Below, one piece after another: positions 1 through 64,000 of a stretch of 64,000 bases of DNA. Numbering within the stretch: position 1 is the stretch's first letter; the number at the start of each line of letters is the position of its first letter. The stretch spans positions 744,001-808,000 of the forward strand of contig NZ_QKVK01000001.1 in assembly GCF_003234965.1 (NCBI RefSeq), written 5' to 3'. Under the pieces are notes generated by a model, which saw only the letters and a list, made by a program, of their open reading frames with translations, had not been told where the DNA came from and ran no database searches. The DNA comes from Aestuariivirga litoralis. GTDB lineage: Bacteria > Pseudomonadota > Alphaproteobacteria > Rhizobiales > Aestuariivirgaceae. The position numbers were made by a program, and so were the translations under genes.

Positions 1-346
1 GGAGGCAGGCACCATCTCCAACCGCCGCGTGCTGAACGACACGAAGGACTATGGCTACCCGGATGGTGCCACGGTCGATGCCCAGGGCTTCATCTGGTCG
101 GCCCGCTGGGAAGGCTCTTGCGTGCTCAGGATCGACCCCAGGGGCCGCATCGACCGCGTGGTGCCGATGCCGGCGAAGCGCGTGACCAATGTCTGCTTCG
201 GCGGGCCGAAGCTCGACACGCTCTATGCCACCTCCTCGCGCCAGGGCCTGCCGGAGGCCGAGCTGCAGGACCGGCCGCTGAGCGGCGGGCTGTTCTGCTT
301 CGACCCGCAGGTCACCGGCTTCGAAAAACCCGCTTTCGCGGGCTGA
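1..346 (+). CDS. SMP-30/gluconolactonase family protein, C-terminal part (5' end outside window)
   Basis: The frame is open from base 2 and ends at 346, leaving about 114 C-terminal residues of a beta-propeller lactonase of the SMP-30/gluconolactonase/LRE family. The conserved run GYPDGATVDAQGFIWSARW carries the family Asp that sits near the catalytic metal, followed by the usual Gly/Trp pattern and a terminal FDP strand. Family members hydrolyse sugar lactones such as gluconolactone or galactonolactone to the aldonic acid. The downstream KDGal kinase and KDPGal aldolase genes make a sugar-acid lactone a likely substrate; this is inferred from context. An in-frame GTG at 29 is internal and not the true start. 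Confidence 0.85.
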   Translation, partial: EAGTISNRRVLNDTKDYGYPDGATVDAQGFIWSARWEGSCVLRIDPRGRIDRVVPMPAKRVTNVCFGGPKLDTLYATSSRQGLPEAELQDRPLSGGLFCFDPQVTGFEKPAFAG

Positions 347-393
347 GCGGACGGGTTATTCATCATACAAATGCAGTGTTGGGAGATGCCGCG

Positions 394-1395
394 ATGAACC
401 TCGTCCAGATCAAAGACCACCTGAAGGGCAAGCGCCGCGTGGGCCTGGTGGCGGCCGACAGGATCGTGCTGCTGAAGAAAGCGGCGACCACGCTGGACCT
501 CGCCCGCATGGCGCTGAGGGAGGGCGTGAAGCTCTCCGCCATGGCCTCCTCGCTCGCCACATCCGCCACCGAGGACTATGCGGCGGCGCTGAAGGAGAAG
601 CGGGTGCTCACCCCCGTCGACCATCCAGACCCCGCCCACTGCATCATCACCGGCACGGGCCTCACGCATCTGGGCTCGGCGGCCGCGCGCGACGGCATGC
701 ACAAGAAGCTCTCGGGTGCCAAGGAAGAACTCACCGACAGCCTGAAGATGTTCAAGATGGGCCTCGAAGGCGGCAAGCCCAAGTCGAAGTCGGAAGCCGG
801 TGTCCAGCCCGAATGGTTCTACAAGGGCGACGGCTCGTGGCTCGTCGGGCCCGGCCAGCCGCTGCCGCTTCCCGCCTTCGCCAAGGATGGCGGCGAGGAG
901 CCGGAGCTGGCGGGCCTCTATCTGATCGACGACAAGGGCCGCCCCGTCCGCCTCGGCTTCGCGCTGGGGAACGAGTATTCGGACCACGTCACGGAGCGGC
1001 AGAACTATCTCTACCTCGCCCATTCGAAGCTGCGGCACTCGTCCATCGGGCCTGAGATGGTGGTGGGCAACGTGCCCGCCTCGATCGAAGGCATGAGCCG
1101 CATCCTGCGCGGTGGCAAGGTCATCTGGGAGAAGCCCTTCCTCACCGGCGAGGCCAACATGAGCCACACGCTGGCGAACCTCGAATACCACCACTTCAAG
1201 TATGACGGCTTCCGCCGCCCGGGCGACCTGCACATCCATTATTTCGGCACCGCCACCCTGTCGATCGCCGACAATGTGAAGACCGAGGATGGCGACGTCT
1301 TCGAAATCACCGCCGCCCCCTTTGGCGCGCCGCTCCGCAACCCGCTGAAGGCGGTGAAGGCCGCCCACAAGCCGGGCAGCGTGAAGTCGCTGTGA
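394..1395 (+). CDS. AraD1/GguC family protein (FAH superfamily)
   Basis: This 333-aa protein begins at the ATG at 394, preceded by GGGAGATG; the frame is open further upstream, but that stretch does not look like protein. The C-terminal two thirds resemble the fumarylacetoacetate-hydrolase fold seen in GguC/AraD1 proteins, with a conserved ending (HIHYFGTATLS, then a DGD turn). Relatives are annotated as 2-keto-3-deoxy-L-arabinonate dehydratase-like enzymes and often sit beside galactose/arabinose uptake and DgoK/DgoA genes, as here. A role in dehydrating or cleaving a 2-keto-3-deoxy sugar acid is inferred, and the exact substrate is not visible. It lies 48 bp after the lactonase gene, probably in the same transcript. 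Confidence 0.8.
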   Translation: MNLVQIKDHLKGKRRVGLVAADRIVLLKKAATTLDLARMALREGVKLSAMASSLATSATEDYAAALKEKRVLTPVDHPDPAHCIITGTGLTHLGSAAARDGMHKKLSGAKEELTDSLKMFKMGLEGGKPKSKSEAGVQPEWFYKGDGSWLVGPGQPLPLPAFAKDGGEEPELAGLYLIDDKGRPVRLGFALGNEYSDHVTERQNYLYLAHSKLRHSSIGPEMVVGNVPASIEGMSRILRGGKVIWEKPFLTGEANMSHTLANLEYHHFKYDGFRRPGDLHIHYFGTATLSIADNVKTEDGDVFEITAAPFGAPLRNPLKAVKAAHKPGSVKSL

Positions 1396-1421
1396 TGTGT
1401 TTCGCTGCCTCCACACGTGGC

Positions 1422-1505
1422 GTCACCCCGGCGAAGGCCGGGGTCCCGCTTCCATGTGTGGCACATGCGGACGCAAAGCTGGATCCCGGCCTTCGCCGGG
1501 ATGAC
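1422..1505. repeat. Pair of inverted 25-bp palindromic repeat units (family A)
   Basis: Two copies of the unit GTCAYCCCGGCGAAGGCC followed by GGGRTCC lie head to head at 1422-1446 and 1481-1505, separated by 34 bp. Each is itself palindromic. The same unit recurs at 3799-3823, 7906-7930 and 7964-7988. This looks like the short palindromic extragenic elements common in Hyphomicrobiales. The pair falls between the codirectional AraD1 and dgoK genes and may form an RNA hairpin in the intercistronic region. Confidence 0.8.
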
Positions 1506-1526
1506 GGCATTTAGGGAGTGGGCAAC

Positions 1527-2417
1527 GTGACCGGTTTCATCGCCCTCGACTGGGGCACCACCTCATTCCGCGCCTATCGCGTGGCGGCGGACGGTCGCGT
1601 GATCGAGACCATCTCCGCCCCCGAGGGCATCCTCGCAGTGAAGGGCGGTGGTTTCGAGGCCGCTCTGGAGAAGCAGATCGGCGCCTGGGACGTGACCCTG
1701 CCGGTGATGGCCGCGGGCATGATCACCTCGCGCCAGGGCTGGATCGAATTGCCCTATCTCCCCTGCCCTGCCAGTGCGGCGGACCTGGCGCAGGCGCTGC
1801 ACCATCACACCACCGCGTCGGGCCGCCGCATCGCCTTCGCCACCGGCCTCAGCTACCGCGCGCCCGACGGCATGCCGGACGTGATGCGGTCGGAGGAGGT
1901 GCAGGTCTTCGGCTCGCTCGATCTTGGTGTGAAGCATTTCGTCACACCCGGCACGCATTCGAAATGGATCACCACGGAGGGCGACCGGCTGCTGCGCTAT
2001 GCGACCTATGTGACGGGCGAGGTCTTCGCCGCGCTGAAGGACCATACGATCCTCGGCCGCCTGATGAAGCCGGGGCCTGATGACGAGGAGGCCTTCGCCA
2101 TGGGCGTGCGCGCCGCGCTTGAGGATCCCGCCGGCTTCCTGCACCGCATCTTCTCCGCGCGCTCGCTGGGGCTGTTCGGCGAACTCGCACCCGAGGCCAT
2201 CTCCTCCTATCTCTCGGGCCAGGTGATCGGCAGCGAGGTGGCCCATGCCATCCGCGACAATCCGCGCGACGCGGAATATGCCGTTCTGGCCTCGCCCGGA
2301 ATCGGCGGGCGCTATGTGAAGGCGATCGAGATCGCGGGGCTGAAGGTGCGCTATGGCGACCCGCAGGCCATCGTGAAGGGGCTGGCGATCATCGCAGGAA
2401 AGGCCGGGATCATATGA
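1527..2417 (+). CDS. dgoK: 2-dehydro-3-deoxygalactonokinase
   Basis: DgoK phosphorylates 2-keto-3-deoxy-D-galactonate at C6, feeding KDPGal to the aldolase encoded next. The N-terminal phosphate-loop motif ALDWGTTSFRAYRV and the later TPGTHSKWI motif are typical of this ASKHA-fold kinase family, and the length of about 296 aa is normal. A GTG at 1518 is also in frame, but AGGGAG at 1513-1518 would overlap it; the GTG at 1527 has that Shine-Dalgarno sequence at ideal spacing and is preferred. The gene overlaps dgoA by 4 bp (ATGA), so the two are translationally coupled. The role is cytoplasmic, in DeLey-Doudoroff galactonate catabolism. Confidence 0.92.
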   Translation: MTGFIALDWGTTSFRAYRVAADGRVIETISAPEGILAVKGGGFEAALEKQIGAWDVTLPVMAAGMITSRQGWIELPYLPCPASAADLAQALHHHTTASGRRIAFATGLSYRAPDGMPDVMRSEEVQVFGSLDLGVKHFVTPGTHSKWITTEGDRLLRYATYVTGEVFAALKDHTILGRLMKPGPDDEEAFAMGVRAALEDPAGFLHRIFSARSLGLFGELAPEAISSYLSGQVIGSEVAHAIRDNPRDAEYAVLASPGIGGRYVKAIEIAGLKVRYGDPQAIVKGLAIIAGKAGII

Positions 2418-3046
2418 TCAGTTTCGAAGAGGCCGCAGAGCACTGCGGCATCGTCGCCATCATCCGCGGCGTGACGCTGGACGAGGTGGCGGGTGTCGGC
2501 GACGCGCTTTACGAGGCCGGGATCCGCATCGTCGAGGTGCCGATCAATTCGCCCGAGCCCTTCCGCTCCATCGCGGCGCTGGCCGCGCGCTTCCAGGGCC
2601 GCATGGTGGTGGGGGCCGGCACGGTGCTCGACATCGACAGCGTCGACCGCGTGAAGTCGGCGGGCGGACAGATTTCGGTGTCGCCCGACTGCAACCCGCA
2701 GGTCATCGCGCGCGCCGTGGAGCGGGGCATGGTGCCGCTGCCGGGCGTGTTCACGCCGACGGAGGCCTTCACCGCGGTGCGCGCCGGAGCAAGGCACCTG
2801 AAGCTGTTCCCGGCGGAGGCCGCGAGCCCCAAGACGGTGAAGGCCTGGAAGGCGGTGCTGCCGCGCGACGTGAAGGTCTATGCGGTGGGTGGCGTCACGC
2901 CCGCCAACATGAAGGACTGGGCCGATGCGGGCTGTGCGGGCTTCGGCATCGGCTCCAACATTTACAAGCCGGGCCTGAGCCCGCAGGATGTGGGCAGGGC
3001 CGCGCGTGATTTCGTGGCGGCGTGGAAGGACCTGAGGGGGAATTGA
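2414..3046 (+). CDS. dgoA: 2-dehydro-3-deoxy-6-phosphogalactonate aldolase
   Basis: A 210-aa class I aldolase of the KDPG/KDPGal family that splits 2-keto-3-deoxy-6-phosphogalactonate into pyruvate and glyceraldehyde-3-phosphate. The Schiff-base lysine is in RHLKLFPAE. The catalytic Glu lies in the early [11 protein letters not shown] strand, and GAGTVLD and [10 protein letters not shown] are phosphate-site loops. The NSP signature after VEVP fits the galactonate rather than the gluconate branch. It starts inside the dgoK stop and its own TGA shares one base with the next ATG (TGATG), a tight operon arrangement. Confidence 0.93.
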
Positions 3047-3786
3047 TGAAGGTTGCGATGGTGACGGGTGCCGGTTCGGGGATCGGCAAGGCGGTGGCGC
3101 TGGCCTTCGCCAAGGAGGGTTACCACGTGGTGCTGGCCGGCCGCCGTGCCGACCTGCTGAATGCCGTGGCCAGGGAGATTGGCGACACGGCGCTGGCGGT
3201 GCCGACCGACGTCTCCGATCCGAGATCCGTGAAGGCGCTCTTCGCGGCGGCGAAGGCGAAGTTCGGGCGGCTCGATGTTCTGTTCAACAATGCCGGCACC
3301 GGTGCGCCGGGCACCATCCTGCTCGAGGACCTGTCGATCGAGATGTGGCAGAACGTGGTGAACGTCAATCTTTCGGGCGTCTTCTACTGCATGCAGGAGG
3401 CCTTCCGCATGATGAAGGAGCAGAGCCCGCGCGGTGGCCGCATCATCAACAACGGCTCGATCTCGGCCCATGCGCCGAGGCCCAACTCCGCGCCCTATAC
3501 GTCTACCAAGCATGCGGTGACGGGCCTCACCAAGGCGGGCTCGCTCGACGGGCGCAAGTATGACATTGCGGTCTGCCAGATCGACATCGGCAATGCCGGC
3601 ACCGAGATGACCGAGAAGATGAAGACCGGCATGCCCCAGGCCAACGGCACCATGGCGCCGGAACCGACCATGGACGTCGCCAATGTCGCGAAAACGGTGA
3701 TGTACATGGCGTCATTGCCGCTCGAGGCCAATGCGCAGTTCGTGACGGTGATGGCGACGAAGATGCCCTATATCGGGCGGGGGTAA
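3046..3786 (+). CDS. SDR family NAD(P)-dependent oxidoreductase
   Basis: A 246-aa classical short-chain dehydrogenase. It shows the dinucleotide motif TGAGSGIG near the N-terminus, NNAG in strand 4, the catalytic Ser in NNGSIS and the YTSTKHA (YxxxK) pair. The ATG at 3046 overlaps the dgoA stop by one base and is preferred over an upstream in-frame start inside dgoA. Co-transcription with dgoK and dgoA suggests oxidation of a sugar or sugar acid feeding the galactonate path, for example a galactose dehydrogenase-like step. The substrate is inference, because SDR sequence alone does not tell. Confidence 0.85.
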
Positions 3787-3798
3787 GCAAGGAAAGCT

Positions 3799-3823
3799 GG
3801 ATCCCGGCCTTCGCCGGGATGAC
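3799..3823. repeat. Family A palindromic repeat unit
   Basis: A single copy of the 25-bp unit (GGATCCCGGCCTTCGCCGGG then ATGAC) lies between the convergent SDR (+) and DUF1178 (-) genes. It can fold into a strong GC hairpin in either transcript, so it may act as a bidirectional terminator or 3'-end stabiliser. That function is inferred from position. Confidence 0.7.
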
Positions 3824-3835
3824 GCCCGTTGGGCG

Positions 3836-4273
3836 TCAGTTCCCGTCCTCCGGCAAACGCGGCAGCGGGTGCACGGCGATGCCTTCCTCGATCAGCGCCT
3901 TGGCCTCGTCGGGCGAGGTGTTGCCGTAGATGCCGCGCGCATCGCTTTCCTCGTAGTGGATCTTGCGGGCTTCCTCGGCGAAGCGGTCGCCGACATATTC
4001 CGCGTTCTCTTCCACATGCCGGCGCATCTCGCGCATCATGGTCATGAGTTCGGCGAGCCGCGGATCGGCGGGAGCGGCCACCATCTTCTGGTCGCTCTTG
4101 CGGTTGGACTTCACCGGGATGCCAGGCGCCATCAGCTGCTTCTCGACCTTGGTCGAGCCGCACTGGGTGCAGGTGACGAGGCCCCGGCCCGCCTGTTCGT
4201 CATAGGCGGCGCTGTTGCGGAACCAGCCGTCGAAGGCATGGCCCTTGTCGCATATGAGGTCGTAATGGATCAT
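3836..4273 (-). CDS. DUF1178 family protein
   Basis: A 145-aa protein with the DUF1178 layout. It starts MIHYDLICDKGHAFDGWF, carries a zinc-ribbon-like Cys pair (CTQCGSTKVEKQLMAP), and has a helical middle ending in the GNTSPDEAKALIEEGI motif. The biochemical role of this alphaproteobacterial and betaproteobacterial family is unknown. The start overlaps the stop of the upstream amidase gene (ATGA), so it is the last gene of a coupled comF-grxC-amidase-DUF1178 operon. That neighbourhood is conserved in Hyphomicrobiales. Confidence 0.85.
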   Translation of the reverse strand: MIHYDLICDKGHAFDGWFRNSAAYDEQAGRGLVTCTQCGSTKVEKQLMAPGIPVKSNRKSDQKMVAAPADPRLAELMTMMREMRRHVEENAEYVGDRFAEEARKIHYEESDARGIYGNTSPDEAKALIEEGIAVHPLPRLPEDGN

Positions 4274-5124
4274 GGCGATGAGGTAACGATTACGCAGTCC
4301 GGTTTCAAGACCGTTAAGTCGATGGGCCGGTCGTGGCGCAGCGCCGGGATGCGGGCACGCGCGAGGTCCGCCTGCGCGAGATCAAGGTCGGCAATCACGA
4401 TGCCGGGCTCGGTTCCGGCCTCCGCCAGCACCTCGCCCCAGGGCGAGACGATGAGCGAGTGGCCATAGGTCTCGCGGCCCGACTCGTGTTTCCCGCCCTG
4501 TGCCGCCGCCAGCACGAAGCTCCCAGTCTCGATGGCGCGCGCGCGGAGCAGCACGTGCCAGTGCGCCTGGCCCGTGGGCACGGTGAAGGCGGAGGGCACG
4601 GTGAAGAGCTTCGCCCCCGCCTGCGCCAGCGCGCGGTAGAGATGGGGAAAGCGCATGTCGTAGCAGATGGTGAGGCCGATGGCGCCGAGCGGCGTGTCCG
4701 CCAGCACGGCGTGCGCACCCCCTTCATAGGCATGCGACTCGCGCAAGGATTCGCCCGTCGGCAGGTCGACGTCGAACAGATGGATCTTGTCGTAGCGCGC
4801 CGCGATGAGGCCATCGGGAGCAAAGAGCAGCGAGCGGTTGATGAGTTTCTCGCCGTCGCCCTTCAGCGCCAGCGAACCGATGTTGAGCCAGAGCCCGAGT
4901 TCCGCCGCGAGGGCGGAAAAGGCGGCGACACTCGCGTCCTCCGCTTCCGGCCGCGCCAGCGCGCGCAGGCGCGGCCGGTCCGGTTCCAGGATGTTGGTCA
5001 TCTCCGGCGTCGAGATGAAATTCGCACCCTGGCCCGCCGCCTCGCGGATCAGCGCGGAGGCCGCGGCGACATTGCGCGCCATGTCGGTCCCGGAGCGCAG
5101 CTGGATCAGGGCAGCGCGGATCAC
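4270..5124 (-). CDS. Carbon-nitrogen hydrolase (Nit1/omega-amidase-like)
   Basis: A 284-aa nitrilase-superfamily amidase with the full Glu-Lys-Cys triad: E in STPEMTNI, K in YDKIHLFDVD and C in LTICYDMRFPHLYRAL. The FDVDLPTG and CYDMRFP context matches the Nit1/deaminated-glutathione-amidase branch, which repairs deaminated glutathione or hydrolyses omega-amides in the cytoplasm. The adjacent glutaredoxin gene fits a glutathione-related role, though that is inference. Translation is coupled on both sides, with ATGA overlaps to grxC and to the DUF1178 gene. Confidence 0.88.
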   Translation of the reverse strand: MIRAALIQLRSGTDMARNVAAASALIREAAGQGANFISTPEMTNILEPDRPRLRALARPEAEDASVAAFSALAAELGLWLNIGSLALKGDGEKLINRSLLFAPDGLIAARYDKIHLFDVDLPTGESLRESHAYEGGAHAVLADTPLGAIGLTICYDMRFPHLYRALAQAGAKLFTVPSAFTVPTGQAHWHVLLRARAIETGSFVLAAAQGGKHESGRETYGHSLIVSPWGEVLAEAGTEPGIVIADLDLAQADLARARIPALRHDRPIDLTVLKPDCVIVTSSP

Positions 5125-5378
5125 TGCGCGTTCAGGAGCGGGTCCAGCTGGCCGCGCCGGTCGAGCTCATGGATGTCGTCGGAGCCACCGACATGGGTCT
5201 CGCCGATGAAGATCTGCGGCACGGTGTGGCGGCCATTGGCGCGCAGCATCATCTGCTGGCGCAGCGACCGGTCCTGCACGTCGATCTCATCGAAACTGAC
5301 ACCCTTCTTCTTCAACAGCGCCTTGGCGGCGTGGCAGTAGGGGCAATAGGGCGTGGTGTAGATCGTGACTTTCTGCAT
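5121..5378 (-). CDS. grxC: Glutaredoxin 3
   Basis: An 85-aa class I glutaredoxin with the dithiol active site CPYC at residues 12-15, the cis-Pro motif TVPQIFI and the GG.DD glutathione-binding end (HVGGSDDIHEL). It reduces disulfides and mixed disulfides with glutathione in the cytoplasm. Its stop overlaps the amidase start, and it begins 6 bp after the comF stop, so it is the second gene of a four-gene operon. Confidence 0.95.
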   Translation of the reverse strand: MQKVTIYTTPYCPYCHAAKALLKKKGVSFDEIDVQDRSLRQQMMLRANGRHTVPQIFIGETHVGGSDDIHELDRRGQLDPLLNAQ

Positions 5379-5384
5379 GATGCC

Positions 5385-6161
5385 TCAAATATGAGGCTTC
5401 GCCGGGAGCTGGACAAGGGCGAAGGTCAGCAGGCTGACACGGGCCGCGCCGGCCTTCTTCAGGGCCAGCGCGCAGGCCTCGGCAGTGGCGCCGGTCGTCC
5501 GCACGTCATCGACCAGCAGCACGGATTTCCCGGCCACTGCGGCGAGCCTGTCAGGCCTCACGGCAAAGGCGTTGCGGACGTTCCTGCGCCGCGCTTCCTC
5601 GTCCAGCCCCACCTGGGCGCGGGTGGCACGGGCCCTCATGAGCACGTCGTGCCGCCAGGGCGTGCCGCCGGCGAGGGAAATCTGCTGGGCGAGAAAGGCG
5701 GACTGGTTGAAGCGCCGGCGCCACAGGCGCCAGCGGTGCAGCGGCACGGGCAGGATCACGTCCGCCCCGGAGATCAGCCGGCGCCCGGCCCGTGCCATCA
5801 TCCGCGCCATGAGCAGTCCGGCCTCCGGCCGATCGCGGTATTTCAGCGCGTGGACCAGTCTTGCGGCCTCGTCGTCGAACAGTGCGGCGGCCCGGGAACG
5901 ATCCCAGGCGGGCGGATCGGCGAGTGCCGCGGCAGAGAGCGCCCCCTCGCCCTGGTCATAGGCGAAGGGGGTTCCCAGCGCGTCGCAGACCGGCTCCTCG
6001 ATCAGCCTGAGCTTGCCCCAGCAGGCCACGCAGAGGCTTGCCGGTTCGCCCACCGCCACGCCGCAGGACAGGCACAGGCTGGGTGTGACGAAGTCCAGCA
6101 CACCGCGCCAGAGGCGGGCCGGGACAGTGCTCAAGGTGAAAATCATGACCCATCGTAACAT
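5385..6161 (-). CDS. ComF family phosphoribosyltransferase-like protein
   Basis: About 258 aa. The N-terminus has paired Cys motifs (CLSCG, then CVACW) forming a zinc ribbon, and the C-terminus has the type I PRTase PRPP loop VLLVDDVRTTGATAEAC. This is the ComF/GntX arrangement. In naturally transformable bacteria ComF helps handle single-stranded DNA; in most alphaproteobacteria the role is unproved. The frame stays open upstream but runs antisense to the phosphatase gene, so the ATG at 6161, or the one at 6146, is the likely start. Neither has a strong ribosome site. Confidence 0.88.
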   Translation of the reverse strand: MLRWVMIFTLSTVPARLWRGVLDFVTPSLCLSCGVAVGEPASLCVACWGKLRLIEEPVCDALGTPFAYDQGEGALSAAALADPPAWDRSRAAALFDDEAARLVHALKYRDRPEAGLLMARMMARAGRRLISGADVILPVPLHRWRLWRRRFNQSAFLAQQISLAGGTPWRHDVLMRARATRAQVGLDEEARRRNVRNAFAVRPDRLAAVAGKSVLLVDDVRTTGATAEACALALKKAGAARVSLLTFALVQLPAKPHI

Positions 6162-6234
6162 GGGACGCGGCAACCGTGGATTCCCTTGCGCGATTGGTCT
6201 AACAGCGGCGCGAGCCAACCCGGAGCCTGCCCCG

Positions 6235-7059
6235 ATGTCATTTTCCCGCGCCGATCTCGACCGCCTCGCCGCCATCCTGGCGGAGGCTGCCGATGCCGAA
6301 ATCATGCCGCGCTTCCGGAGCCTCGAGGATGGCGGCATCCGCGAGAAGACCGGTGCCCTCGACCTCGTCACCGATGCCGACGAGCAGGGCGAATGGCGCA
6401 TCCGCGACCTCTGCGCCAAGGCCTTTCCCACTGCGCTCTTCGTGGGCGAGGAATCGGTTGCACGCGACAAGGGCCTGCTCGACAGGATCGGTGGCGCCGA
6501 CCTTTGCATCATCGTCGACCCGATCGACGGTACCTCCAACTTCGCCTGGGGCCTGCCGCTGTTCGGCGTGATGGCCGCCGTGGTGGCGAAGGGCGAGACG
6601 GTGGCCGGGCTGATCTATGACCCCGTGGGCCGTGACTGGCGCAAGGGCCTGAAGGGCACCGGCGCCTGGGCCGAGAGCGCCACCGGCCGCACGCGCGACC
6701 TCGCCGTGGCGAAGCCGGACGTTCTTTCCGAAATGACCGGCCTCACCTCCTGGTACCTGATGCCGGAGCCGCAGCGGTCCCGCACGGTCGCCAATCTCAC
6801 CAAGACCAAGGCGAGCTTCAACTATCGCTGTGCCGCCTATGAGTATCGCCTGATCGCCGACGGCCTCGTGCACTTCTCGCTGCATTACAAGCTGATGCCC
6901 TGGGACCATGCGGCGGGCGTGCTGATCCATGCCGAAGCGGGCGGCTTCTCGGCGCTGCTCGATGGCAGGCCCTATGATGCGATGACACACGAGGGCGGCA
7001 TCATCTCCGCTCCCGACCGCGCCACCTACGATCTCATCCGTCGGGAACTGGTGGGCTGA
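6235..7059 (+). CDS. Inositol monophosphatase family protein
   Basis: A 274-aa Mg2+/Li+-sensitive phosphatase fold. Metal ligands are visible in DLVTDADEQ, GEES, the signature IIVDPIDGTSNF and the C-terminal PWDHAAGVLI. Family activities include inositol-1-phosphate, histidinol-phosphate and PAP hydrolysis; which applies here cannot be decided from sequence. The ATG at 6235 follows CCCCG without a clear Shine-Dalgarno sequence. The next gene overlaps by one base, so the two are co-translated. It is divergent from comF. Confidence 0.88.
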   Translation: MSFSRADLDRLAAILAEAADAEIMPRFRSLEDGGIREKTGALDLVTDADEQGEWRIRDLCAKAFPTALFVGEESVARDKGLLDRIGGADLCIIVDPIDGTSNFAWGLPLFGVMAAVVAKGETVAGLIYDPVGRDWRKGLKGTGAWAESATGRTRDLAVAKPDVLSEMTGLTSWYLMPEPQRSRTVANLTKTKASFNYRCAAYEYRLIADGLVHFSLHYKLMPWDHAAGVLIHAEAGGFSALLDGRPYDAMTHEGGIISAPDRATYDLIRRELVG

Positions 7060-7901
7060 TGGCGGGTGCCCCTCCCCTCTTCGACCGTGCGCTCGCCGCT
7101 GCGCGCGCGGTACGCCGGCGCGGCGCGGAGCCCAGCATCCTGACCCGCACCATCGCGGAGGAGCTGGTGGAGCGCCTCGCCTTCGTCAACCGCCGCTTCG
7201 CGCATGTGCTGCTCATCGCTTCGGAGCCCGAAGCCATCGCGGCCCGGTTGAAGGAAGGCGGGCAGGTGAAGGAGGTGGAGACCAGGACTCCTTCCGCCAC
7301 TGACGACCTTGGCCTGCCGCAGCAACGTTACGACGCCGTCTTCAGCGTGCTCGACCTCCAGACCTTCAACGACGTGCCGGGCGCGCTGATCCAGATGCGC
7401 CGTGCGCTGAAGCCCGACGGGCTGCTTCTCGCCTGCCTCTTCGCCGGCGATACCCTCACCGAACTGCGCCAGTCCTGGCTTGCCGCAGAAGCCGCGATGT
7501 CGGGTGGTGTTTCGCCGCGCGTCGCCCCGATGATCGACGTGCGTGAACTCGGCGCACTGCTGCAGCGCGCCGGCCTCGCCCTCCCCGTCGCCGACCTCGA
7601 CCGCACCATGGTGCGCTATGCCGATGCAATCGCGCTGATCCACGAGATCCGCGAGCTTGGCCTCTCCAACAATCTCGCCGGCCGCTCGAAACTGCCGGTG
7701 AGCCGCAGGCTGTTGGGGGCCGCCGTCAACCACTACCAGCAGAATTTCACCGACCCCGATGGCCGCGTGCGCGCCACCATCGAAATCGCCTGGCTGACCG
7801 GCTGGGCCCCGCATGACAGCCAGCAGCAGCCGCTGAAGCCGGGAAGCGCCAAGGCGCGGCTGGCGGATGCGCTGAGGGTGGACGAGAAGAAGCTGCCCTG
7901 A
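7059..7901 (+). CDS. SAM-dependent methyltransferase, BioC/NDUFAF5-like
   Basis: A 280-aa protein opening with LFDRALAAARAVRRR, the signature of the alphaproteobacterial homologues of mitochondrial NDUFAF5 (C20orf7), then a degenerate class I methyltransferase core. Strand 4 is VFSVLDLQTFNDVPGAL, followed by the post-core RRALKPDGLLLACLF. The glycine-rich SAM loop is poorly conserved, as is common in this group. NDUFAF5 hydroxylates an arginine of a complex I subunit, so a complex I assembly role is possible but unproved here. Its position upstream of comF and grxC is typical for the order. Confidence 0.78.
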   Translation: MAGAPPLFDRALAAARAVRRRGAEPSILTRTIAEELVERLAFVNRRFAHVLLIASEPEAIAARLKEGGQVKEVETRTPSATDDLGLPQQRYDAVFSVLDLQTFNDVPGALIQMRRALKPDGLLLACLFAGDTLTELRQSWLAAEAAMSGGVSPRVAPMIDVRELGALLQRAGLALPVADLDRTMVRYADAIALIHEIRELGLSNNLAGRSKLPVSRRLLGAAVNHYQQNFTDPDGRVRATIEIAWLTGWAPHDSQQQPLKPGSAKARLADALRVDEKKLP

Positions 7902-7905
7902 CTTC

Positions 7906-7988
7906 CGTCCTCCCGGCGAAAGCCGGGACCCCGCTTTCTTTCCGGGTGTGCTGACGCAAAGCTGGGTCCCGGCCTTCGCCGGGGTGAC
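7906..7988. repeat. Pair of inverted family A palindromic repeats
   Basis: Two units, 7906-7930 and 7964-7988, lie head to head with a 33-bp spacer, matching the arrangement at 1422-1505 including the shared spacer-flank sequence GACGCAAAGCTGG. They separate the convergent methyltransferase (+) and mutT (-) genes and can fold as hairpins in both directions. Confidence 0.78.
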
Positions 7989-7999
7989 GAGCTTCATGT

Positions 8000-8398
8000 T
8001 CAGAGCAAATCCACCAGGTGCGGGATCAGCGGGATATCCGCCGGTGGCATGGGATAGTCCTTCAGCTTCAGCGGCCTGACCCAGGCGATGGCCTGGCCCT
8101 CGGCCCCCACCACCTGGCCCTTCCAGCGGCGGCAGACATAAAGCGGCATCAGGAGATGGAAGTCCTCGTAGGCGTGGCTGGCGAAGGTGAGGGGTGCCAG
8201 GCAGGATTCAGCCACGTCGATGCCGAGCTCTTCCTTCAGTTCACGGATCAATGCCGCTTCGGGGCGCTCGCCCGCCTCCACCTTGCCGCCCGGGAACTCC
8301 CACAGGCCGCCGAGCTGCTTGTCCATCGGGCGCTGGGAGAGCAGCACGCGGCCGTCCTTGTCGACCAGCGCGACGGCGGCGACAAGGACGATCTTCAT
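8000..8398 (-). CDS. mutT: 8-oxo-dGTP diphosphatase (MutT-type Nudix hydrolase)
   Basis: A 132-aa Nudix protein starting MKIVLVAAVALVDKDGRVLL. The Nudix box spans roughly residues 37-59 (GGKVEAGE, then RELKEELGI), preceded by the MutT signature LGGLWEFPG. MutT hydrolyses oxidised guanine nucleotides before they are misincorporated. The frame continues upstream into argJ, but the ATG at 8398, 4 bp after the argJ stop, is the natural start. It is the last gene of the PPIase-argJ-mutT run, an order conserved in Hyphomicrobiales next to secA. Confidence 0.92.
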   Translation of the reverse strand: MKIVLVAAVALVDKDGRVLLSQRPMDKQLGGLWEFPGGKVEAGERPEAALIRELKEELGIDVAESCLAPLTFASHAYEDFHLLMPLYVCRRWKGQVVGAEGQAIAWVRPLKLKDYPMPPADIPLIPHLVDLL

Positions 8399-8402
8399 GG
8401 GT

Positions 8403-9644
8403 CTAGCTGCGGTAGGAGCCGTTGATGTCGATGTAGGCGTGGGTGAGGTCGCAGGTCCACACCCGGGCCTTGCCCTTGGCAACACCCACATCCGCCTCGA
8501 TCACGATATGGCGGCCCTTCATGTGCGGCATGATCTCGGCTTCCTTGTAGGCGGGGTCGCGCATGCCGTTCCTGGCGACCGTGATGCCGCCGATCCTGAT
8601 CTTCAGCTTGTCGCGGATCGCCTTCTCGCCGGCCTTGCCGATGGCCATGACGACGCGGCCCCAGTTGGCGTCCTCGCCGGCCACCGCGGTCTTCACCAGC
8701 GGCGAATTGGCAATCGACATGGCGATCCTGTGCGCGGCCTTGTCGTCCTCGGCACCGGTGATGGCGATCTCGATGAACTTCTCCGCCCCTTCGCCATCCT
8801 TCGCCACCTGGTGCGCGAGGTCCATGCACAGGCCGTTGAGCGCCTTGGCGAAGCCCTTGAGCTCGTCGCCATCGGCCTTCAGGCCCTTGGTGGAATTGCC
8901 GGCCGCACCCGTGGCGAAGAGCAGCACGGTGTCCGAGGTCGAGGTATCGCCGTCGACGGTGATGCAGTTGAAGCTCTTGCCCACCGCCTTCGACAACAGC
9001 TTCTGCAGCGCTTTCGCGGGGATGGCGGCATCGGTGAAGAGGAAGACCAGCATGGTCGCCATGTCCGGCGCGATCATGCCCGAACCCTTGGCGATGCCGT
9101 TGATGGTGACCGTCCTGCCGCCGAGCTTCACCCTGGCGGTGGCCGCCTTGGGGAAGGTGTCGGTGGTCATGATGGCCCGGGCCGCCATGGCCCACTGGTC
9201 CGGCTTCGCCTGTTGGGCGAGCTGCGGCAGGGCATTGGTGATGAAGGAGGGGTCCAGCGGCTCGCCGATGACACCGGTCGAGGCCTGGAAGATTTCGTGC
9301 GGCTTGCAGCCCAGCTGCTTCGCGGCCGCCTTGGCCACGGCGGTGACGGTGGCCACACCGGCCTTGCCGGTGAAGGCATTGGCATTGCCGGCATTGATGA
9401 CGACGGCGCGGGCCGTGCCGCCCTCGAGGCTGTCGACGCACCAGTCCACCGGCGCGGAGCGCGACTTGGAGCGGGTGAAGGCACCGGCCACCGTTGTGCC
9501 GGCCGGCATGACGGCGAGCAGCACGTCAGGCCGGTTCTTGTAGCGGATGCCGGTTTCGGCGGCCGCCAGCGTCACGCCCGAAATGGGCGGCAGCTCCGGG
9601 AAGGCCGCCGGTGCCAGCGGAGAGACCTGGTGTTGTTGCGCCAT
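8403..9644 (-). CDS. argJ: Bifunctional glutamate N-acetyltransferase/amino-acid N-acetyltransferase
   Basis: A 413-aa ArgJ. It transfers the acetyl group from N-acetylornithine to glutamate and can also use acetyl-CoA, serving the cyclic arginine pathway. The autoproteolysis site is visible as APDMATML, with Thr197 becoming the N-terminal nucleophile of the beta chain; the oxyanion-hole stretch is [11 protein letters not shown], and [13 protein letters not shown] is also conserved. The C-terminus ends [13 protein letters not shown], normal for the family. The gene lies 41 bp downstream of the PPIase gene. Confidence 0.95.
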
Positions 9645-9685
9645 GGCGAGCCCCCCTCAGAACTGCACGGTTATGGTGTCGGGTC

Positions 9686-10681
9686 TTACTGGGCCGGAAG
9701 CTGCAGGTCGCCCTTGCCGGAGGCATCGCCGCCGGTCGCATCCTCGCCGGCGGCCGGAGCCGCGGCGCCGCCGGACTGGTCCAGTACCTTCTGCTTGGTT
9801 TCCTGGTAGTTCTTGGCGGCCTTGGCGGCCTCCTCGGCATATTTCTTCAGGTCGTCGTCGAGGATCTCGACCTTCGAGGCCTCGCGGATCTTGCTCATCA
9901 CCTCGCCGACCTTCTGGCGCAGCAGCACGTTGCGGATGGCCTGCTTCACCTGGTCATAGGGCTGGGCGGCGCCCTGCTTCCTGTCCTCGAGGCGGATGAT
10001 GTGCCAGCCGAAATCGGTCTTCACCGGCTGCGAGGTCTCGCCCACCTTGAGGGCGAAGGTCGCCTTGGAGAATTCGGGCACCATCTCGGCGGCGGTGAAA
10101 TAGCCGAGGTCACCGCCATAGTCCTTCGAGCCGTCGAGGCTGTACTTCTTGGCCAGGTCCTCGAACTTCTGGCCATCGGCCAGCATCTTCTCGATGTCCT
10201 GGGCTTCCTTTTCGCTGGCGACGAGGATCATGCGGGCGCGCACGCGCTCCGTCTGCTGCAGCTTGGCGGCCTCTTCGTCATAGGCGGCGCGGATCATCTC
10301 CTCCGTCACCATCGGGCGGATCTTCTGGAAGAAATAGGCGTCGCGCAGCGCCTTGGCCTGGTACAGGGCAAGGCGGCGCTTGTATTCCTCGGTCTCGGCG
10401 ATGCCTTCCTTAACGGCGTACTGGGCGAGCAGGTGGCGCTCGATCAGGTATTCCACCACGAAGGGGTAGCGCAGCTTCGGCGGCATGTCCGGCAGCTGGC
10501 CGATGATGTCGTCCGTCGCCATCTGGACTTCCGACACCCGAATCTCGTGGCCGTTGACGATGGCGATGACCTTGTCGTCCTTGGGCGCCACGTCCTCCTG
10601 CGCCCGGGCGGGCATGGCGAGGCTCAGGCCCAGCAGCGCGGTTGCCGCGCAAGACATTAGAAACTTTCGGGAAAACGACAT
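9686..10681 (-). CDS. Periplasmic parvulin-type peptidylprolyl isomerase (PpiC/SurA-like)
   Basis: A 331-aa secreted foldase. A Sec signal peptide covers about residues 1-27 (hydrophobic core, then AMPARA-QED). An N-terminal SurA-like helical region is followed by a PpiC rotamase domain at about residues 145-240, with GGDLGYF, MVPEF and the closing GWHIIRLEDR. The C-terminal tail is Ala/Gly/Asp rich. It probably assists folding of outer-membrane or periplasmic proteins exported through the SecA route encoded by the divergent neighbour. Confidence 0.9.
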   Translation of the reverse strand: MSFSRKFLMSCAATALLGLSLAMPARAQEDVAPKDDKVIAIVNGHEIRVSEVQMATDDIIGQLPDMPPKLRYPFVVEYLIERHLLAQYAVKEGIAETEEYKRRLALYQAKALRDAYFFQKIRPMVTEEMIRAAYDEEAAKLQQTERVRARMILVASEKEAQDIEKMLADGQKFEDLAKKYSLDGSKDYGGDLGYFTAAEMVPEFSKATFALKVGETSQPVKTDFGWHIIRLEDRKQGAAQPYDQVKQAIRNVLLRQKVGEVMSKIREASKVEILDDDLKKYAEEAAKAAKNYQETKQKVLDQSGGAAAPAAGEDATGGDASGKGDLQLPAQ

Positions 10682-11021
10682 TCAAGTCCACCGTTCAAGA
10701 GGCCATCGACCACCCCGGGTGCCATCGGCCGGGCGCTGCTCTTTGTCCCTCAAAGAAGGCAAGAATAAGCCCCCGTCCACGTCGGTCCGGGCCGTCGCAA
10801 TTCGACCGCACATTGGTCGCGTTGCCACAGCCATGCAAGTGGGCGTGCCACAGATGAAACCCCTGTTGCGCCAATGCAACACATTGAAATTGCGGAGGCT
10901 TGGGCCCATGTGGCAGCCGGCGTGATTTTCCCCGCGGCGGCGCATTGCTCCGGCACGGCAACTTGACTAGAAAGCGCCTCGACACGGGGGCGGACGTCCC
11001 CCTCCTGAAGGATACGAATCA
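10682..11021. other. Intergenic region between PPIase and secA (divergent)
   Basis: This 340-bp gap should hold the two outward promoters. A CTTGACT at about 10962-10968 resembles a -35 element for secA, but no good -10 follows at 16-18 bp. No tRNA, ORF of note or strong terminator is seen. The secA ribosome site is CTGAAGGA at about 11005-11012. Confidence 0.5.
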
Positions 11022-13742
<2,721 letters not shown>

Positions 13743-13755
13743 AGGCTGCGCTGCC

Positions 13756-13785
13756 GGGAAGAGCCGAGCCTGCCCGGCTCTTCCC
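13756..13785. terminator. Hairpin between convergent secA and CPBP genes
   Basis: A perfect 11-bp stem (GGGAAGAGCCG pairing with CGGCTCTTCCC) with an 8-nt loop sits 13 bp after the secA stop and directly before the stop of the convergent CPBP gene. There is no T-tract, so it is a candidate bidirectional 3'-end structure rather than a classical intrinsic terminator. Confidence 0.6.
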
Positions 13786-13787
13786 GC

Positions 13788-14657
13788 TCACGCCTTGCGG
13801 TTCCACGGGGCCGGGACGAGATGGCCGCGGCGGATGGCGATTGCCAGCAGCAGCGCCCCGGTGATGGTGCAGAGCACGAGGGCAAACACCGACTGCTCCA
13901 TGCCGAATGAGCCCCCGGTATAGAAGCGTGGCCCCTCGATCCGGACCTGCAACAGGCCGGGCAGCGCCACGCCGCCCGAGACGATGCCGGAGAACACGGC
14001 CGACTGCACGTAGTTCCACATCATGTGATAGCCGATGGCCAGCCACAGGCGGCGCGTGACCAGATAGGCGGCCGCCAGCAACAGGCCCGCCTCGATGGCG
14101 ATATAGACCGCGCCGGCGATCGTGGCATCCGGGTTGAGCAGGTGGATGACGCCGAAGACCAGCGAGGAGACGATGATCGCGATCCAGCTGCCGCCCATCT
14201 GCTCGACGGACCTGAACAGCACGCCGCGAAACAGCAGCTCCTCGAAGACCGAGGACTTCACCGCCATCGCAATGGCCGGCACCATGTAGGACAGCGGATT
14301 GAAACCCTCGATCCGGTACATGCCGACTGCCATCAGCAGCAGCACGCAGGCGGTATAGAGCCCGACACCGAGCAGGCCGCCGACCGCCCACTCGCGGCCC
14401 GCGCCCGAGAGGGAGAGCTCGGACACCGCGCGGCGCTCGATCAGCCGTCCCCAGGCGGCATAGAGCGCCATCACCACCAGCGCCATGCCGAGCGCAATGG
14501 CAGTGCCGATCAGCGGATGGGCGCTGACCTCCTGAATGCGCCCCTCCGTCCAGGCCATCAGGTAGAACACGATCCCGCCCAGAATGACAATGCGGCTCAC
14601 CGGCGCCTGCAGAAGGCGCAGCCAGAGCGGCTGGCGGGGCATTGCGTGTTGCATCAT
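13788..14657 (-). CDS. CPBP family intramembrane glutamic endopeptidase
   Basis: About 289 aa with roughly eight hydrophobic segments. The CPBP (Abi/RCE1-type) motifs are present: EELLFRGVLFRSVEQMGG for motif 1 (EExxxR), FGVIHLLNP for motif 2 and GYHMMWNYVQ for motif 3. Such membrane proteases act on prenylated proteins or bacteriocin-like peptides; the substrate here is unknown. The frame is open to 14720, but the tandem ATG at 14657 follows CAGGAGAG and gives a normal membrane-protein N-terminus. A later ATG at 14642 (MPRQPLWLRLL) is also possible. Confidence 0.82.
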   Translation of the reverse strand: MMQHAMPRQPLWLRLLQAPVSRIVILGGIVFYLMAWTEGRIQEVSAHPLIGTAIALGMALVVMALYAAWGRLIERRAVSELSLSGAGREWAVGGLLGVGLYTACVLLLMAVGMYRIEGFNPLSYMVPAIAMAVKSSVFEELLFRGVLFRSVEQMGGSWIAIIVSSLVFGVIHLLNPDATIAGAVYIAIEAGLLLAAAYLVTRRLWLAIGYHMMWNYVQSAVFSGIVSGGVALPGLLQVRIEGPRFYTGGSFGMEQSVFALVLCTITGALLLAIAIRRGHLVPAPWNRKA

Positions 14658-14843
14658 GGCGGCGGAAGCTCTCCTGATCAGGCAGCGGCGGGCCGGCGGG
14701 AGTTCGACACTTATACTCAACCGGAAATCGAGGCAATGCGGGTGGCGCGCCCCGATTTTCCTGCTCGGGCACTGGGCGTTGCGCCGGCCTGGGTGTTACA
14801 CAGGGCCAAGCGGCCCTGCCGCGTGGGGAGTTCTGTTCAGCGC

Positions 14844-16631
14844 ATGAAGTACCGGCCCGATATCGACGGACTGCGCGCGGTCGCGGTCCTGGCTGTCGTG
14901 GCCTTCCACCTGAAGCGGGACTGGCTTCCGGGCGGCTTCGTCGGCGTCGATGTCTTCTTCGTCATCTCCGGCTTCCTGATCACGGCGCTGATCCTGGAAG
15001 CGCAGCGCAGCGGTACCTTCACCTTCTCGGGGTTCTACCAGCGCCGCATCGCGCGCATTGCCCCGGCCTTCCTTCTCGTTGCCACGGCAACGCTGTTCTT
15101 CGCGTGGCTCGTCTATACGCCGCAGGACTTCGCATCGAGCGGTGCCGTCTTCGTTGCAGCACTGCTGTCAGTGGCGAACATGAAGTTCATCTACCAGGGC
15201 GACTATTTTGCATTCTCGCCCGATGCGCAGCCCTTCCTGCACTACTGGTCGCTGTCGGTCGAGGAACAGTACTACCTGGTCTTCCCGCTGTTCCTGATGA
15301 CCCTTCTCGCCGTCGTTCCGCGCCACGCCCGGACGATCGTGGCCGGGGCCTTCGCGGCAAGCCTCGCCCTCTGCATCGTGCTCACCTATCACAGCCCGCA
15401 ATGGGCGTTCTTCTCGCTGCCCTCACGGGCCTGGGAACTGCTCGCCGGCTCGCTGGCCGCGATGGCCGCCGCACCGTTCCGGCCGGGCCATTTCGGCAGG
15501 CTTGGTTCCGGCCTGAGGGCAGCCGGGCTGATGCTCATCATCGGCTCCTGCCTCATCCTCGACGGCAGCATGGCCATTCCCGGCTTCTACGCCCTTCTGC
15601 CGGTGATCGGCGCCGTCACGCTGGTCAGCGTGAACCCGGCCGAAGGCGATGTGGCATCGCGCCTGCTGCGGTTGCCGGCCTTCGTGCTCGTGGGTAAACT
15701 CTCCTATACGCTCTATCTCTGGCACTATCCGATCTTCTGCCTGGTCGACTATCATTTCTATGCCTCGTCCGAACTATTCCGCACGGCCTGCAAGCTGATG
15801 CTGACGGTGCTGGCCGTGGGCGCCACCTATCTCCTGGTGGAGGCCCCGTCCCGCCGCTTCCTCAACCGCCCGGCGAGCAAGCGGCTGTCCTATGCCTTCC
15901 TCGTCACCGCCCTCGTCCTGCTGGTGCCGCTGGGCCTGCACATACGTGCCAATTACTACATCAATGCGGACCCGTCCGACGTTGCGTCCGGCGGTCTCGT
16001 CTTCGAGCAACGGCCATCGCGCGGAACAGTGGTGCTGATGGGCGACAGCAACGGCTCGATGTATGGCTACACGCTGCGGGAGATCGCCCGGGAGCTGGGC
16101 CTGACCCTGGTCGTCGCCAGCGTCGCCTCGGGCGACCCGCTTCCGCCCGTCGGCGCTGCCGAGACCACGCTGTGGGCAGACAGCCTTGCCGTCATCCGCA
16201 AGACCAGGCCGGATTTCGTGATCATCGGCATGGAATGGCGCGAGAAGCTGAAGCATCACCCGGGGCGGCTGGACACCGCCCTTGCGGAAATAGGCCCGCA
16301 CACCGGAAAGATAATCATCATGGACCAGATCCCGTCGCTGCCCCCTGTCGCGTCGCGCGAGGGGATTCGCAAGGGCATCAGGCCGCCCTTTGGCGAGGAC
16401 GTCCGGCAGGCCGCAATACGGCAATCGGTCAACCGGTTCCTCCACGCCCATGCATCGGACAAGGTCGTGGTGATCGATACCGCCGCGAAGCTTGTCGGCC
16501 CGGACGGCGATGTCCGCTTCGCCGACGGCGCCGGGCGGGAAACCTACAAGGACGAAAAGCACATTTCGACCGCAGGCGCCGCCCTGTTCGCGGACGACAT
16601 CAGGCAGGCGCTCGGCGCGCCGCCACATTGA
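14844..16631 (+). CDS. Acyltransferase 3 / SGNH domain protein (OafA/YrhL-like)
   Basis: A 595-aa integral membrane O-acyltransferase. It begins MKYRPDIDGLRAVAVLAVV, the hallmark of the AT3 family; about ten transmembrane helices follow to residue ~370 and a C-terminal SGNH hydrolase-like domain completes it. That domain has the block I motif LMGDSNGSMYG and the late catalytic pair in YKDEKHIS. Proteins of this architecture acetylate surface polysaccharides, LPS O-antigen or peptidoglycan from the cytoplasmic acetyl-CoA pool. The glycan here is unknown. An open frame extends far upstream antisense to the CPBP gene, but the ATG at 14844 is clearly the start. Confidence 0.9.
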   Translation: MKYRPDIDGLRAVAVLAVVAFHLKRDWLPGGFVGVDVFFVISGFLITALILEAQRSGTFTFSGFYQRRIARIAPAFLLVATATLFFAWLVYTPQDFASSGAVFVAALLSVANMKFIYQGDYFAFSPDAQPFLHYWSLSVEEQYYLVFPLFLMTLLAVVPRHARTIVAGAFAASLALCIVLTYHSPQWAFFSLPSRAWELLAGSLAAMAAAPFRPGHFGRLGSGLRAAGLMLIIGSCLILDGSMAIPGFYALLPVIGAVTLVSVNPAEGDVASRLLRLPAFVLVGKLSYTLYLWHYPIFCLVDYHFYASSELFRTACKLMLTVLAVGATYLLVEAPSRRFLNRPASKRLSYAFLVTALVLLVPLGLHIRANYYINADPSDVASGGLVFEQRPSRGTVVLMGDSNGSMYGYTLREIARELGLTLVVASVASGDPLPPVGAAETTLWADSLAVIRKTRPDFVIIGMEWREKLKHHPGRLDTALAEIGPHTGKIIIMDQIPSLPPVASREGIRKGIRPPFGEDVRQAAIRQSVNRFLHAHASDKVVVIDTAAKLVGPDGDVRFADGAGRETYKDEKHISTAGAALFADDIRQALGAPPH

Positions 16632-16713
16632 CCTCGCGGGATCGGACCGTCCGGGTTGGCAGGACCAAGCGGCTGCTTGACGCCGCGCATCGGCGAGGGG
16701 CATCCTGCCGCGC

Positions 16714-17574
16714 ATGTCGGGGCGTTTCACGGTCTTTCTGCTACTGCTTCCCGCCCTGCTGGTGATGACGGTGAGCGGGGTCGTGCCGGCAGGCTTCATC
16801 GCCTTCTATTCGCTCCATGACACCTTCGCCGGCAACAGCTTCGTCTGGGTCGGGCCGCAATGGTATGTGAGCGTCCTGTCCTCGCCCGAGTTCTGGTGGG
16901 CGCTGGCGCGCAGCCTGGGTTATTCCGCCCTGGTCCTGCTCATCGAGGTGCCGCTCGGCATCTACATCGCGCTGCGCCTGCCGGCGGCGGGGCCATGGGC
17001 AGCGGTGCTGATCGTGCTGCTGGCCATTCCACTCCTCGCGCCGCAGATCGTCGTCGGCTACTTGTTCAAGGTGATGACGATGCCGCGCATCGGTCTTCTC
17101 CACGCCATCTTCACCGCCATGGGCCCCGGGCTGGACATGAACAACAAGGCAGTGGTGTGGGCCGTCCTGCTGCTCATGGACGCCTGGCACTGGACCAGCC
17201 TCGTGGTGCTGCTGTGCTATGCGGGGCTTCGCGCCATTCCGCAGGCCTATTACCAGGCAGCACGCATCGACGGGGCGGGCCGCTGGGCCATCTTCCGCCA
17301 CATCGAGCTGCCACGACTGCGCCTCGTGCTGCTGATCGCCATCCTGCTGCGGCTGATGGACAGTTTCATGATCTATGCCGAGGCCTATGTGGTGACCCGC
17401 GGCGGCCCCGGCGTCTCCACCACCTTCCTGTCGCATGAACTGGTCCAGACGGCGACGATCCAGTTCGACCTGGGCGAGGGCGGGGCCATGTCGATCCTCT
17501 ACCTGCTGATCGTCGTGGCCATCTCCTGGGCCTTCTTCAGCCTCATCGTTCCGCGCCGCGAGCGGCCGGCATGA
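16714..17574 (+). CDS. ABC transporter permease, MalF/GlpP-like
   Basis: A 286-aa permease with six predicted transmembrane helices and the EAA cytoplasmic loop (YYQAARIDGAGRWAIFRHIE). The sequence resembles GlpP of the rhizobial glycerol transporter GlpSTPQV more than generic sugar permeases. The following permease overlaps by 4 bp (ATGA), a coupled heterodimer. No ATPase or binding protein lies nearby, so a functional importer would need partners encoded elsewhere. The substrate is inferred by resemblance. Confidence 0.82.
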   Translation: MSGRFTVFLLLLPALLVMTVSGVVPAGFIAFYSLHDTFAGNSFVWVGPQWYVSVLSSPEFWWALARSLGYSALVLLIEVPLGIYIALRLPAAGPWAAVLIVLLAIPLLAPQIVVGYLFKVMTMPRIGLLHAIFTAMGPGLDMNNKAVVWAVLLLMDAWHWTSLVVLLCYAGLRAIPQAYYQAARIDGAGRWAIFRHIELPRLRLVLLIAILLRLMDSFMIYAEAYVVTRGGPGVSTTFLSHELVQTATIQFDLGEGGAMSILYLLIVVAISWAFFSLIVPRRERPA

Positions 17575-18374
17575 AGGGCCGCCTGTCGATGGCCCCGCTG
17601 GTCTATGTGGCCCTGCTGATGACGCCGGTCTACTGGCTGCTGGTGATGAGCTTCAAGACCAATGCCGAGATCGGCGGCGGCCTCACCTTCCTTCCGCATG
17701 CCGTGAACCTCGAGAACTATGCCCTGATCTTCAGCGATCCGGACTGGTACATGGGCTATGTCAACGCCGTCATCTACGTGCTGCTCAACGTGGCGATTTC
17801 GGTGATGGTGGCGCTGCCCGCCGCCTATGCCTTTTCGCGGCATGATTTCTTCGGGCACCGGGGGCTGTTCTTCGGCCTCCTGATGTTCCGCATGATGGCG
17901 CCCGCGATTCTGCTCGCCCCCTTCGTCCAGATCTTCTCCGACCTGGGGCTGATCGACACTCACATCGCGGTGGCCATCGCGCATTGCTTCTTCAACGTGC
18001 CGCTGGCCATCTGGATCCTCGAGGGCTTCATCTCCGCGATCCCGCGCGAGATGGACGAGAGTGCGCGCATCGACGGCCACGGCATCTTGTCGTTCATGGG
18101 GCGCATCCTCATTCCGCAGATCGCACCGGGCATCGCGGTCGCCGCCTTCTTCTGCTTCATGTTCTCGTGGATCGAGTACATGCTGGCCAATGCGCTGACC
18201 ACCATCGATGCAAAGCCCATCGCCGGCATCATGACGCGCGCCGCGGGGGTGATGACGGGTGATCTTGCGCTGCTCTCCGCCGCCAGCGTCCTCGGCTTGC
18301 TGCCCGGCCTCATCCTCATCATCTTCATGCGGAAATATCTCGCCACCGGCTTCTCGATGGGGCGCGTGCTCTAG
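17571..18374 (+). CDS. ABC transporter permease, MalG/GlpQ-like
   Basis: A 267-aa partner permease. Motifs strongly recall rhizobial GlpQ: YWLLVMSFKTNAEI, DTHIAVAIAHCFFNVPLAIW, the EAA region REMDESARIDGHGILSF and FCFMFSWIEYMLANALT. GlpP/GlpQ import glycerol together with ATPases GlpS/GlpT and binding protein GlpV. Those components are absent on either side: an acyltransferase lies upstream and a sulfotransferase downstream. This is either a relocated fragment of a glycerol operon or a pair sharing a distant ATPase. Confidence 0.83.
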   Translation: MKGRLSMAPLVYVALLMTPVYWLLVMSFKTNAEIGGGLTFLPHAVNLENYALIFSDPDWYMGYVNAVIYVLLNVAISVMVALPAAYAFSRHDFFGHRGLFFGLLMFRMMAPAILLAPFVQIFSDLGLIDTHIAVAIAHCFFNVPLAIWILEGFISAIPREMDESARIDGHGILSFMGRILIPQIAPGIAVAAFFCFMFSWIEYMLANALTTIDAKPIAGIMTRAAGVMTGDLALLSAASVLGLLPGLILIIFMRKYLATGFSMGRVL

Positions 18375-18383
18375 TGCGGCGCG

Positions 18384-19094
18384 CTATGCCGCGCCGGCAC
18401 CCAGCGCGGCGAGGAAACGCTGCTTGATCGCCTGCGTCTGCGCCGGATCGGTGAGCTTGACGGTGTCCTGCGCCGGCGCCAGCACGTCCAGCCCGGCTAT
18501 GCCGAGATGGGCGGCAAGCCGCCCCAGTTCCGCCGCGGGGCTCGCCACCACGTCCTCATAGGCGAGTTCCAGGAAAGTGATGGCGCAGTCATGCAGCAGG
18601 CTGCGCCAGGCATATTCCTCGGCGACCTGGCGGCTCATGATGTTGGCGAGGAGCGGAATGTCGTCGTCCGAGAGCGCCGCGCCGGCCCGGCCGGCGGCGG
18701 CCCGGTCGCCGGTGTTCCACAGCTCGGACTTGGTGGCCAGAAGCTCGGAAATCGCCTGCAGGATCTTGTCGCGGCGAAACACCAGGACATGCCTGTCGAA
18801 GCTGCGCAGGAAGCTGACGCCGCTCGGCATGCCGATGCGCTTGCCGCCAAACACGTTGTGGAACTGGTTGAAGTGCAGCTTCATGCCGAACACGCCATTG
18901 GCGGATGTGTTGGCGGCGACCACGCGCTCGTAATAGGCGAGCATGCTGGGCTTCGCCTGTTCCGGGTGTCCCTGTTCGGCCAGCGTGCTGGCGTGAAAAT
19001 ACTCCTTCACCCGGCCAGCCCGTCCGGTGGCGTTGAGGGCCGCGGCCAGCATGGTGCTTCCCGTTCGGGGACTGGACAGGATCAGGTACTTCAT
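18384..19094 (-). CDS. Stf0-like sulfotransferase family protein
   Basis: A 236-aa protein with the 5'-PAPS loop YLILSSPRTGSTMLAAAL at the N-terminus, an FGMKLHFNQF core strand and a 3'-phosphate-binding RRDKILQAISE motif. These are the Stf0 (trehalose 2-sulfotransferase) family signs. Length is normal. The acceptor is unknown; candidates are a glycolipid, a surface glycan or an osmolyte. It is convergent with the glycerol-type permeases, separated by 9 bp. Confidence 0.8.
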   Translation of the reverse strand: MKYLILSSPRTGSTMLAAALNATGRAGRVKEYFHASTLAEQGHPEQAKPSMLAYYERVVAANTSANGVFGMKLHFNQFHNVFGGKRIGMPSGVSFLRSFDRHVLVFRRDKILQAISELLATKSELWNTGDRAAAGRAGAALSDDDIPLLANIMSRQVAEEYAWRSLLHDCAITFLELAYEDVVASPAAELGRLAAHLGIAGLDVLAPAQDTVKLTDPAQTQAIKQRFLAALGAGAA

Positions 19095-19168
19095 CGGCGC
19101 GCCGCTCTTCGGACTTCACTGGGGCGCGAACTTACGGTCGCGCCCCGCGAAAAGCCAGACCGGCGGCG

Positions 19169-20641
19169 TCAGGCGGCGCTGGTATAGCCCACCGTGCCCA
19201 TCATGCCCGAATTCATGTGATAGGCATGGTGGCAATGGAACGGCCATGAGCCGGGATTGTCAGCATCGAAGACGATGGTCACCGACTCCATCGGGGGCAC
19301 CAGCACCACGTCGCGCAGGGCGCCGTCGATGACGGTCTTGCCGATGGCCATCACCTTGAAATAGTGGCCATGAAGATGCATCGGATGCGCCATGCCGGTC
19401 ATGTTGTGCATCATCACCGCGATGCGCTCGCCCTGGCGCATGGTGAACAGCGGCTGCGCCGGGTCGGCCTCGCCGTTGAGCCCCCAGAGATAGTTCGTCT
19501 CGCCGCCCGTCAGCATCAGCATCTCGGTGCGGTTGACCGGTTCCTGCGGAAGCTTGGCCACCGCGCGGTAGAGCAGTTCCTGCGACAGGTCGAGGGCCGG
19601 CGCCATGTCGCCCTCCCCCGCCAGCCTGGGGATTGCCGCGCCCTTGCTGGCGACGATGATGCCGGTCCGTGCCCTGACTCCTTCGGGGCGGAACAGAACG
19701 GGGAAGGCACCGCCTTCGGCCGGGATCGTGAGCCGGATATCGGCGCGTTGCGCCATGGCGAGCGGGAAGAGGCTGCCCTTCATCGGGTAGATGGCATTGC
19801 CGTCCACCGCCACGAGTTCGCCCTCCATGGCGCCGAGATCGACCCACATGTTGGATGCGGCAGCACCATTGATGATGCGGAGCCTCAGCGTCGTGTTCTT
19901 CTCCACGGTGACGACCTCGGGGTCATCGAGCGTCCGGTCATTGGCGAGATAGGCATCGAACACGATGTCGTTCAGCATGCCGGCGCCCCCCATCATGCCC
20001 GCCATGCCCTGCATCATGCCGCCGCCTGCATTGGAGCCGGAATGGTTCATCTGCGAATGGTCCATGCCCTGCGAGGAGCCATGCATCGTGTGGCCGGCAT
20101 GTGCACCGCCGCCACCCTGCAGTTCGGCGAGGATCTCCTGCGGGTTGCGGAAGGTGAAGTCATGCAGCATCACCACATGCTCGTGGTCATCGAACACCGG
20201 CTGCTTCACCTCGTTGACGATGAGGGGGGCCGCCAGCAGCTGCTGCTCCTGCAGGCCCATGTGGGAATGCATCCAGTGCGTACCGGCGCGGGTATTGGCG
20301 AAGTCGTAGTCCTTGCTGGCGCCGGGCGCGATGGCGGGCTCGCCATACATGGCCACGCCATCCTGGCCGAAGGGCGGGGTGAGGCCGTGCCAGTGGATGA
20401 TGGTGTCGCTGTCGGTGTCGTTCTTCACCCGCACGCGGAAATGTTCGCCGAACATCATGGAGAGGCCCGGCTTGCCGTCGGGCCCGGTGAGACCATAGAC
20501 GGTGGCGGCCCGTCCCTTCACCTCCAGCACGCGCTTCGACACGGTGAGGAGCTTCGGCTCGGGCTCGGCCACGGCAAGGCGCGGCAGGCCCATGAGAGAG
20601 GTGCCGGCAAGGCCGGCCAGCAGGATTTCGCGGCGATTCAT
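19169..20641 (-). CDS. Multicopper oxidase (CopA/laccase-like), Tat-exported
   Basis: About 490 aa. The N-terminus MNRREILLAGLAGTSLMG carries a twin Arg and a hydrophobic stretch, predicting Tat export of the folded copper enzyme. The four copper-ligand stretches are present: IIHWHGLTP, GTHWMHSHMG, HPMHLHGHYF and WPFHCHHAYHMNSGMMG. A Met/His-rich insert at about residues 190-235 (repeated M, H, G) resembles the copper-binding loops of cuprous oxidases such as CueO/CopA. Copper tolerance or phenol/metal oxidation in the periplasm is likely. AGGGACGG precedes the tandem ATG at 20644/20641; a further in-frame ATG at 20662 has weaker support. Confidence 0.9.
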   Translation of the reverse strand: MNRREILLAGLAGTSLMGLPRLAVAEPEPKLLTVSKRVLEVKGRAATVYGLTGPDGKPGLSMMFGEHFRVRVKNDTDSDTIIHWHGLTPPFGQDGVAMYGEPAIAPGASKDYDFANTRAGTHWMHSHMGLQEQQLLAAPLIVNEVKQPVFDDHEHVVMLHDFTFRNPQEILAELQGGGGAHAGHTMHGSSQGMDHSQMNHSGSNAGGGMMQGMAGMMGGAGMLNDIVFDAYLANDRTLDDPEVVTVEKNTTLRLRIINGAAASNMWVDLGAMEGELVAVDGNAIYPMKGSLFPLAMAQRADIRLTIPAEGGAFPVLFRPEGVRARTGIIVASKGAAIPRLAGEGDMAPALDLSQELLYRAVAKLPQEPVNRTEMLMLTGGETNYLWGLNGEADPAQPLFTMRQGERIAVMMHNMTGMAHPMHLHGHYFKVMAIGKTVIDGALRDVVLVPPMESVTIVFDADNPGSWPFHCHHAYHMNSGMMGTVGYTSAA

Positions 20642-20713
20642 CATCCGTCCCTGTACGTTCATCGCCCCTATGTGGATGCGATTTGCGGCAGGAAGCGGGC
20701 AGACCTCTGGCTG

Positions 20714-21667
20714 CTAGAGGTTGCGGCCGATGGCGAGGAACTTCTCCCGGCGCTGGCTGCGCAACGCATCGGGCGACAGGCCCTCGAGGCTGGCGAGGGC
20801 CTTGCCGATGGCCACCCCGGTGGCCGAAATCGCCTCGGACGCCGCGCGGTGCGCACCACCCTTGGGCTCCGGGATGATCTCGTCGATGACGCCGAGCTTC
20901 TTCAGGTCCTGGGCGGTGATCTTCATCGCTGCCGCCGCATCCTTGGCGCGCGCCGCGTCGCGCCACAGGATGGAGGCGGCACCCTCGGGCGAGATGACGC
21001 TGTAGATGGCGTGTTCCAGCATCATCACCACGTTGGCCGTGGCAATCGCGATGGCGCCACCGGAACCACCCTCGCCGATCACCACCGAGACGGTGGGAAC
21101 GCCAAGCGCCAGGCAGCAGTCGGTCGAGCGCGCGATGGCCTCCGCCTGGCCACGCTCCTCCGCATCGATGCCGGGATAGGCGCCGGCGGTGTCGACGAAG
21201 GAGATGACGGGAAGCCCGAAGCGGTCGGCCGTTTCCATGAGCCTCACCGCCTTGCGGTAGCCCTCCGGGCGCGCCATGCCGAAGTTGCGCTTGAGCCGGG
21301 AGGCCGTGTCATTGCCCTTTTCCTGGCCCAGCACCATGACGGGCTGGCCCTGGAAACGGCCAAGGCCGCCCACCACCGCGAAGTCCTCGGCGAACTTGCG
21401 GTCGCCGGCCATGGGGGTGAATTCGGTGATCAGCTGGCCGATGTAGTCCACCGCATGCGGGCGTTCCGGGTGGCGCGCCACCTGGGCCTTCTGCCAGGGT
21501 TCGAGGCTGGCATAGAGGTCGGTCAGCTGCTTGGCCGCCTTCTTCTCCAGCCCCTTCACCTCGTCCGAGATCGAGACGGTCTTGTCGCCGGTGGCCAGCG
21601 CGCGCAGTTCCGCGATCTTGCCTTCCAGTTCGGCGAGAGGGGCTTCGAAATCGAGATAAGTGGGCAT
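20714..21667 (-). CDS. accA: Acetyl-CoA carboxylase carboxyltransferase subunit alpha
   Basis: A 317-aa AccA starting [18 protein letters not shown]. It has the family core [27 protein letters not shown], here as positions about 120-146, then [18 protein letters not shown] and [12 protein letters not shown]. It forms the heterotetrameric carboxyltransferase with AccD, making malonyl-CoA for fatty acid synthesis. The gene stands next to xerD, as in many Hyphomicrobiales. Length and motifs are normal. Confidence 0.97.
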
Positions 21668-21723
21668 TGGGCCTCGAAACGGGTCAGTGTTGGCGCGGAA
21701 ACTGGCCGTGCTCAGTCAGGAAG

Positions 21724-22644
21724 TCAACTTTTCTTGGCAAGCGGATGGTGGGTCTCCACCACCTCGCGCAGCCGCTCGGCCTGCACGTGGGTATAGATCT
21801 GGGTGGTCGAAATGTCAGCATGGCCAAGCATTTGCTGGACGGCGCGGAGGTCTGCCCCACCCTCCAGCAGGTGGCTGGCGAAACCATGGCGCAGCACGTG
21901 GGGCGAGAGTCTTGCGGTATCGAGCCCGGCCTCCCGGCCCAGGGCCTTGAGCTCCAGTGCGAAATGCTGCCGCGTCAGGTGCCCGGCGGCGCCCGAGGAC
22001 GGGAACAGCCATTTCGACCCCGCGAGGCCGGTTTTGCGGAGGGTTGCGAGATAGTCCGTCAGCGCCTCCCGCGCCGTGGCGGAGACCGGCACCAGCCGTT
22101 CCCGCCCGCCCTTGCCCTTGACCAGGATGAAGTCCTTCTCCGCACTTGCCGCCTGTGCCGTGAGGCCGACGAGTTCGGAGACGCGCAGCCCCGTCGCATA
22201 GAGCAGTTCGATCAGGCACAGCATCCGCTGCGCCTTGACGAGCTGCCTGCCCTCGGCCTTCCCCACCCGCGCCCGGGCGGCCCCCGCCAGCGCCTCGACG
22301 TCGGCCTGCGAGATCATCTTGGGCAGCGGGCGTGCGGCACGCGGGCTGTCGATCGCCGTGGCGGGATTGTCCTTCGCCAGCCCGTCGCCATGCAGGAAGC
22401 GGTGGAACTGCCGGATGGCGGAAAGCTTGCGCGCTGCCGAGGAGCGGGCAAGGCCCAGGGTCTCCAGCGTTTCGAGGTGCCGGCGGATATCCTCCGGCCC
22501 TGCCGCCTTGAGGTCGGAGATGCCCTCGGCATAGGCTTCGAGGTCGCGGCGGTAGGCGGCAAGCGTGTTCCGCGATGCGCCGCGCTCGGCCGCCATCATT
22601 TCGAGGAAGCGGTCGATCAGGCGCTGGGAGACGCTATTTGGCAC
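21724..22644 (-). CDS. xerD: Site-specific tyrosine recombinase XerD
   Basis: A 306-aa tyrosine recombinase with an N-terminal SAM-like DNA-binding domain and the catalytic set R154 (TGLRVSELVGL), K177, H249/R252 (LSPHVLRHGFASHLL), H275 (MLGHADISTTQIYTHV) and nucleophile Y284. XerD with XerC resolves chromosome dimers at dif. It starts at a GTG (22644) that overlaps the end of the 47-aa ORF upstream, so the two are probably translationally coupled. Its position beside accA and aroK supports chromosomal XerD rather than a mobile integrase. Confidence 0.93.
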   Translation of the reverse strand: MPNSVSQRLIDRFLEMMAAERGASRNTLAAYRRDLEAYAEGISDLKAAGPEDIRRHLETLETLGLARSSAARKLSAIRQFHRFLHGDGLAKDNPATAIDSPRAARPLPKMISQADVEALAGAARARVGKAEGRQLVKAQRMLCLIELLYATGLRVSELVGLTAQAASAEKDFILVKGKGGRERLVPVSATAREALTDYLATLRKTGLAGSKWLFPSSGAAGHLTRQHFALELKALGREAGLDTARLSPHVLRHGFASHLLEGGADLRAVQQMLGHADISTTQIYTHVQAERLREVVETHHPLAKKS

Positions 22645-22777
22645 GCAGCTTCTCGCTGGGCAGCGGCTTCACGATTTCCGTCTGCTCGGGCGGAAAATGC
22701 GACAGCGCCCAGGCGCTGCCATAGACCGCCCCCACGAGAAACCCCACGACCAGAACGAATTTCACCGTATCGGGCAT
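22634..22777 (-). CDS. 47-aa single-pass membrane microprotein
   Basis: A small ORF with ATG at 22777 and TAG at 22634-22636. The product begins MPDTVKFVLVVGFLVGAVYG, giving one transmembrane helix (about residues 5-26), then a short soluble tail rich in Pro/Glu/Lys ending in SEKLRAK. Its stop region overlaps the xerD GTG start by 11 bp, a coupling arrangement that supports real translation. No function is known; I recognise no named family. It is divergent from aroK. Confidence 0.6.
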   Translation of the reverse strand: MPDTVKFVLVVGFLVGAVYGSAWALSHFPPEQTEIVKPLPSEKLRAK

Positions 22778-22882
22778 CGATCACCACCACAGAAGGCCAG
22801 TGTAGCGGTTCGCTTCCGCTTCGGAAAGGCTTTGCGGCGGAACACCTTGCACGATAGAACCGGCCGGAATTGAGGAGACCGG

Positions 22883-23479
22883 ATGGCACGCCGTTCGATT
22901 GCAAAGGAGACCGAATTGGTCCGGCAGCGGCTGGGGCAACGCCCCATCGTGCTCGTCGGTCTGATGGGGGCCGGCAAGACGAGCGTGGGCCGCAGGCTGG
23001 CCGAGAAGCTGCGCATCCCCTTCGTCGACGCCGACCACGAGATCGAGGCGGCGGCCGGCAAATCCATCAAGGACATCTTCGCCGACCATGGCGAGCCCTA
23101 TTTCCGCGAGGGCGAGCGCCGGGTGATCCAGCGTCTGATCGGCAATGGCGCGCAGGTGCTCGCCACCGGCGGCGGTGCCTACATGAACGACGAGACCCGG
23201 CAGCGCATCCAGGAGAGCGGCATCTCCGTCTGGCTCAAGGCCACGCTGCCAATCCTGATGAAGCGGGTGATGAAGCGGCAGGACCGGCCGCTGCTCCAGA
23301 ACGAGGACCCACAGGCGGTGATGCGCGCCCTGATCGACAAGCGCTACCCGGTCTATGCGCTGGCTGACGTCACGGTGGAAAGCCGCGACGTGCAGCACGG
23401 CCAGATGGTGAACGACGTGGTCCGGGCGCTGGCGCAGTGGGACGGATGGGACAGCAAGAAGAAGACCAGTGATGAGTGA
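22883..23479 (+). CDS. aroK: Shikimate kinase
   Basis: A 198-aa P-loop kinase that phosphorylates shikimate at O3. Walker A is GLMGAGKTSVG at 26-36; the shikimate-binding Asp/Arg/Gly set is in VDADHEIE, YFREGERRV and ATGGGAYM; the LID has RPLLQ. The N-terminal extension of about 20 residues is usual in alphaproteobacteria. Ribosome site TTGAGGAG precedes the ATG. The stop overlaps the aroB start by 8 bp, giving the aroKB operon. Confidence 0.96.
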   Translation: MARRSIAKETELVRQRLGQRPIVLVGLMGAGKTSVGRRLAEKLRIPFVDADHEIEAAAGKSIKDIFADHGEPYFREGERRVIQRLIGNGAQVLATGGGAYMNDETRQRIQESGISVWLKATLPILMKRVMKRQDRPLLQNEDPQAVMRALIDKRYPVYALADVTVESRDVQHGQMVNDVVRALAQWDGWDSKKKTSDE

Positions 23480-24608
23480 CCTCAATGCCGCCGAACGGCG
23501 CGAAACCGTGCCCGTCTCGCTGGGCGACCGCAGCTATGACATCCACATCGGCGAGGGCCTGCTGGCCCGGGCCGGCGAGGTGGTGGCGCCCTTCCTGAAG
23601 CGCCCGCTCACCGCCATCGTGACCGACCAGAACGTCGCCGCCGCGCATCTCGCGACGCTTGAGCGCGCGCTGGCGGCGAAAGGCATCCGCTCCACCGCCA
23701 TCGTCATGCCGCCGGGCGAGAAGACCAAGAGCTACCAGCACCTCGCCGAACTCTGCGACAAGCTGCTGGCGGCCGGCATCGAACGCCGCGACCGCATCAT
23801 CGCCTTCGGCGGCGGCGTGATCGGCGACCTCGCGGGCTTTGCCGCCGCGATCCTGCGGCGCGGTGTGGACTTCATCCAGATCCCGACGACGCTCCTGTCG
23901 CAGGTGGACTCGTCCGTTGGCGGCAAGACCGGCATCAATTCGCCTTATGGCAAGAACCTGATCGGCGCCTTCCACCAGCCGCTCGCCGTCATCACCGACA
24001 TCGCGCTGCTCGACACGCTGCCGAAGCGCGAACTGGCGGCAGGCTATGCCGAAGTCGCCAAGTATGGCCTGCTGGGCGATGCCGATTTCTTCGAATGGCT
24101 GGAGGGTGCGGCCCCCGCCATCATGCGCGGCGATTCACAGGCGCGAATCCATGCGATCCGCAAGTCCTGCGAGGCCAAGGCGCAGATCGTGGCGGAGGAC
24201 GAGCACGAGACCGGCGTGCGCGCACTTCTGAACCTCGGCCACACCTTCGGCCATGCGCTCGAATCCGCCACCGGCTATTCGCAGCGCCTGCTGCATGGCG
24301 AGGGCGTCTCGATCGGCATGGTGCAGGCCTTCCGCTTCTCCGAGCGCCAGAAGCTCTGCCCGCCCGGCACCGCGGACCGCGTGGCCAGGCACCTGAAGTC
24401 GGTGGGCCTGCCCATTCACGCCTCGCAGATCCCGGGCGAACTTCCGCCGCCCGCCACGCTGGTCGAGATCATGCGGCAGGACAAGAAGGCCCAGGGCGGC
24501 AAGCTCACCTTCATCCTCGCCCGCGACATCGGCGAGGCCTTCATCGCCAGGGATGTGAACGAGCATGACGTGCTGAACTTCCTGACGGAGGACCTCCGCC
24601 AGCGATGA
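23472..24608 (+). CDS. aroB: 3-dehydroquinate synthase
   Basis: A 378-aa AroB converting DAHP to 3-dehydroquinate with NAD+ and a divalent metal. The NAD site GGGVIGDLAGFAAA, DSSVGGKTGINSPYGKN, and metal ligands in LNLGHTFGHALE and LHGEGVSIGM are intact. The ATG at 23472 lies within the last codons of aroK, so translation is coupled; a GTG one codon upstream is also in frame. The stop overlaps the next gene's ATG (ATGA), extending the operon to the CorC-type protein. Confidence 0.96.
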   Translation: MSDLNAAERRETVPVSLGDRSYDIHIGEGLLARAGEVVAPFLKRPLTAIVTDQNVAAAHLATLERALAAKGIRSTAIVMPPGEKTKSYQHLAELCDKLLAAGIERRDRIIAFGGGVIGDLAGFAAAILRRGVDFIQIPTTLLSQVDSSVGGKTGINSPYGKNLIGAFHQPLAVITDIALLDTLPKRELAAGYAEVAKYGLLGDADFFEWLEGAAPAIMRGDSQARIHAIRKSCEAKAQIVAEDEHETGVRALLNLGHTFGHALESATGYSQRLLHGEGVSIGMVQAFRFSERQKLCPPGTADRVARHLKSVGLPIHASQIPGELPPPATLVEIMRQDKKAQGGKLTFILARDIGEAFIARDVNEHDVLNFLTEDLRQR

Positions 24609-25894
24609 GCCCCGACCCTGGATTAACCAGCGCCGCGATCCTCGCCCTGCTCGTCCTTTCCGGCTTCGCGGCGGCCCTCCGGGCGGCCCTGTGGAATGCA
24701 TCGCGCACGAGGCTCGGCGAACTCCAGAAGCGCGGCATCCAGGGTGCTGCGACGGCGCTGAAGCTGCTGGAGGACGAAGACCGCACCATGGGCGCGCTCG
24801 CGCTGGCCAAGCTGCTGGCGGCCATGCTGGCGGCCGGCCTTGCCGCCTTCCTGCTGTTCCACATTTTCCCGCTGCTGCAGGCGAGCCTCGCATCCATCGC
24901 GCTGATCGTCGTCTTCGCCTTCCTTGGCCTGGTGCTGCCCGATGCCTTTGCGGCGCGCCGTGCGGACCGTGCGGCGGTGATGCTCTCAGGGCCCGCATCC
25001 CTGCTGGTGGCCGTGCTCGGGCCTCCTGCCGCGGCACTCGAAGCCGCCGCGCGCGGGCTCCTCACGCTGACCGGCTCCGGCACGGCGGACGAAACCCATA
25101 CCATGCATGAGGAACTGCGCGAGGCGATCGACCTCCACGCCAAGGACGGCACGGTGGTGAAGAACGACCGCGACATGCTCTCCGGCATCCTCGCCATGCA
25201 GGACCTCGAGGTCGCCGACATCATGGTCCACCGCACCAAGATGACGATGCTCGACATCGAGGAAGACCCGAAGGAGATCGTCAACACCGTGCTGAAGAGC
25301 GGCCACACGCGAATCCCGGTGTGGAAGGACACGCCCGACAACATCATCGGCGTGCTGCATGCCAAGAACCTCTTCGCAGCACTCCAGAAGCACAATGGCG
25401 ATGCCGCGAAGGTCGACATCGAGGACATCCTTCTGCCGCCCTGGTTCGTGCCCGATACCCGCGCCATCCCCGACCAGCTCAATGCCTTCCTGAAGCGCAA
25501 GAGCCACTTCGCCATCGTGGTCGATGAATATGGCGAGGTGCAGGGCCTGGTGACGCTCGAGGACATCATCGAGGAGATCGTCGGCGACATCAAGGACGAG
25601 CACGATGCAGTGGCGTCCGGCGTGCGGCCGAAGCCCGACGGCTCCTATCTCGTCGATGGCTCCGTCGCCATCCGCGACCTGAACCGCGCCTTCGACTGGG
25701 CACTCCCCGACGATGAGGCCAACACCATCGCCGGCCTCGTCATCCACGAGGCGCGTATGATCCCCGAAGTCGGCCAGGCCTTCGTCTTCCACGGCTTCCG
25801 CTTCGAGATCCTGAAGAAGCGCCGCCACCAGATCACGGCGCTGCGCATGAGCCCGGTGAAGCGCGAGGGCGAGGCGGCCCCGGAAGCCAATTAG
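24605..25894 (+). CDS. CNNM/HlyC-CorC family transporter (DUF21-CBS-CorC_HlyC)
   Basis: A 429-aa protein with an N-terminal DUF21 membrane domain of about four hydrophobic segments (residues 8-150), a tandem CBS domain pair (about 205-335, with VADIMVHRTKMTML and HFAIVVDEYGEVQGLVT) and a C-terminal CorC_HlyC domain (about 350-420, with NTIAGLVIHEARMIPEVG). Such proteins are linked to Mg2+/Co2+ efflux or to Mg2+ homeostasis. It is coupled to aroB by an ATGA overlap, an arrangement conserved in the order. Confidence 0.92.
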   Translation: MSPDPGLTSAAILALLVLSGFAAALRAALWNASRTRLGELQKRGIQGAATALKLLEDEDRTMGALALAKLLAAMLAAGLAAFLLFHIFPLLQASLASIALIVVFAFLGLVLPDAFAARRADRAAVMLSGPASLLVAVLGPPAAALEAAARGLLTLTGSGTADETHTMHEELREAIDLHAKDGTVVKNDRDMLSGILAMQDLEVADIMVHRTKMTMLDIEEDPKEIVNTVLKSGHTRIPVWKDTPDNIIGVLHAKNLFAALQKHNGDAAKVDIEDILLPPWFVPDTRAIPDQLNAFLKRKSHFAIVVDEYGEVQGLVTLEDIIEEIVGDIKDEHDAVASGVRPKPDGSYLVDGSVAIRDLNRAFDWALPDDEANTIAGLVIHEARMIPEVGQAFVFHGFRFEILKKRRHQITALRMSPVKREGEAAPEAN

Positions 25895-25919
25895 CCGTCC
25901 AGCGAAATCCCACATCCAT

Positions 25920-25990
25920 CATGGCCGGGCGTGTCCCGGCCATCCTTTCACGGCGGCAAAGAGGATCGCCGGGACAAGCCCCGCGATGAC
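25920..25990. repeat. Family B palindromic repeat pair between convergent genes
   Basis: Two palindromic arms, ATGGCCGGGCGTGTCCCGGC and, 41 bp on, ATCGCCGGGACAAGCCCCGC, form a composite inverted element of about 70 bp. A related copy is at 30033-30103. This matches the intergenic repeats widespread in Hyphomicrobiales. It lies between the convergent corC-type and bolA genes. Confidence 0.75.
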
Positions 25991-26020
25991 GATATCAAGA
26001 CTGCGCGTGAAGCAGGCCCC

Positions 26021-26302
26021 TTACGCCGCCGAGGCCTGGATCGCCAGCGCGTGCACGCGCTCCTTCAGCTCCTCCGCCAGCGCGGCATTCACCATCCTGT
26101 GCTGCTCGACCCGCGACTTTCCTCGGAAAGCCTCCGCCACGATGACCACGCGGAAATGGCTCTCGCCATCGGGCCGCGATCCCGAGTGCCCCGCGTGGTG
26201 GTGGGACTCGTCGATCACCTGAAGTGCCGCCGGCGCGAAACTTTCGCTCAGCTTCTTGGTGATTCTTTGGCCAACGGGGCCGAGATCATGGGATGGCGTC
26301 AT
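26021..26302 (-). CDS. BolA family protein
   Basis: A 93-aa BolA-like protein with the conserved SHHHAGHSG region and the KSRVEQHRMVNAAL helix carrying the class II KH-like fold signature FxGxSxxxRHR, here slightly degenerate. BolA proteins bind monothiol glutaredoxins and [2Fe-2S] clusters. The ATG at 26302 follows GAGGGACC at good spacing; an in-frame ATG at 26320 is less likely. It is divergent from the J-protein gene, a pairing kept across Hyphomicrobiales. Confidence 0.9.
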   Translation of the reverse strand: MTPSHDLGPVGQRITKKLSESFAPAALQVIDESHHHAGHSGSRPDGESHFRVVIVAEAFRGKSRVEQHRMVNAALAEELKERVHALAIQASAA

Positions 26303-26362
26303 TTGGTCCCTCATGCGCACGAGGCTTGCTTGGGCGCGGCTCTATCACCATAATTGGCAGCG

Positions 26363-26968
26363 ATGAAGCTCGATTCAAAATACTTCGACAAGATCCGCGT
26401 GAAGCCTTCGACCGACAAGAAGAAGGCGGCGGAGACGATTCCCCAGTGCGACTGGCCGGATTGCCCGCGCCCGGGCCGCCACAAGGCGCCCATGGGCCGC
26501 GGCCACGAGGGCAAGTTCTACAATTACTGCACCGAGCATGTGCAGGAGTACAACAAGTCCTACAACTACTTCCAGGGCATGAAGGACGACGAGATGCAGG
26601 AGTTCCAGAGGAACGCCCGCCTCGGCGAGCGTCCGACCTGGAAACTGGGCCAGAATGCCACCCCCAATGCCTCCGCCGTGCGCCGCCGCGGCGCCCAGTT
26701 GCGGGATGATCCCTTCGGGCTTGCCGCCAAGGCCGGCAAGCAGCCGGGCCGCCACCCGTCCGGCCGGGCGCTCCGCTCGACCGAGCTCAAGGCCCTGCAA
26801 ACGCTGAATCTGGACGATACCGCCACGCCCGAGCAGGTGAAGACCCAGTACAAGACCCTGGTGAAGCGTCTTCACCCAGACGCGAACAATGGCAGCCGGG
26901 CCAACGAGGATACGCTGAAGGCGGTGATCCAGGCCTATGACCACCTTCGTTCAAGTGGGTTCTGCTAG
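26363..26968 (+). CDS. J-domain-containing molecular chaperone (DnaJ-like)
   Basis: A 201-aa protein with a unique N-terminal part (Cys-containing CDWPDCPRPGRHKAP, EGKFYNYCTEHVQEYN) and a C-terminal J domain at about 135-201 with the HPD tripeptide in VKRLHPDANNG. The placement of the J domain at the C-terminus is typical of this alphaproteobacterial group, which is found upstream of cobS. It should stimulate DnaK ATPase; the client is unknown. The ATG at 26363 is chosen over a TTG three codons upstream. Confidence 0.9.
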   Translation: MKLDSKYFDKIRVKPSTDKKKAAETIPQCDWPDCPRPGRHKAPMGRGHEGKFYNYCTEHVQEYNKSYNYFQGMKDDEMQEFQRNARLGERPTWKLGQNATPNASAVRRRGAQLRDDPFGLAAKAGKQPGRHPSGRALRSTELKALQTLNLDDTATPEQVKTQYKTLVKRLHPDANNGSRANEDTLKAVIQAYDHLRSSGFC

Positions 26969-27109
26969 CTCATGTCCCGCCCAGGCGGCCCCACCTGAGC
27001 GATAAGGACATGCGCCCACTCAAGTTCTGGGCGGCGCAAAGCCTTGCCCGGCAGGGCCCGACCGTCTAAAACCCGCCCGCGTAACCCCGGAACATGAAGA
27101 TCTCCTGAC

Positions 27110-28099
27110 ATGATTGCGAAGGCCCCTGCAGAGTCGAACGGCATGCCCGACACCAAGGCGTCGGTGAAGCAGCTCTTCGGCTTCGACTCGAACATGGAAG
27201 TTCCCGCCTATTCCAAGGCCTCGGAACATGTCCCGGACCTCGATCCGGACTATCTCTTCAACCGCGAGACCACGCTCGCCATTCTCGCGGGCTTCGCCTA
27301 CAACCGCCGCGTCATGGTGACGGGCTATCACGGCACCGGCAAGTCGACCCACATCGAGCAGGTCGCCGCCCGCCTCAACTGGCCCTGCATCCGCGTCAAC
27401 CTCGACAGCCACATCTCGCGCATCGACCTGATCGGCAAGGACGCGATCGTGCTGCAGGAAGGAAAGCAGGTCACCGAGTTCCGCGAAGGCATCCTGCCCT
27501 GGGCCTACCAGCACAATGTGGCGCTCGTCTTCGACGAATATGACGCCGGCCGCCCGGACGTGATGTTCGTGATCCAGCGCATCCTCGAAAGCTCCGGCAA
27601 GCTGACGCTGCTCGACCAGTCGCGCGTCATCCGCCCGCATGCCGCCTTCCGGCTTTTTGCCACGGCCAATACGATCGGCCTTGGCGACACCACGGGCCTC
27701 TATCACGGCACGCAGCAGATCAACCAGGCGCAGATGGACCGCTGGTCCATCATTACGGCGCTCAACTACCTGCCGCATGCGCAGGAGGTGGGCATCGTTG
27801 CGGCGAAGTCGAAGCACTTCGACAACGAGAAGGGCCGCAAGATCATTTCCAACATGGTGCGCGTGGCGGATTTGACCCGCAACGCCTTCATGCAGGGCGA
27901 TCTCTCGACCGTCATGAGCCCCCGCACCGTCATCACCTGGGCGCAGAATGCCGAGATCTTCGGCGACGTTGGCTTCGCCTTCCGCGTGACCTTCCTCAAC
28001 AAGTGCGACGAGCTGGAGCGCAGCGTGGTGGCCGAGTTCTACCAGCGCTGCTTCGGCGAGGAGCTGCCGGAATCCTCCGCCCACATCGCCATTGCCTGA
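27110..28099 (+). CDS. cobS: Cobaltochelatase subunit CobS
   Basis: A 329-aa AAA+ ATPase of the aerobic cobaltochelatase CobNST, which inserts Co2+ into hydrogenobyrinic acid a,c-diamide. The landmark N-terminal line is [17 protein letters not shown]; Walker A is [10 protein letters not shown] at 72-81, Walker B is [10 protein letters not shown] and sensor residues lie in [12 protein letters not shown]. The usual start is the ATG at 27110; an ATG at 27143 would also give a family-like N-terminus. cobT follows after 10 bp. cobN is not in the window. Confidence 0.96.
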
Positions 28100-28109
28100 G
28101 TGATGTAAG

Positions 28110-29996
28110 GTGGCGAAGGAGAAGGACACACCTTCGAACGAGTTCAAGCGCGTCCTCACCGTCGCGATGAAGACCATTGCCGAGGACCCGGAGCTCTCCG
28201 TGGCCTTCGGCAACGAGGCGCCCTCGCTGGCGGGCAACCGCGCCAAGCTCCCCCAGGTCGGCAATGAGCTGAAGGCCTCCGACATCGCCATCGTGCGCGG
28301 CCTGTCCGACAGCTTTGCGCTCCGCCTCGCCAACCACAACGACAAGGTCCACGCCCGCTACCAGCCGCAGGGCAAGAATGCCCGGGCCGTCTTCGAGGCC
28401 GTCGAGCAGGCGCGCATCGAGGCCCTCGGCGCCAATGCCATGCAGGGCATGAAGACCAACCTCGCGGCCATGCTGGACGACCGCTACCGCAAGAAGGACG
28501 TCGCCCGCTACACCGACCGCAAGGATGCCCCGCTCGACGAGGCCGTGGCGCTGATGGTGCGCGAGGCGCTGACCGGCGAGAGGCCCCCCGAGGGGGCGCG
28601 CACCATGGTCGACCTGTGGCGGCCGTGGATCGAGGACAAGGCGCACGACCAGCTCGCGCACCTGATGGACAACATCCACGACCAGGCGGCCTTCGCCCGC
28701 ATGTCGCGCGACATCATAGCCGCCCTCGACATGGCGGAGGAGCTGGGCGAGGACCCCGACCAGTCGGACGAGAACGACGAGTCGAACGAGCCGGAAGAGG
28801 ATTCCGGCGAACGCCAGGAGACGCCCGACAGCGAGGAGCAGGAAAGCTCCCAGCAGTCGATGGAAGAGATGCAGGACGCCGAGGGCGAGTCCGAGGCCGC
28901 CGAGATGGACGCCCAGCAGATGGACGTCGAGGACCAGGCCGAGGACCAGGATGGCGAGGAAGAACAGGACGGCGAGGAGCCGTGGAAGCCGCAGCTCCCC
29001 TTCTCGTCGCTCTCCAACGAAGACTTCTACAAGGTCTTCACCAACCAGTTCGACGAGGTGATCTCGGCCGAGGACCTGTGCGACGCCGAGGAACTCACCC
29101 GCCTTCGCAACTATCTCGACAAGCAGCTCTCGAACCTGCAGGGCGTCGTGGCGCGTCTCGCCAACCGCCTGCAGCGCCGCCTCATGGCGCAGCAGAACCG
29201 CAGCTGGGACTTCGACCTCGAGGAAGGCGTGCTCGATGCCGCCCGCCTCACCCGCGTCGTCATCGACCCGATGCATCCACTCTCCTTCAAGGAGGAGCAG
29301 GACACCGAGTTCCGCGACACGGCGGTGAGTCTGCTCCTGGACAATTCGGGCTCGATGCGCGGGAGGCCCATCACGGTCGCCGCCACCTGCGCCGACATCC
29401 TCGCCCGCACGCTGGAGCGCTGCGGCGTGAAGGTGGAGATCCTCGGCTTCACCACGCGTGCGTGGAAGGGCGGCCAGGCGCGCGAGAAGTGGCTCGCCTC
29501 CAACAAGCCGTCGAACCCCGGCCGCCTCAACGACCTCCGCCACATCATCTACAAGTCGGCCGACAGCCCGTGGCGCCGCGCGCGCCGCAATCTGGGCCTG
29601 ATGATGCGCGAGGGCCTGCTGAAGGAGAACATCGATGGCGAGGCGCTGATCTGGGCGCACAACCGCCTCTTGGCCCGCCGCGAGCAGCGCCGCATCCTGA
29701 TGGTGATCTCGGATGGTGCGCCGGTCGATGATTCAACGCTCTCGGTCAATTCCGGCAATTATCTCGAGAAGCACCTCCGCCAGGTCATCCACGACATCGA
29801 GCAGCGCTCGCCGGTCGAACTGATCGCCATCGGCATCGGCCATGACGTGACACGCTACTACAAGCGCGCGGTGACGATTGTCGATGCCGAGGAGCTTGGT
29901 GGGGCGATGACGGAGAAGCTCGCCGAGCTGTTTTCCGAGAAGGCCGCGCCGAAAGTGGTGGCAAAGCCCGCGCCAAGGAAGCGGGCGTCGGCGTAA
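28110..29996 (+). CDS. cobT: Cobaltochelatase subunit CobT
   Basis: A 628-aa CobT, the scaffold subunit that pairs with the CobS hexamer. It has an N-terminal helical domain, a long acidic Glu/Asp/Gln stretch at about 205-292, and a C-terminal von Willebrand A domain with the MIDAS motif DNSGSMRG at 411-418 and the later [10 protein letters not shown]. The GTG start at 28110 follows TAAG closely. Length and domain order are normal. Together with cobS it indicates the aerobic cobalamin route. Confidence 0.96.
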
Positions 29997-30032
29997 CGGC
30001 CGCAGGCCGACCTCCCCCACTCTCCAATTCAT

Positions 30033-30103
30033 CATACGCGGGCTCGTCCCGCGTATCCCTTTGATGCCGTGCAGAGGATGCCCGGGACGAGCCCGGGCAT
30101 GAT
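30033..30103. repeat. Family B palindromic repeat pair between convergent genes
   Basis: Two palindromic arms, ATACGCGGGCTCGTCCCGCG and ATGCCCGGGACGAGCCCGGG, lie 20-odd bp apart and share the layout of the element at 25920-25990, including a CAAAGAGGAT/GCAGAGGAT spacer end. It separates the convergent cobT (+) and acetyltransferase (-) genes. Confidence 0.75.
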
Positions 30104-30145
30104 GGGCATGAGGAGAGTGTGCAGACCTTCGTTGGCCTTGGGCCT

Positions 30146-30793
30146 TCAACGGGGCGCATGCTTCGCGAGAAACGCCTCCACCGACAGCGCCCGCATGTCC
30201 TCGACCGCCTGCCCCAGCCGCTCATGCTCCCAGTCCCACCAGGCGAGCCGCAGGATGCGTTCCGCCACTTCCGGCGCGAAGCGCCATTTGAGGAAGCGCG
30301 CCGGCACGCCCGCCACGATGGCATAGGGGGCCACGTCCTTCGTCACCACGGCACCCGCCGCAACTACCGCGCCGTGGCCGATGGTGACGCCGGGCAGGAT
30401 GATTGCGCCATGGCCGATCCACACATCATGCCCGATCACCACCTTGGCGGCGATGCGCTGCTCGCGGAAGGCCTTGTCGAGCTTGGCATGCGCGAAGAAC
30501 TCGTTGGGCCGATAGGTCATCTTGTGCTGGCTGATGCGCTCCGTCGGGTGGTTCAGCGCATTGATGCGGCACTGCGCGGCGATCGCCGTGAACTTGCCGA
30601 TCTGCGCGTAGATCGCCTCCGAGTCCCGCTCGATGTAGGAATAGTCGCCGAGCGTCGAGTCGAGGAACTGCACGCGCTCCTTCAACTCGGTGAAGCGCCC
30701 CAATTCGGCATTGCGGGTGACGGCCGAGCCGTGGATGCGCGGTGCGCCGTCACGCGGGCCATTGCCGCGCCTGCTTGCTTTCTCTTCGCTCAT
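30146..30793 (-). CDS. Hexapeptide-repeat acetyltransferase (phosphonate-associated type)
   Basis: A 215-aa left-handed beta-helix acyltransferase. The sequence [52 protein letters not shown] and [11 protein letters not shown] closely follows the xenobiotic-acetyltransferase-like family often annotated with phosphonate metabolism (TIGR03308-like). No phn genes are present here, so that label reflects family resemblance only. The ATG at 30793 has TCAGGCG just upstream and is preferred over the ATG at 30805. The acceptor is unknown. Confidence 0.82.
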
Positions 30794-30808
30794 CGCCTGA
30801 CCCATAAA

Positions 30809-30838
30809 GCAAAAGCCGCCCCGGTTGGAGCGGCTTTC
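30809..30838 (-). terminator. Intrinsic terminator of rpmB
   Basis: On the minus strand, GAAAGCCGCTCCAACCGGGG followed by CGGCTTTTGC forms a stem AAAGCCGC/GCGGCTTT with a T-run, starting about 22 bp after the rpmB stop. The structure is typical of a strong Rho-independent terminator. Confidence 0.8.
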
Positions 30839-30860
30839 GAATTCAGAACCGACCGAAGGA

Positions 30861-31157
30861 TCAGGCGGCCTTGGCGGCTTCCAGCTTCTTGGCGATCGAG
30901 CGCTTGAGGCGCAGCGCCTTGTCCGAGAGCTTGGCGCTGTCGGCCTTCATCAGGAAGGCGTCGAGGCCGCCCACATGCTCGACCGACTTCAGCGCGATCG
31001 CGGAGATGCGCAGGCGATAGGTCAGGCCCATCGCATCGCTCATCAGGCTCACGTCGCACAGGTTCGGCATGAAGCGGGTCTTGGTCTTGTTGTTGGCATG
31101 GCTGACCTTGTTGCCAACCAGCGCGTTCTTTCCCGTCAACTCACAACGGCGGGCCAT
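30861..31157 (-). CDS. rpmB: 50S ribosomal protein L28
   Basis: A 98-aa L28 starting [20 protein letters not shown], with the alphaproteobacterial C-terminal extension ending in KKLEAAKAA. The upstream in-frame ATG at 31241 lies within the promoter and is not used. A consensus promoter lies about 60 bp upstream and an intrinsic terminator follows, so the gene is probably monocistronic. Its location between cobT and the SUV3-like helicase is conserved in Hyphomicrobiales. Confidence 0.97.
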
Positions 31158-31220
31158 GGGCTTAACTCCACAATAAGAATGGGCACCGGTCGGCAGGATG
31201 CCCCCGGTTCGGATGGCGGG

Positions 31221-31249
31221 TCTATAGTGGCAGCAGGCCACGGGGTCAA
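31221..31249 (-). promoter_or_regulatory. Sigma-70 type promoter of rpmB
   Basis: Read on the minus strand: -35 TTGACC (31244-31249), 17-bp spacer, -10 TATAGA (31221-31226). Both hexamers are near consensus, and a leader of about 55 nt follows before the rpmB ATG at 31157. Confidence 0.75.
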
Positions 31250-31436
31250 GCCGGAAGCACCCGATATCCCGGCGGGTCCAAAGCCTGTCTTCGCGCCTCT
31301 GCCCTCACCGGAAAGGAGCTGGCTGTCCCGTTCTGGCACAATCGGGTTAACGCCTCGCCCCGCCGCAACCGCGCTGCGAGCAGAATTCTCCTGTGCTCTT
31401 GTAGGCTTAGCTGAGCCGCAACACAACATCTTGCGA

Positions 31437-31720
31437 GAACAAACCACGAAAATCGGCCCTTCAGCGATTCGGGCGCGATCCGTTCCGGGGATGGTCCATT
31501 CCGTTAAGAACGTCGGCTTGCCGGTCGCGAGGTCAGCTGGAATTCGTCAACCATGGGGCGCACGGCGTTAAGACTTTCGGCTCCACCTCCGCCATGGATG
31601 GCCGCCCCGGTGTTCCGGCGCATCAGGCGCCGCCTTCCGGAACCCCAGCAAATCCGGCACAAGCCCCTGGGAACAAACCCGGAAAAGCCAGTCAGCAACG
31701 ATTCGGGCCGTGTTCGTTCC
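31437..31720. repeat. Imperfect 50-bp direct repeat (31437-31486 and 31671-31720)
   Basis: The two 50-bp units begin GAACAAACC, share GAAAA at the same offset and CGATTCGGGC in the middle, and end CGTTCC. By eye 35 of 50 aligned bases are identical, with no gap. They lie upstream of the helicase gene. Function unknown; they could be diverged copies of a regulatory or extragenic element. Confidence 0.5.
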
Positions 31721-31832
31721 GCTTTGAATCCAATGCTTAACGGGGCGGTTCAGAACGGGCCGATAATCCTTGACCGCGGGGGACCCGCGCCCCAAGTCTG
31801 GAGCTCACGAAAGTCCCGTAAAGCCGCCTTAG

Positions 31833-34800
31833 ATGCCCGCCCAGAAAACCGTCACTGCCGTGCTTGGCCCCACCAACACCGGCAAGACCCACCTCGCGGT
31901 GGAGCGCATGCTGGGGCACGGCGGCGGCATGATCGGGCTTCCCCTTCGCCTTCTGGCCCGCGAGATCTTCGACAAGGTGCGGGCGCGTGCGGGCGATGCC
32001 GCCGTGGCGCTGGTCACCGGCGAGGAGAAGATCATCCCCGCCGCCGCGCGCTACTGGATCTGCACCGTCGAGGCGATGCCTTCCGACGTCGACGTGCCCT
32101 TCCTCGCCATCGACGAGGTGCAGCTCTGTGCCGACTTCGAGCGCGGCCACATCTTCACCGACCGCGTGCTGAACCGCCGGGGGCGCGACGAGACCATGCT
32201 GCTGGGGGCCGCCACCATGCGCCCGCTGCTCGAGCGCCTGCTGCCGGGAACGACCTTCGTGGCGCGCCCGCGCTTCTCGCAGCTTCTCTACGCGGGCCAG
32301 AAGAAGCTCACGCGGCTTCCCCGCCGCTCGGCCATCGTCGCCTTCTCCGCCGACATGGTCTATGCGACGGCCGAGCTGATCCGCCGTCAGCGCGGCGGCG
32401 CGGCGGTTGTTCTCGGCGCCCTCAGCCCGCGCACCCGCAATGCCCAGGTGGCGCTCTACCAGTCGGGCGACGTCGATTACATCGTGGCCACCGATGCCAT
32501 CGGCATGGGCCTCAACATGGATGTCGACCATGTGGCCTTCGCCTCCACCCGCAAGTTCGACGGCTTCCAGTACCGCCACCTCAACCCCTCCGAACTGGGC
32601 CAGGTCGCGGGCCGCGCCGGGCGCTACATGAACGACGGCACCTTCGGCGTGACGGGCGAGGCAGATCCCTTCGAGCAGGAAGTGGTGGAGCGCCTCGAGT
32701 CGCACAATTTCGATGCCGTGCGCATGCTGCAGTGGCGCAACCGCGAGCTGGATTTCGGCTCGCTGGAGCGCCTCAGGCAGTCGCTCAACATGCTGCCCAA
32801 CCAACAGGGCCTCACCCGCGCCCAGCCCAATGCCGACCTGCTCGCGCTGGAAGCACTGGCCCGCGACCCCGCCACGCGTGACTTGGCCACGTCGAAGAAG
32901 GACGTGGAGCGGCTGTGGGAGGTCTGCCAGATCCCGGACTACAGAAACATTTCGAACTCGGAGCACGCCTCGATCGTTTCGAAGATCTACCAGTATCTCC
33001 AGACTGGAGACGGGTTCATCGATGAGGACTGGTTCGTGCGCCAGCTGAAGTTCTGCGAGAACACCCAGGGCGATCTCGACACGCTGTCGAACCGCATCAG
33101 CCACATCCGCACCTGGACTTTCGTGGCCAACCGGCCGGACTGGCTGAAAGCACCTCTCTATTGGCAATCCTACGCGAGAGAGATAGAGGACAAGCTGTCG
33201 GATGCCTTGCATGAGCGGCTGACACAGCGTTTTATCGACCGCCGTACCAGCGTGCTGATGAAGCGCCTGGCCCAGAAGGAAGAATTGATGTCGACTGTTG
33301 AAGAAGATGGCGCCATCCACGTCGAGGGCGAGTATATTGGCCGGATCAAGGGCTTCCTCTTCGTGCCCGATGGTGCGACCGAGGGTGCCGAGGCCCGCGC
33401 CCTCAAGGCCGCCGCCATGTCCGCCGTGGCTGCCGAGATCACGGCGCGCGCCAAGGCGGTCGCCGCCTCAGCCGACACCGACCTGAAGCTCACCCGCGAT
33501 GGCCAGATCATCTGGAACCATGCCCCCGTGGGCAGGCTTGAGCCTGGCGCCACCCTGCTGAAGCCGCGCGCCTCCGTCGTCGCCGGCGACCAGCTCTCAG
33601 GCGCCGAGCGCGAGGAGGTGCAGCAGCGCCTCCAGAAATTCACCGACCGCCACATCGCCGCCGTGCTCGAGCCGCTCCTGAAGCTCGAGGAAGGCGAGGG
33701 CCTCGAAGGCATCTCGCGCGGCATCGCCTATCGCCTGGTGGAGACGCTGGGCGTCCTGCCGCGTGACACCGTGACGGAGGAAGTGAAGGGCCTGAGTCAG
33801 GATGATCGCGCCAAGCTCCGTGCCTTGGGCGCCCGCTTCGGCGCCTTCAACGTCTATGTGCCAGCCCTCTTGAAGCCCGCCCCCACCGAGCTCCGCCTGC
33901 TGCTCTGGGCCTTGAGCCTGCAGAAGGAAGGCAAGCTCGACCCCGCAGCGCTGCCGCAGCCGCCGGGCCAGGGCCTCACCTCGGCGAGCTTCGACCGCTC
34001 TACCCCTAAGGGCTTCTATGGCGTCTGCGGCTACCGCATCTGCGGCTCGCGCGTCGTCCGCATCGACATGCTGGAGCGTCTGGCCGATGTGATCCGCGAC
34101 CGCGTGTTCTGGCGCCCGCGCTTCGCCGAGGAACCGCGGCCCTCGGGTTCCGTCGAGGGCGGCGGCTTCACCGTGGTGCCGGACATGATGTCGCTCGTCG
34201 GCTGCTCAGGCGAGGACTTCCTCGGCATCCTGAGGAGCCTCGACTACCGCATGCAGAAGAAGACGGTGAAGCGCCCCGTGGCCGCCGCCGCTGCGGCGCC
34301 GGGCGCCCCGCAGGAACTGCCGGGCACCGCGCCCGCCGAGGTTCCGGCCCTCGCGCCGCAGGAAGCGCCCGCCCCCGCCGAACCGGTGACGCCGGAGCCG
34401 GGCGAAACGCCCGCCGAGCCCGCCACACCGCCGGAAGCGCCCGACAGCCCGGTCGAGGTCCCCTCCACCCCCGCCACGCCTGCGGCGGAGGGCGAGGCAG
34501 ACGCCGTGGCTGAAGCCGCGCCCGCGCCCGAAGTGCCGATGGAAGAGGTGGAAATCGAGATCTGGTGGCCCAAGGACACCGGTCCCTTCCGCCATCGCCC
34601 CGAGCGCCAGCAGAACAACCGCCGCCCGCAGCAGCGCGGCGCCAAGCCGGCCGAAGGCGGCGAGAAGCCCGAGGGCGAACAGCAACCGCGCCGCGAGGGC
34701 GGCCGCCCGCACCGCCAGCATGGCAAGGACAAGCGCCGGGAAGACCGCGCCGAGGGCCAGGAGGGTCGGCAGGACCGCAGGCCGCGCCGGGAGGACCGCA

Positions 34801-34904
34801 AGCCGGAGGCCCCGGAGCGGAAATCCCGCCCGGAAAAGCCGATCGACCCCGATTCCCCCTTCGCCGTGCTGGGGGCGCTGAAGGCGAAGCTTGGCGGCAA
34901 GTGA
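31833..34904 (+). CDS. SUV3-type DEAD/DEAH-box RNA helicase with low-complexity C-terminal tail
   Basis: A 1023-aa superfamily 2 helicase related to mitochondrial SUV3. Walker A is GPTNTGKT at 12-19, motif II is LAIDEVQLCADFERG, motif III is LLGAATMRPL and motif VI is ELGQVAGRAGRYMNDGTFG. A large alphaproteobacterial middle region follows to about residue 800. The last ~220 residues are unusual: first an Ala/Pro/Glu-rich linker (about 815-900), then a highly charged Arg/Gln/Glu/Gly/Lys tail with RRED/RREG repeats, likely disordered and RNA-binding. A short conserved end SPFAVLGALKAKL closes it. It probably acts in RNA turnover or ribosome-related remodelling. The S4-protein start overlaps its end. 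Confidence 0.9.
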   Translation: MPAQKTVTAVLGPTNTGKTHLAVERMLGHGGGMIGLPLRLLAREIFDKVRARAGDAAVALVTGEEKIIPAAARYWICTVEAMPSDVDVPFLAIDEVQLCADFERGHIFTDRVLNRRGRDETMLLGAATMRPLLERLLPGTTFVARPRFSQLLYAGQKKLTRLPRRSAIVAFSADMVYATAELIRRQRGGAAVVLGALSPRTRNAQVALYQSGDVDYIVATDAIGMGLNMDVDHVAFASTRKFDGFQYRHLNPSELGQVAGRAGRYMNDGTFGVTGEADPFEQEVVERLESHNFDAVRMLQWRNRELDFGSLERLRQSLNMLPNQQGLTRAQPNADLLALEALARDPATRDLATSKKDVERLWEVCQIPDYRNISNSEHASIVSKIYQYLQTGDGFIDEDWFVRQLKFCENTQGDLDTLSNRISHIRTWTFVANRPDWLKAPLYWQSYAREIEDKLSDALHERLTQRFIDRRTSVLMKRLAQKEELMSTVEEDGAIHVEGEYIGRIKGFLFVPDGATEGAEARALKAAAMSAVAAEITARAKAVAASADTDLKLTRDGQIIWNHAPVGRLEPGATLLKPRASVVAGDQLSGAEREEVQQRLQKFTDRHIAAVLEPLLKLEEGEGLEGISRGIAYRLVETLGVLPRDTVTEEVKGLSQDDRAKLRALGARFGAFNVYVPALLKPAPTELRLLLWALSLQKEGKLDPAALPQPPGQGLTSASFDRSTPKGFYGVCGYRICGSRVVRIDMLERLADVIRDRVFWRPRFAEEPRPSGSVEGGGFTVVPDMMSLVGCSGEDFLGILRSLDYRMQKKTVKRPVAAAAAAPGAPQELPGTAPAEVPALAPQEAPAPAEPVTPEPGETPAEPATPPEAPDSPVEVPSTPATPAAEGEADAVAEAAPAPEVPMEEVEIEIWWPKDTGPFRHRPERQQNNRRPQQRGAKPAEGGEKPEGEQQPRREGGRPHRQHGKDKRREDRAEGQEGRQDRRPRREDRKPEAPERKSRPEKPIDPDSPFAVLGALKAKLGGK

Positions 34905-35196
34905 CGAGGCGCCGGGGCGCCAGCGCCTCGACAAGTGGCTGTGGTTCGCCCGGGTGGTGAAGACCCGGGAGGCCGCCTGCTCCCTCGTGGAATCCGGCCA
35001 TGTCCGCCTCAATGGCCAGAAGACGCTGAAGCCCGGCCACGGGGTGAAGGCGGACGACGTTCTGACCATCGTCCTCAATTCAAGGGTGCGGGTCCTGCAT
35101 GTCGCGGGGCTGGCCGAGCGCCGCGGTCCCGCCGAGGCGGCGCGGCGCCTCTATCGTGAGCCGGGCATGTCCACGCTGGATGAGGAAACGCCGTAA
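34891..35196 (+). CDS. RNA-binding S4 domain protein (HslR-like)
   Basis: A 101-aa protein whose S4 fold is obvious: QRLDKWLWFARVVKTREAA, then LVESGHVRLNG. It resembles HslR (Hsp15), which binds 50S subunits carrying stalled nascent chains. The reading frame begins at a TTG (34891) overlapping the last 14 bp of the helicase gene; no other start precedes the domain, so this coupled TTG is chosen. The helicase-S4-fdxA-carD order is conserved in the order. Confidence 0.87.
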   Translation: MAASDEAPGRQRLDKWLWFARVVKTREAACSLVESGHVRLNGQKTLKPGHGVKADDVLTIVLNSRVRVLHVAGLAERRGPAEAARRLYREPGMSTLDEETP

Positions 35197-35259
35197 AATG
35201 TGGTGCAAGCCCCGCCGGAAATTGCTAGGAAGCGTTCGGAATAAAGAACGGTTGAGCCT

Positions 35260-35598
35260 ATGACCTATATCGTCACCGACAACTGCATCAAGTGCAAGTA
35301 CATGGATTGCGTGGAAGTTTGCCCCGTGGACTGCTTCTACGAGGGCGAGAACATGCTCGTCATCCACCCCGACGAATGCATCGACTGCGGCGTCTGCGAG
35401 CCGGAATGCCCGGCCGAGGCGATCAAGCCTGATACCGAGCCCGGCCTCGAATCCTGGCTGAAGCTCAACACCGAATATGCCGCGCAGTGGCCCAACATCA
35501 CCACCAAGAAGGACGCCCCGGCGGATGCCAAGGAGTTCGACGGCGTGGAAGGCAAGCTGGAGAAGTATTTCTCCCCCAATCCCGGCGAGGGCGACTGA
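35260..35598 (+). CDS. fdxA: 7Fe ferredoxin FdxA
   Basis: A 112-aa seven-iron ferredoxin. The Cys arrangement C9/C17/C50 for [3Fe-4S] and C21/C40/C43/C46 for [4Fe-4S] can be read in [15 protein letters not shown] and [13 protein letters not shown], with extra Cys at 12 and 25 as usual for FdxA. The C-terminal extension after residue 60 is typical for this type. It is a soluble low-potential electron carrier. The start ATG at 35260 has no strong Shine-Dalgarno sequence (GGTTGAGCCT precedes). Confidence 0.95.
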
Positions 35599-36008
35599 GG
35601 GTTTTCCATGCCCTGCGCGCAGGCCGGGCATGCATCCCCTTCCGGGCATTAACCTTTTTCCGCAAGATTCGTCCGTGTGCGGCACAAGATTCCGCCGTAC
35701 ACGGACGTCTAGCCCTTTAAAAATGCTTAAACTTGTGATATTTAGGGCATCATGAGTATGTAATCCGAGTTGGGTGAAGGAAACCGGGCCAAGGGCTCGG
35801 GTTTTTTTATGCGCGTGCCGGCAATCCACAGACAGCGACAGGGGCCCGAGGGCGCCCTTCGGGTGGGAGGGCAGACAGGCACCGGTTACGGGAACTGGAC
35901 GAAGAGGCAGGTTGCGCAGGTCTTTTGGCCAGCGCCGCGCGTCACCCCGTTTCTCGCCAACGGACCGCATATTCCAGAACACATTGGGCAAAGGGCGAAG
36001 GACGAAAC
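35599..36008. other. 410-bp intergenic region fdxA-carD
   Basis: The first half holds an AT-rich patch (35715-35765), unusual for this genome, followed by an intrinsic terminator at 35781-35808. A weak promoter-like pair TTGTGA / TATGTA lies at about 35735-35764. The rest up to carD shows only the Shine-Dalgarno AAGGA before 36009. A short non-coding RNA is possible. Confidence 0.4.
35781..35808 (+). terminator. Intrinsic terminator downstream of fdxA
   Basis: A hairpin AAACCGGGCC-AAG-GGCTC(G)GGTTT with one bulged G is followed by an uninterrupted T-run (seven T). It ends transcripts on the plus strand about 190 nt after the fdxA stop, either fdxA read-through or a separate small RNA. Confidence 0.75.
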
Positions 36009-36938
36009 ATGACGAAGACCAAGACGAAGGCAGCGGCCACCAAGAAGCCCGCCGCCAAGGCCAAGACCAAGACAGCCCCGAAGAAGACCTCGAAGCCGGT
36101 GACCGCCGCCAAGGCCAAGCCCGCTGCCGCCAAGGCCAAGCCCGCCGCCGCCGCCAAGCCGGCCCCCAAGGCCGTTGCCGCCAAGGCCCCCGCCAAGCCC
36201 GCCGCCGCCGTAAAGCCGGCTCCGGCTGCAAAGCCGGTGGCCGCCGCCAAGCCCGCCGCCGAGGCCAGGAAGCCTGCCAAGGCTGCGGCCCCCGCCCCCG
36301 TTGCCAAGGCCGCTGCCCCGCAACCCGCCCCCGCCCCGGCCCACAAGCCGGCGGCTGCCGCTGCCGTGGTTGCCCCGCCCGTGGCGCGCAAGCTGGTGTT
36401 CAAGGTCAATGAACTCGTCGTCTACCCCGCCCATGGCGTGGGCAAGATCTCGATGATCGAGGAGCAGGAAATCGCCGGCGTGAAGCTCGAGCTCTACATC
36501 GTCGAGTTCGAGAAGGAGAAGCTCCGCCTCAAGGTGCCGACCAGCCGTGCGGAACAGAAGGGCATGCGCCGCCTGTCCGACAAGGCGCAGATCGAATCGG
36601 CGCTGAAGGTGCTCAAGGGCCGCGCCCGCATCAAGCGCACCATGTGGTCGCGCCGGGCGCAGGAATATGATGCGAAGATCAACTCCGGCGACATCATGGC
36701 CGTGGCCGAGGTGGTGCGCGACCTCTACCGCTCGGAGCGCCAGCCGGAACAGTCCTATTCCGAACGCCAGCTCTTCGAGCAGGCGCTGGACCGCATGGCC
36801 CGCGAAATCGCCGCCGTGAAGAAGATCGACGACGACCAGGCCGTGAAGGAACTCGAAGAGTTCCTCTCGAAGAACGCCAAGCGTCCCGCCGCCGGCGAAA
36901 AGCCCGAAGAGGACGTGGCCGCCGACGAAGCCGCCTGA
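36009..36938 (+). CDS. carD: CarD family transcriptional regulator with Lys/Ala/Pro-rich N-terminal tail
   Basis: 309 aa in two parts. Residues 1 to about 126 are almost only Lys, Ala, Pro, Thr and Val (KPAAAKAKP-type repeats), like histone H1 tails. Residues about 129-290 form a CarD/CdnL RNA polymerase-binding domain: LVFKVNELVVYPAHGVGKI opens the Tudor-like module, and the helical C-terminal DNA-binding module has RAQEYDAKINSGD and VVRDLYR. A short acidic end follows. CarD binds the RNAP beta subunit and stabilises open complexes at rRNA and other promoters. The long basic tail is much larger than in ordinary CdnL proteins of 160-190 aa. The ATG at 36009 has AAGGA at good spacing. Confidence 0.92.
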   Translation: MTKTKTKAAATKKPAAKAKTKTAPKKTSKPVTAAKAKPAAAKAKPAAAAKPAPKAVAAKAPAKPAAAVKPAPAAKPVAAAKPAAEARKPAKAAAPAPVAKAAAPQPAPAPAHKPAAAAAVVAPPVARKLVFKVNELVVYPAHGVGKISMIEEQEIAGVKLELYIVEFEKEKLRLKVPTSRAEQKGMRRLSDKAQIESALKVLKGRARIKRTMWSRRAQEYDAKINSGDIMAVAEVVRDLYRSERQPEQSYSERQLFEQALDRMAREIAAVKKIDDDQAVKELEEFLSKNAKRPAAGEKPEEDVAADEAA

Positions 36939-36958
36939 TCTCTCGTCATCCGATCTGC

Positions 36959-36986
36959 AAAGGCCCGGCCGCACGCCGGGCCTTTT
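36959..36986 (+). terminator. Intrinsic terminator of carD
   Basis: An 11-bp stem AAAGGCCCGGC/GCCGGGCCTTT with a CGCAC loop and a short T-run follows the carD stop by about 20 bp. Confidence 0.85.
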
Positions 36987-37042
36987 CCGTTTCTGACGCC
37001 TTCCCAAAGCGGGCGCGGACCGTTAGAAAGGCCACCGGCCAA

Positions 37043-37119
37043 GTCCCGGTAGCTCAGCCGGATAGAGCACAGGTTTCCTAAACCTGGGGTCAGGGGTTCG
37101 AATCCCTTCCGGGACGCCA
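37043..37119 (+). tRNA. tRNA-Arg (anticodon CCT)
   Basis: A 77-nt cloverleaf: acceptor GTCCCGG pairs with CCGGGAC, the D arm carries AGCTCAGCCGGATAGAGC, the anticodon stem CAGGT/ACCTG encloses TTCCTAA giving anticodon CCT, the T arm GGGGTTCGAATCCC is standard, and the 3' CCA is encoded. It reads AGG codons. It sits about 60 bp after the carD terminator. Confidence 0.97.
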
Positions 37120-37304
37120 CTCATTCACCTTCATTCCCACCCCCTCCGCCAGCGCCGACGCGGGGGCAGGCCCGCCGCGCCCGCATCCGGGCATGGTCGG
37201 AGCACAGGCGCCCCGGCACCTCTCCACGCCACCAAAGAAAGCCTTGCAACGGCCCGGCAGCGGTGTTACTCCTAAATCTCTATCAATTAAGTATGGTATA
37301 GACG

Positions 37305-38234
37305 ATGCGCCGCCAGCTCCCCCCGCTCAATGCTCTCCGGGCCTTCGAGGTCGCTGCCCGCCACATGAGTATTTCGCAGGCGGCAAGCGAGTTGCGGGTG
37401 ACGCCCGCCGCAGTGAGCCACCAGATCCGGCTGCTCGAGGATCACGTGGGCCTGCCGCTCTTCGTCAGGAACGGCCGCGGCCTGGCCTTGACCGATGCCG
37501 GAACGGCCGGGCTGCGCGACCTGCACGAGGCCTTTTCCCGCCTCTGTGCCGCGATGGACGCGATCGATTCGCTGGGCGAGGCGGGCGTCCTGTCGGTCAG
37601 CGTGGCGCCCTCCTTCGCCTCGAAATGGCTCCTGCCGCGGCTCGAACTGTTCCAGAACGCGCATCCGGAGATCGACGTGCATGTCCAGGCCTCGATGCAG
37701 ATCTCCGACTTCGCCAAGGACGGCATCGATCTCGCCATCCGCTATGGCGCGGGGCGCTACTCGGACCTCGCGGTGGAAAGGCTCATGGCCGAGAGCGTGG
37801 TTCCGGTCTGCAGCCCGGAATACCTGATGCAGCATGGCCCCTTCTACATGCCCTCCGACCTCACCGAGGCAACCCTGCTGCATGACGACAGCCCCGACAA
37901 TGATCCCTCCTGCCCCAATTGGGAGATGTGGCTGAGCGCGGCCGGCTCGCCGCACGTCGATTCGACGCGCGGCCCGCGCTTCAACCAGTCGAGCCTCGTC
38001 ATCGAGGCGGCGGCACTCGGCCGTGGCGTGGCCCTGGCCAAGACGGCCCTTGCCGCCCGCGACCTGCGCCAGGGACGGCTGGTGCAGCCCTTCAACTCGA
38101 CGACGGTGAAGGTCGACTTCGCCTATTACCTTGTCGCCCCCCGCGCCAAGTTGAACCTGCCGAAGGTCTCCTACTTCATCGACTGGCTGCGCAGCGAAGT
38201 GACCCGCGAAGAACAGCAGCTGGCCGTGGCCTGA
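37305..38234 (+). CDS. LysR family transcriptional regulator (GcvA-like)
   Basis: A 309-aa LysR regulator. The winged helix-turn-helix occupies about residues 8-66 (LNALRAFEVAARHMSISQAA, then VTPAAVSHQIRLLEDHVG), with the effector-binding domain from about 95. The opening RRQLPPLNALRAFE is the GcvA-subgroup signature. The serine acetyltransferase gene follows after only 22 bp in the same direction, so the regulator may control, or be cotranscribed with, cysteine synthesis. The upstream DNA is AT-rich (TATCAATTAAGTATGGTATA) and probably holds the promoter. Confidence 0.9.
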   Translation: MRRQLPPLNALRAFEVAARHMSISQAASELRVTPAAVSHQIRLLEDHVGLPLFVRNGRGLALTDAGTAGLRDLHEAFSRLCAAMDAIDSLGEAGVLSVSVAPSFASKWLLPRLELFQNAHPEIDVHVQASMQISDFAKDGIDLAIRYGAGRYSDLAVERLMAESVVPVCSPEYLMQHGPFYMPSDLTEATLLHDDSPDNDPSCPNWEMWLSAAGSPHVDSTRGPRFNQSSLVIEAAALGRGVALAKTALAARDLRQGRLVQPFNSTTVKVDFAYYLVAPRAKLNLPKVSYFIDWLRSEVTREEQQLAVA

Positions 38235-38256
38235 CGCGCCGGAAGGGAGGAACGCC

Positions 38257-39192
38257 ATGTCCGCGAAGATCCAGATGCTGAGGGCGCCGGCCGCCCGGGT
38301 GCCCGCCTTCGAGCTCGGCGGCATCGTCGCCGAACTCCGCTACTCGCGCGAGGTCAGCCACAACATCCGCCTCGGCGGGAAGGTCACCGAGGCGCCTGCC
38401 GCGGCAACGGTCGCCGAAATCATGGACAGCGTGGTCACCGCACTCTTCCCCACCCATCTCGGTCCGCACGGGCTCAGCCATGACCGGGTCGACCTCTTCG
38501 TCACCAATGCGCTGTCGACGGCCTTTACCCGGCTGGGAGACCAGCTGGCGCGCGGGCTGCAGTTCGATGCCAACGGCCTGTCGCCGCTCGAGGCGAAGCG
38601 CCGCGCCCAGGCGATCGTGCAGGGCTTCGCGCGGCAGCTTCCCGCCATCCGCGCCCTGCTGGTGAGCGACCTCAAGGCCGCCCAGCAGCGCGATGCCTCG
38701 GCCGAGAGCCTGGCGGAAGTGCTGATCTGCCATCCCGGTTCGCGCGCCATCATCCACCACCGGCTGGCGCATGCCCTGCACGGGGCAGGCGCGCGCCTCG
38801 TCGCGCGCATCGTCGCGGCGCTGGCGCATGCCACGACGGGGATCGACATTCACCCGGGCGCCAGCATCGGCCCGGGCTTCTTCATCGCCAAGGGCACCGG
38901 CGTCACCATCGGCGAGACGGCGGTCATCGGCGAGAATGTCTGCCTGCACCAGGGCGTCACGCTGGGCGAGCACGCGGCAGAAGGCGCCGCGCCGCCCCGC
39001 CGCCGCGTGCCCCGCCACCCGATCATCGAGAACAACGTGACGATCCATGCCGGCGCCACCATTCTCGGCCGCATCACCATCGGCGCGGGTTCGGTGATCG
39101 GCGGCAATGTCTGGCTCACCCGCAGCCTTCCGCCGGGCAGTTCGGTCACCCAGGCGGCGCATGCCGTGAGTCCCATCCACAGCCTCGACTGA
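38257..39192 (+). CDS. Serine O-acetyltransferase (EpsC/CysE family)
   Basis: A 311-aa protein. The C-terminal third is a hexapeptide-repeat beta helix with IDIHPGASIGPGFFIAKGTG and VCLHQGVTLG, diagnostic of serine acetyltransferase; catalytic His lie in IDIHPG and HHRLAH-type positions. The longer N-terminal helical part matches the EpsC-type variant rather than short CysE. It makes O-acetylserine for cysteine synthesis. The Shine-Dalgarno GGAAGGGAGG is strong. It may be regulated by the LysR gene just upstream. Confidence 0.9.
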   Translation: MSAKIQMLRAPAARVPAFELGGIVAELRYSREVSHNIRLGGKVTEAPAAATVAEIMDSVVTALFPTHLGPHGLSHDRVDLFVTNALSTAFTRLGDQLARGLQFDANGLSPLEAKRRAQAIVQGFARQLPAIRALLVSDLKAAQQRDASAESLAEVLICHPGSRAIIHHRLAHALHGAGARLVARIVAALAHATTGIDIHPGASIGPGFFIAKGTGVTIGETAVIGENVCLHQGVTLGEHAAEGAAPPRRRVPRHPIIENNVTIHAGATILGRITIGAGSVIGGNVWLTRSLPPGSSVTQAAHAVSPIHSLD

Positions 39193-39229
39193 GCCATGCT
39201 GCCCCGGCAGCGCGGCGCGGGGCCGCGCG

Positions 39230-40531
39230 CTACTGCAGAACGGGTTCCTTGAAGGTCACGCGCAGCGCCCGGTTGCCGTCTCCCTCGATGCCGAAGTCCG
39301 AGTCGTTGAACACGATCATCTCGGTGGGGCTCATCACCGCCACGCCCTCGACCTTCTTGGGCATGCCCTCGACGTCGTCGGAGTCGAGCAGCAGGGTCTT
39401 GGCCACCGGCGTGATGCCCTTGGCCGCAAGGTCGGCGGCACTCAGCTGTTCGAGCGAAGGCAGCATGGCGGCATCGTCCCAGCTGGCGTCGAGCGGGCTC
39501 GCCGCGGCAAGGTCGACGGCATGGAACTTCGAGGTCTTGCCGATGCGCTCCAGCACCAGCAGCTTGTCAGGCCCGAGGAACACCATCTCGCTCATGCGCA
39601 CGGCATTCTGCTTCTGGGCTTCCTTCTTGTTGTCGGCGCGGAAGCTCGTCGCATCGTCCATCACGTAGACGAACTCGCCCAGCAGCTTGCCGGTGGCGCG
39701 GTCGATCTTCCACAGGCGGGTGTTGGCGCTCTTCTTGTAGGCATCGCTGTCCGGGTTGGCGAGCGGGCTCTGCATCAGCACATAGATCGTCGCGCCGTCG
39801 GGCGAGACCGCCACGTTCTCGATGCCGCGGTTCAGGTAGCGCTTTGCCATGATGGCGGGCAGGCTTCCCACCACCTCGACCTCGTCGTTCTTCAACGCGC
39901 CCTCGAGGCCGGCCGGCACGTGGCGCCGGGTCACCGTTCCGTCGGCTGCCACCTCGATGAGCGACGGACCATATTCCTCGCCGATCAGGAAGCTGCCGTC
40001 CGGCAGCCGCGCCAGCGTCTCGGTGTCGAAGCCGTTGACCGTGCCTGCCAGCAGCTTGCCATTGACGTCATAGGCGGCCTCGGTCCTGAAGCCCTCGGCC
40101 GAGAAGGGCAGGCCGCCCACCGGCTTGCCGGACCTGGTCTTGAGCGAGATGGTCTCGGTCACCGCCGCCACGTTGTCAGCACCCGTCTCGACCTTCTGGA
40201 TGGTGATGGTGAAATCGGGCTGGGGGAAGTTCTTGGCCTTGCCGTCGCCGGCGCACAGCACGTCCATGCCAAGGCCGGTCAGCTCCTCGATGCCCTCGCA
40301 GTCGAGGTTGGGCCCGCGGTCGGTGATGGTCCACACCACGCCGGGCGGGTCCTTCGGGTCGCGGAAGGCGGCCGAGCCGATGCCCCGGTTCAAGGTCAGC
40401 GTCTTGCCGCCGGGATAGGTGACCTGGCCCATCGGCAGGTCGGGCAGCTTGATCTCGGCAACGGTGGCATCCGCCGCCAGGGCGGCGGTGGCCGAGAGGG
40501 CGAAGACGGTGCTGAGCAGGACGGCGCGCAT
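39230..40531 (-). CDS. Secreted esterase-like/phytase-like beta-propeller protein
   Basis: A 433-aa protein with a Sec signal peptide (cleavage near ATAALA-AD). The body matches the esterase-like-activity-of-phytase family: TLNRGIGSAAFRDPKDPPG, TDRGPNLDCEG, ARLPDGSFLIGEEYGPSLIEV, NRGIENVAVSPDGATIYV and VEGVAVMSPTEMIVFNDSDFG. These are metal-dependent propellers that may cleave phosphoesters; true phytase activity is unproved. It lies 75 bp after apbE in the same direction. A PhoB/OmpR-like direct repeat sits 48 bp before its start, suggesting regulated, possibly separate, expression. Confidence 0.87.
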   Translation of the reverse strand: MRAVLLSTVFALSATAALAADATVAEIKLPDLPMGQVTYPGGKTLTLNRGIGSAAFRDPKDPPGVVWTITDRGPNLDCEGIEELTGLGMDVLCAGDGKAKNFPQPDFTITIQKVETGADNVAAVTETISLKTRSGKPVGGLPFSAEGFRTEAAYDVNGKLLAGTVNGFDTETLARLPDGSFLIGEEYGPSLIEVAADGTVTRRHVPAGLEGALKNDEVEVVGSLPAIMAKRYLNRGIENVAVSPDGATIYVLMQSPLANPDSDAYKKSANTRLWKIDRATGKLLGEFVYVMDDATSFRADNKKEAQKQNAVRMSEMVFLGPDKLLVLERIGKTSKFHAVDLAAASPLDASWDDAAMLPSLEQLSAADLAAKGITPVAKTLLLDSDDVEGMPKKVEGVAVMSPTEMIVFNDSDFGIEGDGNRALRVTFKEPVLQ

Positions 40532-40578
40532 GGGGATCTCCTTGCTGACTGGAAGGAGGGATGAGCTAGTGGCCGCGT

Positions 40579-40595
40579 CTGACAGTCTTGTGACG
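40579..40595 (-). promoter_or_regulatory. Direct-repeat operator upstream of the phytase-like gene
   Basis: Minus strand: CGTCAC-N5-TGTCAG with an 11-bp period, 48 bp before the ATG. It fits both the local box family (see 45239-45287) and a PhoB Pho box (CTGTCAC-like halves, 4-bp A-rich centre AAGA). Which regulator binds is inference. Confidence 0.5.
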
Positions 40596-40605
40596 GCCTG
40601 GGGCC

Positions 40606-41550
40606 TCAGGCGAAAACCGCTCCGGCCGGCCGGGCGATGACGCCGCCATCCGCCGCGCGGGTGAGGAACAGGGCGCTCAGCCCCTGCGCCGCGGCCATGG
40701 CAGCACCCTGCTCCGGCCCCAGCACCATCAGCGCCGTGGCCCAGCCATCGGCCTCGGCACAGGTCCTGGCAACGACACTCACCGAGGCCGGGCTTGCCGC
40801 CAGCGGCGCGCCGCGGCGCGGGTCCATGGTGTGCGACAGGCGCCGGCCGCCGACATCGACGAAGTGGCGATAATCGCCGGAGGTGGCCACCGCCGCATCT
40901 GCCAGCGCCAGCACCGAATGCGCCGCGCGCCGCGCATGGTCCGGCATTTCAACCGCGATGGTCCAGGCCTCGCCATCCGGCCGTAGACCGGCGGCGCGCA
41001 TCTCGCCGTCGATGCCGGCGAGGAATGAGGTGATGCCGAAGGCCTGCAGCGTCTCGGCCAGCCGGTCGACGCCATAGCCCTTGGCGATGCCATGGAGGTC
41101 GAGGGTGATGGCCCCATGCTTGCGAAGCCTGCCCTCGCCCAGTTCGATGACCTCGTAGCCCGGCCGCCGCGGCGCAGAAAGCGCGATGCGGATGCGCTCG
41201 CCGCTCGCCGCCCCGGGCCCGAAGCCCCAGGCGGTGACGGCATCGCCCAGCGCCACGTCGAAGGCCCCGCCCGAGGCCTTGCCGATGGCCAGCCCCAGCC
41301 GCAGCACCTCCATCAGGTGCCGTGGCGCCTCGATCCACGTGCCAACCGGTGCCTGGTTGATGCGCATCAGGTCGCTGTCGGGCTTCCAGCCGGACATCTG
41401 CTGGTCAACCTCCGCCACCGCGGCCTGCAACGCCTGCTGCAGGGGGGCCGGGTCGAAGCCCGCCGGGGTGAAGAACAGCGCCGACCAGCGCGTGCCCATG
41501 GTGGGGCCGTTCAGCGCATGGCGCATCATGTCAGTAGACGTCTTCGGCAT
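40606..41550 (-). CDS. apbE: FAD:protein FMN transferase (ApbE family), no signal peptide
   Basis: A 314-aa ApbE. Recognisable parts are MGTRWSAL at the N-terminus, DLHGIAKGYGVDRLAETL, SFLAGIDGEMRAAG, SHTMDPRRGAPL and CAEADGWATALMVLGPEQG with the Mg2+-binding Asp. ApbE attaches FMN from FAD to Ser/Thr of target proteins. Unlike most ApbE lipoproteins it has no leader: the start at 41550 (GGAGGGA Shine-Dalgarno) gives a soluble N-terminus. It overlaps the upstream flavoprotein gene by 20 bp, so it is coupled to it. A likely target is the DUF2271 protein in the same operon. Confidence 0.92.
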   Translation of the reverse strand: MPKTSTDMMRHALNGPTMGTRWSALFFTPAGFDPAPLQQALQAAVAEVDQQMSGWKPDSDLMRINQAPVGTWIEAPRHLMEVLRLGLAIGKASGGAFDVALGDAVTAWGFGPGAASGERIRIALSAPRRPGYEVIELGEGRLRKHGAITLDLHGIAKGYGVDRLAETLQAFGITSFLAGIDGEMRAAGLRPDGEAWTIAVEMPDHARRAAHSVLALADAAVATSGDYRHFVDVGGRRLSHTMDPRRGAPLAASPASVSVVARTCAEADGWATALMVLGPEQGAAMAAAQGLSALFLTRAADGGVIARPAGAVFA

Positions 41551-43738
41551 AGCGTCCCTCCGCCCTGAGCAGGGCCGGCGTCAGCCCGGCGGGGGCGAGG
41601 ATCTGGGCCAGCGCCTCGCTCACGCCCGCCGCCATGTCGCGCCCGCCGCACACCATGATGCGCGCCCCCTGCTTCACGAGGGCCAGCACCTCGGCGGCCT
41701 CGGCGCGCAGCGCGTCCTGCACGTAATGCGGCCGCCTGCCGCGCGAGGCCGCGGTGACGAGGCGCGTCAGCCGGCCTTCGCCATGCCACTGCGTGAGTTC
41801 CTCGCCATAGAGGAAATCGCTCGCCTGATGGCGCATGCCGAAGAACAGGTGGATGGGCCGCGCCGCCCGGTTGGCGCGGATGAAGCCGGCCAGCGGCCCG
41901 ATGCCGGAACCCGCGCCGATGAGGATCAGCGGGGCCGCGCCACCAGCGGGGCGGAAGGCGGGGTTGGGCCGCAGGAAGGCCTGCACCGTCTGGCCCGGCT
42001 CCAGCGCGGTGAGCTGGCCGGAGCACAGCCCGCCCGGCTGGCGCCGCACCACGATCTCGATGAAGCCGTCGGCGGCGCCCGAGGCCAGTGAATAGAAGCG
42101 CGGCACGCTGGATCCCTCCGGTATCACGCCCAGAAGGTCGCCCGCCACGAAGGCGCCGAAGCCGCGGCCCGTCAGGCGCTGCCACAGCGCCACCTTGGGC
42201 AGGCTGAAGCGCAGGATGGCACTGGGCGCCTGCACCTCGGCGCCATGGTCGCGGCGCGACACGAGCGTCAGCGCCAGCGCCGGCGGCGCCACCGGCTGGT
42301 GCACCAGGTCGAGCGGCAGGCCCAGCATCGTGCCGAGGTCGCTGCCCCAGCGCGCGAAGTCCTGCGGCGACTGGCGGTCGACCGTGGCCATGTCGAGAAG
42401 CTGGCCCCAGCCCTTTGCCGCGGCCAGCGTCGCGATGGTCCGCGCATAGCCGCAGAAGGAGGGGAAGCTCGAGTCACCAAAGCCCAGCACGGCAAGCGTC
42501 GCGGCGGGCGGCGTGTCGAGCGCCGCCAGCTTCGCGAGGAAGCCCCTGGCCGAGGCCGGCTCGTCGCCATTGCCATAGGTGGCGGCGAGGATGATGACGT
42601 GCCGCGCCTGGTGCAGCCTGTCCGCGTCAAACTGCGCCAGGGCTGCAGCATGAACCTGTTGTCCCGCCTCGCGCAGCGCCTTGTGCAGCGTCGCGGCGAA
42701 GCCCCAGGTGCTGCCGCCCTCGCTGCCCACCAGGATCACCGTTTCGGCGCTGGCAAGCGGGGAATTGTGCTGGATGCGCGGGCGGCCGCGGCGGCCGGCC
42801 AGCCACACCAGCGTGCCGGTGGCGGCCATCAGCGGCACGCCCAGCGCCAGGAGGCCGAGGATCAGCCCCAGTGCCGCCGCACCCTGTCCGGTGTGCAGCA
42901 TGTAGATGGTCTCGGACAGGCGCTGCCAGCCAGAAGACTTCTGCCACGCCAGCAACGCGCCATTGCCCTGGTCGATGAAGCCCTCGCCGTCGCTGGTCGC
43001 GAGGGTGAACACGTCTGCCGGGTCATCGGCGGCGGGGAAGGAGAGCTGCCGCAGGCTGCTCGCCGGCACGCCCTGGAGGAAGTCGATCTGTCCCACGGCG
43101 GCACCGGTCTCGCCGCTCACCTGGGCGGGAGCGGCAAGCGCAGCCGGGGCCTCGGGCGTCAGCCCGAAGGTCGAGGCCGTCATGTACAGCGCCGTCACGG
43201 ATGACAGCATGAGGCCCGCCACCGCGATGCGCGCCACCTCGACGTGAAGGCGTCCGGCCAGCGGGCCCTTGAGGCCTGAGAACCAGCGCCGCCAGCCGCC
43301 CGCGCGCCGTGCCACCAGCACCATGCCGGAGACGGAGAGCAGCAGCATCGCCACCGCGCCAAGCGCCATCACGATGCGCCCGCCATCATCGAGGAACAGC
43401 GAGCGGTGGAAATTGGTCAGCCAGCGCTGCACCGGGTTGGGGTCGGCAGAGGCCACGGCCTTGCCGGTGGCAGGGTCGATGGTCGCGGCCTCGGCCACGT
43501 CGCCGTTGAACCAGTAGGCGGTGAAGCGGCCGGAGGGCGAGCGCTTGATCTGCTCGACGCCCGGGTGCTGCGCCGCCACGCGGCTCGCCAGTTCGGCCAC
43601 GCTGAGGCCTTGTTCCGCCTGCGGCGCGGTGAGGCGGTCCGCCGCCGGAAACACCGACAGCGCCGCGCCGCTCAGCGCCAGCAGGACAACGAGCAGCAGG
43701 GCGGCAAGGCCCGGCCAGCGGTGCAGCAGACGGATCAT
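41531..43738 (-). CDS. PepSY-TM / flavodoxin / FNR fusion membrane reductase
   Basis: A 735-aa fusion. Residues 1-320 form a PepSY-associated transmembrane module with four predicted helices (about 8-33, 120-142, 167-188, 284-311) and periplasmic PepSY-like stretches (GVEQIKRSPSGRFTAYWF). Residues about 335-475 are a flavodoxin domain (VILVGSEGGSTWGFA, AATYGNGDEPASARGFL). Residues about 490-735 form a ferredoxin-NADP reductase domain (RFYSLASG, GAGSGIGPLAGFIRANR, MVCGGRDMAAGVSEAL). It should move electrons from cytosolic NADPH through FAD/FMN across the membrane. Its neighbours suggest a periplasmic flavoprotein as acceptor. Confidence 0.9.
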   Translation of the reverse strand: MIRLLHRWPGLAALLLVVLLALSGAALSVFPAADRLTAPQAEQGLSVAELASRVAAQHPGVEQIKRSPSGRFTAYWFNGDVAEAATIDPATGKAVASADPNPVQRWLTNFHRSLFLDDGGRIVMALGAVAMLLLSVSGMVLVARRAGGWRRWFSGLKGPLAGRLHVEVARIAVAGLMLSSVTALYMTASTFGLTPEAPAALAAPAQVSGETGAAVGQIDFLQGVPASSLRQLSFPAADDPADVFTLATSDGEGFIDQGNGALLAWQKSSGWQRLSETIYMLHTGQGAAALGLILGLLALGVPLMAATGTLVWLAGRRGRPRIQHNSPLASAETVILVGSEGGSTWGFAATLHKALREAGQQVHAAALAQFDADRLHQARHVIILAATYGNGDEPASARGFLAKLAALDTPPAATLAVLGFGDSSFPSFCGYARTIATLAAAKGWGQLLDMATVDRQSPQDFARWGSDLGTMLGLPLDLVHQPVAPPALALTLVSRRDHGAEVQAPSAILRFSLPKVALWQRLTGRGFGAFVAGDLLGVIPEGSSVPRFYSLASGAADGFIEIVVRRQPGGLCSGQLTALEPGQTVQAFLRPNPAFRPAGGAAPLILIGAGSGIGPLAGFIRANRAARPIHLFFGMRHQASDFLYGEELTQWHGEGRLTRLVTAASRGRRPHYVQDALRAEAAEVLALVKQGARIMVCGGRDMAAGVSEALAQILAPAGLTPALLRAEGRYAEDVY

Positions 43739-43751
43739 TCCCGGATGGTCC

Positions 43752-44225
43752 TCACATGCCGTAGGTCAGGGTGGACACATAGCGGCGGCCCTTCACGGGC
43801 TTTCCGGCGCCGGCCGTGGTGAGCGGCACCTTCACGTCGTTGGCGCTGTCGCGCATGTCCTCGACGGCGCCATCGACGTGCAGCGTGTAGCCCGCGTCGA
43901 ACAGCGCGTCCTTGAGGTCGAGGGTGATCTCCAGCGTGCGGCCGGCCCCCACCGAGGCGCCGGTGATGCCGTTGATCTGGCCCGTGTCGCCGCCCGTCGC
44001 CTGGTACCAGTTGGCCAGGTGCTTGTAGTACTTCGTCTTGCTGCCCGCCATCCACAGGCTGCCGGCATAGGCGCCGGACTTGTCGGTCACATAGATGGCG
44101 AGATAGGCGCCGTTGCCGCCATAGTCCTTCAGCGTGGTGGTCAGCGTCACCGGCTTGGCCATGGCCGCGGCGGGAAAGCCCAGCGCGGTGGTCAGCGCCA
44201 GCACGGCGAGGAATGATTTCATCAT
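43752..44225 (-). CDS. Secreted DUF2271 protein with flavinylation-like motif
   Basis: A 157-aa protein with a Sec signal peptide (residues 1-23, ending AAAMA). The mature part matches DUF2271: YLAIYVTDKSGAYAGSLWMA, KYYKHLANWYQ, LEITLDLKDALFDAGYTLHV. At residues 85-91 it carries NGITGAS, close to the [DN]-x-x-[ST]-G-A-[ST] sequence to which ApbE links FMN, making Ser91 a candidate flavin site (inference). It lies 13 bp upstream of the membrane reductase gene and is probably its periplasmic electron acceptor. Confidence 0.85.
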   Translation of the reverse strand: MMKSFLAVLALTTALGFPAAAMAKPVTLTTTLKDYGGNGAYLAIYVTDKSGAYAGSLWMAGSKTKYYKHLANWYQATGGDTGQINGITGASVGAGRTLEITLDLKDALFDAGYTLHVDGAVEDMRDSANDVKVPLTTAGAGKPVKGRRYVSTLTYGM

Positions 44226-44255
44226 GTCACTGTGTCTCCAGTTGGCTGCGGGCGG

Positions 44256-44636
44256 TCACTTCACCTGCACCTGCGGGGTGCCGGTGCCGAACAGGCCGTT
44301 CTGCGGCGGCGCCACGCTGCCGGCCGGGGCGGCGGCCGGCGTGCCGGCGCCGCAGCTGCCGGCGTCGTCCTCGCAGTCGTCATCATCGTCATCATCTTCG
44401 CCCTCGTCGTCGTCGTCCGACTTGCGGCGGCCCACGCTGCCGCCCTCGTCATCGTCATCGTCCTCATCGTCGTCGACGAGGATCAGCCTGGCCGCCGTGT
44501 CGCCGCTGTCGGCCAGCGTCGCCAGCAGCGCCGCCGCGCCGCCCTGGGCGGGCGCCTGCATGGCGCTCCACGCCGGAACGCCAAGGGCGGCGGTCAGCGC
44601 GGTGGAGGCAACGAGGATCATCAGTGTCTTGCTCAT
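44256..44636 (-). CDS. Secreted Asp/Glu-rich small protein
   Basis: A 126-aa protein starting MSKTLMILVASTALTAALG (Sec signal peptide). The middle (about residues 55-92) is extremely acidic, with Asp runs broken only by Glu, Ser, Gly and a GRRKS patch; the end is Ala/Pro/Gly/Gln-rich. Two Cys (CEDDAGSC) may form a disulfide. No named family is recognised. Acidic periplasmic proteins of this kind often bind Ca2+ or other cations; that is inference. AGGAGA at good spacing supports the ATG at 44636 over an upstream one at 44666. It heads the DUF2271-reductase-apbE run. Confidence 0.75.
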   Translation of the reverse strand: MSKTLMILVASTALTAALGVPAWSAMQAPAQGGAAALLATLADSGDTAARLILVDDDEDDDDDEGGSVGRRKSDDDDEGEDDDDDDDCEDDAGSCGAGTPAAAPAGSVAPPQNGLFGTGTPQVQVK

Positions 44637-44680
44637 GGCAGGGTCTCCTGTTGGTGTGTCCCGCAAACTGGCCGCGGCAA

Positions 44681-44697
44681 CTGAGGCCTTCCTGACG
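44681..44697 (-). promoter_or_regulatory. Direct-repeat operator upstream of the Asp-rich gene
   Basis: Minus strand CGTCAG-GAAGG-CCTCAG (11-bp period) ends 45 bp before the ATG of the Asp-rich gene, the same placement as the box before the PepSY gene. Predicted binding site for the neighbouring OmpR-type regulator. Confidence 0.5.
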
Positions 44698-44712
44698 GCG
44701 CTGCAAAATCAG

Positions 44713-44729
44713 CTTCAGCTTGCCGTCAG
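44713..44729 (+). promoter_or_regulatory. Second direct-repeat operator, opposite orientation
   Basis: Plus strand CTTCAG-CTTGC-CGTCAG, followed by CTTGG. The flanks GCTTCAG and GTCAGCTTGG are shared with the box at 45239-45255, so the two 23-bp sites are nearly identical apart from the spacer. A further CAGCTT half-site precedes it. Confidence 0.5.
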
Positions 44730-44828
44730 CTTGGGCCCCGCCCGGGACCGGTGCCTTCGGCAACGAGTCATCGCCACCGGGGCGAAGGCCCCGATGGCGG
44801 CGTTGGATGCAATGTCCGAGAATGCCCC

Positions 44829-44857
44829 CTTATACCCCAGCCAGCGCGCGCTGTCAA
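44829..44857 (-). promoter_or_regulatory. Near-consensus sigma-70 promoter
   Basis: Minus strand: -35 TTGACA (44852-44857), 17-bp spacer, -10 TATAAG (44829-44834). It directs transcription toward the Asp-rich gene and gives a leader of about 185 nt. The leader contains a strong hairpin (CCATCGGGGC-CTTC-GCCCCGGTGG) and then the two operator-like boxes before the ATG at 44636. It could instead start a small RNA. Confidence 0.65.
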
Positions 44858-44895
44858 GGATTTTCTTCCTTATATAAGAATGACCGGATGAAGCC

Positions 44896-45189
44896 TCAGT
44901 CGTCGTCCTCGCCGTGCCCGGAGTCCTCGCTCTCGATGTCGATCACCTCCAGCGTGGCGGGGTTGACCGTCACCTCGATGCGCTTGCCCGCCTGGTCCTT
45001 GCCGTCGATCTCGTAGCAGCCGTCATCGATCTTGATGCGCCGCACCGTCCAGCCCCTGGCCTGCGCCAGCTTGGCCACCGCCTCGCGCGGCTGCCAGTCG
45101 GCCATCGGCACGAAGCAGCCCTCCTCGGCCAGCGCCGCGCTGGCCGGAAGGCACGCCACCAGGGCAAGGATCATCAGTGTCTTCCGCAT
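44896..45189 (-). CDS. Small secreted PepSY-domain protein
   Basis: A 97-aa protein. Sec signal MRKTLMILALVACLPASAALA, then one PepSY module (MADWQPREAVAKLAQARGWT, KIDDGCYEIDGKDQAGKRIEV) and an acidic tail (ESEDSGHGEDDD). Such single-PepSY proteins are often encoded next to OmpR-type two-component systems. The first ~25 nt of coding sequence match those of the Asp-rich gene. GGAAG precedes the ATG at 45189. It is divergent from the regulator gene with a shared 121-bp control region. Confidence 0.85.
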   Translation of the reverse strand: MRKTLMILALVACLPASAALAEEGCFVPMADWQPREAVAKLAQARGWTVRRIKIDDGCYEIDGKDQAGKRIEVTVNPATLEVIDIESEDSGHGEDDD

Positions 45190-45238
45190 CGGGCGCTTCC
45201 ATGTTACGGCCAGTCTCGCCGCACCATGCGGCGCCAAG

Positions 45239-45255
45239 CTGACAGCAGCCTGAAG
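45239..45255 (-). promoter_or_regulatory. Direct-repeat operator upstream of the PepSY gene
   Basis: Minus strand CTTCAG-GCTGC-TGTCAG followed by CTTGG, ending 50 bp before the ATG of the small PepSY gene. Just downstream is an inverted repeat CGCCGCA-N3-TGCGGCG (45217-45233). Predicted response-regulator binding site. Confidence 0.55.
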
Positions 45256-45270
45256 CCCGCCACGGCGGGT

Positions 45271-45287
45271 CGTCAGGCGGGCGTCAG
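45271..45287 (+). promoter_or_regulatory. Direct-repeat operator upstream of the response regulator gene
   Basis: Plus strand CGTCAG-GCGGG-CGTCAG, a perfect hexamer repeat with 11-bp period, 24 bp before the regulator ATG. It suggests autoregulation of the two-component operon. Confidence 0.55.
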
Positions 45288-45310
45288 CCGCCGGGCACAG
45301 AAGGAACACC

Positions 45311-45970
45311 ATGCGAATCCTGCTGATCGAGGACGACACGGTTCTGGGCGCCGCGGTGCGCGACCAGATCGCCGCCGACGGCCACTCGGTCGACTGGATG
45401 ACGCGCCTCGACCAGGCGCGCGACGCGCTGGCGGGTGCGGCCTATGACCTCGTGCTGCTCGACCTCATGCTGCCGGACGGGCTCGGCCTGCCCTTCCTCA
45501 AGGCGCTGCGCATTCGCGGCGACGTGACGCCGGTGATCATCCTCACCGCCCTCGACCAGGTGTCGGACCGCATCGACGGCCTCAATGCCGGGGCCGACGA
45601 CTATCTCGTCAAGCCCTTCGACCTTGCCGAGCTGTCGGCCCGCATCGGCTCGGTGGCGCGGCGCTATACCGGCAACCCCAATCCCATCATCACCCACGGC
45701 GACCTTGAAATCGACCGCGCGGCGAAAAGCGTGCGGCGCGGCGGCAAGCCCGTTGCCCTCACCGCGCGCGAATGGGCGCTGTTCGATGCCTTCCTGGCGC
45801 GGCCCGGCCAGCTGCTCTCCAAGGCGCAGCTCGAAGAGAAGCTCTATGCCTTCGATGCCGAGGTCGAGAGCAACACCATCGAGGTGCATGTCAGCCGCCT
45901 GCGCAAGAAGCTCGGCAACGAGGTGATCGCCACCGAGCGCGGCCTCGGCTACCGGCTGGGCACGCCGTGA
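45311..45970 (+). CDS. OmpR-family response regulator (QseB/PmrA-like)
   Basis: A 219-aa response regulator. The receiver domain has acidic pocket EDD (residues 7-9), phosphoacceptor D51 in VLLDLMLPDG and the conserved Lys in DDYLVKPFDL. The winged-helix output domain starts near 125 (LEIDRAAKSVRRGG) and ends EVIATERGLGYRLG. It overlaps the kinase gene by 4 bp (GTGA). Upstream direct repeats suggest it controls itself and the divergent PepSY gene and, by matching boxes, the Asp-rich and phytase-like genes. Confidence 0.95.
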   Translation: MRILLIEDDTVLGAAVRDQIAADGHSVDWMTRLDQARDALAGAAYDLVLLDLMLPDGLGLPFLKALRIRGDVTPVIILTALDQVSDRIDGLNAGADDYLVKPFDLAELSARIGSVARRYTGNPNPIITHGDLEIDRAAKSVRRGGKPVALTAREWALFDAFLARPGQLLSKAQLEEKLYAFDAEVESNTIEVHVSRLRKKLGNEVIATERGLGYRLGTP

Positions 45971-47337
45971 CGGCGCCGCGCAGCCTGCAGGCGCGGCTCG
46001 GCCTCTGGCTCGGCCTGCTGCTCACCCTGCTGTGGGTCGCCGCGGCCTCGGTCACCGCGGTCATGCTGCGCAAGGAGATCAACGAGGTCTTCGATTCGGC
46101 CCTGCAGGAAACCGCCCAGCGCCTGCTGCCGCTCGCCGTCATGGACATCGTCGACCGCGAGGATGACGGCGCCACCCAGCGCCTCGGCGCCCTGCGCGGC
46201 CATGACGAGTATTTCACCTATGTGGTGCGCGACGCGCAGGGCCGCGTCCTGCTGCAGTCGCACGCCGCCGACCCCGCCGTCTTTCCGCCCTATGTGAAGC
46301 CGGGCTTCAGTCAGACCGCGCAGCATCGGATCTACAGCGACGAGGCGCTGAAGGGCAGCCTGCGCATCTCGGTGGCCGAGCCGCTGGCCCACCGCGCCAG
46401 CGTGCTGCGCGAGATCGTGCTGGCACTCGGCCTGCCGCTGCTGCTGGTCATTCCGGTTGCCCTCCTCACCATCGTGCTGGTGGTGCGGGCGAGCCTCGCG
46501 CCGCTGCGCCGCTTCAGCGCCAGGCTCGCCTCGCGCGGCGGGCGCGATCTCTCCGCCGTGCCGGCCGACGGGCTTCCCGCCGAGATCACGCCGGTCGCCG
46601 CCGCCCTCAACGACGTGCTGGCCAGGCTCAAGGCCGCCTTCGAGGCGGAGCGCAGCTTCGCCTCGCATGCCGCGCATGAACTGCGCACGCCGCTGGCCGG
46701 CGCCATCGCCCAGGCCCAGCGCCTGCGCGGCGAAACCGCCGACCCCGCCGCACAGGCCCGCGCCGCCGGGATCGAGGCGACGCTGAAGCGCCTCACCCGC
46801 CTGTCGGAGCGGCTGATGCAGCTGGCCCGCGCCGAGGGCGGACGGCTCAGGCTCGATGCCCCGCGTGACCTGCGGCCCGCCGCCCGCATCGTGGTGGAGG
46901 ATGCCGCGCGCGGCAGCCCGGGGCGCGTCAGGCTGACGCTTCCCCAAACACCCGTGCTCTCCGACCTCGATCCCGATGCCTTCGGCATCCTGCTCCGCAA
47001 CCTGGTGGACAACGCGCTCCGCCACGGCAAGGAAGATGGCATCGTCGAAGTCGACCTCGCACCCGGCGGCACCCTGCGCGTCGTCAATGACGGGCCAGTG
47101 GTGCCGCCCGAAACCCTGTCGCGGCTCACCGCGCGCTTCGAGCGCGGCACGGCGGGCAATGAAGGCAGCGGGCTGGGCCTCGCCATCGTCGCGGCCATTG
47201 CCGACCGGCTGTGCAGCAGCCTCGTGCTGCGCTCGCCCGCCACGGGGCGCGACGCAGGCTTCGAGGTCGCGATCGCCCTTCCGGCCGAGCCCGGCCTTGC
47301 GGCAGATCAAACCGCGGCCGGCCGGACCGACGCATAG
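45967..47337 (+). CDS. Sensor histidine kinase (QseC/PmrB-like)
   Basis: A 456-aa membrane kinase starting at a GTG that overlaps the regulator stop. TM1 is at about 10-33, a ~120-aa periplasmic sensor follows with YFTYVVRDAQGRVLLQS, then TM2 at about 158-178 and a HAMP-like linker. The DHp box is FASHAAHELRTPLAGAIAQA with the phospho-His. The ATPase domain has LLRNLVDNALRHG (N box) and EGSGLGLAIVAAIA (G2 box). The sensed signal is unknown. The VIT-family metal transporter follows after 40 bp, so Fe/Mn or redox stress is an attractive guess. Confidence 0.93.
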   Translation: MTAPRSLQARLGLWLGLLLTLLWVAAASVTAVMLRKEINEVFDSALQETAQRLLPLAVMDIVDREDDGATQRLGALRGHDEYFTYVVRDAQGRVLLQSHAADPAVFPPYVKPGFSQTAQHRIYSDEALKGSLRISVAEPLAHRASVLREIVLALGLPLLLVIPVALLTIVLVVRASLAPLRRFSARLASRGGRDLSAVPADGLPAEITPVAAALNDVLARLKAAFEAERSFASHAAHELRTPLAGAIAQAQRLRGETADPAAQARAAGIEATLKRLTRLSERLMQLARAEGGRLRLDAPRDLRPAARIVVEDAARGSPGRVRLTLPQTPVLSDLDPDAFGILLRNLVDNALRHGKEDGIVEVDLAPGGTLRVVNDGPVVPPETLSRLTARFERGTAGNEGSGLGLAIVAAIADRLCSSLVLRSPATGRDAGFEVAIALPAEPGLAADQTAAGRTDA

Positions 47338-47377
47338 ACAATCAGGCCAATACCCACCCCGAGAGGACCCCTTCATC

Positions 47378-48100
47378 ATGAGCGGCGGCAAGACCGAACT
47401 TCCCTACCAGTCGGCCCACGAGGAGCTGCACTACATCAACCGCTCCGGCTGGCTGCGCGCCGCGGTGCTCGGCGCCAATGACGGCATCGTGTCGGTGTCC
47501 TCGCTGGTGGTCGGCGTCGCCGCCGCCGATCCTTCGCCCTCCGCCGTGCTCATCGCGGGCTTCGCCGGCCTCGCTGCCGGTGCGATGTCGATGGCGGCCG
47601 GCGAATATGTCTCCGTCAGCTCGCAGTCCGACATCGAGCAGGCCGACATCGCGCGCGAGCGCCAGGCCCTCATCGACACGCCGGAAGCGGAAGAGGCCGA
47701 GCTCGCCTCGATCTATGAAGCGCGCGGCCTCACGCCTGCCACCGCGGCCCTCGTGGCGCGCGAGCTGACGGCGAAGGATGCGCTGGCCGCCCATGTGCGT
47801 GACGAGCTCGGCCTGTCGGAGGTGCATGCCGCCAACCCGCTGCAGGCGGCACTGGCCTCCGGCCTCACCTTCTGCGTTGCCGCTGCATTGCCGGTGATCG
47901 CCGCCATCCTCGCGCCGCCCGGCCAGATCATCCTCACGGTCGTCATCACCACGCTGGTGGCGCTGGCGGGCCTCGGCGCGCTCGGCGCCCATGCGGGTGC
48001 CGCCCCCAAGCTGCCCGCCACCCTGCGCGTGCTGTTCTGGGGCGCGGCCGCCATGGCCATCACGGCGGGCGTGGGCCACCTCTTCGGGGTCAGCGTCTAG
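47378..48100 (+). CDS. VIT1/CCC1-family metal transporter
   Basis: A 240-aa integral membrane protein of the VIT family, which moves Fe2+ or Mn2+ out of the cytoplasm. The signature RAAVLGANDGIVSVSSLVVG opens TM1; GAMSMAAGEYVSVSSQSD completes TM2; a cytoplasmic Glu-rich metal-binding helix region (about 75-140, with ERQALIDTPEAEEAELASIY) follows, then three more helices. Length is typical for bacterial members. Only 40 bp separate it from the kinase gene, so co-transcription with the two-component system is likely. Confidence 0.92.
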   Translation: MSGGKTELPYQSAHEELHYINRSGWLRAAVLGANDGIVSVSSLVVGVAAADPSPSAVLIAGFAGLAAGAMSMAAGEYVSVSSQSDIEQADIARERQALIDTPEAEEAELASIYEARGLTPATAALVARELTAKDALAAHVRDELGLSEVHAANPLQAALASGLTFCVAAALPVIAAILAPPGQIILTVVITTLVALAGLGALGAHAGAAPKLPATLRVLFWGAAAMAITAGVGHLFGVSV

Positions 48101-48213
48101 GCGCCGAAAGCCCGCCAGTCGGCCCGACACAGCACTGTCATATCCCGCGCCTAGCAACGCGCCTGCCGCCGCGATCGACCGCGCGCGGCCAGGCAACACA
48201 ACAGGATATGATC

Positions 48214-49317
48214 ATGACATTCTCCACCCGGCTTCTGCATTCCACCATGGCACTGGCCATGCTTGCGTCGGCCGTTCCTGCGCAGGCTGGCGCGATGGAA
48301 GACCTCGTGGCCGCCGCGCAGAAGGAAGGCGAGCTCACCGTCATCGCGCTGCCGCGCGACTGGTGCGGCTATGGCAAGGTGATCGACGGCTTCAAGGCCA
48401 AGTACAATCTCAAGGTCAACGAGCTCAACCCGGATGCGGGCTCGGCCGACGAGCTCGAGGCGATCCGCGCCAACAAGGACAACAAGGGCCCGCAGGCCCC
48501 CGACGTGATCGACGTCGGCCTCGCCTTCGGCCCGCAGGCCCAGAAGGAAGGCCTGCTGCAGCCCTACAAGGTCATGACCTGGGACGAGATCCCGGCCGAC
48601 GTGAAGGACGCCGACGGCCACTGGTATGCCGACTACTACGGCGTCATGGCCTTCGGCGTGAACAAGGACATCGTCAAGACCACGCCCGCCGACTGGGCCG
48701 ACCTGCTGAAGCCCGACTATGCCAACTCCGTTGCCCTGACCGGCGATCCGCGCGCCTCGAACCAGGCGATCCTCGCCATCATGTCGGCCGGCATGTCGCG
48801 GGGCGCCCAGCCCGGCACCGAATCGGGCGAGAAGGGCCTCGAACTGATGGCCGAGCTCAACAAGGCCGGCAATTTCGTGCCCGTCACCGGCAAGTCCGGC
48901 ACCATCGCCCAGGGCCAGACGCCGATCGTGGTCGCCTGGGACTACAACCTGCTCGCCTGGCGTGACAGCCTGAAGGGCAACCCGCCGATGGACGTGGTGA
49001 TCCCCGCCTCCTCCTCGCTCGCCGGTGTCTATGTGCAGGCGATCTCGGCCTTCGCACCGCACCCCAATGCTGCCAGGCTGTGGATGGAATACATCTACTC
49101 GGACGAAGGCCAGCTCGCCTGGCTCGAGGGCTACTGCCACCCTGCGCGCTTCAACGCCATGTCGGCCGCCGGCAAGATCTCTCCCGAGCTGCTGGCCAAG
49201 CTGCCGCCCGCCGAAGGCTATGCCAAGGCCGTGTTCCCCACCGTCGCGCAGCAGGAGGCCAACAAGGCCGCCGTCACCGGCGGCTGGGACAAGGTCGTCG
49301 GTGCCAACGTCCAGTAG
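48214..49317 (+). CDS. ABC transporter substrate-binding protein
   Basis: A 367-aa secreted binding protein of the extracellular-solute-binding family 1/6 group (AfuA/PotD-like). Signal peptide ends near VPAQA-GAME. Recognisable parts are EGELTVIALPRDWCGYGKVI, ADYYGVMAFGVNKDIV and the typical EYIYSDEGQLAWLEGY. Ligands of such proteins include Fe3+, polyamines, thiamine and 2-aminoethylphosphonate; none can be chosen from sequence. ACAGGA is at the right distance for the ATG at 48214 and too close for that at 48208. A stem-loop follows the stop, then two permeases and an ATPase. Confidence 0.88.
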   Translation: MTFSTRLLHSTMALAMLASAVPAQAGAMEDLVAAAQKEGELTVIALPRDWCGYGKVIDGFKAKYNLKVNELNPDAGSADELEAIRANKDNKGPQAPDVIDVGLAFGPQAQKEGLLQPYKVMTWDEIPADVKDADGHWYADYYGVMAFGVNKDIVKTTPADWADLLKPDYANSVALTGDPRASNQAILAIMSAGMSRGAQPGTESGEKGLELMAELNKAGNFVPVTGKSGTIAQGQTPIVVAWDYNLLAWRDSLKGNPPMDVVIPASSSLAGVYVQAISAFAPHPNAARLWMEYIYSDEGQLAWLEGYCHPARFNAMSAAGKISPELLAKLPPAEGYAKAVFPTVAQQEANKAAVTGGWDKVVGANVQ

Positions 49318-49340
49318 CGGCGCAGAAGCTCCCGCAACGC

Positions 49341-49368
49341 GCTCCGTCCCGCTGCCGCGGGACGGAGC
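49341..49368 (+). promoter_or_regulatory. Intercistronic stem-loop after the binding-protein gene
   Basis: A perfect 11-bp stem (GCTCCGTCCCG/CGGGACGGAGC, loop CTGCCG) without T-run lies between binding-protein and permease genes. Such structures commonly stabilise the 3' end of the abundant binding-protein mRNA and lower downstream expression. Confidence 0.6.
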
Positions 49369-49388
49369 CTTCCATTGGAACACCGAGC

Positions 49389-50264
49389 ATGAGCGTGACG
49401 GCACCGCCGCGGCGCAGCGAACATCCGGTCCTCAAATGGCTCGGCGTGGCGCCCTTCGCGCTCTTCGCCCTGCTCTTCCTCATCCTGCCGACGATCCGCA
49501 TCGTCATCGCCTCCTTCCAGACGCCGGAGGGGCGCTTCACCCTCGGCAACCTCGCCGGGCTTGCCACCCCCAGCATCCTCGACGCCGCCATGCTGTCGCT
49601 GAAGCTGAGCCTCGTCACCGCCTTCTTCGGCGGCCTCATCGGCCTCGTCATCGCCGTCGCGGTAACGCGCGGCGGGCTGCCGGACTGGCTGCGCGGCGGC
49701 ATGCTCACCTTCTCGGGGGTTGCCTCCAACTTCGCCGGCGTGCCGCTGGCCTTCGCCTTCATCGCCACGCTCGGGCGCCTTGGCCTCGTCACCGTGCTGC
49801 TGCGCGACTGGTTCGGCATCAACCTCGCCGCGCTGGGCTTCAACCTCATCAGCTTCACCGGGCTTGCCGTCACCTATCTCTATTTCCAGATCCCGCTGAT
49901 GATCCTCATCATCACGCCGGCCCTCGACGGCCTGAAGCGCGAGTGGAACGAGGCGGCACAGACGCTGGGCGCCAGCAACGCGCAATACTGGCGCATGGTG
50001 GCGCTCCCCGTGCTGTGGCCGGCGCTGCTCGGCTCCTTCGCGCTGCTCTTCGCCAATGCCTTCGGCGCGGTGGCCACCGCCATGGCGCTCACCGGCTCGG
50101 CACTGTCGATCGTGCCCATCATCCTCTTCGCACAGATCCGCGGCGACGTGCTGAACGATCCGCATCTGGGCTACGCGCTGGCCTTCGGCATGATCGTCGT
50201 CACCGGCATCGCCAACCTCATCTACATCCTGCTCCGCGTGCGGGCGGAAAGGTGGCTGAAATGA
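49389..50264 (+). CDS. ABC transporter permease (PotB/CysT-like)
   Basis: A 291-aa permease with about six transmembrane helices and the EAA loop EWNEAAQTLGASNAQYWRMV. The ATG at 49389 follows a GAACACCGAGC stretch; the open frame upstream is antisense-like read-through of the binding-protein gene and is not used. It overlaps the second permease by 4 bp. Together they form a heterodimeric channel for the binding protein upstream. Confidence 0.92.
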   Translation: MSVTAPPRRSEHPVLKWLGVAPFALFALLFLILPTIRIVIASFQTPEGRFTLGNLAGLATPSILDAAMLSLKLSLVTAFFGGLIGLVIAVAVTRGGLPDWLRGGMLTFSGVASNFAGVPLAFAFIATLGRLGLVTVLLRDWFGINLAALGFNLISFTGLAVTYLYFQIPLMILIITPALDGLKREWNEAAQTLGASNAQYWRMVALPVLWPALLGSFALLFANAFGAVATAMALTGSALSIVPIILFAQIRGDVLNDPHLGYALAFGMIVVTGIANLIYILLRVRAERWLK

Positions 50265-51049
50265 CGCCGGGCAGGGTCTGGGCCTGGGTCGCCGCGGGCT
50301 TCGGCGCAATCTACTTCGCGCTGCCGCTCATCGGCACCTTCGAGTTCTCGCTGCGGGCGCGGCGCGGCGTCTATTCCTTCGACGCCTACCGCAGCGTGCT
50401 GGCCGACCCGCAGTTCCAGGCGACCTTCCTCTATTCCGTGGTCATGGCGCTGCTCACCATCGTCATGGGCGTGCTGATCGTGACGCCCACCGCATTCTGG
50501 GTCAGGCTCAAGCTGCCGTCGATCCGGCCGGTGGTCGAGTTCATCACCCTGCTGCCGCTGGTCATCCCGCCCATCGTGCTGGTCTTCGGCTACATCCGCC
50601 TCTACAACACCGCGAGCGTCCTGCCGCTGACCGGTTCCACCCTGGGCACCAACCTGCTGCTCATGCTGGGCTACACCACGCTGGCACTCCCCTACATGTA
50701 CCGCGCCGTCGACACCGGGCTGCGCACCCTCGACGTGCGCACCATCACCGAAGCCGCCCAGATGCTGGGCGCGGGCTGGCTCACCATCCTCGCCCGGCTG
50801 ATCCTGCCCAATGTGCTGGTGGCCGTCTTGTCCGGCGCCTTCCTCACCTTCGCCATCGTCATCGGCGAATATGTGCTGGCTGCCCTTCTCAACCGACCCG
50901 CCTTCGGGCCCTACATGGTGTGGATGGGGTCCAACCGCGCCTATGAGCCGGCGGCCCTTGCCGTCATCGCCTTCGCCGTCACCTGGGGTTGCCTCGGGCT
51001 GATCCAGCTCGCCACCCGCCTTGCCCCGCATACGAGAGCCAGACGCTGA
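50261..51049 (+). CDS. ABC transporter permease (PotC-like)
   Basis: A 262-aa permease, six predicted helices, EAA loop RTITEAAQMLGAGWLTILAR, and a C-terminal segment FAIVIGEYVLAALLN typical of the polyamine/phosphonate/iron type permeases. Start and stop overlap the flanking genes by 4 bp and 1 bp, a fully coupled operon. Confidence 0.92.
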   Translation: MTPGRVWAWVAAGFGAIYFALPLIGTFEFSLRARRGVYSFDAYRSVLADPQFQATFLYSVVMALLTIVMGVLIVTPTAFWVRLKLPSIRPVVEFITLLPLVIPPIVLVFGYIRLYNTASVLPLTGSTLGTNLLLMLGYTTLALPYMYRAVDTGLRTLDVRTITEAAQMLGAGWLTILARLILPNVLVAVLSGAFLTFAIVIGEYVLAALLNRPAFGPYMVWMGSNRAYEPAALAVIAFAVTWGCLGLIQLATRLAPHTRARR

Positions 51050-52107
51050 TGTCCTTCATCCAACTCAACGGCCTCGCCAAGCAGTTCGGGCCAACCAGGG
51101 TCGTCAACGACTTCTCGCTGTCGATTCCCAAGGGCGCCTTCGTCTCCCTCCTCGGCCCCTCGGGATGCGGCAAGACGACCGTGCTGCGCATGCTGGCGGG
51201 CCTCGAGCAGCCGAGCGCAGGCTCGATCACCATCGACGGCAAGGACGTCACCACCCTCAAGGCCAACCAGCGCCAGATCGGCATGGTGTTCCAGGCCTAT
51301 GCGCTGTTTCCCAATCTCACGGTGGCTGAGAACGTGGCCTTCGGCCTGCGCGTCGCAGGCAGGCCGCGCACCGAGATCGACAGGCGCGTTGCGGAAATGC
51401 TGGAGCTGATCGGCCTTCCCGATCTCGGCGCCCGCTATCCCTTCCAGCTGTCGGGCGGCCAGCAGCAGCGCGTGGCGCTGGCCCGCGCCATTGCGCCCCG
51501 CCCGCGCGTGCTGCTGCTCGACGAGCCGCTGTCGGCACTCGACGCGAAGATCCGCGTGAGCCTCCGCAGTGAAATCCGCGCCATCCAGCGCGAGCTCGGC
51601 ATCACCACCGTCTTCGTCACCCATGACCAGGAAGAGGCGCTCAGCATCTCCGACCAGGTCGTCGTGATGTACAAGGGCATCGCCGAGCAGGCTGGAACGC
51701 CCTTCGAGATCTACAATGCGCCGAAGACCAGCTTCGTCGCCACCTTCGTGGGGACATTGAATGTCCTGCAGGGCGAGGTCGAGGATGGGGCTGCGGGCAC
51801 CGTGCGGGTGGGCGAGGCACGCCTGCCCCTCGCCGCGCCGATTGCCGCCGCAAAGGGCGCGCGCGTGGCGCTCGCCGTGCGGCCCGAGAGCGTGCGGCTC
51901 AAGGGGGCCGAGACCTGCGACATCGAGGTCCCGGCCGACATCCAGGATGTGTCGTTCCTCGGCTCCGTCATCCGCATCCGCGCGGCCATGCTGGGCACAC
52001 GCGTCGAATTCGACATGTTCAACCAGCCCGACATGCCACCGCCTGCGCCCGGCTCGCGGGTGACCGTCGGCCTCAACAGCCGCGATCTTCTGCTGCTCGC
52101 CGACTGA
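51049..52107 (+). CDS. ABC transporter ATP-binding protein (PotA/FbpC-like)
   Basis: A 352-aa ATPase. Walker A GPSGCGKTT, Q-loop VFQAYALFPNLTV, signature LSGGQQQRVALARA, Walker B LLLDEPLSALD and switch FVTHDQEEAL are intact. A C-terminal TOBE-type regulatory domain runs from about 240. The class fits importers for Fe3+, polyamines or phosphonates. The operon ends with a perfect 12-bp hairpin directly after the stop. Confidence 0.95.
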   Translation: MSFIQLNGLAKQFGPTRVVNDFSLSIPKGAFVSLLGPSGCGKTTVLRMLAGLEQPSAGSITIDGKDVTTLKANQRQIGMVFQAYALFPNLTVAENVAFGLRVAGRPRTEIDRRVAEMLELIGLPDLGARYPFQLSGGQQQRVALARAIAPRPRVLLLDEPLSALDAKIRVSLRSEIRAIQRELGITTVFVTHDQEEALSISDQVVVMYKGIAEQAGTPFEIYNAPKTSFVATFVGTLNVLQGEVEDGAAGTVRVGEARLPLAAPIAAAKGARVALAVRPESVRLKGAETCDIEVPADIQDVSFLGSVIRIRAAMLGTRVEFDMFNQPDMPPPAPGSRVTVGLNSRDLLLLAD

Positions 52108-52108
52108 G

Positions 52109-52135
52109 AGCGACGGCGACGGCGTCGCCGTCGCT
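52109..52135 (+). terminator. Terminator hairpin of the ABC operon
   Basis: A perfect 12-bp stem AGCGACGGCGAC/GTCGCCGTCGCT with loop GGC begins 2 bp after the ATPase stop. The following TT belongs to the -35 of the arsR promoter, so terminator and promoter abut. Confidence 0.75.
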
Positions 52136-52168
52136 TGACTGTCACAAAACCCGTCGATAATTCCCGAC
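52135..52168 (+). promoter_or_regulatory. arsR promoter with candidate ArsR operator
   Basis: -35 TTGACT (52135-52140), 17-bp spacer, -10 TAATTC (52158-52163); GATAAT at 52156-52161 is an alternative -10. The inverted repeat GTCG-N8-CGAC (52153-52168) overlaps the -10 and is a plausible ArsR repressor site. Transcription would begin at about 52170, next to the ATG at 52171. Confidence 0.65.
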
Positions 52169-52170
52169 AT

Positions 52171-52527
52171 ATGAAACAGGATCTTGCCATCGAAGCCTTC
52201 TCGGCCCTGTCCCAGCCCACCCGGCTCGAGGCCTTCCGCCTTCTGGTGAAGCAGGAGCCGGACGGCCTTCCGGCAGGTGAGATCGCCCGCAGGCTGGACG
52301 TGCCGCACAATACCATGTCGACGCACCTGGCCATTCTCAGCCGCGCCGGCCTCATATCCGCCCAACGCCACAGCCGGAGCATGATCTACCGGGTCGAGCT
52401 GTCAGCCGTCCGGAAGCTCGTGATGTTCCTCCTGAAGGACTGCTGCAACGGCCAGCCCGAGCTCTGCGCCCCTCTCATCGACGAGATTTCCAGATCCTGT
52501 TCAACCTCCGGAGCTTGCTGTGGCTGA
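52171..52527 (+). CDS. arsR: ArsR family arsenic-responsive repressor
   Basis: A 118-aa ArsR/SmtB winged-helix repressor: ALSQPTRLEAFRLLV, DVPHNTMSTHLAILSRAGLI (recognition helix), SRSMIYRVE wing. The As(III) site is C-terminal: DCCNGQPELC, the Cys-Cys-x5-Cys type found in Acidithiobacillus and rhizobial ArsR rather than the alpha3 CVC type. More Cys follow at the end (SCSTSGACCG). The in-frame ATG at 52135 region is within the promoter and is not used. It overlaps arsC by 8 bp. There is no Shine-Dalgarno before the ATG. Confidence 0.93.
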   Translation: MKQDLAIEAFSALSQPTRLEAFRLLVKQEPDGLPAGEIARRLDVPHNTMSTHLAILSRAGLISAQRHSRSMIYRVELSAVRKLVMFLLKDCCNGQPELCAPLIDEISRSCSTSGACCG

Positions 52528-53014
52528 CCGAAACTACAATGTCCTCTTCCTGTGCACCGGAAACTCCGCCCGTTCGATCTTCGGAGAGGCGATCCTGAAC
52601 AAGGCCGGTCACGGCCGGTTCACCGCTTTCAGTGCCGGAAGCAGACCGGCAGGCGCCATTCATCCCTATGCCGAAGACCTGCTTCGTCAGCTGGGCTACC
52701 CGCTCTCCGGGCTCCGCTCCAAGGGCTGGGACGGGTTCTCCGGTCAAGACTCCCCAAAGCTCGACTTCGTCTTCACCGTCTGTGACGATGCCGCGGCGGA
52801 AACATGCCCGGCATGGCCGGGGCAGCCCTTGTCCGCACATTGGGGCGTCCCGGATCCCGTCAAGGTCACGGGCACCGAGGCAGAAAGGCGGCTCGCCTTT
52901 GCCGACGCCTACCGGATGCTCAACAACCGCATCTCCGCCTTCATCAACCTTCCCATCGCCTCACTCGACCGGCTCAGCCTCAAGAACCGGCTGGACGAGA
53001 TCGGCAAGCTCTGA
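52520..53014 (+). CDS. arsC: Arsenate reductase, low-molecular-weight PTPase type
   Basis: A 164-aa ArsC of the LMW protein-tyrosine-phosphatase fold. P-loop LCTGNSARS carries the nucleophilic Cys, and WGVPDPV holds the general-acid Asp. Further redox Cys lie in TVCDDAAAETCP. It reduces As(V) to As(III) using thioredoxin or glutaredoxin. The GTG start sits inside the end of arsR. Confidence 0.93.
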   Translation: MADRNYNVLFLCTGNSARSIFGEAILNKAGHGRFTAFSAGSRPAGAIHPYAEDLLRQLGYPLSGLRSKGWDGFSGQDSPKLDFVFTVCDDAAAETCPAWPGQPLSAHWGVPDPVKVTGTEAERRLAFADAYRMLNNRISAFINLPIASLDRLSLKNRLDEIGKL

Positions 53015-53027
53015 GACCCCTTCACCA

Positions 53028-54065
53028 ATGTCACTCTTCGAACGCTACCTGACCCTCTGGGTCTTTCTCTGCATCATCGCGGGCATCGCGCTGGGGCATT
53101 TCCTGCCCGGCCTCTTCGGCGCCATCAGCGCCATGGAAGTGGCGAGGGTCAATCTGCCCGTCGCCCTCCTCATCTGGCTGATGATCATCCCGATGCTGGT
53201 GAAGATCGACTTCGCGGCCCTTTCCCAGGTGACGCGGCACTGGCGCGGCATCGGGGTCACGCTCTTCATCAACTGGGCCGTCAAGCCCTTCTCCATGGCG
53301 CTGCTCGGCTGGTTCTTCGTCGGCTACCTGTTCAGGCCATGGCTGCCCGCCGGCCAGATCGACAGCTACATCGCCGGGCTCATCCTCCTTGCCGCCGCGC
53401 CCTGCACCGCGATGGTCTTCGTCTGGAGCAACCTGACCCGCGGCGAACCGCACTTCACGCTCAGCCAGGTGGCCTTGAACGACGCGATCATGATCGTCGC
53501 CTTCGCGCCCATCGTCGCCCTGCTTCTCGGTCTCTCGGCCATCACGGTCCCATGGGAGACGCTGCTCCTGTCCGTCGCGCTCTATATCGTGGTGCCGGTC
53601 ATCGTGGCCCAGGTCATTCGCCGGGTGAAGCTTGCATCGGGTGGCGAAGCCGCTCTCCAGAAACTGCTCAAGACGCTCCAGCCCCTTTCCCTCCTGGCGC
53701 TGCTCGCCACGCTCGTCCTGCTGTTCGCCTTCCAGGGACAGCAGATCCTCGCCCAGCCCGCCGTCATCGCGCTGCTTGCCGTACCGATCCTGATCCAGGT
53801 CTACTTCAATTCCGGCCTTGCCTATCTCCTGAACCGCTGGGCGGGCGAACAGCATTGCGTGGCCGGCCCCTCGGCGCTGATCGGCGCCTCGAACTTCTTC
53901 GAACTGGCGGTGGCCGCTGCCATCAGCCTGTTCGGCCTCAACTCCGGTGCGGCGCTGGCGACCGTGGTGGGGGTCCTGATCGAGGTCCCGGTCATGCTCT
54001 CGGTGGTGTGGATCGTGAACAATTCCAGGCACTGGTACGAAAGCGGCCTGAAGGCCAAGTCCTGA
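53028..54065 (+). CDS. ACR3 family arsenite efflux transporter
   Basis: A 345-aa ten-helix permease. Diagnostic ACR3 segments: [40 protein letters not shown] with the essential Cys, VALNDAIMI and [20 protein letters not shown]. It extrudes As(III) from the cytoplasm using the proton gradient, completing detoxification after ArsC. The ATG at 53028 lies 13 bp after arsC. Confidence 0.95.
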
Positions 54066-54090
54066 AGCAATCAAAGTCGCGGAGCAGGTC

Positions 54091-55134
54091 ATGCGTGTCG
54101 GAATCAACGGAATGGGCCGCATCGGCCGGCTGGCCCTGCGGGCAGCCCTCGGGGCAGCCGCGCGCGGCGATGATGACCCGCGCCGCGCAAACCGCCTCGA
54201 GGTCGTCCACCTCAACGAGATCAAGGGAGGCGCTGCCGCCACGGCCCATCTTCTCGAGTTCGATTCCGTCCAGGGCCGCTGGCGCGGCGGCATCGGCGCG
54301 GACGGCGAAGACACGATCCGCATCGGCGACCGAAGGCTTGGCTTCTCGGCCCATCCTGCTGCGGCCGACATTCCGTGGGGAGACCTCGGCGTCGACCTGG
54401 TGCTCGAATGCAGCGGCAAGTTCCTCAACCACGCCACGCTCGACGGCCACCTGAAGCGCGGGGCCAAGAGGGTGGTCGTCGCCGCGCCGGTCAAGGAGCC
54501 CGACGTCCTCAACGTCGTGGTGGGCGTGAACCATCACCTCTACGATCCGGCGAAGCATCCCATCGTCACGGCCGCCTCCTGCACCACCAACTGCCTTGCC
54601 CCCGTCGTCAAGGTCGTGCACGAGGCACTCGGCATCCGCCATGGGCAGATCACCACGATCCATGACCCGACCAACACCAATGTGGTGACCGACGCCCCGC
54701 ACAAGGACCTGCGCCGCGCCCGCTCCGCCATGCTGTCGCTGCAGCCGACGACCACCGGCAGCGCCACGGCCATCGCCCTCATCTATCCGGAACTCAAGGG
54801 CAAGCTCGACGGCCATGCCGTGCGCGCCCCCGTGCTCAACGCGTCCCTCACCGACTGCGTGTTCGAACTGGCGCGCGCGACGACGAAGGAAGAGGTCAAC
54901 GCCCTGTTCACCGAAGCCGCCCGGGGGCCGCTCGCCGGCATCCTCGGCTACGAACCGCGCCCGCTGGTGTCGATCGACTATGCCGGGGATACGCGCTCCT
55001 CCATCGTCGACGGGCTTTCGACACTGGTGACCGACGGCACGCTCCTCAAGGTCTATGCCTGGTACGACAACGAAATGGGCTATGCCTGCCGCATGGTCGA
55101 TCTCGCCTGCCACATGCGCGTGGTGGGGATCTGA
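54091..55134 (+). CDS. ArsJ-associated glyceraldehyde-3-phosphate dehydrogenase
   Basis: A 347-aa GAPDH-like protein. NAD loop [15 protein letters not shown], active site [11 protein letters not shown], and [20 protein letters not shown] place it in the arsenic-island GAPDH group. In this system GAPDH uses arsenate in place of phosphate to make 1-arseno-3-phosphoglycerate, which ArsJ exports. Its last base overlaps the arsJ ATG. The location inside the ars operon, not with glycolytic genes, supports this role. Confidence 0.93.
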
Positions 55135-56369
55135 TGACGCCGGGGGCGCGCAACTACGCCATCGTCACCGCGGCCTACTGGGGGTTCACTCTCACCGACG
55201 GCGCGTTGCGCATGCTGGTGCTGCTGCACTTCTTCCACCTGGGCTACTCGCCCTTCGTGCTGTCCTTCCTCTTCCTGCTCTATGAAGCGGCAGGCATTGC
55301 CGCCAACTTCATCGGCGGCTGGCTCGCCACGCGCTTCGGCATCACCCGCATGCTGACCGTCGGGCTCTCGACCCAGATCCTCGGCTTCCTCATCCTCTCC
55401 GCCCTGTCGCCCGATTGGACCGCCGCCGCCTCGGTGGCCTGGGTCGTCATGGCGCAGGGCATCTGCGGTGTCGCCAAGGACCTGACCAAGACGGCCTCGA
55501 AGTCCGCGATCAAGGTGGCCGAGAGGGAAGCCCGCGCGGAGGATTCCGAAGGCCGCCTGTTCCGCTGGGTCGCGTGGTTCACCGGCTCCAAGAACGCCAT
55601 GAAGGGCCTGGGCTTCTTCCTCGGCGGCGTTCTCCTGCAGGTGCTGGGCTTCCGCCTTTCGCTCTGGCTCATGGCGCTGATGCTGGCGCTGGTACTCGTC
55701 GGCGTCATCCATTCGCTGCCGCCCATGATGGGAAAGAACAAGGCCAGTTCCTCGGCGCGGGAACTGTTCGGCAAGTCGAGGGGTGTCAACCTCCTGGCCG
55801 CGGCGCGCATCTTCCTGTTCGGGGCGCGCGACGTGTGGTTCGTCGTGGGCGTTCCGGTGTTCCTCTATGCCAATGGCTGGACCTTCACCATGGTCGGCGG
55901 CTTCATGGCGCTGTGGACCATCTTCTACGGCCTCACCCAGGCCGCCGCCCCCGCCATCGTCAGGCGCAGCCCGGACGGCCTGTCGGCCGAGGTGCCTGCG
56001 GCCCGCCTGTGGTCCGCCCTGCTGGCGCTCGTCCCCGTCCTGATCATCCTGGCCCTGGCGGCCAATGGCCCGGTGCGGCCCGACATCATCCTGGTCGTCG
56101 GGCTTGCCGTGTTCGGGGCCGCCTTCGCCGTCAACTCCTCCGTCCACTCCTATCTTATCCTGGCCTATGCCGGATCGGAGAAGGCGGCGGAGGACGTGGG
56201 CTTCTACTATGCCGCCAATGCGGCAGGCCGTTTCGCCGGCACGCTGCTGTCCGGCCTGCTCTATCAGTGGGCCGGGCTCACGGCCTGCCTCGCCGGCTCC
56301 GCCCTCATGCTGGCCGCCTGCTTCGCGACCACGCTGCTGCTGCCGCTGTCGCCGCGCGACGGCAGCTAG
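55134..56369 (+). CDS. arsJ: Organoarsenical efflux MFS transporter ArsJ
   Basis: A 411-aa major-facilitator protein with about 11-12 helices. The opening NYAIVTAAYWGFTLTDGALR and the QGICGVAKDLTKTASKSAIK stretch are ArsJ signatures. It exports 1-arseno-3-phosphoglycerate, which breaks down outside to arsenate, giving As(V) resistance without reduction. It is coupled to the GAPDH gene by a one-base overlap and ends the ars operon. Confidence 0.95.
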   Translation: MTPGARNYAIVTAAYWGFTLTDGALRMLVLLHFFHLGYSPFVLSFLFLLYEAAGIAANFIGGWLATRFGITRMLTVGLSTQILGFLILSALSPDWTAAASVAWVVMAQGICGVAKDLTKTASKSAIKVAEREARAEDSEGRLFRWVAWFTGSKNAMKGLGFFLGGVLLQVLGFRLSLWLMALMLALVLVGVIHSLPPMMGKNKASSSARELFGKSRGVNLLAAARIFLFGARDVWFVVGVPVFLYANGWTFTMVGGFMALWTIFYGLTQAAAPAIVRRSPDGLSAEVPAARLWSALLALVPVLIILALAANGPVRPDIILVVGLAVFGAAFAVNSSVHSYLILAYAGSEKAAEDVGFYYAANAAGRFAGTLLSGLLYQWAGLTACLAGSALMLAACFATTLLLPLSPRDGS

Positions 56370-56373
56370 CCGT

Positions 56374-56808
56374 TCAGTCCTTGCCGAGCTTGGGGCGGCT
56401 TTCCAGTTCGCGGACGATGAACACGCCATCCGCCTCCGCGCCGCTGCGGACGCCGAGCCTGGTGCCCCCGGCATGGGCAGCCAGCACCAGATGCGCCATG
56501 GCGTTCATGGCGAAGCCATCGGCGCTGTCGAAGCGGAAGCTCATCCGCTTGCCGTGGCGACCCTTGAGGCAGAACGTGAAGCCCTCCGGCCCGGCGCCGC
56601 TCTTCACCACCAGGCTCTCGACCTTGCCGACGAAGTCGAAACCGTGGTCGGGCCTTGCCGGCTTGTCAGCCCTGGAGCGTGCGGTCTTGGCCTTCGCCTT
56701 GGCCTTGCCCCCGGTCTTTTCGGCGGCCTTCTTCTTGGATTTCTTGCCGGGCTTCCCGGCCGTGATCACCACGGTCTCGGTGCTCTCGATCGTCTCGCTG
56801 TCGCTCAT
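56374..56808 (-). CDS. Hypothetical protein with Lys/Ala-rich N-terminal linker
   Basis: A 144-aa protein. A short acidic start (MSDSETIESTE) is followed by a basic low-complexity stretch (about 18-50, KKSKKKAAEK-like) and then a compact domain of about 90 residues (DFVGKVESLVVKSGAGPEGF, FDSADGFAMNAMAHLVLAAH, DGVFIVREL). I recognise no family. GGAG precedes the ATG at 56808; the frame stays open upstream. It is convergent with arsJ, with only 4 bp between stops. Confidence 0.65.
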   Translation of the reverse strand: MSDSETIESTETVVITAGKPGKKSKKKAAEKTGGKAKAKAKTARSRADKPARPDHGFDFVGKVESLVVKSGAGPEGFTFCLKGRHGKRMSFRFDSADGFAMNAMAHLVLAAHAGGTRLGVRSGAEADGVFIVRELESRPKLGKD

Positions 56809-56972
56809 CACACACTCCGTGCGGATGGCCTGGCTGCCTCCGCCCGCAATTCTAGAGCCAAAAGCATTGTCACAATCAACCGGAATAACGCGCCCGGTGG
56901 CGGGCCTTGCAGCGTCACAAAAGCTTTGCACAAATCAGGCCTAAGGGGGCGACGAGGCCACAAGGCAGAGAG

Positions 56973-57797
56973 ATGCTCGAGACCCCCACCACGCCCCGGC
57001 ACTATCGCGCCATCTTCATCTCGGACCTTCACCTCGGCACCAGGCGGGCGCAGACGACGGCACTGCTCGACTTCCTGCGCGCCACCGAGTCGGACCAGCT
57101 CTACATCGTCGGCGACTTCATCGACAACTGGTCGCTGCGCAAGGCCTGGTACTGGGACCAGCAGCACAATGACGTGATCCAGAAGCTGCTGCGCAAGGCC
57201 CGCAAGGGCACCAAGCTCGTCTACATTCCGGGAAACCACGACGAGAACTTCCGCAACTTCCTGAACCTGCGCTTCGGCCGCGTCGCGGTGCTCGAAGAGA
57301 CCGTCCACATCACGGCGAGGGGTAAGCGCTACCTCGTGCTGCACGGCGACAAGTTCGACGGCGTGGTGCGCTTCGCGCCCTGGCTCGCGAAGCTGGGCGA
57401 CACCGCCTACGAGGTGTCGATGGACCTCAACAAGGTGCTGAACGGCGCGCGGCGCTTCCTCCGCCTGCCCTACTGGTCGCTCTCCGCCTATCTCAAGAAC
57501 CGGGTGAAGAAGGCCGTCGAGTTCATCTCGCATTTCGAGGAGGCGGTGGTGCGCGATGCCCGCGCGCGCAACTGCGACGGCGTCATCTGCGGTCACATCC
57601 ACACTCCCGACGACCGCATGATCGACGGCATCCACTACCTCAATGACGGCGACTGGGTGGAAAGCTGCACCGCCCTCGTCGAGCACCGGGACGGGAGCTT
57701 CGAGATCCTCAACTGGAACAATCCCCGCATCGCCCAGATCACGGAACAGACCCATGCGCATCCTGATCGTGACCGACGCCTGGTCCCCGCAGGTTAA
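56973..57797 (+). CDS. LpxH-like metallophosphoesterase (UDP-2,3-diacylglucosamine diphosphatase family)
   Basis: A 274-aa calcineurin-like phosphoesterase with the five metal motifs: FISDLHLGT, IVGDFIDNW, IPGNHDENF, VLHGDKFDG and ICGHIHTPD. The family is annotated as UDP-2,3-diacylglucosamine pyrophosphatase; many Hyphomicrobiales also have LpxI, so a different lipid or nucleotide-sugar substrate is possible. The ATG at 56973 follows AAGGCAGAGAG. The glycosyltransferase gene overlaps its 3' end by 44 bp. Confidence 0.85.
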   Translation: MLETPTTPRHYRAIFISDLHLGTRRAQTTALLDFLRATESDQLYIVGDFIDNWSLRKAWYWDQQHNDVIQKLLRKARKGTKLVYIPGNHDENFRNFLNLRFGRVAVLEETVHITARGKRYLVLHGDKFDGVVRFAPWLAKLGDTAYEVSMDLNKVLNGARRFLRLPYWSLSAYLKNRVKKAVEFISHFEEAVVRDARARNCDGVICGHIHTPDDRMIDGIHYLNDGDWVESCTALVEHRDGSFEILNWNNPRIAQITEQTHAHPDRDRRLVPAG

Positions 57798-58812
57798 CGG
57801 TGTCGTCCGAACCCTCAATGCCCTGATCTGCGAACTCCGGGCCAAGGGCCACGACGTCCGCACCATCAACCCCGAGGGCCGCCCGTCACGCCCTTTGCCG
57901 CTCTACCGCGAGATCACGCTCACCCACACCAGCGTGGCGGCGATGGAGGCCGAGATCGCCGCCATCGCGCCTGACGTCATCCACATCGCCACCGAGGGGC
58001 CGCTGGGCTGGACGGCGCGACGCGTCTGCCTGCGCGCGGGGCTGAAGTTCACCACGGGCTTCCACACGCGCTTTGCCGAATATGCCGCGGCGCGCATTCC
58101 GCTGCCCGGCGTGCTCAGCCTCGGCTGGCAGGTGCTGCGCCGCTTCCATGCGCCGAGCCAGGCGGTCATGGTGCCGACCAAGTCGATCGGCGCCGAACTC
58201 GACCGGCGCAACTTCACCAATGTGAAGATCTGGACGCGCGGCGTCGACCACGGCCTGTTCAGGCCCTACCCGCGCGACCACCTCGGCCTGCCGCGCCCCA
58301 TCATCCTCTATGCCGGACGCCTGGCGGTGGAGAAAGGGATCGACGACTTCATCGCGCTCAGGGTGAAGGGCACCAAGGTGCTGGTCGGCGACGGCCCGGA
58401 ACGCGCGCGCCTCGAGAAGCTGGCGCCCGAGGCCCGCTTCCTCGGCTTCCGCCACGGCGAGGATTATGCCCGCACCCATGCCGCCGCCGACGTCATGGTG
58501 TTTCCGAGCCGCACCGACACCTTCGGCCTCGTCATGCTGGAGGCCATGGCCTGCGGCACGCCGGTTGCCGCCTACAATGCGCCGAGCCCGCTCGATGTCG
58601 TCGACAACGGCGTCACCGGCATCATCGCCGGCCGGCTGGAGGATGCGGTGGAGCGCGCCCTCACGCTGGACCGCGGGGTGGTCGAGCAGGGCTCGCGCGC
58701 CTTCAGCTGGAAGACCTGCGCCGACCTGTTCGAATCCTGGCTCGTGCCCTGCGGCACCATCACGCCGCGCCGCCGCCGGCAGGGCCTGGCCTATGCCACG
58801 CTGCCGCGATGA
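57754..58812 (+). CDS. Glycosyltransferase family 4 protein (GT1-type fold)
   Basis: A 352-aa GT-B enzyme opening MRILIVTDAWSPQVNGVVRT, like MgtA/SqdX-type lipid glycosyltransferases. The nucleotide-sugar site is in VFPSRTDTFGLVMLEAMACG (E-x7-E). YAGRLAVEKGIDDF is the usual linker strand. Relatives add mannose or glucuronate to diacylglycerol or phosphatidylinositol. Tight overlap with the phosphoesterase gene suggests a joint role in an envelope glycolipid. Confidence 0.88.
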   Translation: MRILIVTDAWSPQVNGVVRTLNALICELRAKGHDVRTINPEGRPSRPLPLYREITLTHTSVAAMEAEIAAIAPDVIHIATEGPLGWTARRVCLRAGLKFTTGFHTRFAEYAAARIPLPGVLSLGWQVLRRFHAPSQAVMVPTKSIGAELDRRNFTNVKIWTRGVDHGLFRPYPRDHLGLPRPIILYAGRLAVEKGIDDFIALRVKGTKVLVGDGPERARLEKLAPEARFLGFRHGEDYARTHAAADVMVFPSRTDTFGLVMLEAMACGTPVAAYNAPSPLDVVDNGVTGIIAGRLEDAVERALTLDRGVVEQGSRAFSWKTCADLFESWLVPCGTITPRRRRQGLAYATLPR

Positions 58813-58866
58813 CGGCGGAGCGACACCGTCATCCAACCGTCAATCGCCCCGGGTAGCGGGAATTTC

Positions 58867-60048
58867 ATGTCTGTCATCGGATTCGCCTGCCTGGGCCTTG
58901 CCACCGCGGCCCTCGCCATCCAGATCATCTCGAGCGTCATCGCCATGTGGCGCTGCCGCAGGAACCGCCCCGCCGCAGCGCCGCGGCACCGCCCGCCCAT
59001 CACCGTGGTGCGCCCGCTGTGCGGGCTCGAGCCCTTCTCGCGCCAGACGCTGGGCTCGAGCTTCGCCATCGCCTACCCGGACTACGAGATCCTGTTCTGC
59101 GTGGCAGATGCCGCCGACCCGGTACTCCCTCTCGTGCGCAGCCTCCTGGCAGAGCACGAGGGCCGCGCCGCCCGCCTGCTCATCGGCGAGGATGCGATCG
59201 GCGCCAACCCCAAGCTCAACAACATGGCCAAGGGCTTCCACCAGTCGAGCCACGCCCATGTCGTCTTCGTCGACAGCAACGTGCTCACCCCGCCGGACTA
59301 TCTCGACCAGCTGGTCGCGGCCCTCGAGGCCGGTGCCGGCATGGTGTCCGCACCGCCGGTGGGCCTCGCACCTGACGGCTTCTGGGCCGAGCTCGAATGC
59401 GCCTTCCTCAATTCCTACCAGGCGCGCATGCAATATGCGGTGGACACGCTGGGCCGCGGCTTCGCCCAGGGCAAGACGCTGTTCTTCCGCCGCGCCGACC
59501 TCGACCATGGCGGCTTCGCGCAGCTCGCCTCGGAACCCGCCGAGGATGCCGCCGCCACCCGCATGATGCGCGCCAGGTGCCAGCGAATCCGCCTCGCCGG
59601 TCCTTTCCCGCAGCTCGTCGGCCCGCGCAGCGCCCGCCAGGTGTGGAAGCGCCAGGTGCGCTGGGCGCGGCTGCGGCGCGCCAGCTTCCCGCTGTTCTTC
59701 GCGCCCGAGGTGCTGGCGGGCAGCCTGCCGCCGCTCGCGGCCCTGCTCGCGGGGCTTCACCTCCTCGGCCTCGCCGCGCCGCTCGCCGCGCCGCTCTTCC
59801 TCGCGCTGTGGTACGCGCCGGAACTGCTGCTGCTGCGCATCGCCGGCTGGCCGCGTTCCATCGCCGCCATCCTGCTGCGTGATGCACTGCTGCCCGTCGT
59901 CTTCATCGCCGGCTGCGCCGGCTCGCGCTTCGAATGGCACGGCAAGGCGATGACGGCAGCGCGCGCGCCGGCCCCGGCGCCGCGCTTCGCGCGCATGCAT
60001 CCGAAGCTCATCTGGGCAAGGCTCGCCAGCCGCAACCCCTTCGCCTGA
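58867..60048 (+). CDS. Ceramide glucosyltransferase-like GT21 family protein (HpnI-like)
   Basis: A 393-aa membrane GT-A enzyme. An N-terminal helix (3-25) is followed by ITVVRPLCGLEPFSRQTLGS, FVDSNVLTPPDYL (metal/nucleotide Asp), FAQGKTLFFRRADLD and the (Q/R)xxRW-type RQVRWARLRR, then three or so C-terminal helices. This is the GT21 pattern of ceramide glucosyltransferase and hopanoid HpnI. Lipid acceptor unknown. It lies 54 bp after the previous glycosyltransferase gene. Confidence 0.87.
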   Translation: MSVIGFACLGLATAALAIQIISSVIAMWRCRRNRPAAAPRHRPPITVVRPLCGLEPFSRQTLGSSFAIAYPDYEILFCVADAADPVLPLVRSLLAEHEGRAARLLIGEDAIGANPKLNNMAKGFHQSSHAHVVFVDSNVLTPPDYLDQLVAALEAGAGMVSAPPVGLAPDGFWAELECAFLNSYQARMQYAVDTLGRGFAQGKTLFFRRADLDHGGFAQLASEPAEDAAATRMMRARCQRIRLAGPFPQLVGPRSARQVWKRQVRWARLRRASFPLFFAPEVLAGSLPPLAALLAGLHLLGLAAPLAAPLFLALWYAPELLLLRIAGWPRSIAAILLRDALLPVVFIAGCAGSRFEWHGKAMTAARAPAPAPRFARMHPKLIWARLASRNPFA

Positions 60049-60144
60049 TGCGGGGTGGCGCGGCACCTGCCGCGGTCACTGGCCCGGCGCGTGGCTTTGG
60101 GCTAACCTCACCCGACGACAGGCAGCACGGCGAGGCAGGACGGG

Positions 60145-61995
60145 GTGAACGGGCAGGCTGACCACCAGGCAGACGCCATCGCAGCGGTCGCGGAGGAGGC
60201 CGCAGCGGCCACCGGCCACGACCGCCACCGCCTGCTCGACATGCTGCTCGCCATCCAGGAGCGCTGCCGCTGGATTCCACCCGCCGCGGTGGAGCGCCTC
60301 GCCGCCAGCCTCGGCCTCACCCCGGTCTTCATCAGGGGTGTCGCCAGCTTCTATTCCTTCCTGTCGCTCGAACCGAAGGGCAAGGTCATCATCCGGCTGT
60401 GCGATGACATCATCGACCGCCATGCCGGCCTCGACGCCGTGCTCGCCGCCGTCACGGACGAGCTTGGCATCAGCGCTGGGGAGACCACCGCCGATGGCGC
60501 CGTGTCTCTCGAGGTGACGCCCTGCATCGGCCTCTGCGACCAGGCGCCGGCGGCCATGGTCAACGACATCGTGCTCACCTCCCTCACGCCCGAGACGGCC
60601 CGCCACGCAGCCCGCCACCTGAAGGCGGGCAAGCCGCTCCATGATCTCGTCAGCCCGCACTTCGCGGGCCTGACCCCGCAGCAACGCGTGCATGCGCAGG
60701 TGGCGAGCAACATCCGCGCGCCCGGCGCGGTGCTGCTGGGCGAGGTGCCGCGCGAGGCGGGGCTGCGCCGTGCGGCGACCATGGAACCGCGGGCGATCAT
60801 TGCCGCCATCATCGCCAGCGGCCTCCGGGGCTGCGGCGGTGCGGGCTTCGCCACCGGCCGCAAATGGGAGATGGCGGCACGCGAGGAGGCCTCGCGCCGC
60901 GTCGTCATCTGCAACGCCGACGAGGGCGAGCCCGGCACCTTCAAGGACCGCGTGCTGCTCACCGAAAGGCCGCACCTGCTGTTCGAGGGCATGACGATTG
61001 CCGCCCGCGCCATCGGCGCAGCCGAGGGCATCCTCTATCTGCGCGGCGAATACGTCTACCTGCGCGACCATCTGGAGGCGGTGCTGGCCGAGCGCCGCGC
61101 CGCGGGCCTGCTGGGCCACGCGATCCTCGGCTGCGGGGGCTTCGACTTCGACATCCGCCTGCAGCTTGGCGCCGGGGCCTATGTCTGCGGCGAGGAAGGC
61201 GCCCTCATCAGCTCCTGCGAGGGGCTGCGCGGCGAACCGAAGACGCGCCCGCCCTTCCCCGTGCAGCGCGGCTATCTGGGTTTCCCCACCGTGGTGAACA
61301 ATGTCGAGACGCTGTGCCACGCCGCGCGCATCCTCGACCTCGGTCCGGACTGGTACTTCGCCATGGGCACGGCGGGAAGCCACGGCACCAAGCTGTTCAG
61401 CGTATCGGGTGATTGCCGCGCGCCGGGCGTCTATGAACTGCCCTATGGCATCACCGTAGGCGAACTCCTGGCGCTCGCCGGGGCGGAGGACGCGGCGGCC
61501 GTCCAGGTCGGCGGTCCCAGCGGCGTGATGATCGGGCGCGACAGCTTCCACCGCCGCCTGGGCTTCGACGACCTCGCCACCGGTGGCGCCATCATCGTGT
61601 TCAACGGCAGCCGCAACATCCTCGAGATCGTCGACTACTACCTCGCCTTCTTCGTGCACGAGAGCTGCGGCTACTGCACGCCCTGCCGGGTGGGCAACGT
61701 GTTCCTGCGCCAGGCCATCGCCAAGTTCCGCCACGGCCACGCCAGCGCCGAGGACGTGGAGGAACTCCGCACCCTCTCCGCCACCATCATCGAAACCAGC
61801 CGCTGCGGGCTCGGCACCACCTCGCCCAACCCCGTGCTGTCGACGCTCAGCCATTTCCCGCTGGTCTATGCCGCCGTCACCCGGCCGGCGCAGGACGGCC
61901 AGCAAGCGAGCTTCGACATCCAGTCGGCAATCGAGACGGCGCGCGGCATCGCGAGGCGGCGCTCCTTCGTCTATGACCGGGACTTCAGCCAATGA
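60145..61995 (+). CDS. hoxF: NAD-reducing hydrogenase diaphorase subunit HoxF
   Basis: A 616-aa fusion of a 24-kDa (NuoE-like) and a 51-kDa (NuoF-like) domain. The N-terminal part has FIRGVASFYSFL, IIRLCDDIIDR and VTPCIGLCDQAPA, resembling Cupriavidus HoxF and lacking the full four-Cys set of NuoE. The NuoF part shows GLRGCGGAGFATGRKWE (NAD/FMN), ICNADEGEPGTFKDR, YVCGEEGALISS and the [4Fe-4S] motif ESCGYCTPCRVGN with a later Cys in SRCGLGTT. It passes electrons between NAD(H) and the hydrogenase. The GTG at 60145 follows CAGGACGGG. It is coupled to hoxU by a 4-bp overlap. Confidence 0.95.
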   Translation: MNGQADHQADAIAAVAEEAAAATGHDRHRLLDMLLAIQERCRWIPPAAVERLAASLGLTPVFIRGVASFYSFLSLEPKGKVIIRLCDDIIDRHAGLDAVLAAVTDELGISAGETTADGAVSLEVTPCIGLCDQAPAAMVNDIVLTSLTPETARHAARHLKAGKPLHDLVSPHFAGLTPQQRVHAQVASNIRAPGAVLLGEVPREAGLRRAATMEPRAIIAAIIASGLRGCGGAGFATGRKWEMAAREEASRRVVICNADEGEPGTFKDRVLLTERPHLLFEGMTIAARAIGAAEGILYLRGEYVYLRDHLEAVLAERRAAGLLGHAILGCGGFDFDIRLQLGAGAYVCGEEGALISSCEGLRGEPKTRPPFPVQRGYLGFPTVVNNVETLCHAARILDLGPDWYFAMGTAGSHGTKLFSVSGDCRAPGVYELPYGITVGELLALAGAEDAAAVQVGGPSGVMIGRDSFHRRLGFDDLATGGAIIVFNGSRNILEIVDYYLAFFVHESCGYCTPCRVGNVFLRQAIAKFRHGHASAEDVEELRTLSATIIETSRCGLGTTSPNPVLSTLSHFPLVYAAVTRPAQDGQQASFDIQSAIETARGIARRRSFVYDRDFSQ

Positions 61996-62708
61996 CCGAC
62001 AAGGACTTCACCTTCACCATCGACGGCGCCAGCGTCACGGCGCAGCCCGGCCAGACCATCATGGAGGCGGCGGATGCGGCGGGGATCTACATCCCGCGCC
62101 TCTGCGACCATGAAGGCCTGCGCCACCAGGGCTCCTGCCGGGTCTGCACGGTGAAGGCGGCGGGCCGCAGCGTGGCCGCCTGCACCCAGCCGGCCGCCCC
62201 GGGCCTCGTTGTCGAAAGCGAGACGCCGCACATCCAGGCGATGCGGAAGAGCCTCGTCGAGATGCTGTTCCACGAGGGCAACCACATCTGCCCGGTCTGC
62301 GAGGCGAGCGGCAATTGCGAGCTGCAGGCCATGGCCTATCGCCTCGGCATGGTGGAGCCGACGAAGCTCCCCTATCTCGAGCCCACCCGGCCGGTCGATG
62401 CCAGCCACCCCGGCATCGCGCTCGATACCAACCGCTGCATCAGCTGCGGCCGCTGCATCCGCGCCTCGGAGGATGTCGATCACAAGGGCGTCTTCGGCTA
62501 TTGCGGCCGCGGCATCCACCGCCGCATCACGGTCAATGGCGAGGACCTCGCCCACACCGACGCCGCGGTGAGCGACCACGCGATCTCCGGCGGCGTCTGC
62601 CCGGTGGGCTGCATCATCGTCAAGCGCGTCGGCTTCCGCCTGCCCATCGGCGCGCGCGCGTTCGACCGCCAGATCATCGGCGAGGCGATCGAGGAGAAGC
62701 GCCGGTGA
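61992..62708 (+). CDS. hoxU: NAD-reducing hydrogenase diaphorase subunit HoxU
   Basis: A 238-aa NuoG-like iron-sulfur protein. The N-terminal [2Fe-2S] domain has IPRLCDHEGLRHQGSCRVC and a fourth Cys in AACTQPA; the HCx3-type centre is in HICPVCEASGNCELQ; a ferredoxin-like [4Fe-4S] site is in RCISCGRCIRASED plus GGVCPVGC. It wires HoxF to HoxY. Length fits HoxU. ATGA-type overlaps join it to hoxF and hoxY. Confidence 0.95.
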   Translation: MTDKDFTFTIDGASVTAQPGQTIMEAADAAGIYIPRLCDHEGLRHQGSCRVCTVKAAGRSVAACTQPAAPGLVVESETPHIQAMRKSLVEMLFHEGNHICPVCEASGNCELQAMAYRLGMVEPTKLPYLEPTRPVDASHPGIALDTNRCISCGRCIRASEDVDHKGVFGYCGRGIHRRITVNGEDLAHTDAAVSDHAISGGVCPVGCIIVKRVGFRLPIGARAFDRQIIGEAIEEKRR

Positions 62709-63274
62709 CTGCGCCGCGCAAGGCCCGCGTCGCCACCGTGTCGCTCGCCGGCTGCTTCGGCTGCCACATGGCGCTGCTCGACATCGACCTCCGCCTCGTC
62801 GAGCTGCTGAAGCACGTGGAGTTCGACCGCTCGCCGCTGAACGACCTCAAGCACTTCACGCAGCGCTGCGACATCGGCATCATCGAGGGCGGCTGCTGCA
62901 ACGAGGAGAACGTCCATGTGCTGCAGGACTTCCGCCGCAACTGCGACGTGCTGATCGCACTCGGGCAATGCGCCATCACCGGCGGGCTTCCCGCCATGCG
63001 CAACGCCATCATGCATTCCGACGACCCGCTGCGCGAATGCCTGGAGGAGGCCTATGTGCTGAGCCCCTATGTCGAGAACGCCACCCACGTCATTCCCAAC
63101 GACCCCGCCCTGCCGCTGCTCCTCGACAAGGTCTATCCATGCTCGGCGGTGGTGAAGATCGACCACCAGATCCCCGGCTGCGCACCCTCGGGCGACATCA
63201 TCTACGAGACGCTGGTGCAGCTGCTGGCGGGGAAGTTCGAGGGCTTCGACCCGCACATCGTCCACTTCGACTGA
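62705..63274 (+). CDS. hoxY: NAD-reducing [NiFe] hydrogenase small subunit HoxY
   Basis: A 189-aa small subunit starting at GTG 62705 within the hoxU stop. Proximal cluster ligands: SLAGCFGCHMALLD, IIEGGCCNEENV, ALGQCAITGG and IPGCAPSGDII. It lacks the Tat signal and extra clusters of membrane-bound hydrogenases, as expected for a soluble cytoplasmic enzyme. Confidence 0.95.
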   Translation: MTAPRKARVATVSLAGCFGCHMALLDIDLRLVELLKHVEFDRSPLNDLKHFTQRCDIGIIEGGCCNEENVHVLQDFRRNCDVLIALGQCAITGGLPAMRNAIMHSDDPLRECLEEAYVLSPYVENATHVIPNDPALPLLLDKVYPCSAVVKIDHQIPGCAPSGDIIYETLVQLLAGKFEGFDPHIVHFD

Positions 63275-63283
63275 GAGCCCGCC

Positions 63284-64000
63284 ATGGCCGAACCCCGCCT
63301 CATCGAGATTTCACCCGTCACCCGCGTCGAGGGCCACGGCAAGGTGACGATCCACCTCAACCGCGACAACGAGGTGGAGGAGGCGCGGCTGCACGTCGTC
63401 GAGTTCAGGGGCTTCGAGCGCTTCATCCATGGCCGCTTCTACTGGGAGGTGCCGGTCATCGTGCAGCGCCTCTGCGGCATCTGCCCGGTGAGCCACCATC
63501 TCGCCGGGGCGAAGGCGATGGACCAGATCGCCGGCGTCGACGTGCTGCCGCCCACGGCGGAGAAGATGCGCCGCCTGATGCATTACGGCCAGGTGATGCA
63601 GAGCCACGTGCTGCACTTCTTCCACCTCGCCGCCCCCGACCTGCTGTTCGGCTTCGAGGCACCCGCCGCGCGGCGCAACATCTTCGAGATCCTGCGCGAG
63701 CAGCCGGAACTGGGCCGCCGCGCAGTGTTGATGCGCCAGTTCGGCCAGGAGATCATCGAGGCCACGGCCGGCAAGAAGATCCACGGCACCGGCGCCATTC
63801 CGGGCGGCATCAACCGCAACCTTCCGATCGATGTCCGCGACCGCCTCCTCGCCCGCATCGGCGAGATGACGGCCTGGGCGCAGGAGGCGCTTGCCATCGC
63901 CCGCAACTATACGCTGGACCATGCCGCACTGGTGGCGGATTTCGGCAGCTTCCCGTCGAACCACATGTCGCTGGTGCGCGAGGGTGACGGCGCACTCGAC
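63284..64000 (+). CDS. hoxH: NAD-reducing [NiFe] hydrogenase large subunit HoxH, N-terminal part (runs off window)
   Basis: 239 codons of the large subunit are present and the frame is open at the window end. The start MAEPRLIEISPVTRVEGHGK is typical, and the first Ni-Fe ligand pair is in QRLCGICPVSHH (C64, C67). HGTGAIPGGINRNL follows in mid-subunit. The C-terminal DPCxxC-type ligands and protease cleavage site lie outside. The set hoxFUYH encodes a soluble bidirectional or NAD-reducing hydrogenase. Confidence 0.95.
   Translation, partial: MAEPRLIEISPVTRVEGHGKVTIHLNRDNEVEEARLHVVEFRGFERFIHGRFYWEVPVIVQRLCGICPVSHHLAGAKAMDQIAGVDVLPPTAEKMRRLMHYGQVMQSHVLHFFHLAAPDLLFGFEAPAARRNIFEILREQPELGRRAVLMRQFGQEIIEATAGKKIHGTGAIPGGINRNLPIDVRDRLLARIGEMTAWAQEALAIARNYTLDHAALVADFGSFPSNHMSLVREGDGALD

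Follow-up and report, generated by a model that had tools for sequence, protein, structure and literature searches.

The closest described counterparts of the locus analysed here are the "PepSY-like" flavinylation systems of Méheust et al. 2021 (PMC8238504) and the DbfQRS-type regulatory modules published in 2025 (PMC12714742). The electron-transfer core of the locus, consisting of a PepSY_TM reductase, a DUF2271 protein and ApbE, is a PepSY-like system; common to both are a PepSY_TM domain (PF03929/PF16357) within a flavinylation cluster, ApbE and a DUF2271 protein bearing [S/T]GA[S/T], the motif in which DUF2271 has been shown to be flavinylated, as well as a NAD-binding domain in a subset of the systems and VIT1 in some clusters (PMC8238504). 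Clusters of PepSY, DUF2271 and ApbE genes are present in thousands of bacterial genomes. In the DbfQRS type, represented in Vibrio cholerae and in Pseudomonas aeruginosa (PA2658/PA2659-BqsRS), a small secreted PepSY protein is encoded, as here, beside an OmpR-type regulator and a kinase, binds the sensor domain of the latter and biases it to phosphatase; shared as well are the sometimes divergent arrangement of the gene pair and the occasional presence of two PepSY proteins (PMC12714742).

What is new here is the union of the flavinylation core with a DbfQRS-type regulation endowed with a private operator, frequently accompanied by metal-transporter genes. With respect to the PepSY-like systems, the module adds a dedicated two-component system, the small PepSY and tailed acidic proteins and a private dyad operator, its reductase carries a flavodoxin domain and its ApbE is leaderless, whereas a secreted ApbE is usual, though not required by definition, in that class (PMC8238504). 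With respect to DbfQRS, the output of the module is a private electron-transfer operon and its PepSY proteins often bear an extra conserved tail. The term "under-described", applied to this locus in a preliminary description, must accordingly be restricted: the reductase/DUF2271/ApbE set and the combination of small PepSY and two-component system have been known since 2021 (PMC8238504) and 2025 (PMC12714742), respectively, whereas their union with the operator was not found in the literature searched, in which no paper combined PepSY, a two-component system, b561 and flavodoxin. We consider it fairly probable that the locus constitutes an autonomous module, capable of horizontal transfer, for reduction in the periplasm, in which electrons would flow from NADPH through a diflavin unit, two hemes and a flavinylated DUF2271 protein to an acceptor, under the control of its own two-component system.

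The window, i.e., the whole stretch of 64,000 nucleotides analysed, contains all eight genes originally claimed, in their places and in the families assigned to them, as indicated by Pfam and NCBIfam profile searches; the best start of the Asp-rich gene and that of the kinase gene have been corrected to 44636 and to a GTG at 45967, respectively, and a VIT1-family gene immediately following the kinase, previously overlooked, has been added. The reductase (41531..43738, minus strand; identified by Pfam, fold and FoxB profile) combines in a single protein of 735 aa PepSY_TM (PF03929, 4e-34), Flavodoxin_1 and NAD_binding_1 domains. A fold search assigned it the sulfite reductase flavoprotein/P450 reductase fold, diflavin reductases dominating the matches, and with CysJ and cytochrome P450 reductase it shares FMN, FAD and NADPH domains in the same order, its diflavin half being attached, however, to a membrane heme domain instead of serving sulfite reductase or a P450. 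The kinship of the other half with the ferrisiderophore reductase FoxB (PDB 7ABW) comes from a sequence profile (1.7e-8), the fold search having shown mainly diflavin reductases; the PepSY_TM fold is common to both proteins, the heme-ligand histidines align, and the four histidines at the membrane faces that hold two hemes in the FoxB type can be recognised in the sequence as His 6, 111, 165 and 282, which are invariant across 40 module loci. In contrast to FoxB, the module protein includes an NADPH diflavin reductase and has DUF2271 and ApbE as partners.

The gene of the DUF2271 protein (43752..44225, minus strand; PF10029, 1.4e-33) encodes a signal-peptide-like N-terminus, judged by eye, and a [ST]GAS motif, both seen in the loci read; in the present case the motif is NGITGAS, whose Thr88 (codon 43962..43964, minus strand) is the flavinylation site predicted from the [S/T]GA[S/T] motif (PMC8238504). 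ApbE (40606..41550, minus strand; PF02424, 6.3e-77; PDB 5MGY, 4.3e-62), an FAD:protein FMN transferase, is encoded by a gene overlapping that of the reductase by 20 bp. These features agree with the previously proposed NADPH electron route and flavinylation of DUF2271, and the following pathway can be envisaged: NADPH would feed electrons to the FAD and FMN of the diflavin half of the reductase, located in the cytosol, from where they would traverse the membrane via two b-type hemes, liganded by the four histidines of the FoxB-like half, and reduce the FMN that ApbE would attach to Thr88 of the secreted DUF2271, from which they would be handed to a periplasmic acceptor.

A separate observation concerns the location of ApbE, which lacks an N-terminal signal peptide in every module locus read, the domain beginning too close to the N-terminus to be preceded by a leader, whereas its presumed substrate DUF2271 is Sec-exported; this is a point against the mechanism proposed. 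The absence of a leader is not a peculiarity of this locus, as it seems to be common to ordinary DUF2271 clusters as well.

The regulatory half of the locus consists of an OmpR-family response regulator (45311..45970, plus strand), whose nearest NCBIfam models, PmrA/QseB, remain below cut-off, and of a QseC-like sensor histidine kinase with a 2CSK_N sensor region (45967..47337, plus strand), whose GTG start overlaps the regulator gene. Divergent from these is the gene of a small periplasmic, DbfQ-like PepSY_2 protein (44896..45189, minus strand; PF13670, 7.5e-30; PepSY fold). A 49-bp dyad, CTGA-N7-CTGA-N19-TCAG-N7-TCAG, lies between the divergent small PepSY and regulator genes (operator 1, 45239..45287) and again upstream of the operon encoding the Asp-rich protein, DUF2271, the reductase and ApbE (operator 2, 44681..44729); an exact search of the whole source genome for the paired pattern returned only these two occurrences, one per module promoter. 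Two one-mismatch boxes (C12:453601 and C20:224626), considered as further regulon targets, were rejected, both being single and unpaired and the second lying within the ORF of a TPR protein. In the whole genomes of 14 other species the dyad usually has exactly two occurrences; two in-module dyads are present in 13 of these genomes, with a reversed control of about zero, and among the loci outside the set used to build the matrix the operator occupies the regulator/PepSY promoters, with a box offset of 35–36 bp, in 20 of 23. In a sister genome, in which the module is split in two, one strong box is located at the regulator, and the operon separated from it still has the dyad in front of it (score 39.5).

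The premise that the module has its own two-component control is thus in keeping with an operator-like dyad private to its two promoters, whose common possession argues, as far as can be judged from the DNA, for linked rather than separate control; the kinase/regulator pair would switch both operons via these dyads. This dedicated regulation appears to be undescribed. The nearest parallel is offered by the ferrous-iron system BqsRS of P. aeruginosa, with which the module shares a direct-repeat box of 11-bp pitch and adjoining PepSY genes (PMC4682146). The letters of the boxes differ (TTAAG-N6-TTAAG in BqsRS and TTCAG-N6-GTCAG in the module) while their geometry is the same; the module boxes, unlike those of BqsRS, are paired as a 35-bp-offset dyad, and about two operators per genome are found in contrast to the hundreds of candidate sites of BqsRS. 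The sensor domain of the BqsRS kinase contains an RExxE motif. This motif is absent from the kinase of the window and scattered among the kinases of its relatives.

The search for the gene set outside this genome, a check set beforehand, revealed a conservation extending well beyond gene pairs. In 35 of 40 loci, distributed among chromosomes and plasmids of Alpha-, Beta- and Gammaproteobacteria, the genes of kinase and regulator lie next to those of DUF2271 and of the PepSY–flavodoxin–FNR reductase; the small PepSY gene is equally frequent (35/40), lying within the four genes from kinase or regulator that define the DbfQRS type and being adjacent and divergent here, while ApbE is present in 38. 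The gene order is alike in most of these loci, and the arrangement, recurring in dozens of them, is far beyond chance; the module is conserved and often plasmid-borne, Rhodobacter capsulatus and Roseovarius being among its carriers, and probably horizontally mobile. On the other hand, none of 20 ordinary DUF2271 loci had a two-component system, small PepSY, VIT, ATPase or paired operator. Two neighbours do not belong to the module. The phytase-like secreted beta-propeller (39230..40531, minus strand; PF13449, 7.6e-38; sole copy in the genome), whose gene lies 74 bp after that of ApbE, is absent from all other module loci and has no upstream operator-like site above threshold, a CTGAC-N6-GTGAC seen by hand scoring below it; the earlier suggestion of ferric reduction at phytate-like chelates thereby loses its support. 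The downstream ABC transporter (48208 onward) was not found in the other module loci.

The VIT1-family transporter (47378..48100, plus strand; Pfam 5.3e-66; PDB VIT1 6IU3, 2.4e-20), 40 bp behind the kinase, keeps the same place in the sister genome and in another module locus (L096). More generally, a VIT or P-type ATPase lies near the module in 12 of 27 genome loci, compared to 0 of 20 ordinary DUF2271 loci (Fisher p 4e-4), and in all 10 plasmid loci opened, although the majority of the genome loci are without either in their vicinity; in the Thioclava and Pseudosulfitobacter plasmids the transporter genes come after ApbE and close what appears to be the operon. Since the ATPases are of mixed type (TPC, SPC, CPC and non-P1B), no single metal is indicated. 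The most likely acceptor is a transition metal, iron in the first place, possibly as ferric iron. VIT and P1B-type ATPase families are generally thought to export metal from the cytosol, which makes a role in metal tolerance or handling somewhat more probable than one in uptake. Because this subtype possesses its own switch and a defined operator, accompanied in several lineages by metal exporters that seem to belong to the operon, a single regulator deletion together with one reporter would allow a search for both its signal and its substrate.

An assimilatory role, in which the module would act as a ferric or ferric-siderophore reductase providing periplasmic Fe(II) for uptake, with VIT as importer, is unlikely but deserves serious attention; it is at odds with the presence of a dedicated two-component system and operator, with the direction of transport generally ascribed to the associated transporters and with the fact that no TonB receptor was seen in the annotated plasmid loci, while it draws strength from the PepSY_TM proteins FoxB and VciB, which act in iron reduction, from the Fur-repressed iron genes found within the wider PepSY-like class in Caulobacter and Shewanella, favoring uptake there, and from the 167 such clusters containing VIT1 (PMC8238504), as well as from the EDTA sensitivity of Caulobacter cluster mutants (PMC12004947). 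A function in envelope repair or redox stress like that of MsrPQ/HprSR, with oxidants or an oxidised protein of the periplasm, instead of a metal, receiving the electrons, seems less likely still: the architecture is analogous, with a two-component system governing a transmembrane heme donor and a periplasmic redox protein, DbfRS responds to membrane integrity (PMC12714742) and extra b561- or ferric-reductase-like proteins occur in about 16 module loci, but MsrQ (PF01794) and MsrP were not found among the window proteins scanned and neither MsrP nor catalase, peroxidase or other repair enzymes recur in the annotated loci, whereas metal transporters do. That an ordinary PepSY-like flavinylation operon merely adjoins an unrelated DbfQRS-type module, each half existing alone elsewhere (PMC8238504, PMC12714742), is highly improbable in view of the recurring gene order and of the operator common to both operons, retained even where the halves are separated.

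Within the metal reduction module favored here, the small proteins remain to be considered. The Asp-rich secreted protein (44256..44636, minus strand) matched no family in the profile libraries searched, yet homologues with the same C-terminal tail (PAGSVAPPQNGLFGTGTPQVQVK; 44259..44336, minus strand) are encoded in most module loci, and in other species the tail is fused to a small PepSY domain; its pattern, on either acidic or PepSY body, is PAGxVxPPxNGLFxxGxxPxVxV. This family of tailed small proteins, to which the module draws attention, appears to be undescribed, and its members probably serve as partners for docking or metal binding. The small PepSY protein, for its part, probably biases the kinase as DbfQ biases DbfS, and the module would supply a clear output, encoded locally, for PepSY signalling of the DbfQ type. 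A more speculative and rather improbable extension is that the electron chain is itself part of the sensor, the tail, on the acidic or small PepSY protein, docking on flavinylated DUF2271 or the reductase and the redox or metal-loading state being reported via PepSY to the kinase; if so, the module would be a closed loop that, by way of its own pair of operators, measures and sets the redox state of metal in the periplasm. Two cysteines of the small PepSY_2 protein, C25 and C58, are invariant.

Family searches placed every gene named in the preliminary description at its assigned position and in its assigned family; the 735-aa protein combines PepSY_TM, flavodoxin and NAD-binding domains in one chain, the kinase starts at GTG 45967, overlapping the response regulator by four bases, and 40 bp behind it lies a previously overlooked VIT1-family gene (match to PDB VIT1 6IU3, 2.4e-20). 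By genome search the DUF2271 gene is single-copy in the 4.23-Mb genome G000 (window, G000:C1:744001-808000), and among named relatives the reductase search placed the Aestuariivirga MAG, a sister genome, closest to the window.

The gene set proposed as a module is kept beyond pairs of genes, the same set recurring among the 40 loci compared (window included), which came from one genome scan (13 loci), two samples of the class and the phylum (about 400 genomes apiece), yielding further full-length relatives, and a plasmid search (97 records). DUF2271 and the reductase are present in 40/40 loci and ApbE in 38/40, the small PepSY protein and an adjoining kinase and regulator each being found in 35/40; the phytase-like gene, originally counted as a member, occurs in the window alone and must be struck out. 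Kinase and regulator usually run in one direction and, in the other, small PepSY, an optional b561/ferric-reductase-like protein, an acidic or PepSY-tail protein, DUF2271, reductase and ApbE. Two close relatives without the adjoining two-component system (L001, L002) have a regulator 91% or 82% identical on another contig, and carriers outside the Alphaproteobacteria are plasmid records of Cupriavidus, Paraburkholderia and Salmonella Cubana.

A repeated TCAG motif lies between the regulator and the small PepSY gene. A 20-bp matrix (CTTCAG-N6-GTCAGCTT) trained on 12 loci was run on 23 loci outside the training set. In 20 of them it detected a pair of inverted boxes at an offset of 35 or 36 bp, some 30-65 bp away from the start of the regulator, scoring well above block-shuffled sequence. 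The other three differ: L100 has an offset of 27, L106 a single box, and L110 another gene arrangement with the dyad upstream of DUF2271. Many loci, the window among them, have a second pair ahead of the acidic-protein/DUF2271 operon. A whole-genome search for CTGA-N7-CTGA-N19-TCAG-N7-TCAG (≤1 mismatch) yielded two matches in G000, both exact and both in the module (44681-44729 and 45239-45287), and two in-module dyads in all but one of 14 further whole genomes, the exception, G753, having one; G635 has one extra match distant from the module, and a reversed control pattern gave zero matches across these genomes except one in G752. The Aestuariivirga MAG retains the dyad at its detached operon (score 39.5) and a strong box at its regulator promoter. 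This sequence evidence points to a dedicated regulon with two operators, to which the regulator would bind. The box resembles the BqsR box TTAAG-N6-TTAAG (PMC4682146) in geometry but differs in its letters.

The same examination of 20 ordinary DUF2271 loci, taken from the phylum, revealed no kinase, regulator, small PepSY, VIT, P-type ATPase or paired operator (0/20), though two isolated weak boxes were seen. Two-component linkage distinguishes 25/27 module genome loci from 0/20 ordinary ones (p 2e-11), and a nearby VIT or P-type ATPase 12/27 from 0/20 (p 4e-4), in loci related by descent, with unequal flanks (up to 10 kb vs 6 kb), queries taken from module loci and some of the counted ATPases of non-heavy-metal type. 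VIT or P-type ATPase genes also occur in all ten plasmid loci opened, a non-random choice from the match list, and on Thioclava and Pseudosulfitobacter plasmids the operon apparently continues through a P1B ATPase and VIT.

Four reductase histidines (6, 111, 165 and 282) are invariant in 40/40 sequences, and its N-terminal profile matches FoxB 7ABW (1.7e-8), a protein binding two hemes (PMC11334425), with heme-ligand positions aligned; in both sequence and fold its C-terminal half resembles sulfite reductase flavoprotein and P450 reductase (structure model: pLDDT 77.5, pTM 0.51). The N-terminus of the DUF2271 protein resembles a signal peptide, and the protein contains the motif NGITGAS, flavinylation at [S/T]GA[S/T] having been demonstrated in another species (PMC8238504). 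On the strength of these component parts, electrons would pass from NADPH through FAD, FMN and heme to FMN-DUF2271. ApbE (40606-41550) lacks a signal peptide and its presumed substrate DUF2271 (43752-44225) has a Sec-type one; leaderless ApbE recurs in L001-L013, L066-L069 and L092-L103 and apparently also in ordinary DUF2271 clusters (among L161-L180). ApbE usually works in the periplasm, and in the known bacterial case of cytosolic ApbE the target is a cytosolic enzyme (PMC12052999).

The Asp-rich protein (44256-44636, minus strand) matched no known family in family searches, and shares with most relatives the C-terminal tail PAGxVxPPxNGLFxxGxPPxVxVN. By a simple pattern, loose and missing some, the tail is found in 28/40 loci, in 15 of them on a PepSY protein. 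Several loci (e.g., L066, L067, L095, L108, L109) carry it on the small PepSY protein itself, and L004, L094 and L105 on a second one. Since the tail occurs on either, the Asp-rich and small PepSY proteins appear to be variants of a single kind of protein, joined by fusion. The latter has two invariant cysteines and, by fold search, a PepSY fold, nearest to YpmB and YpeB with weak E-values.

The reductase/DUF2271/ApbE core belongs to the published PepSY-like system and the small PepSY and two-component part to the DbfQRS type, whose PepSY protein acts on the sensor domain of the kinase (PMC12714742); in the literature searched we found no description of the two parts combined and controlled by a private dyad operator, nor of tailed small proteins and metal-transporter neighbours as part of such a combination. 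In view of the VIT and P-type ATPases, the PepSY_TM precedents (FoxB, VciB, CrpH) and the acidic proteins, the electron acceptor is most likely a metal, and the module may serve either metal tolerance or metal uptake.

Variants were also observed. In many loci (L104:5558-6943, L106:6677-7993, L092, L100, L105 and others) a NOX-type ferric-reductase-like or b561-type membrane protein, absent from the window, stands between the small PepSY and acidic/DUF2271 genes and is a second transmembrane electron carrier. The Salmonella Cubana plasmid and G535 (L106 and L100) have a variant that lacks ApbE, includes a DUF6448 gene along with the ferric-reductase-like protein, and has operator boxes that are single or differently spaced. 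Two genomes (G432, G436; L102, L103) have DUF2271-reductase-ApbE operons of another class, preceded by a dyad-like site, with no adjoining two-component genes and with the nearest regulators in these genomes only about 50% identical. In the Aestuariivirga MAG, whose module is split between two contigs, a transposase-like ORF (L001:8544-8888) lies directly ahead of the detached acidic-protein operon. Downstream of the window's VIT gene (47378-48100) are ABC transporter genes (48208-51049), including one for a PhnS-like/SBP_bac_6 binding protein, which are not conserved with the module. The VIT gene itself is 85-89% identical in L096 and the sister MAG (copies at L096:613-1317 and L129:3918-4637), whereas the L096 kinase and reductase are only about 61% identical, a disparity suggestive of transfer or of unusually strong constraint.
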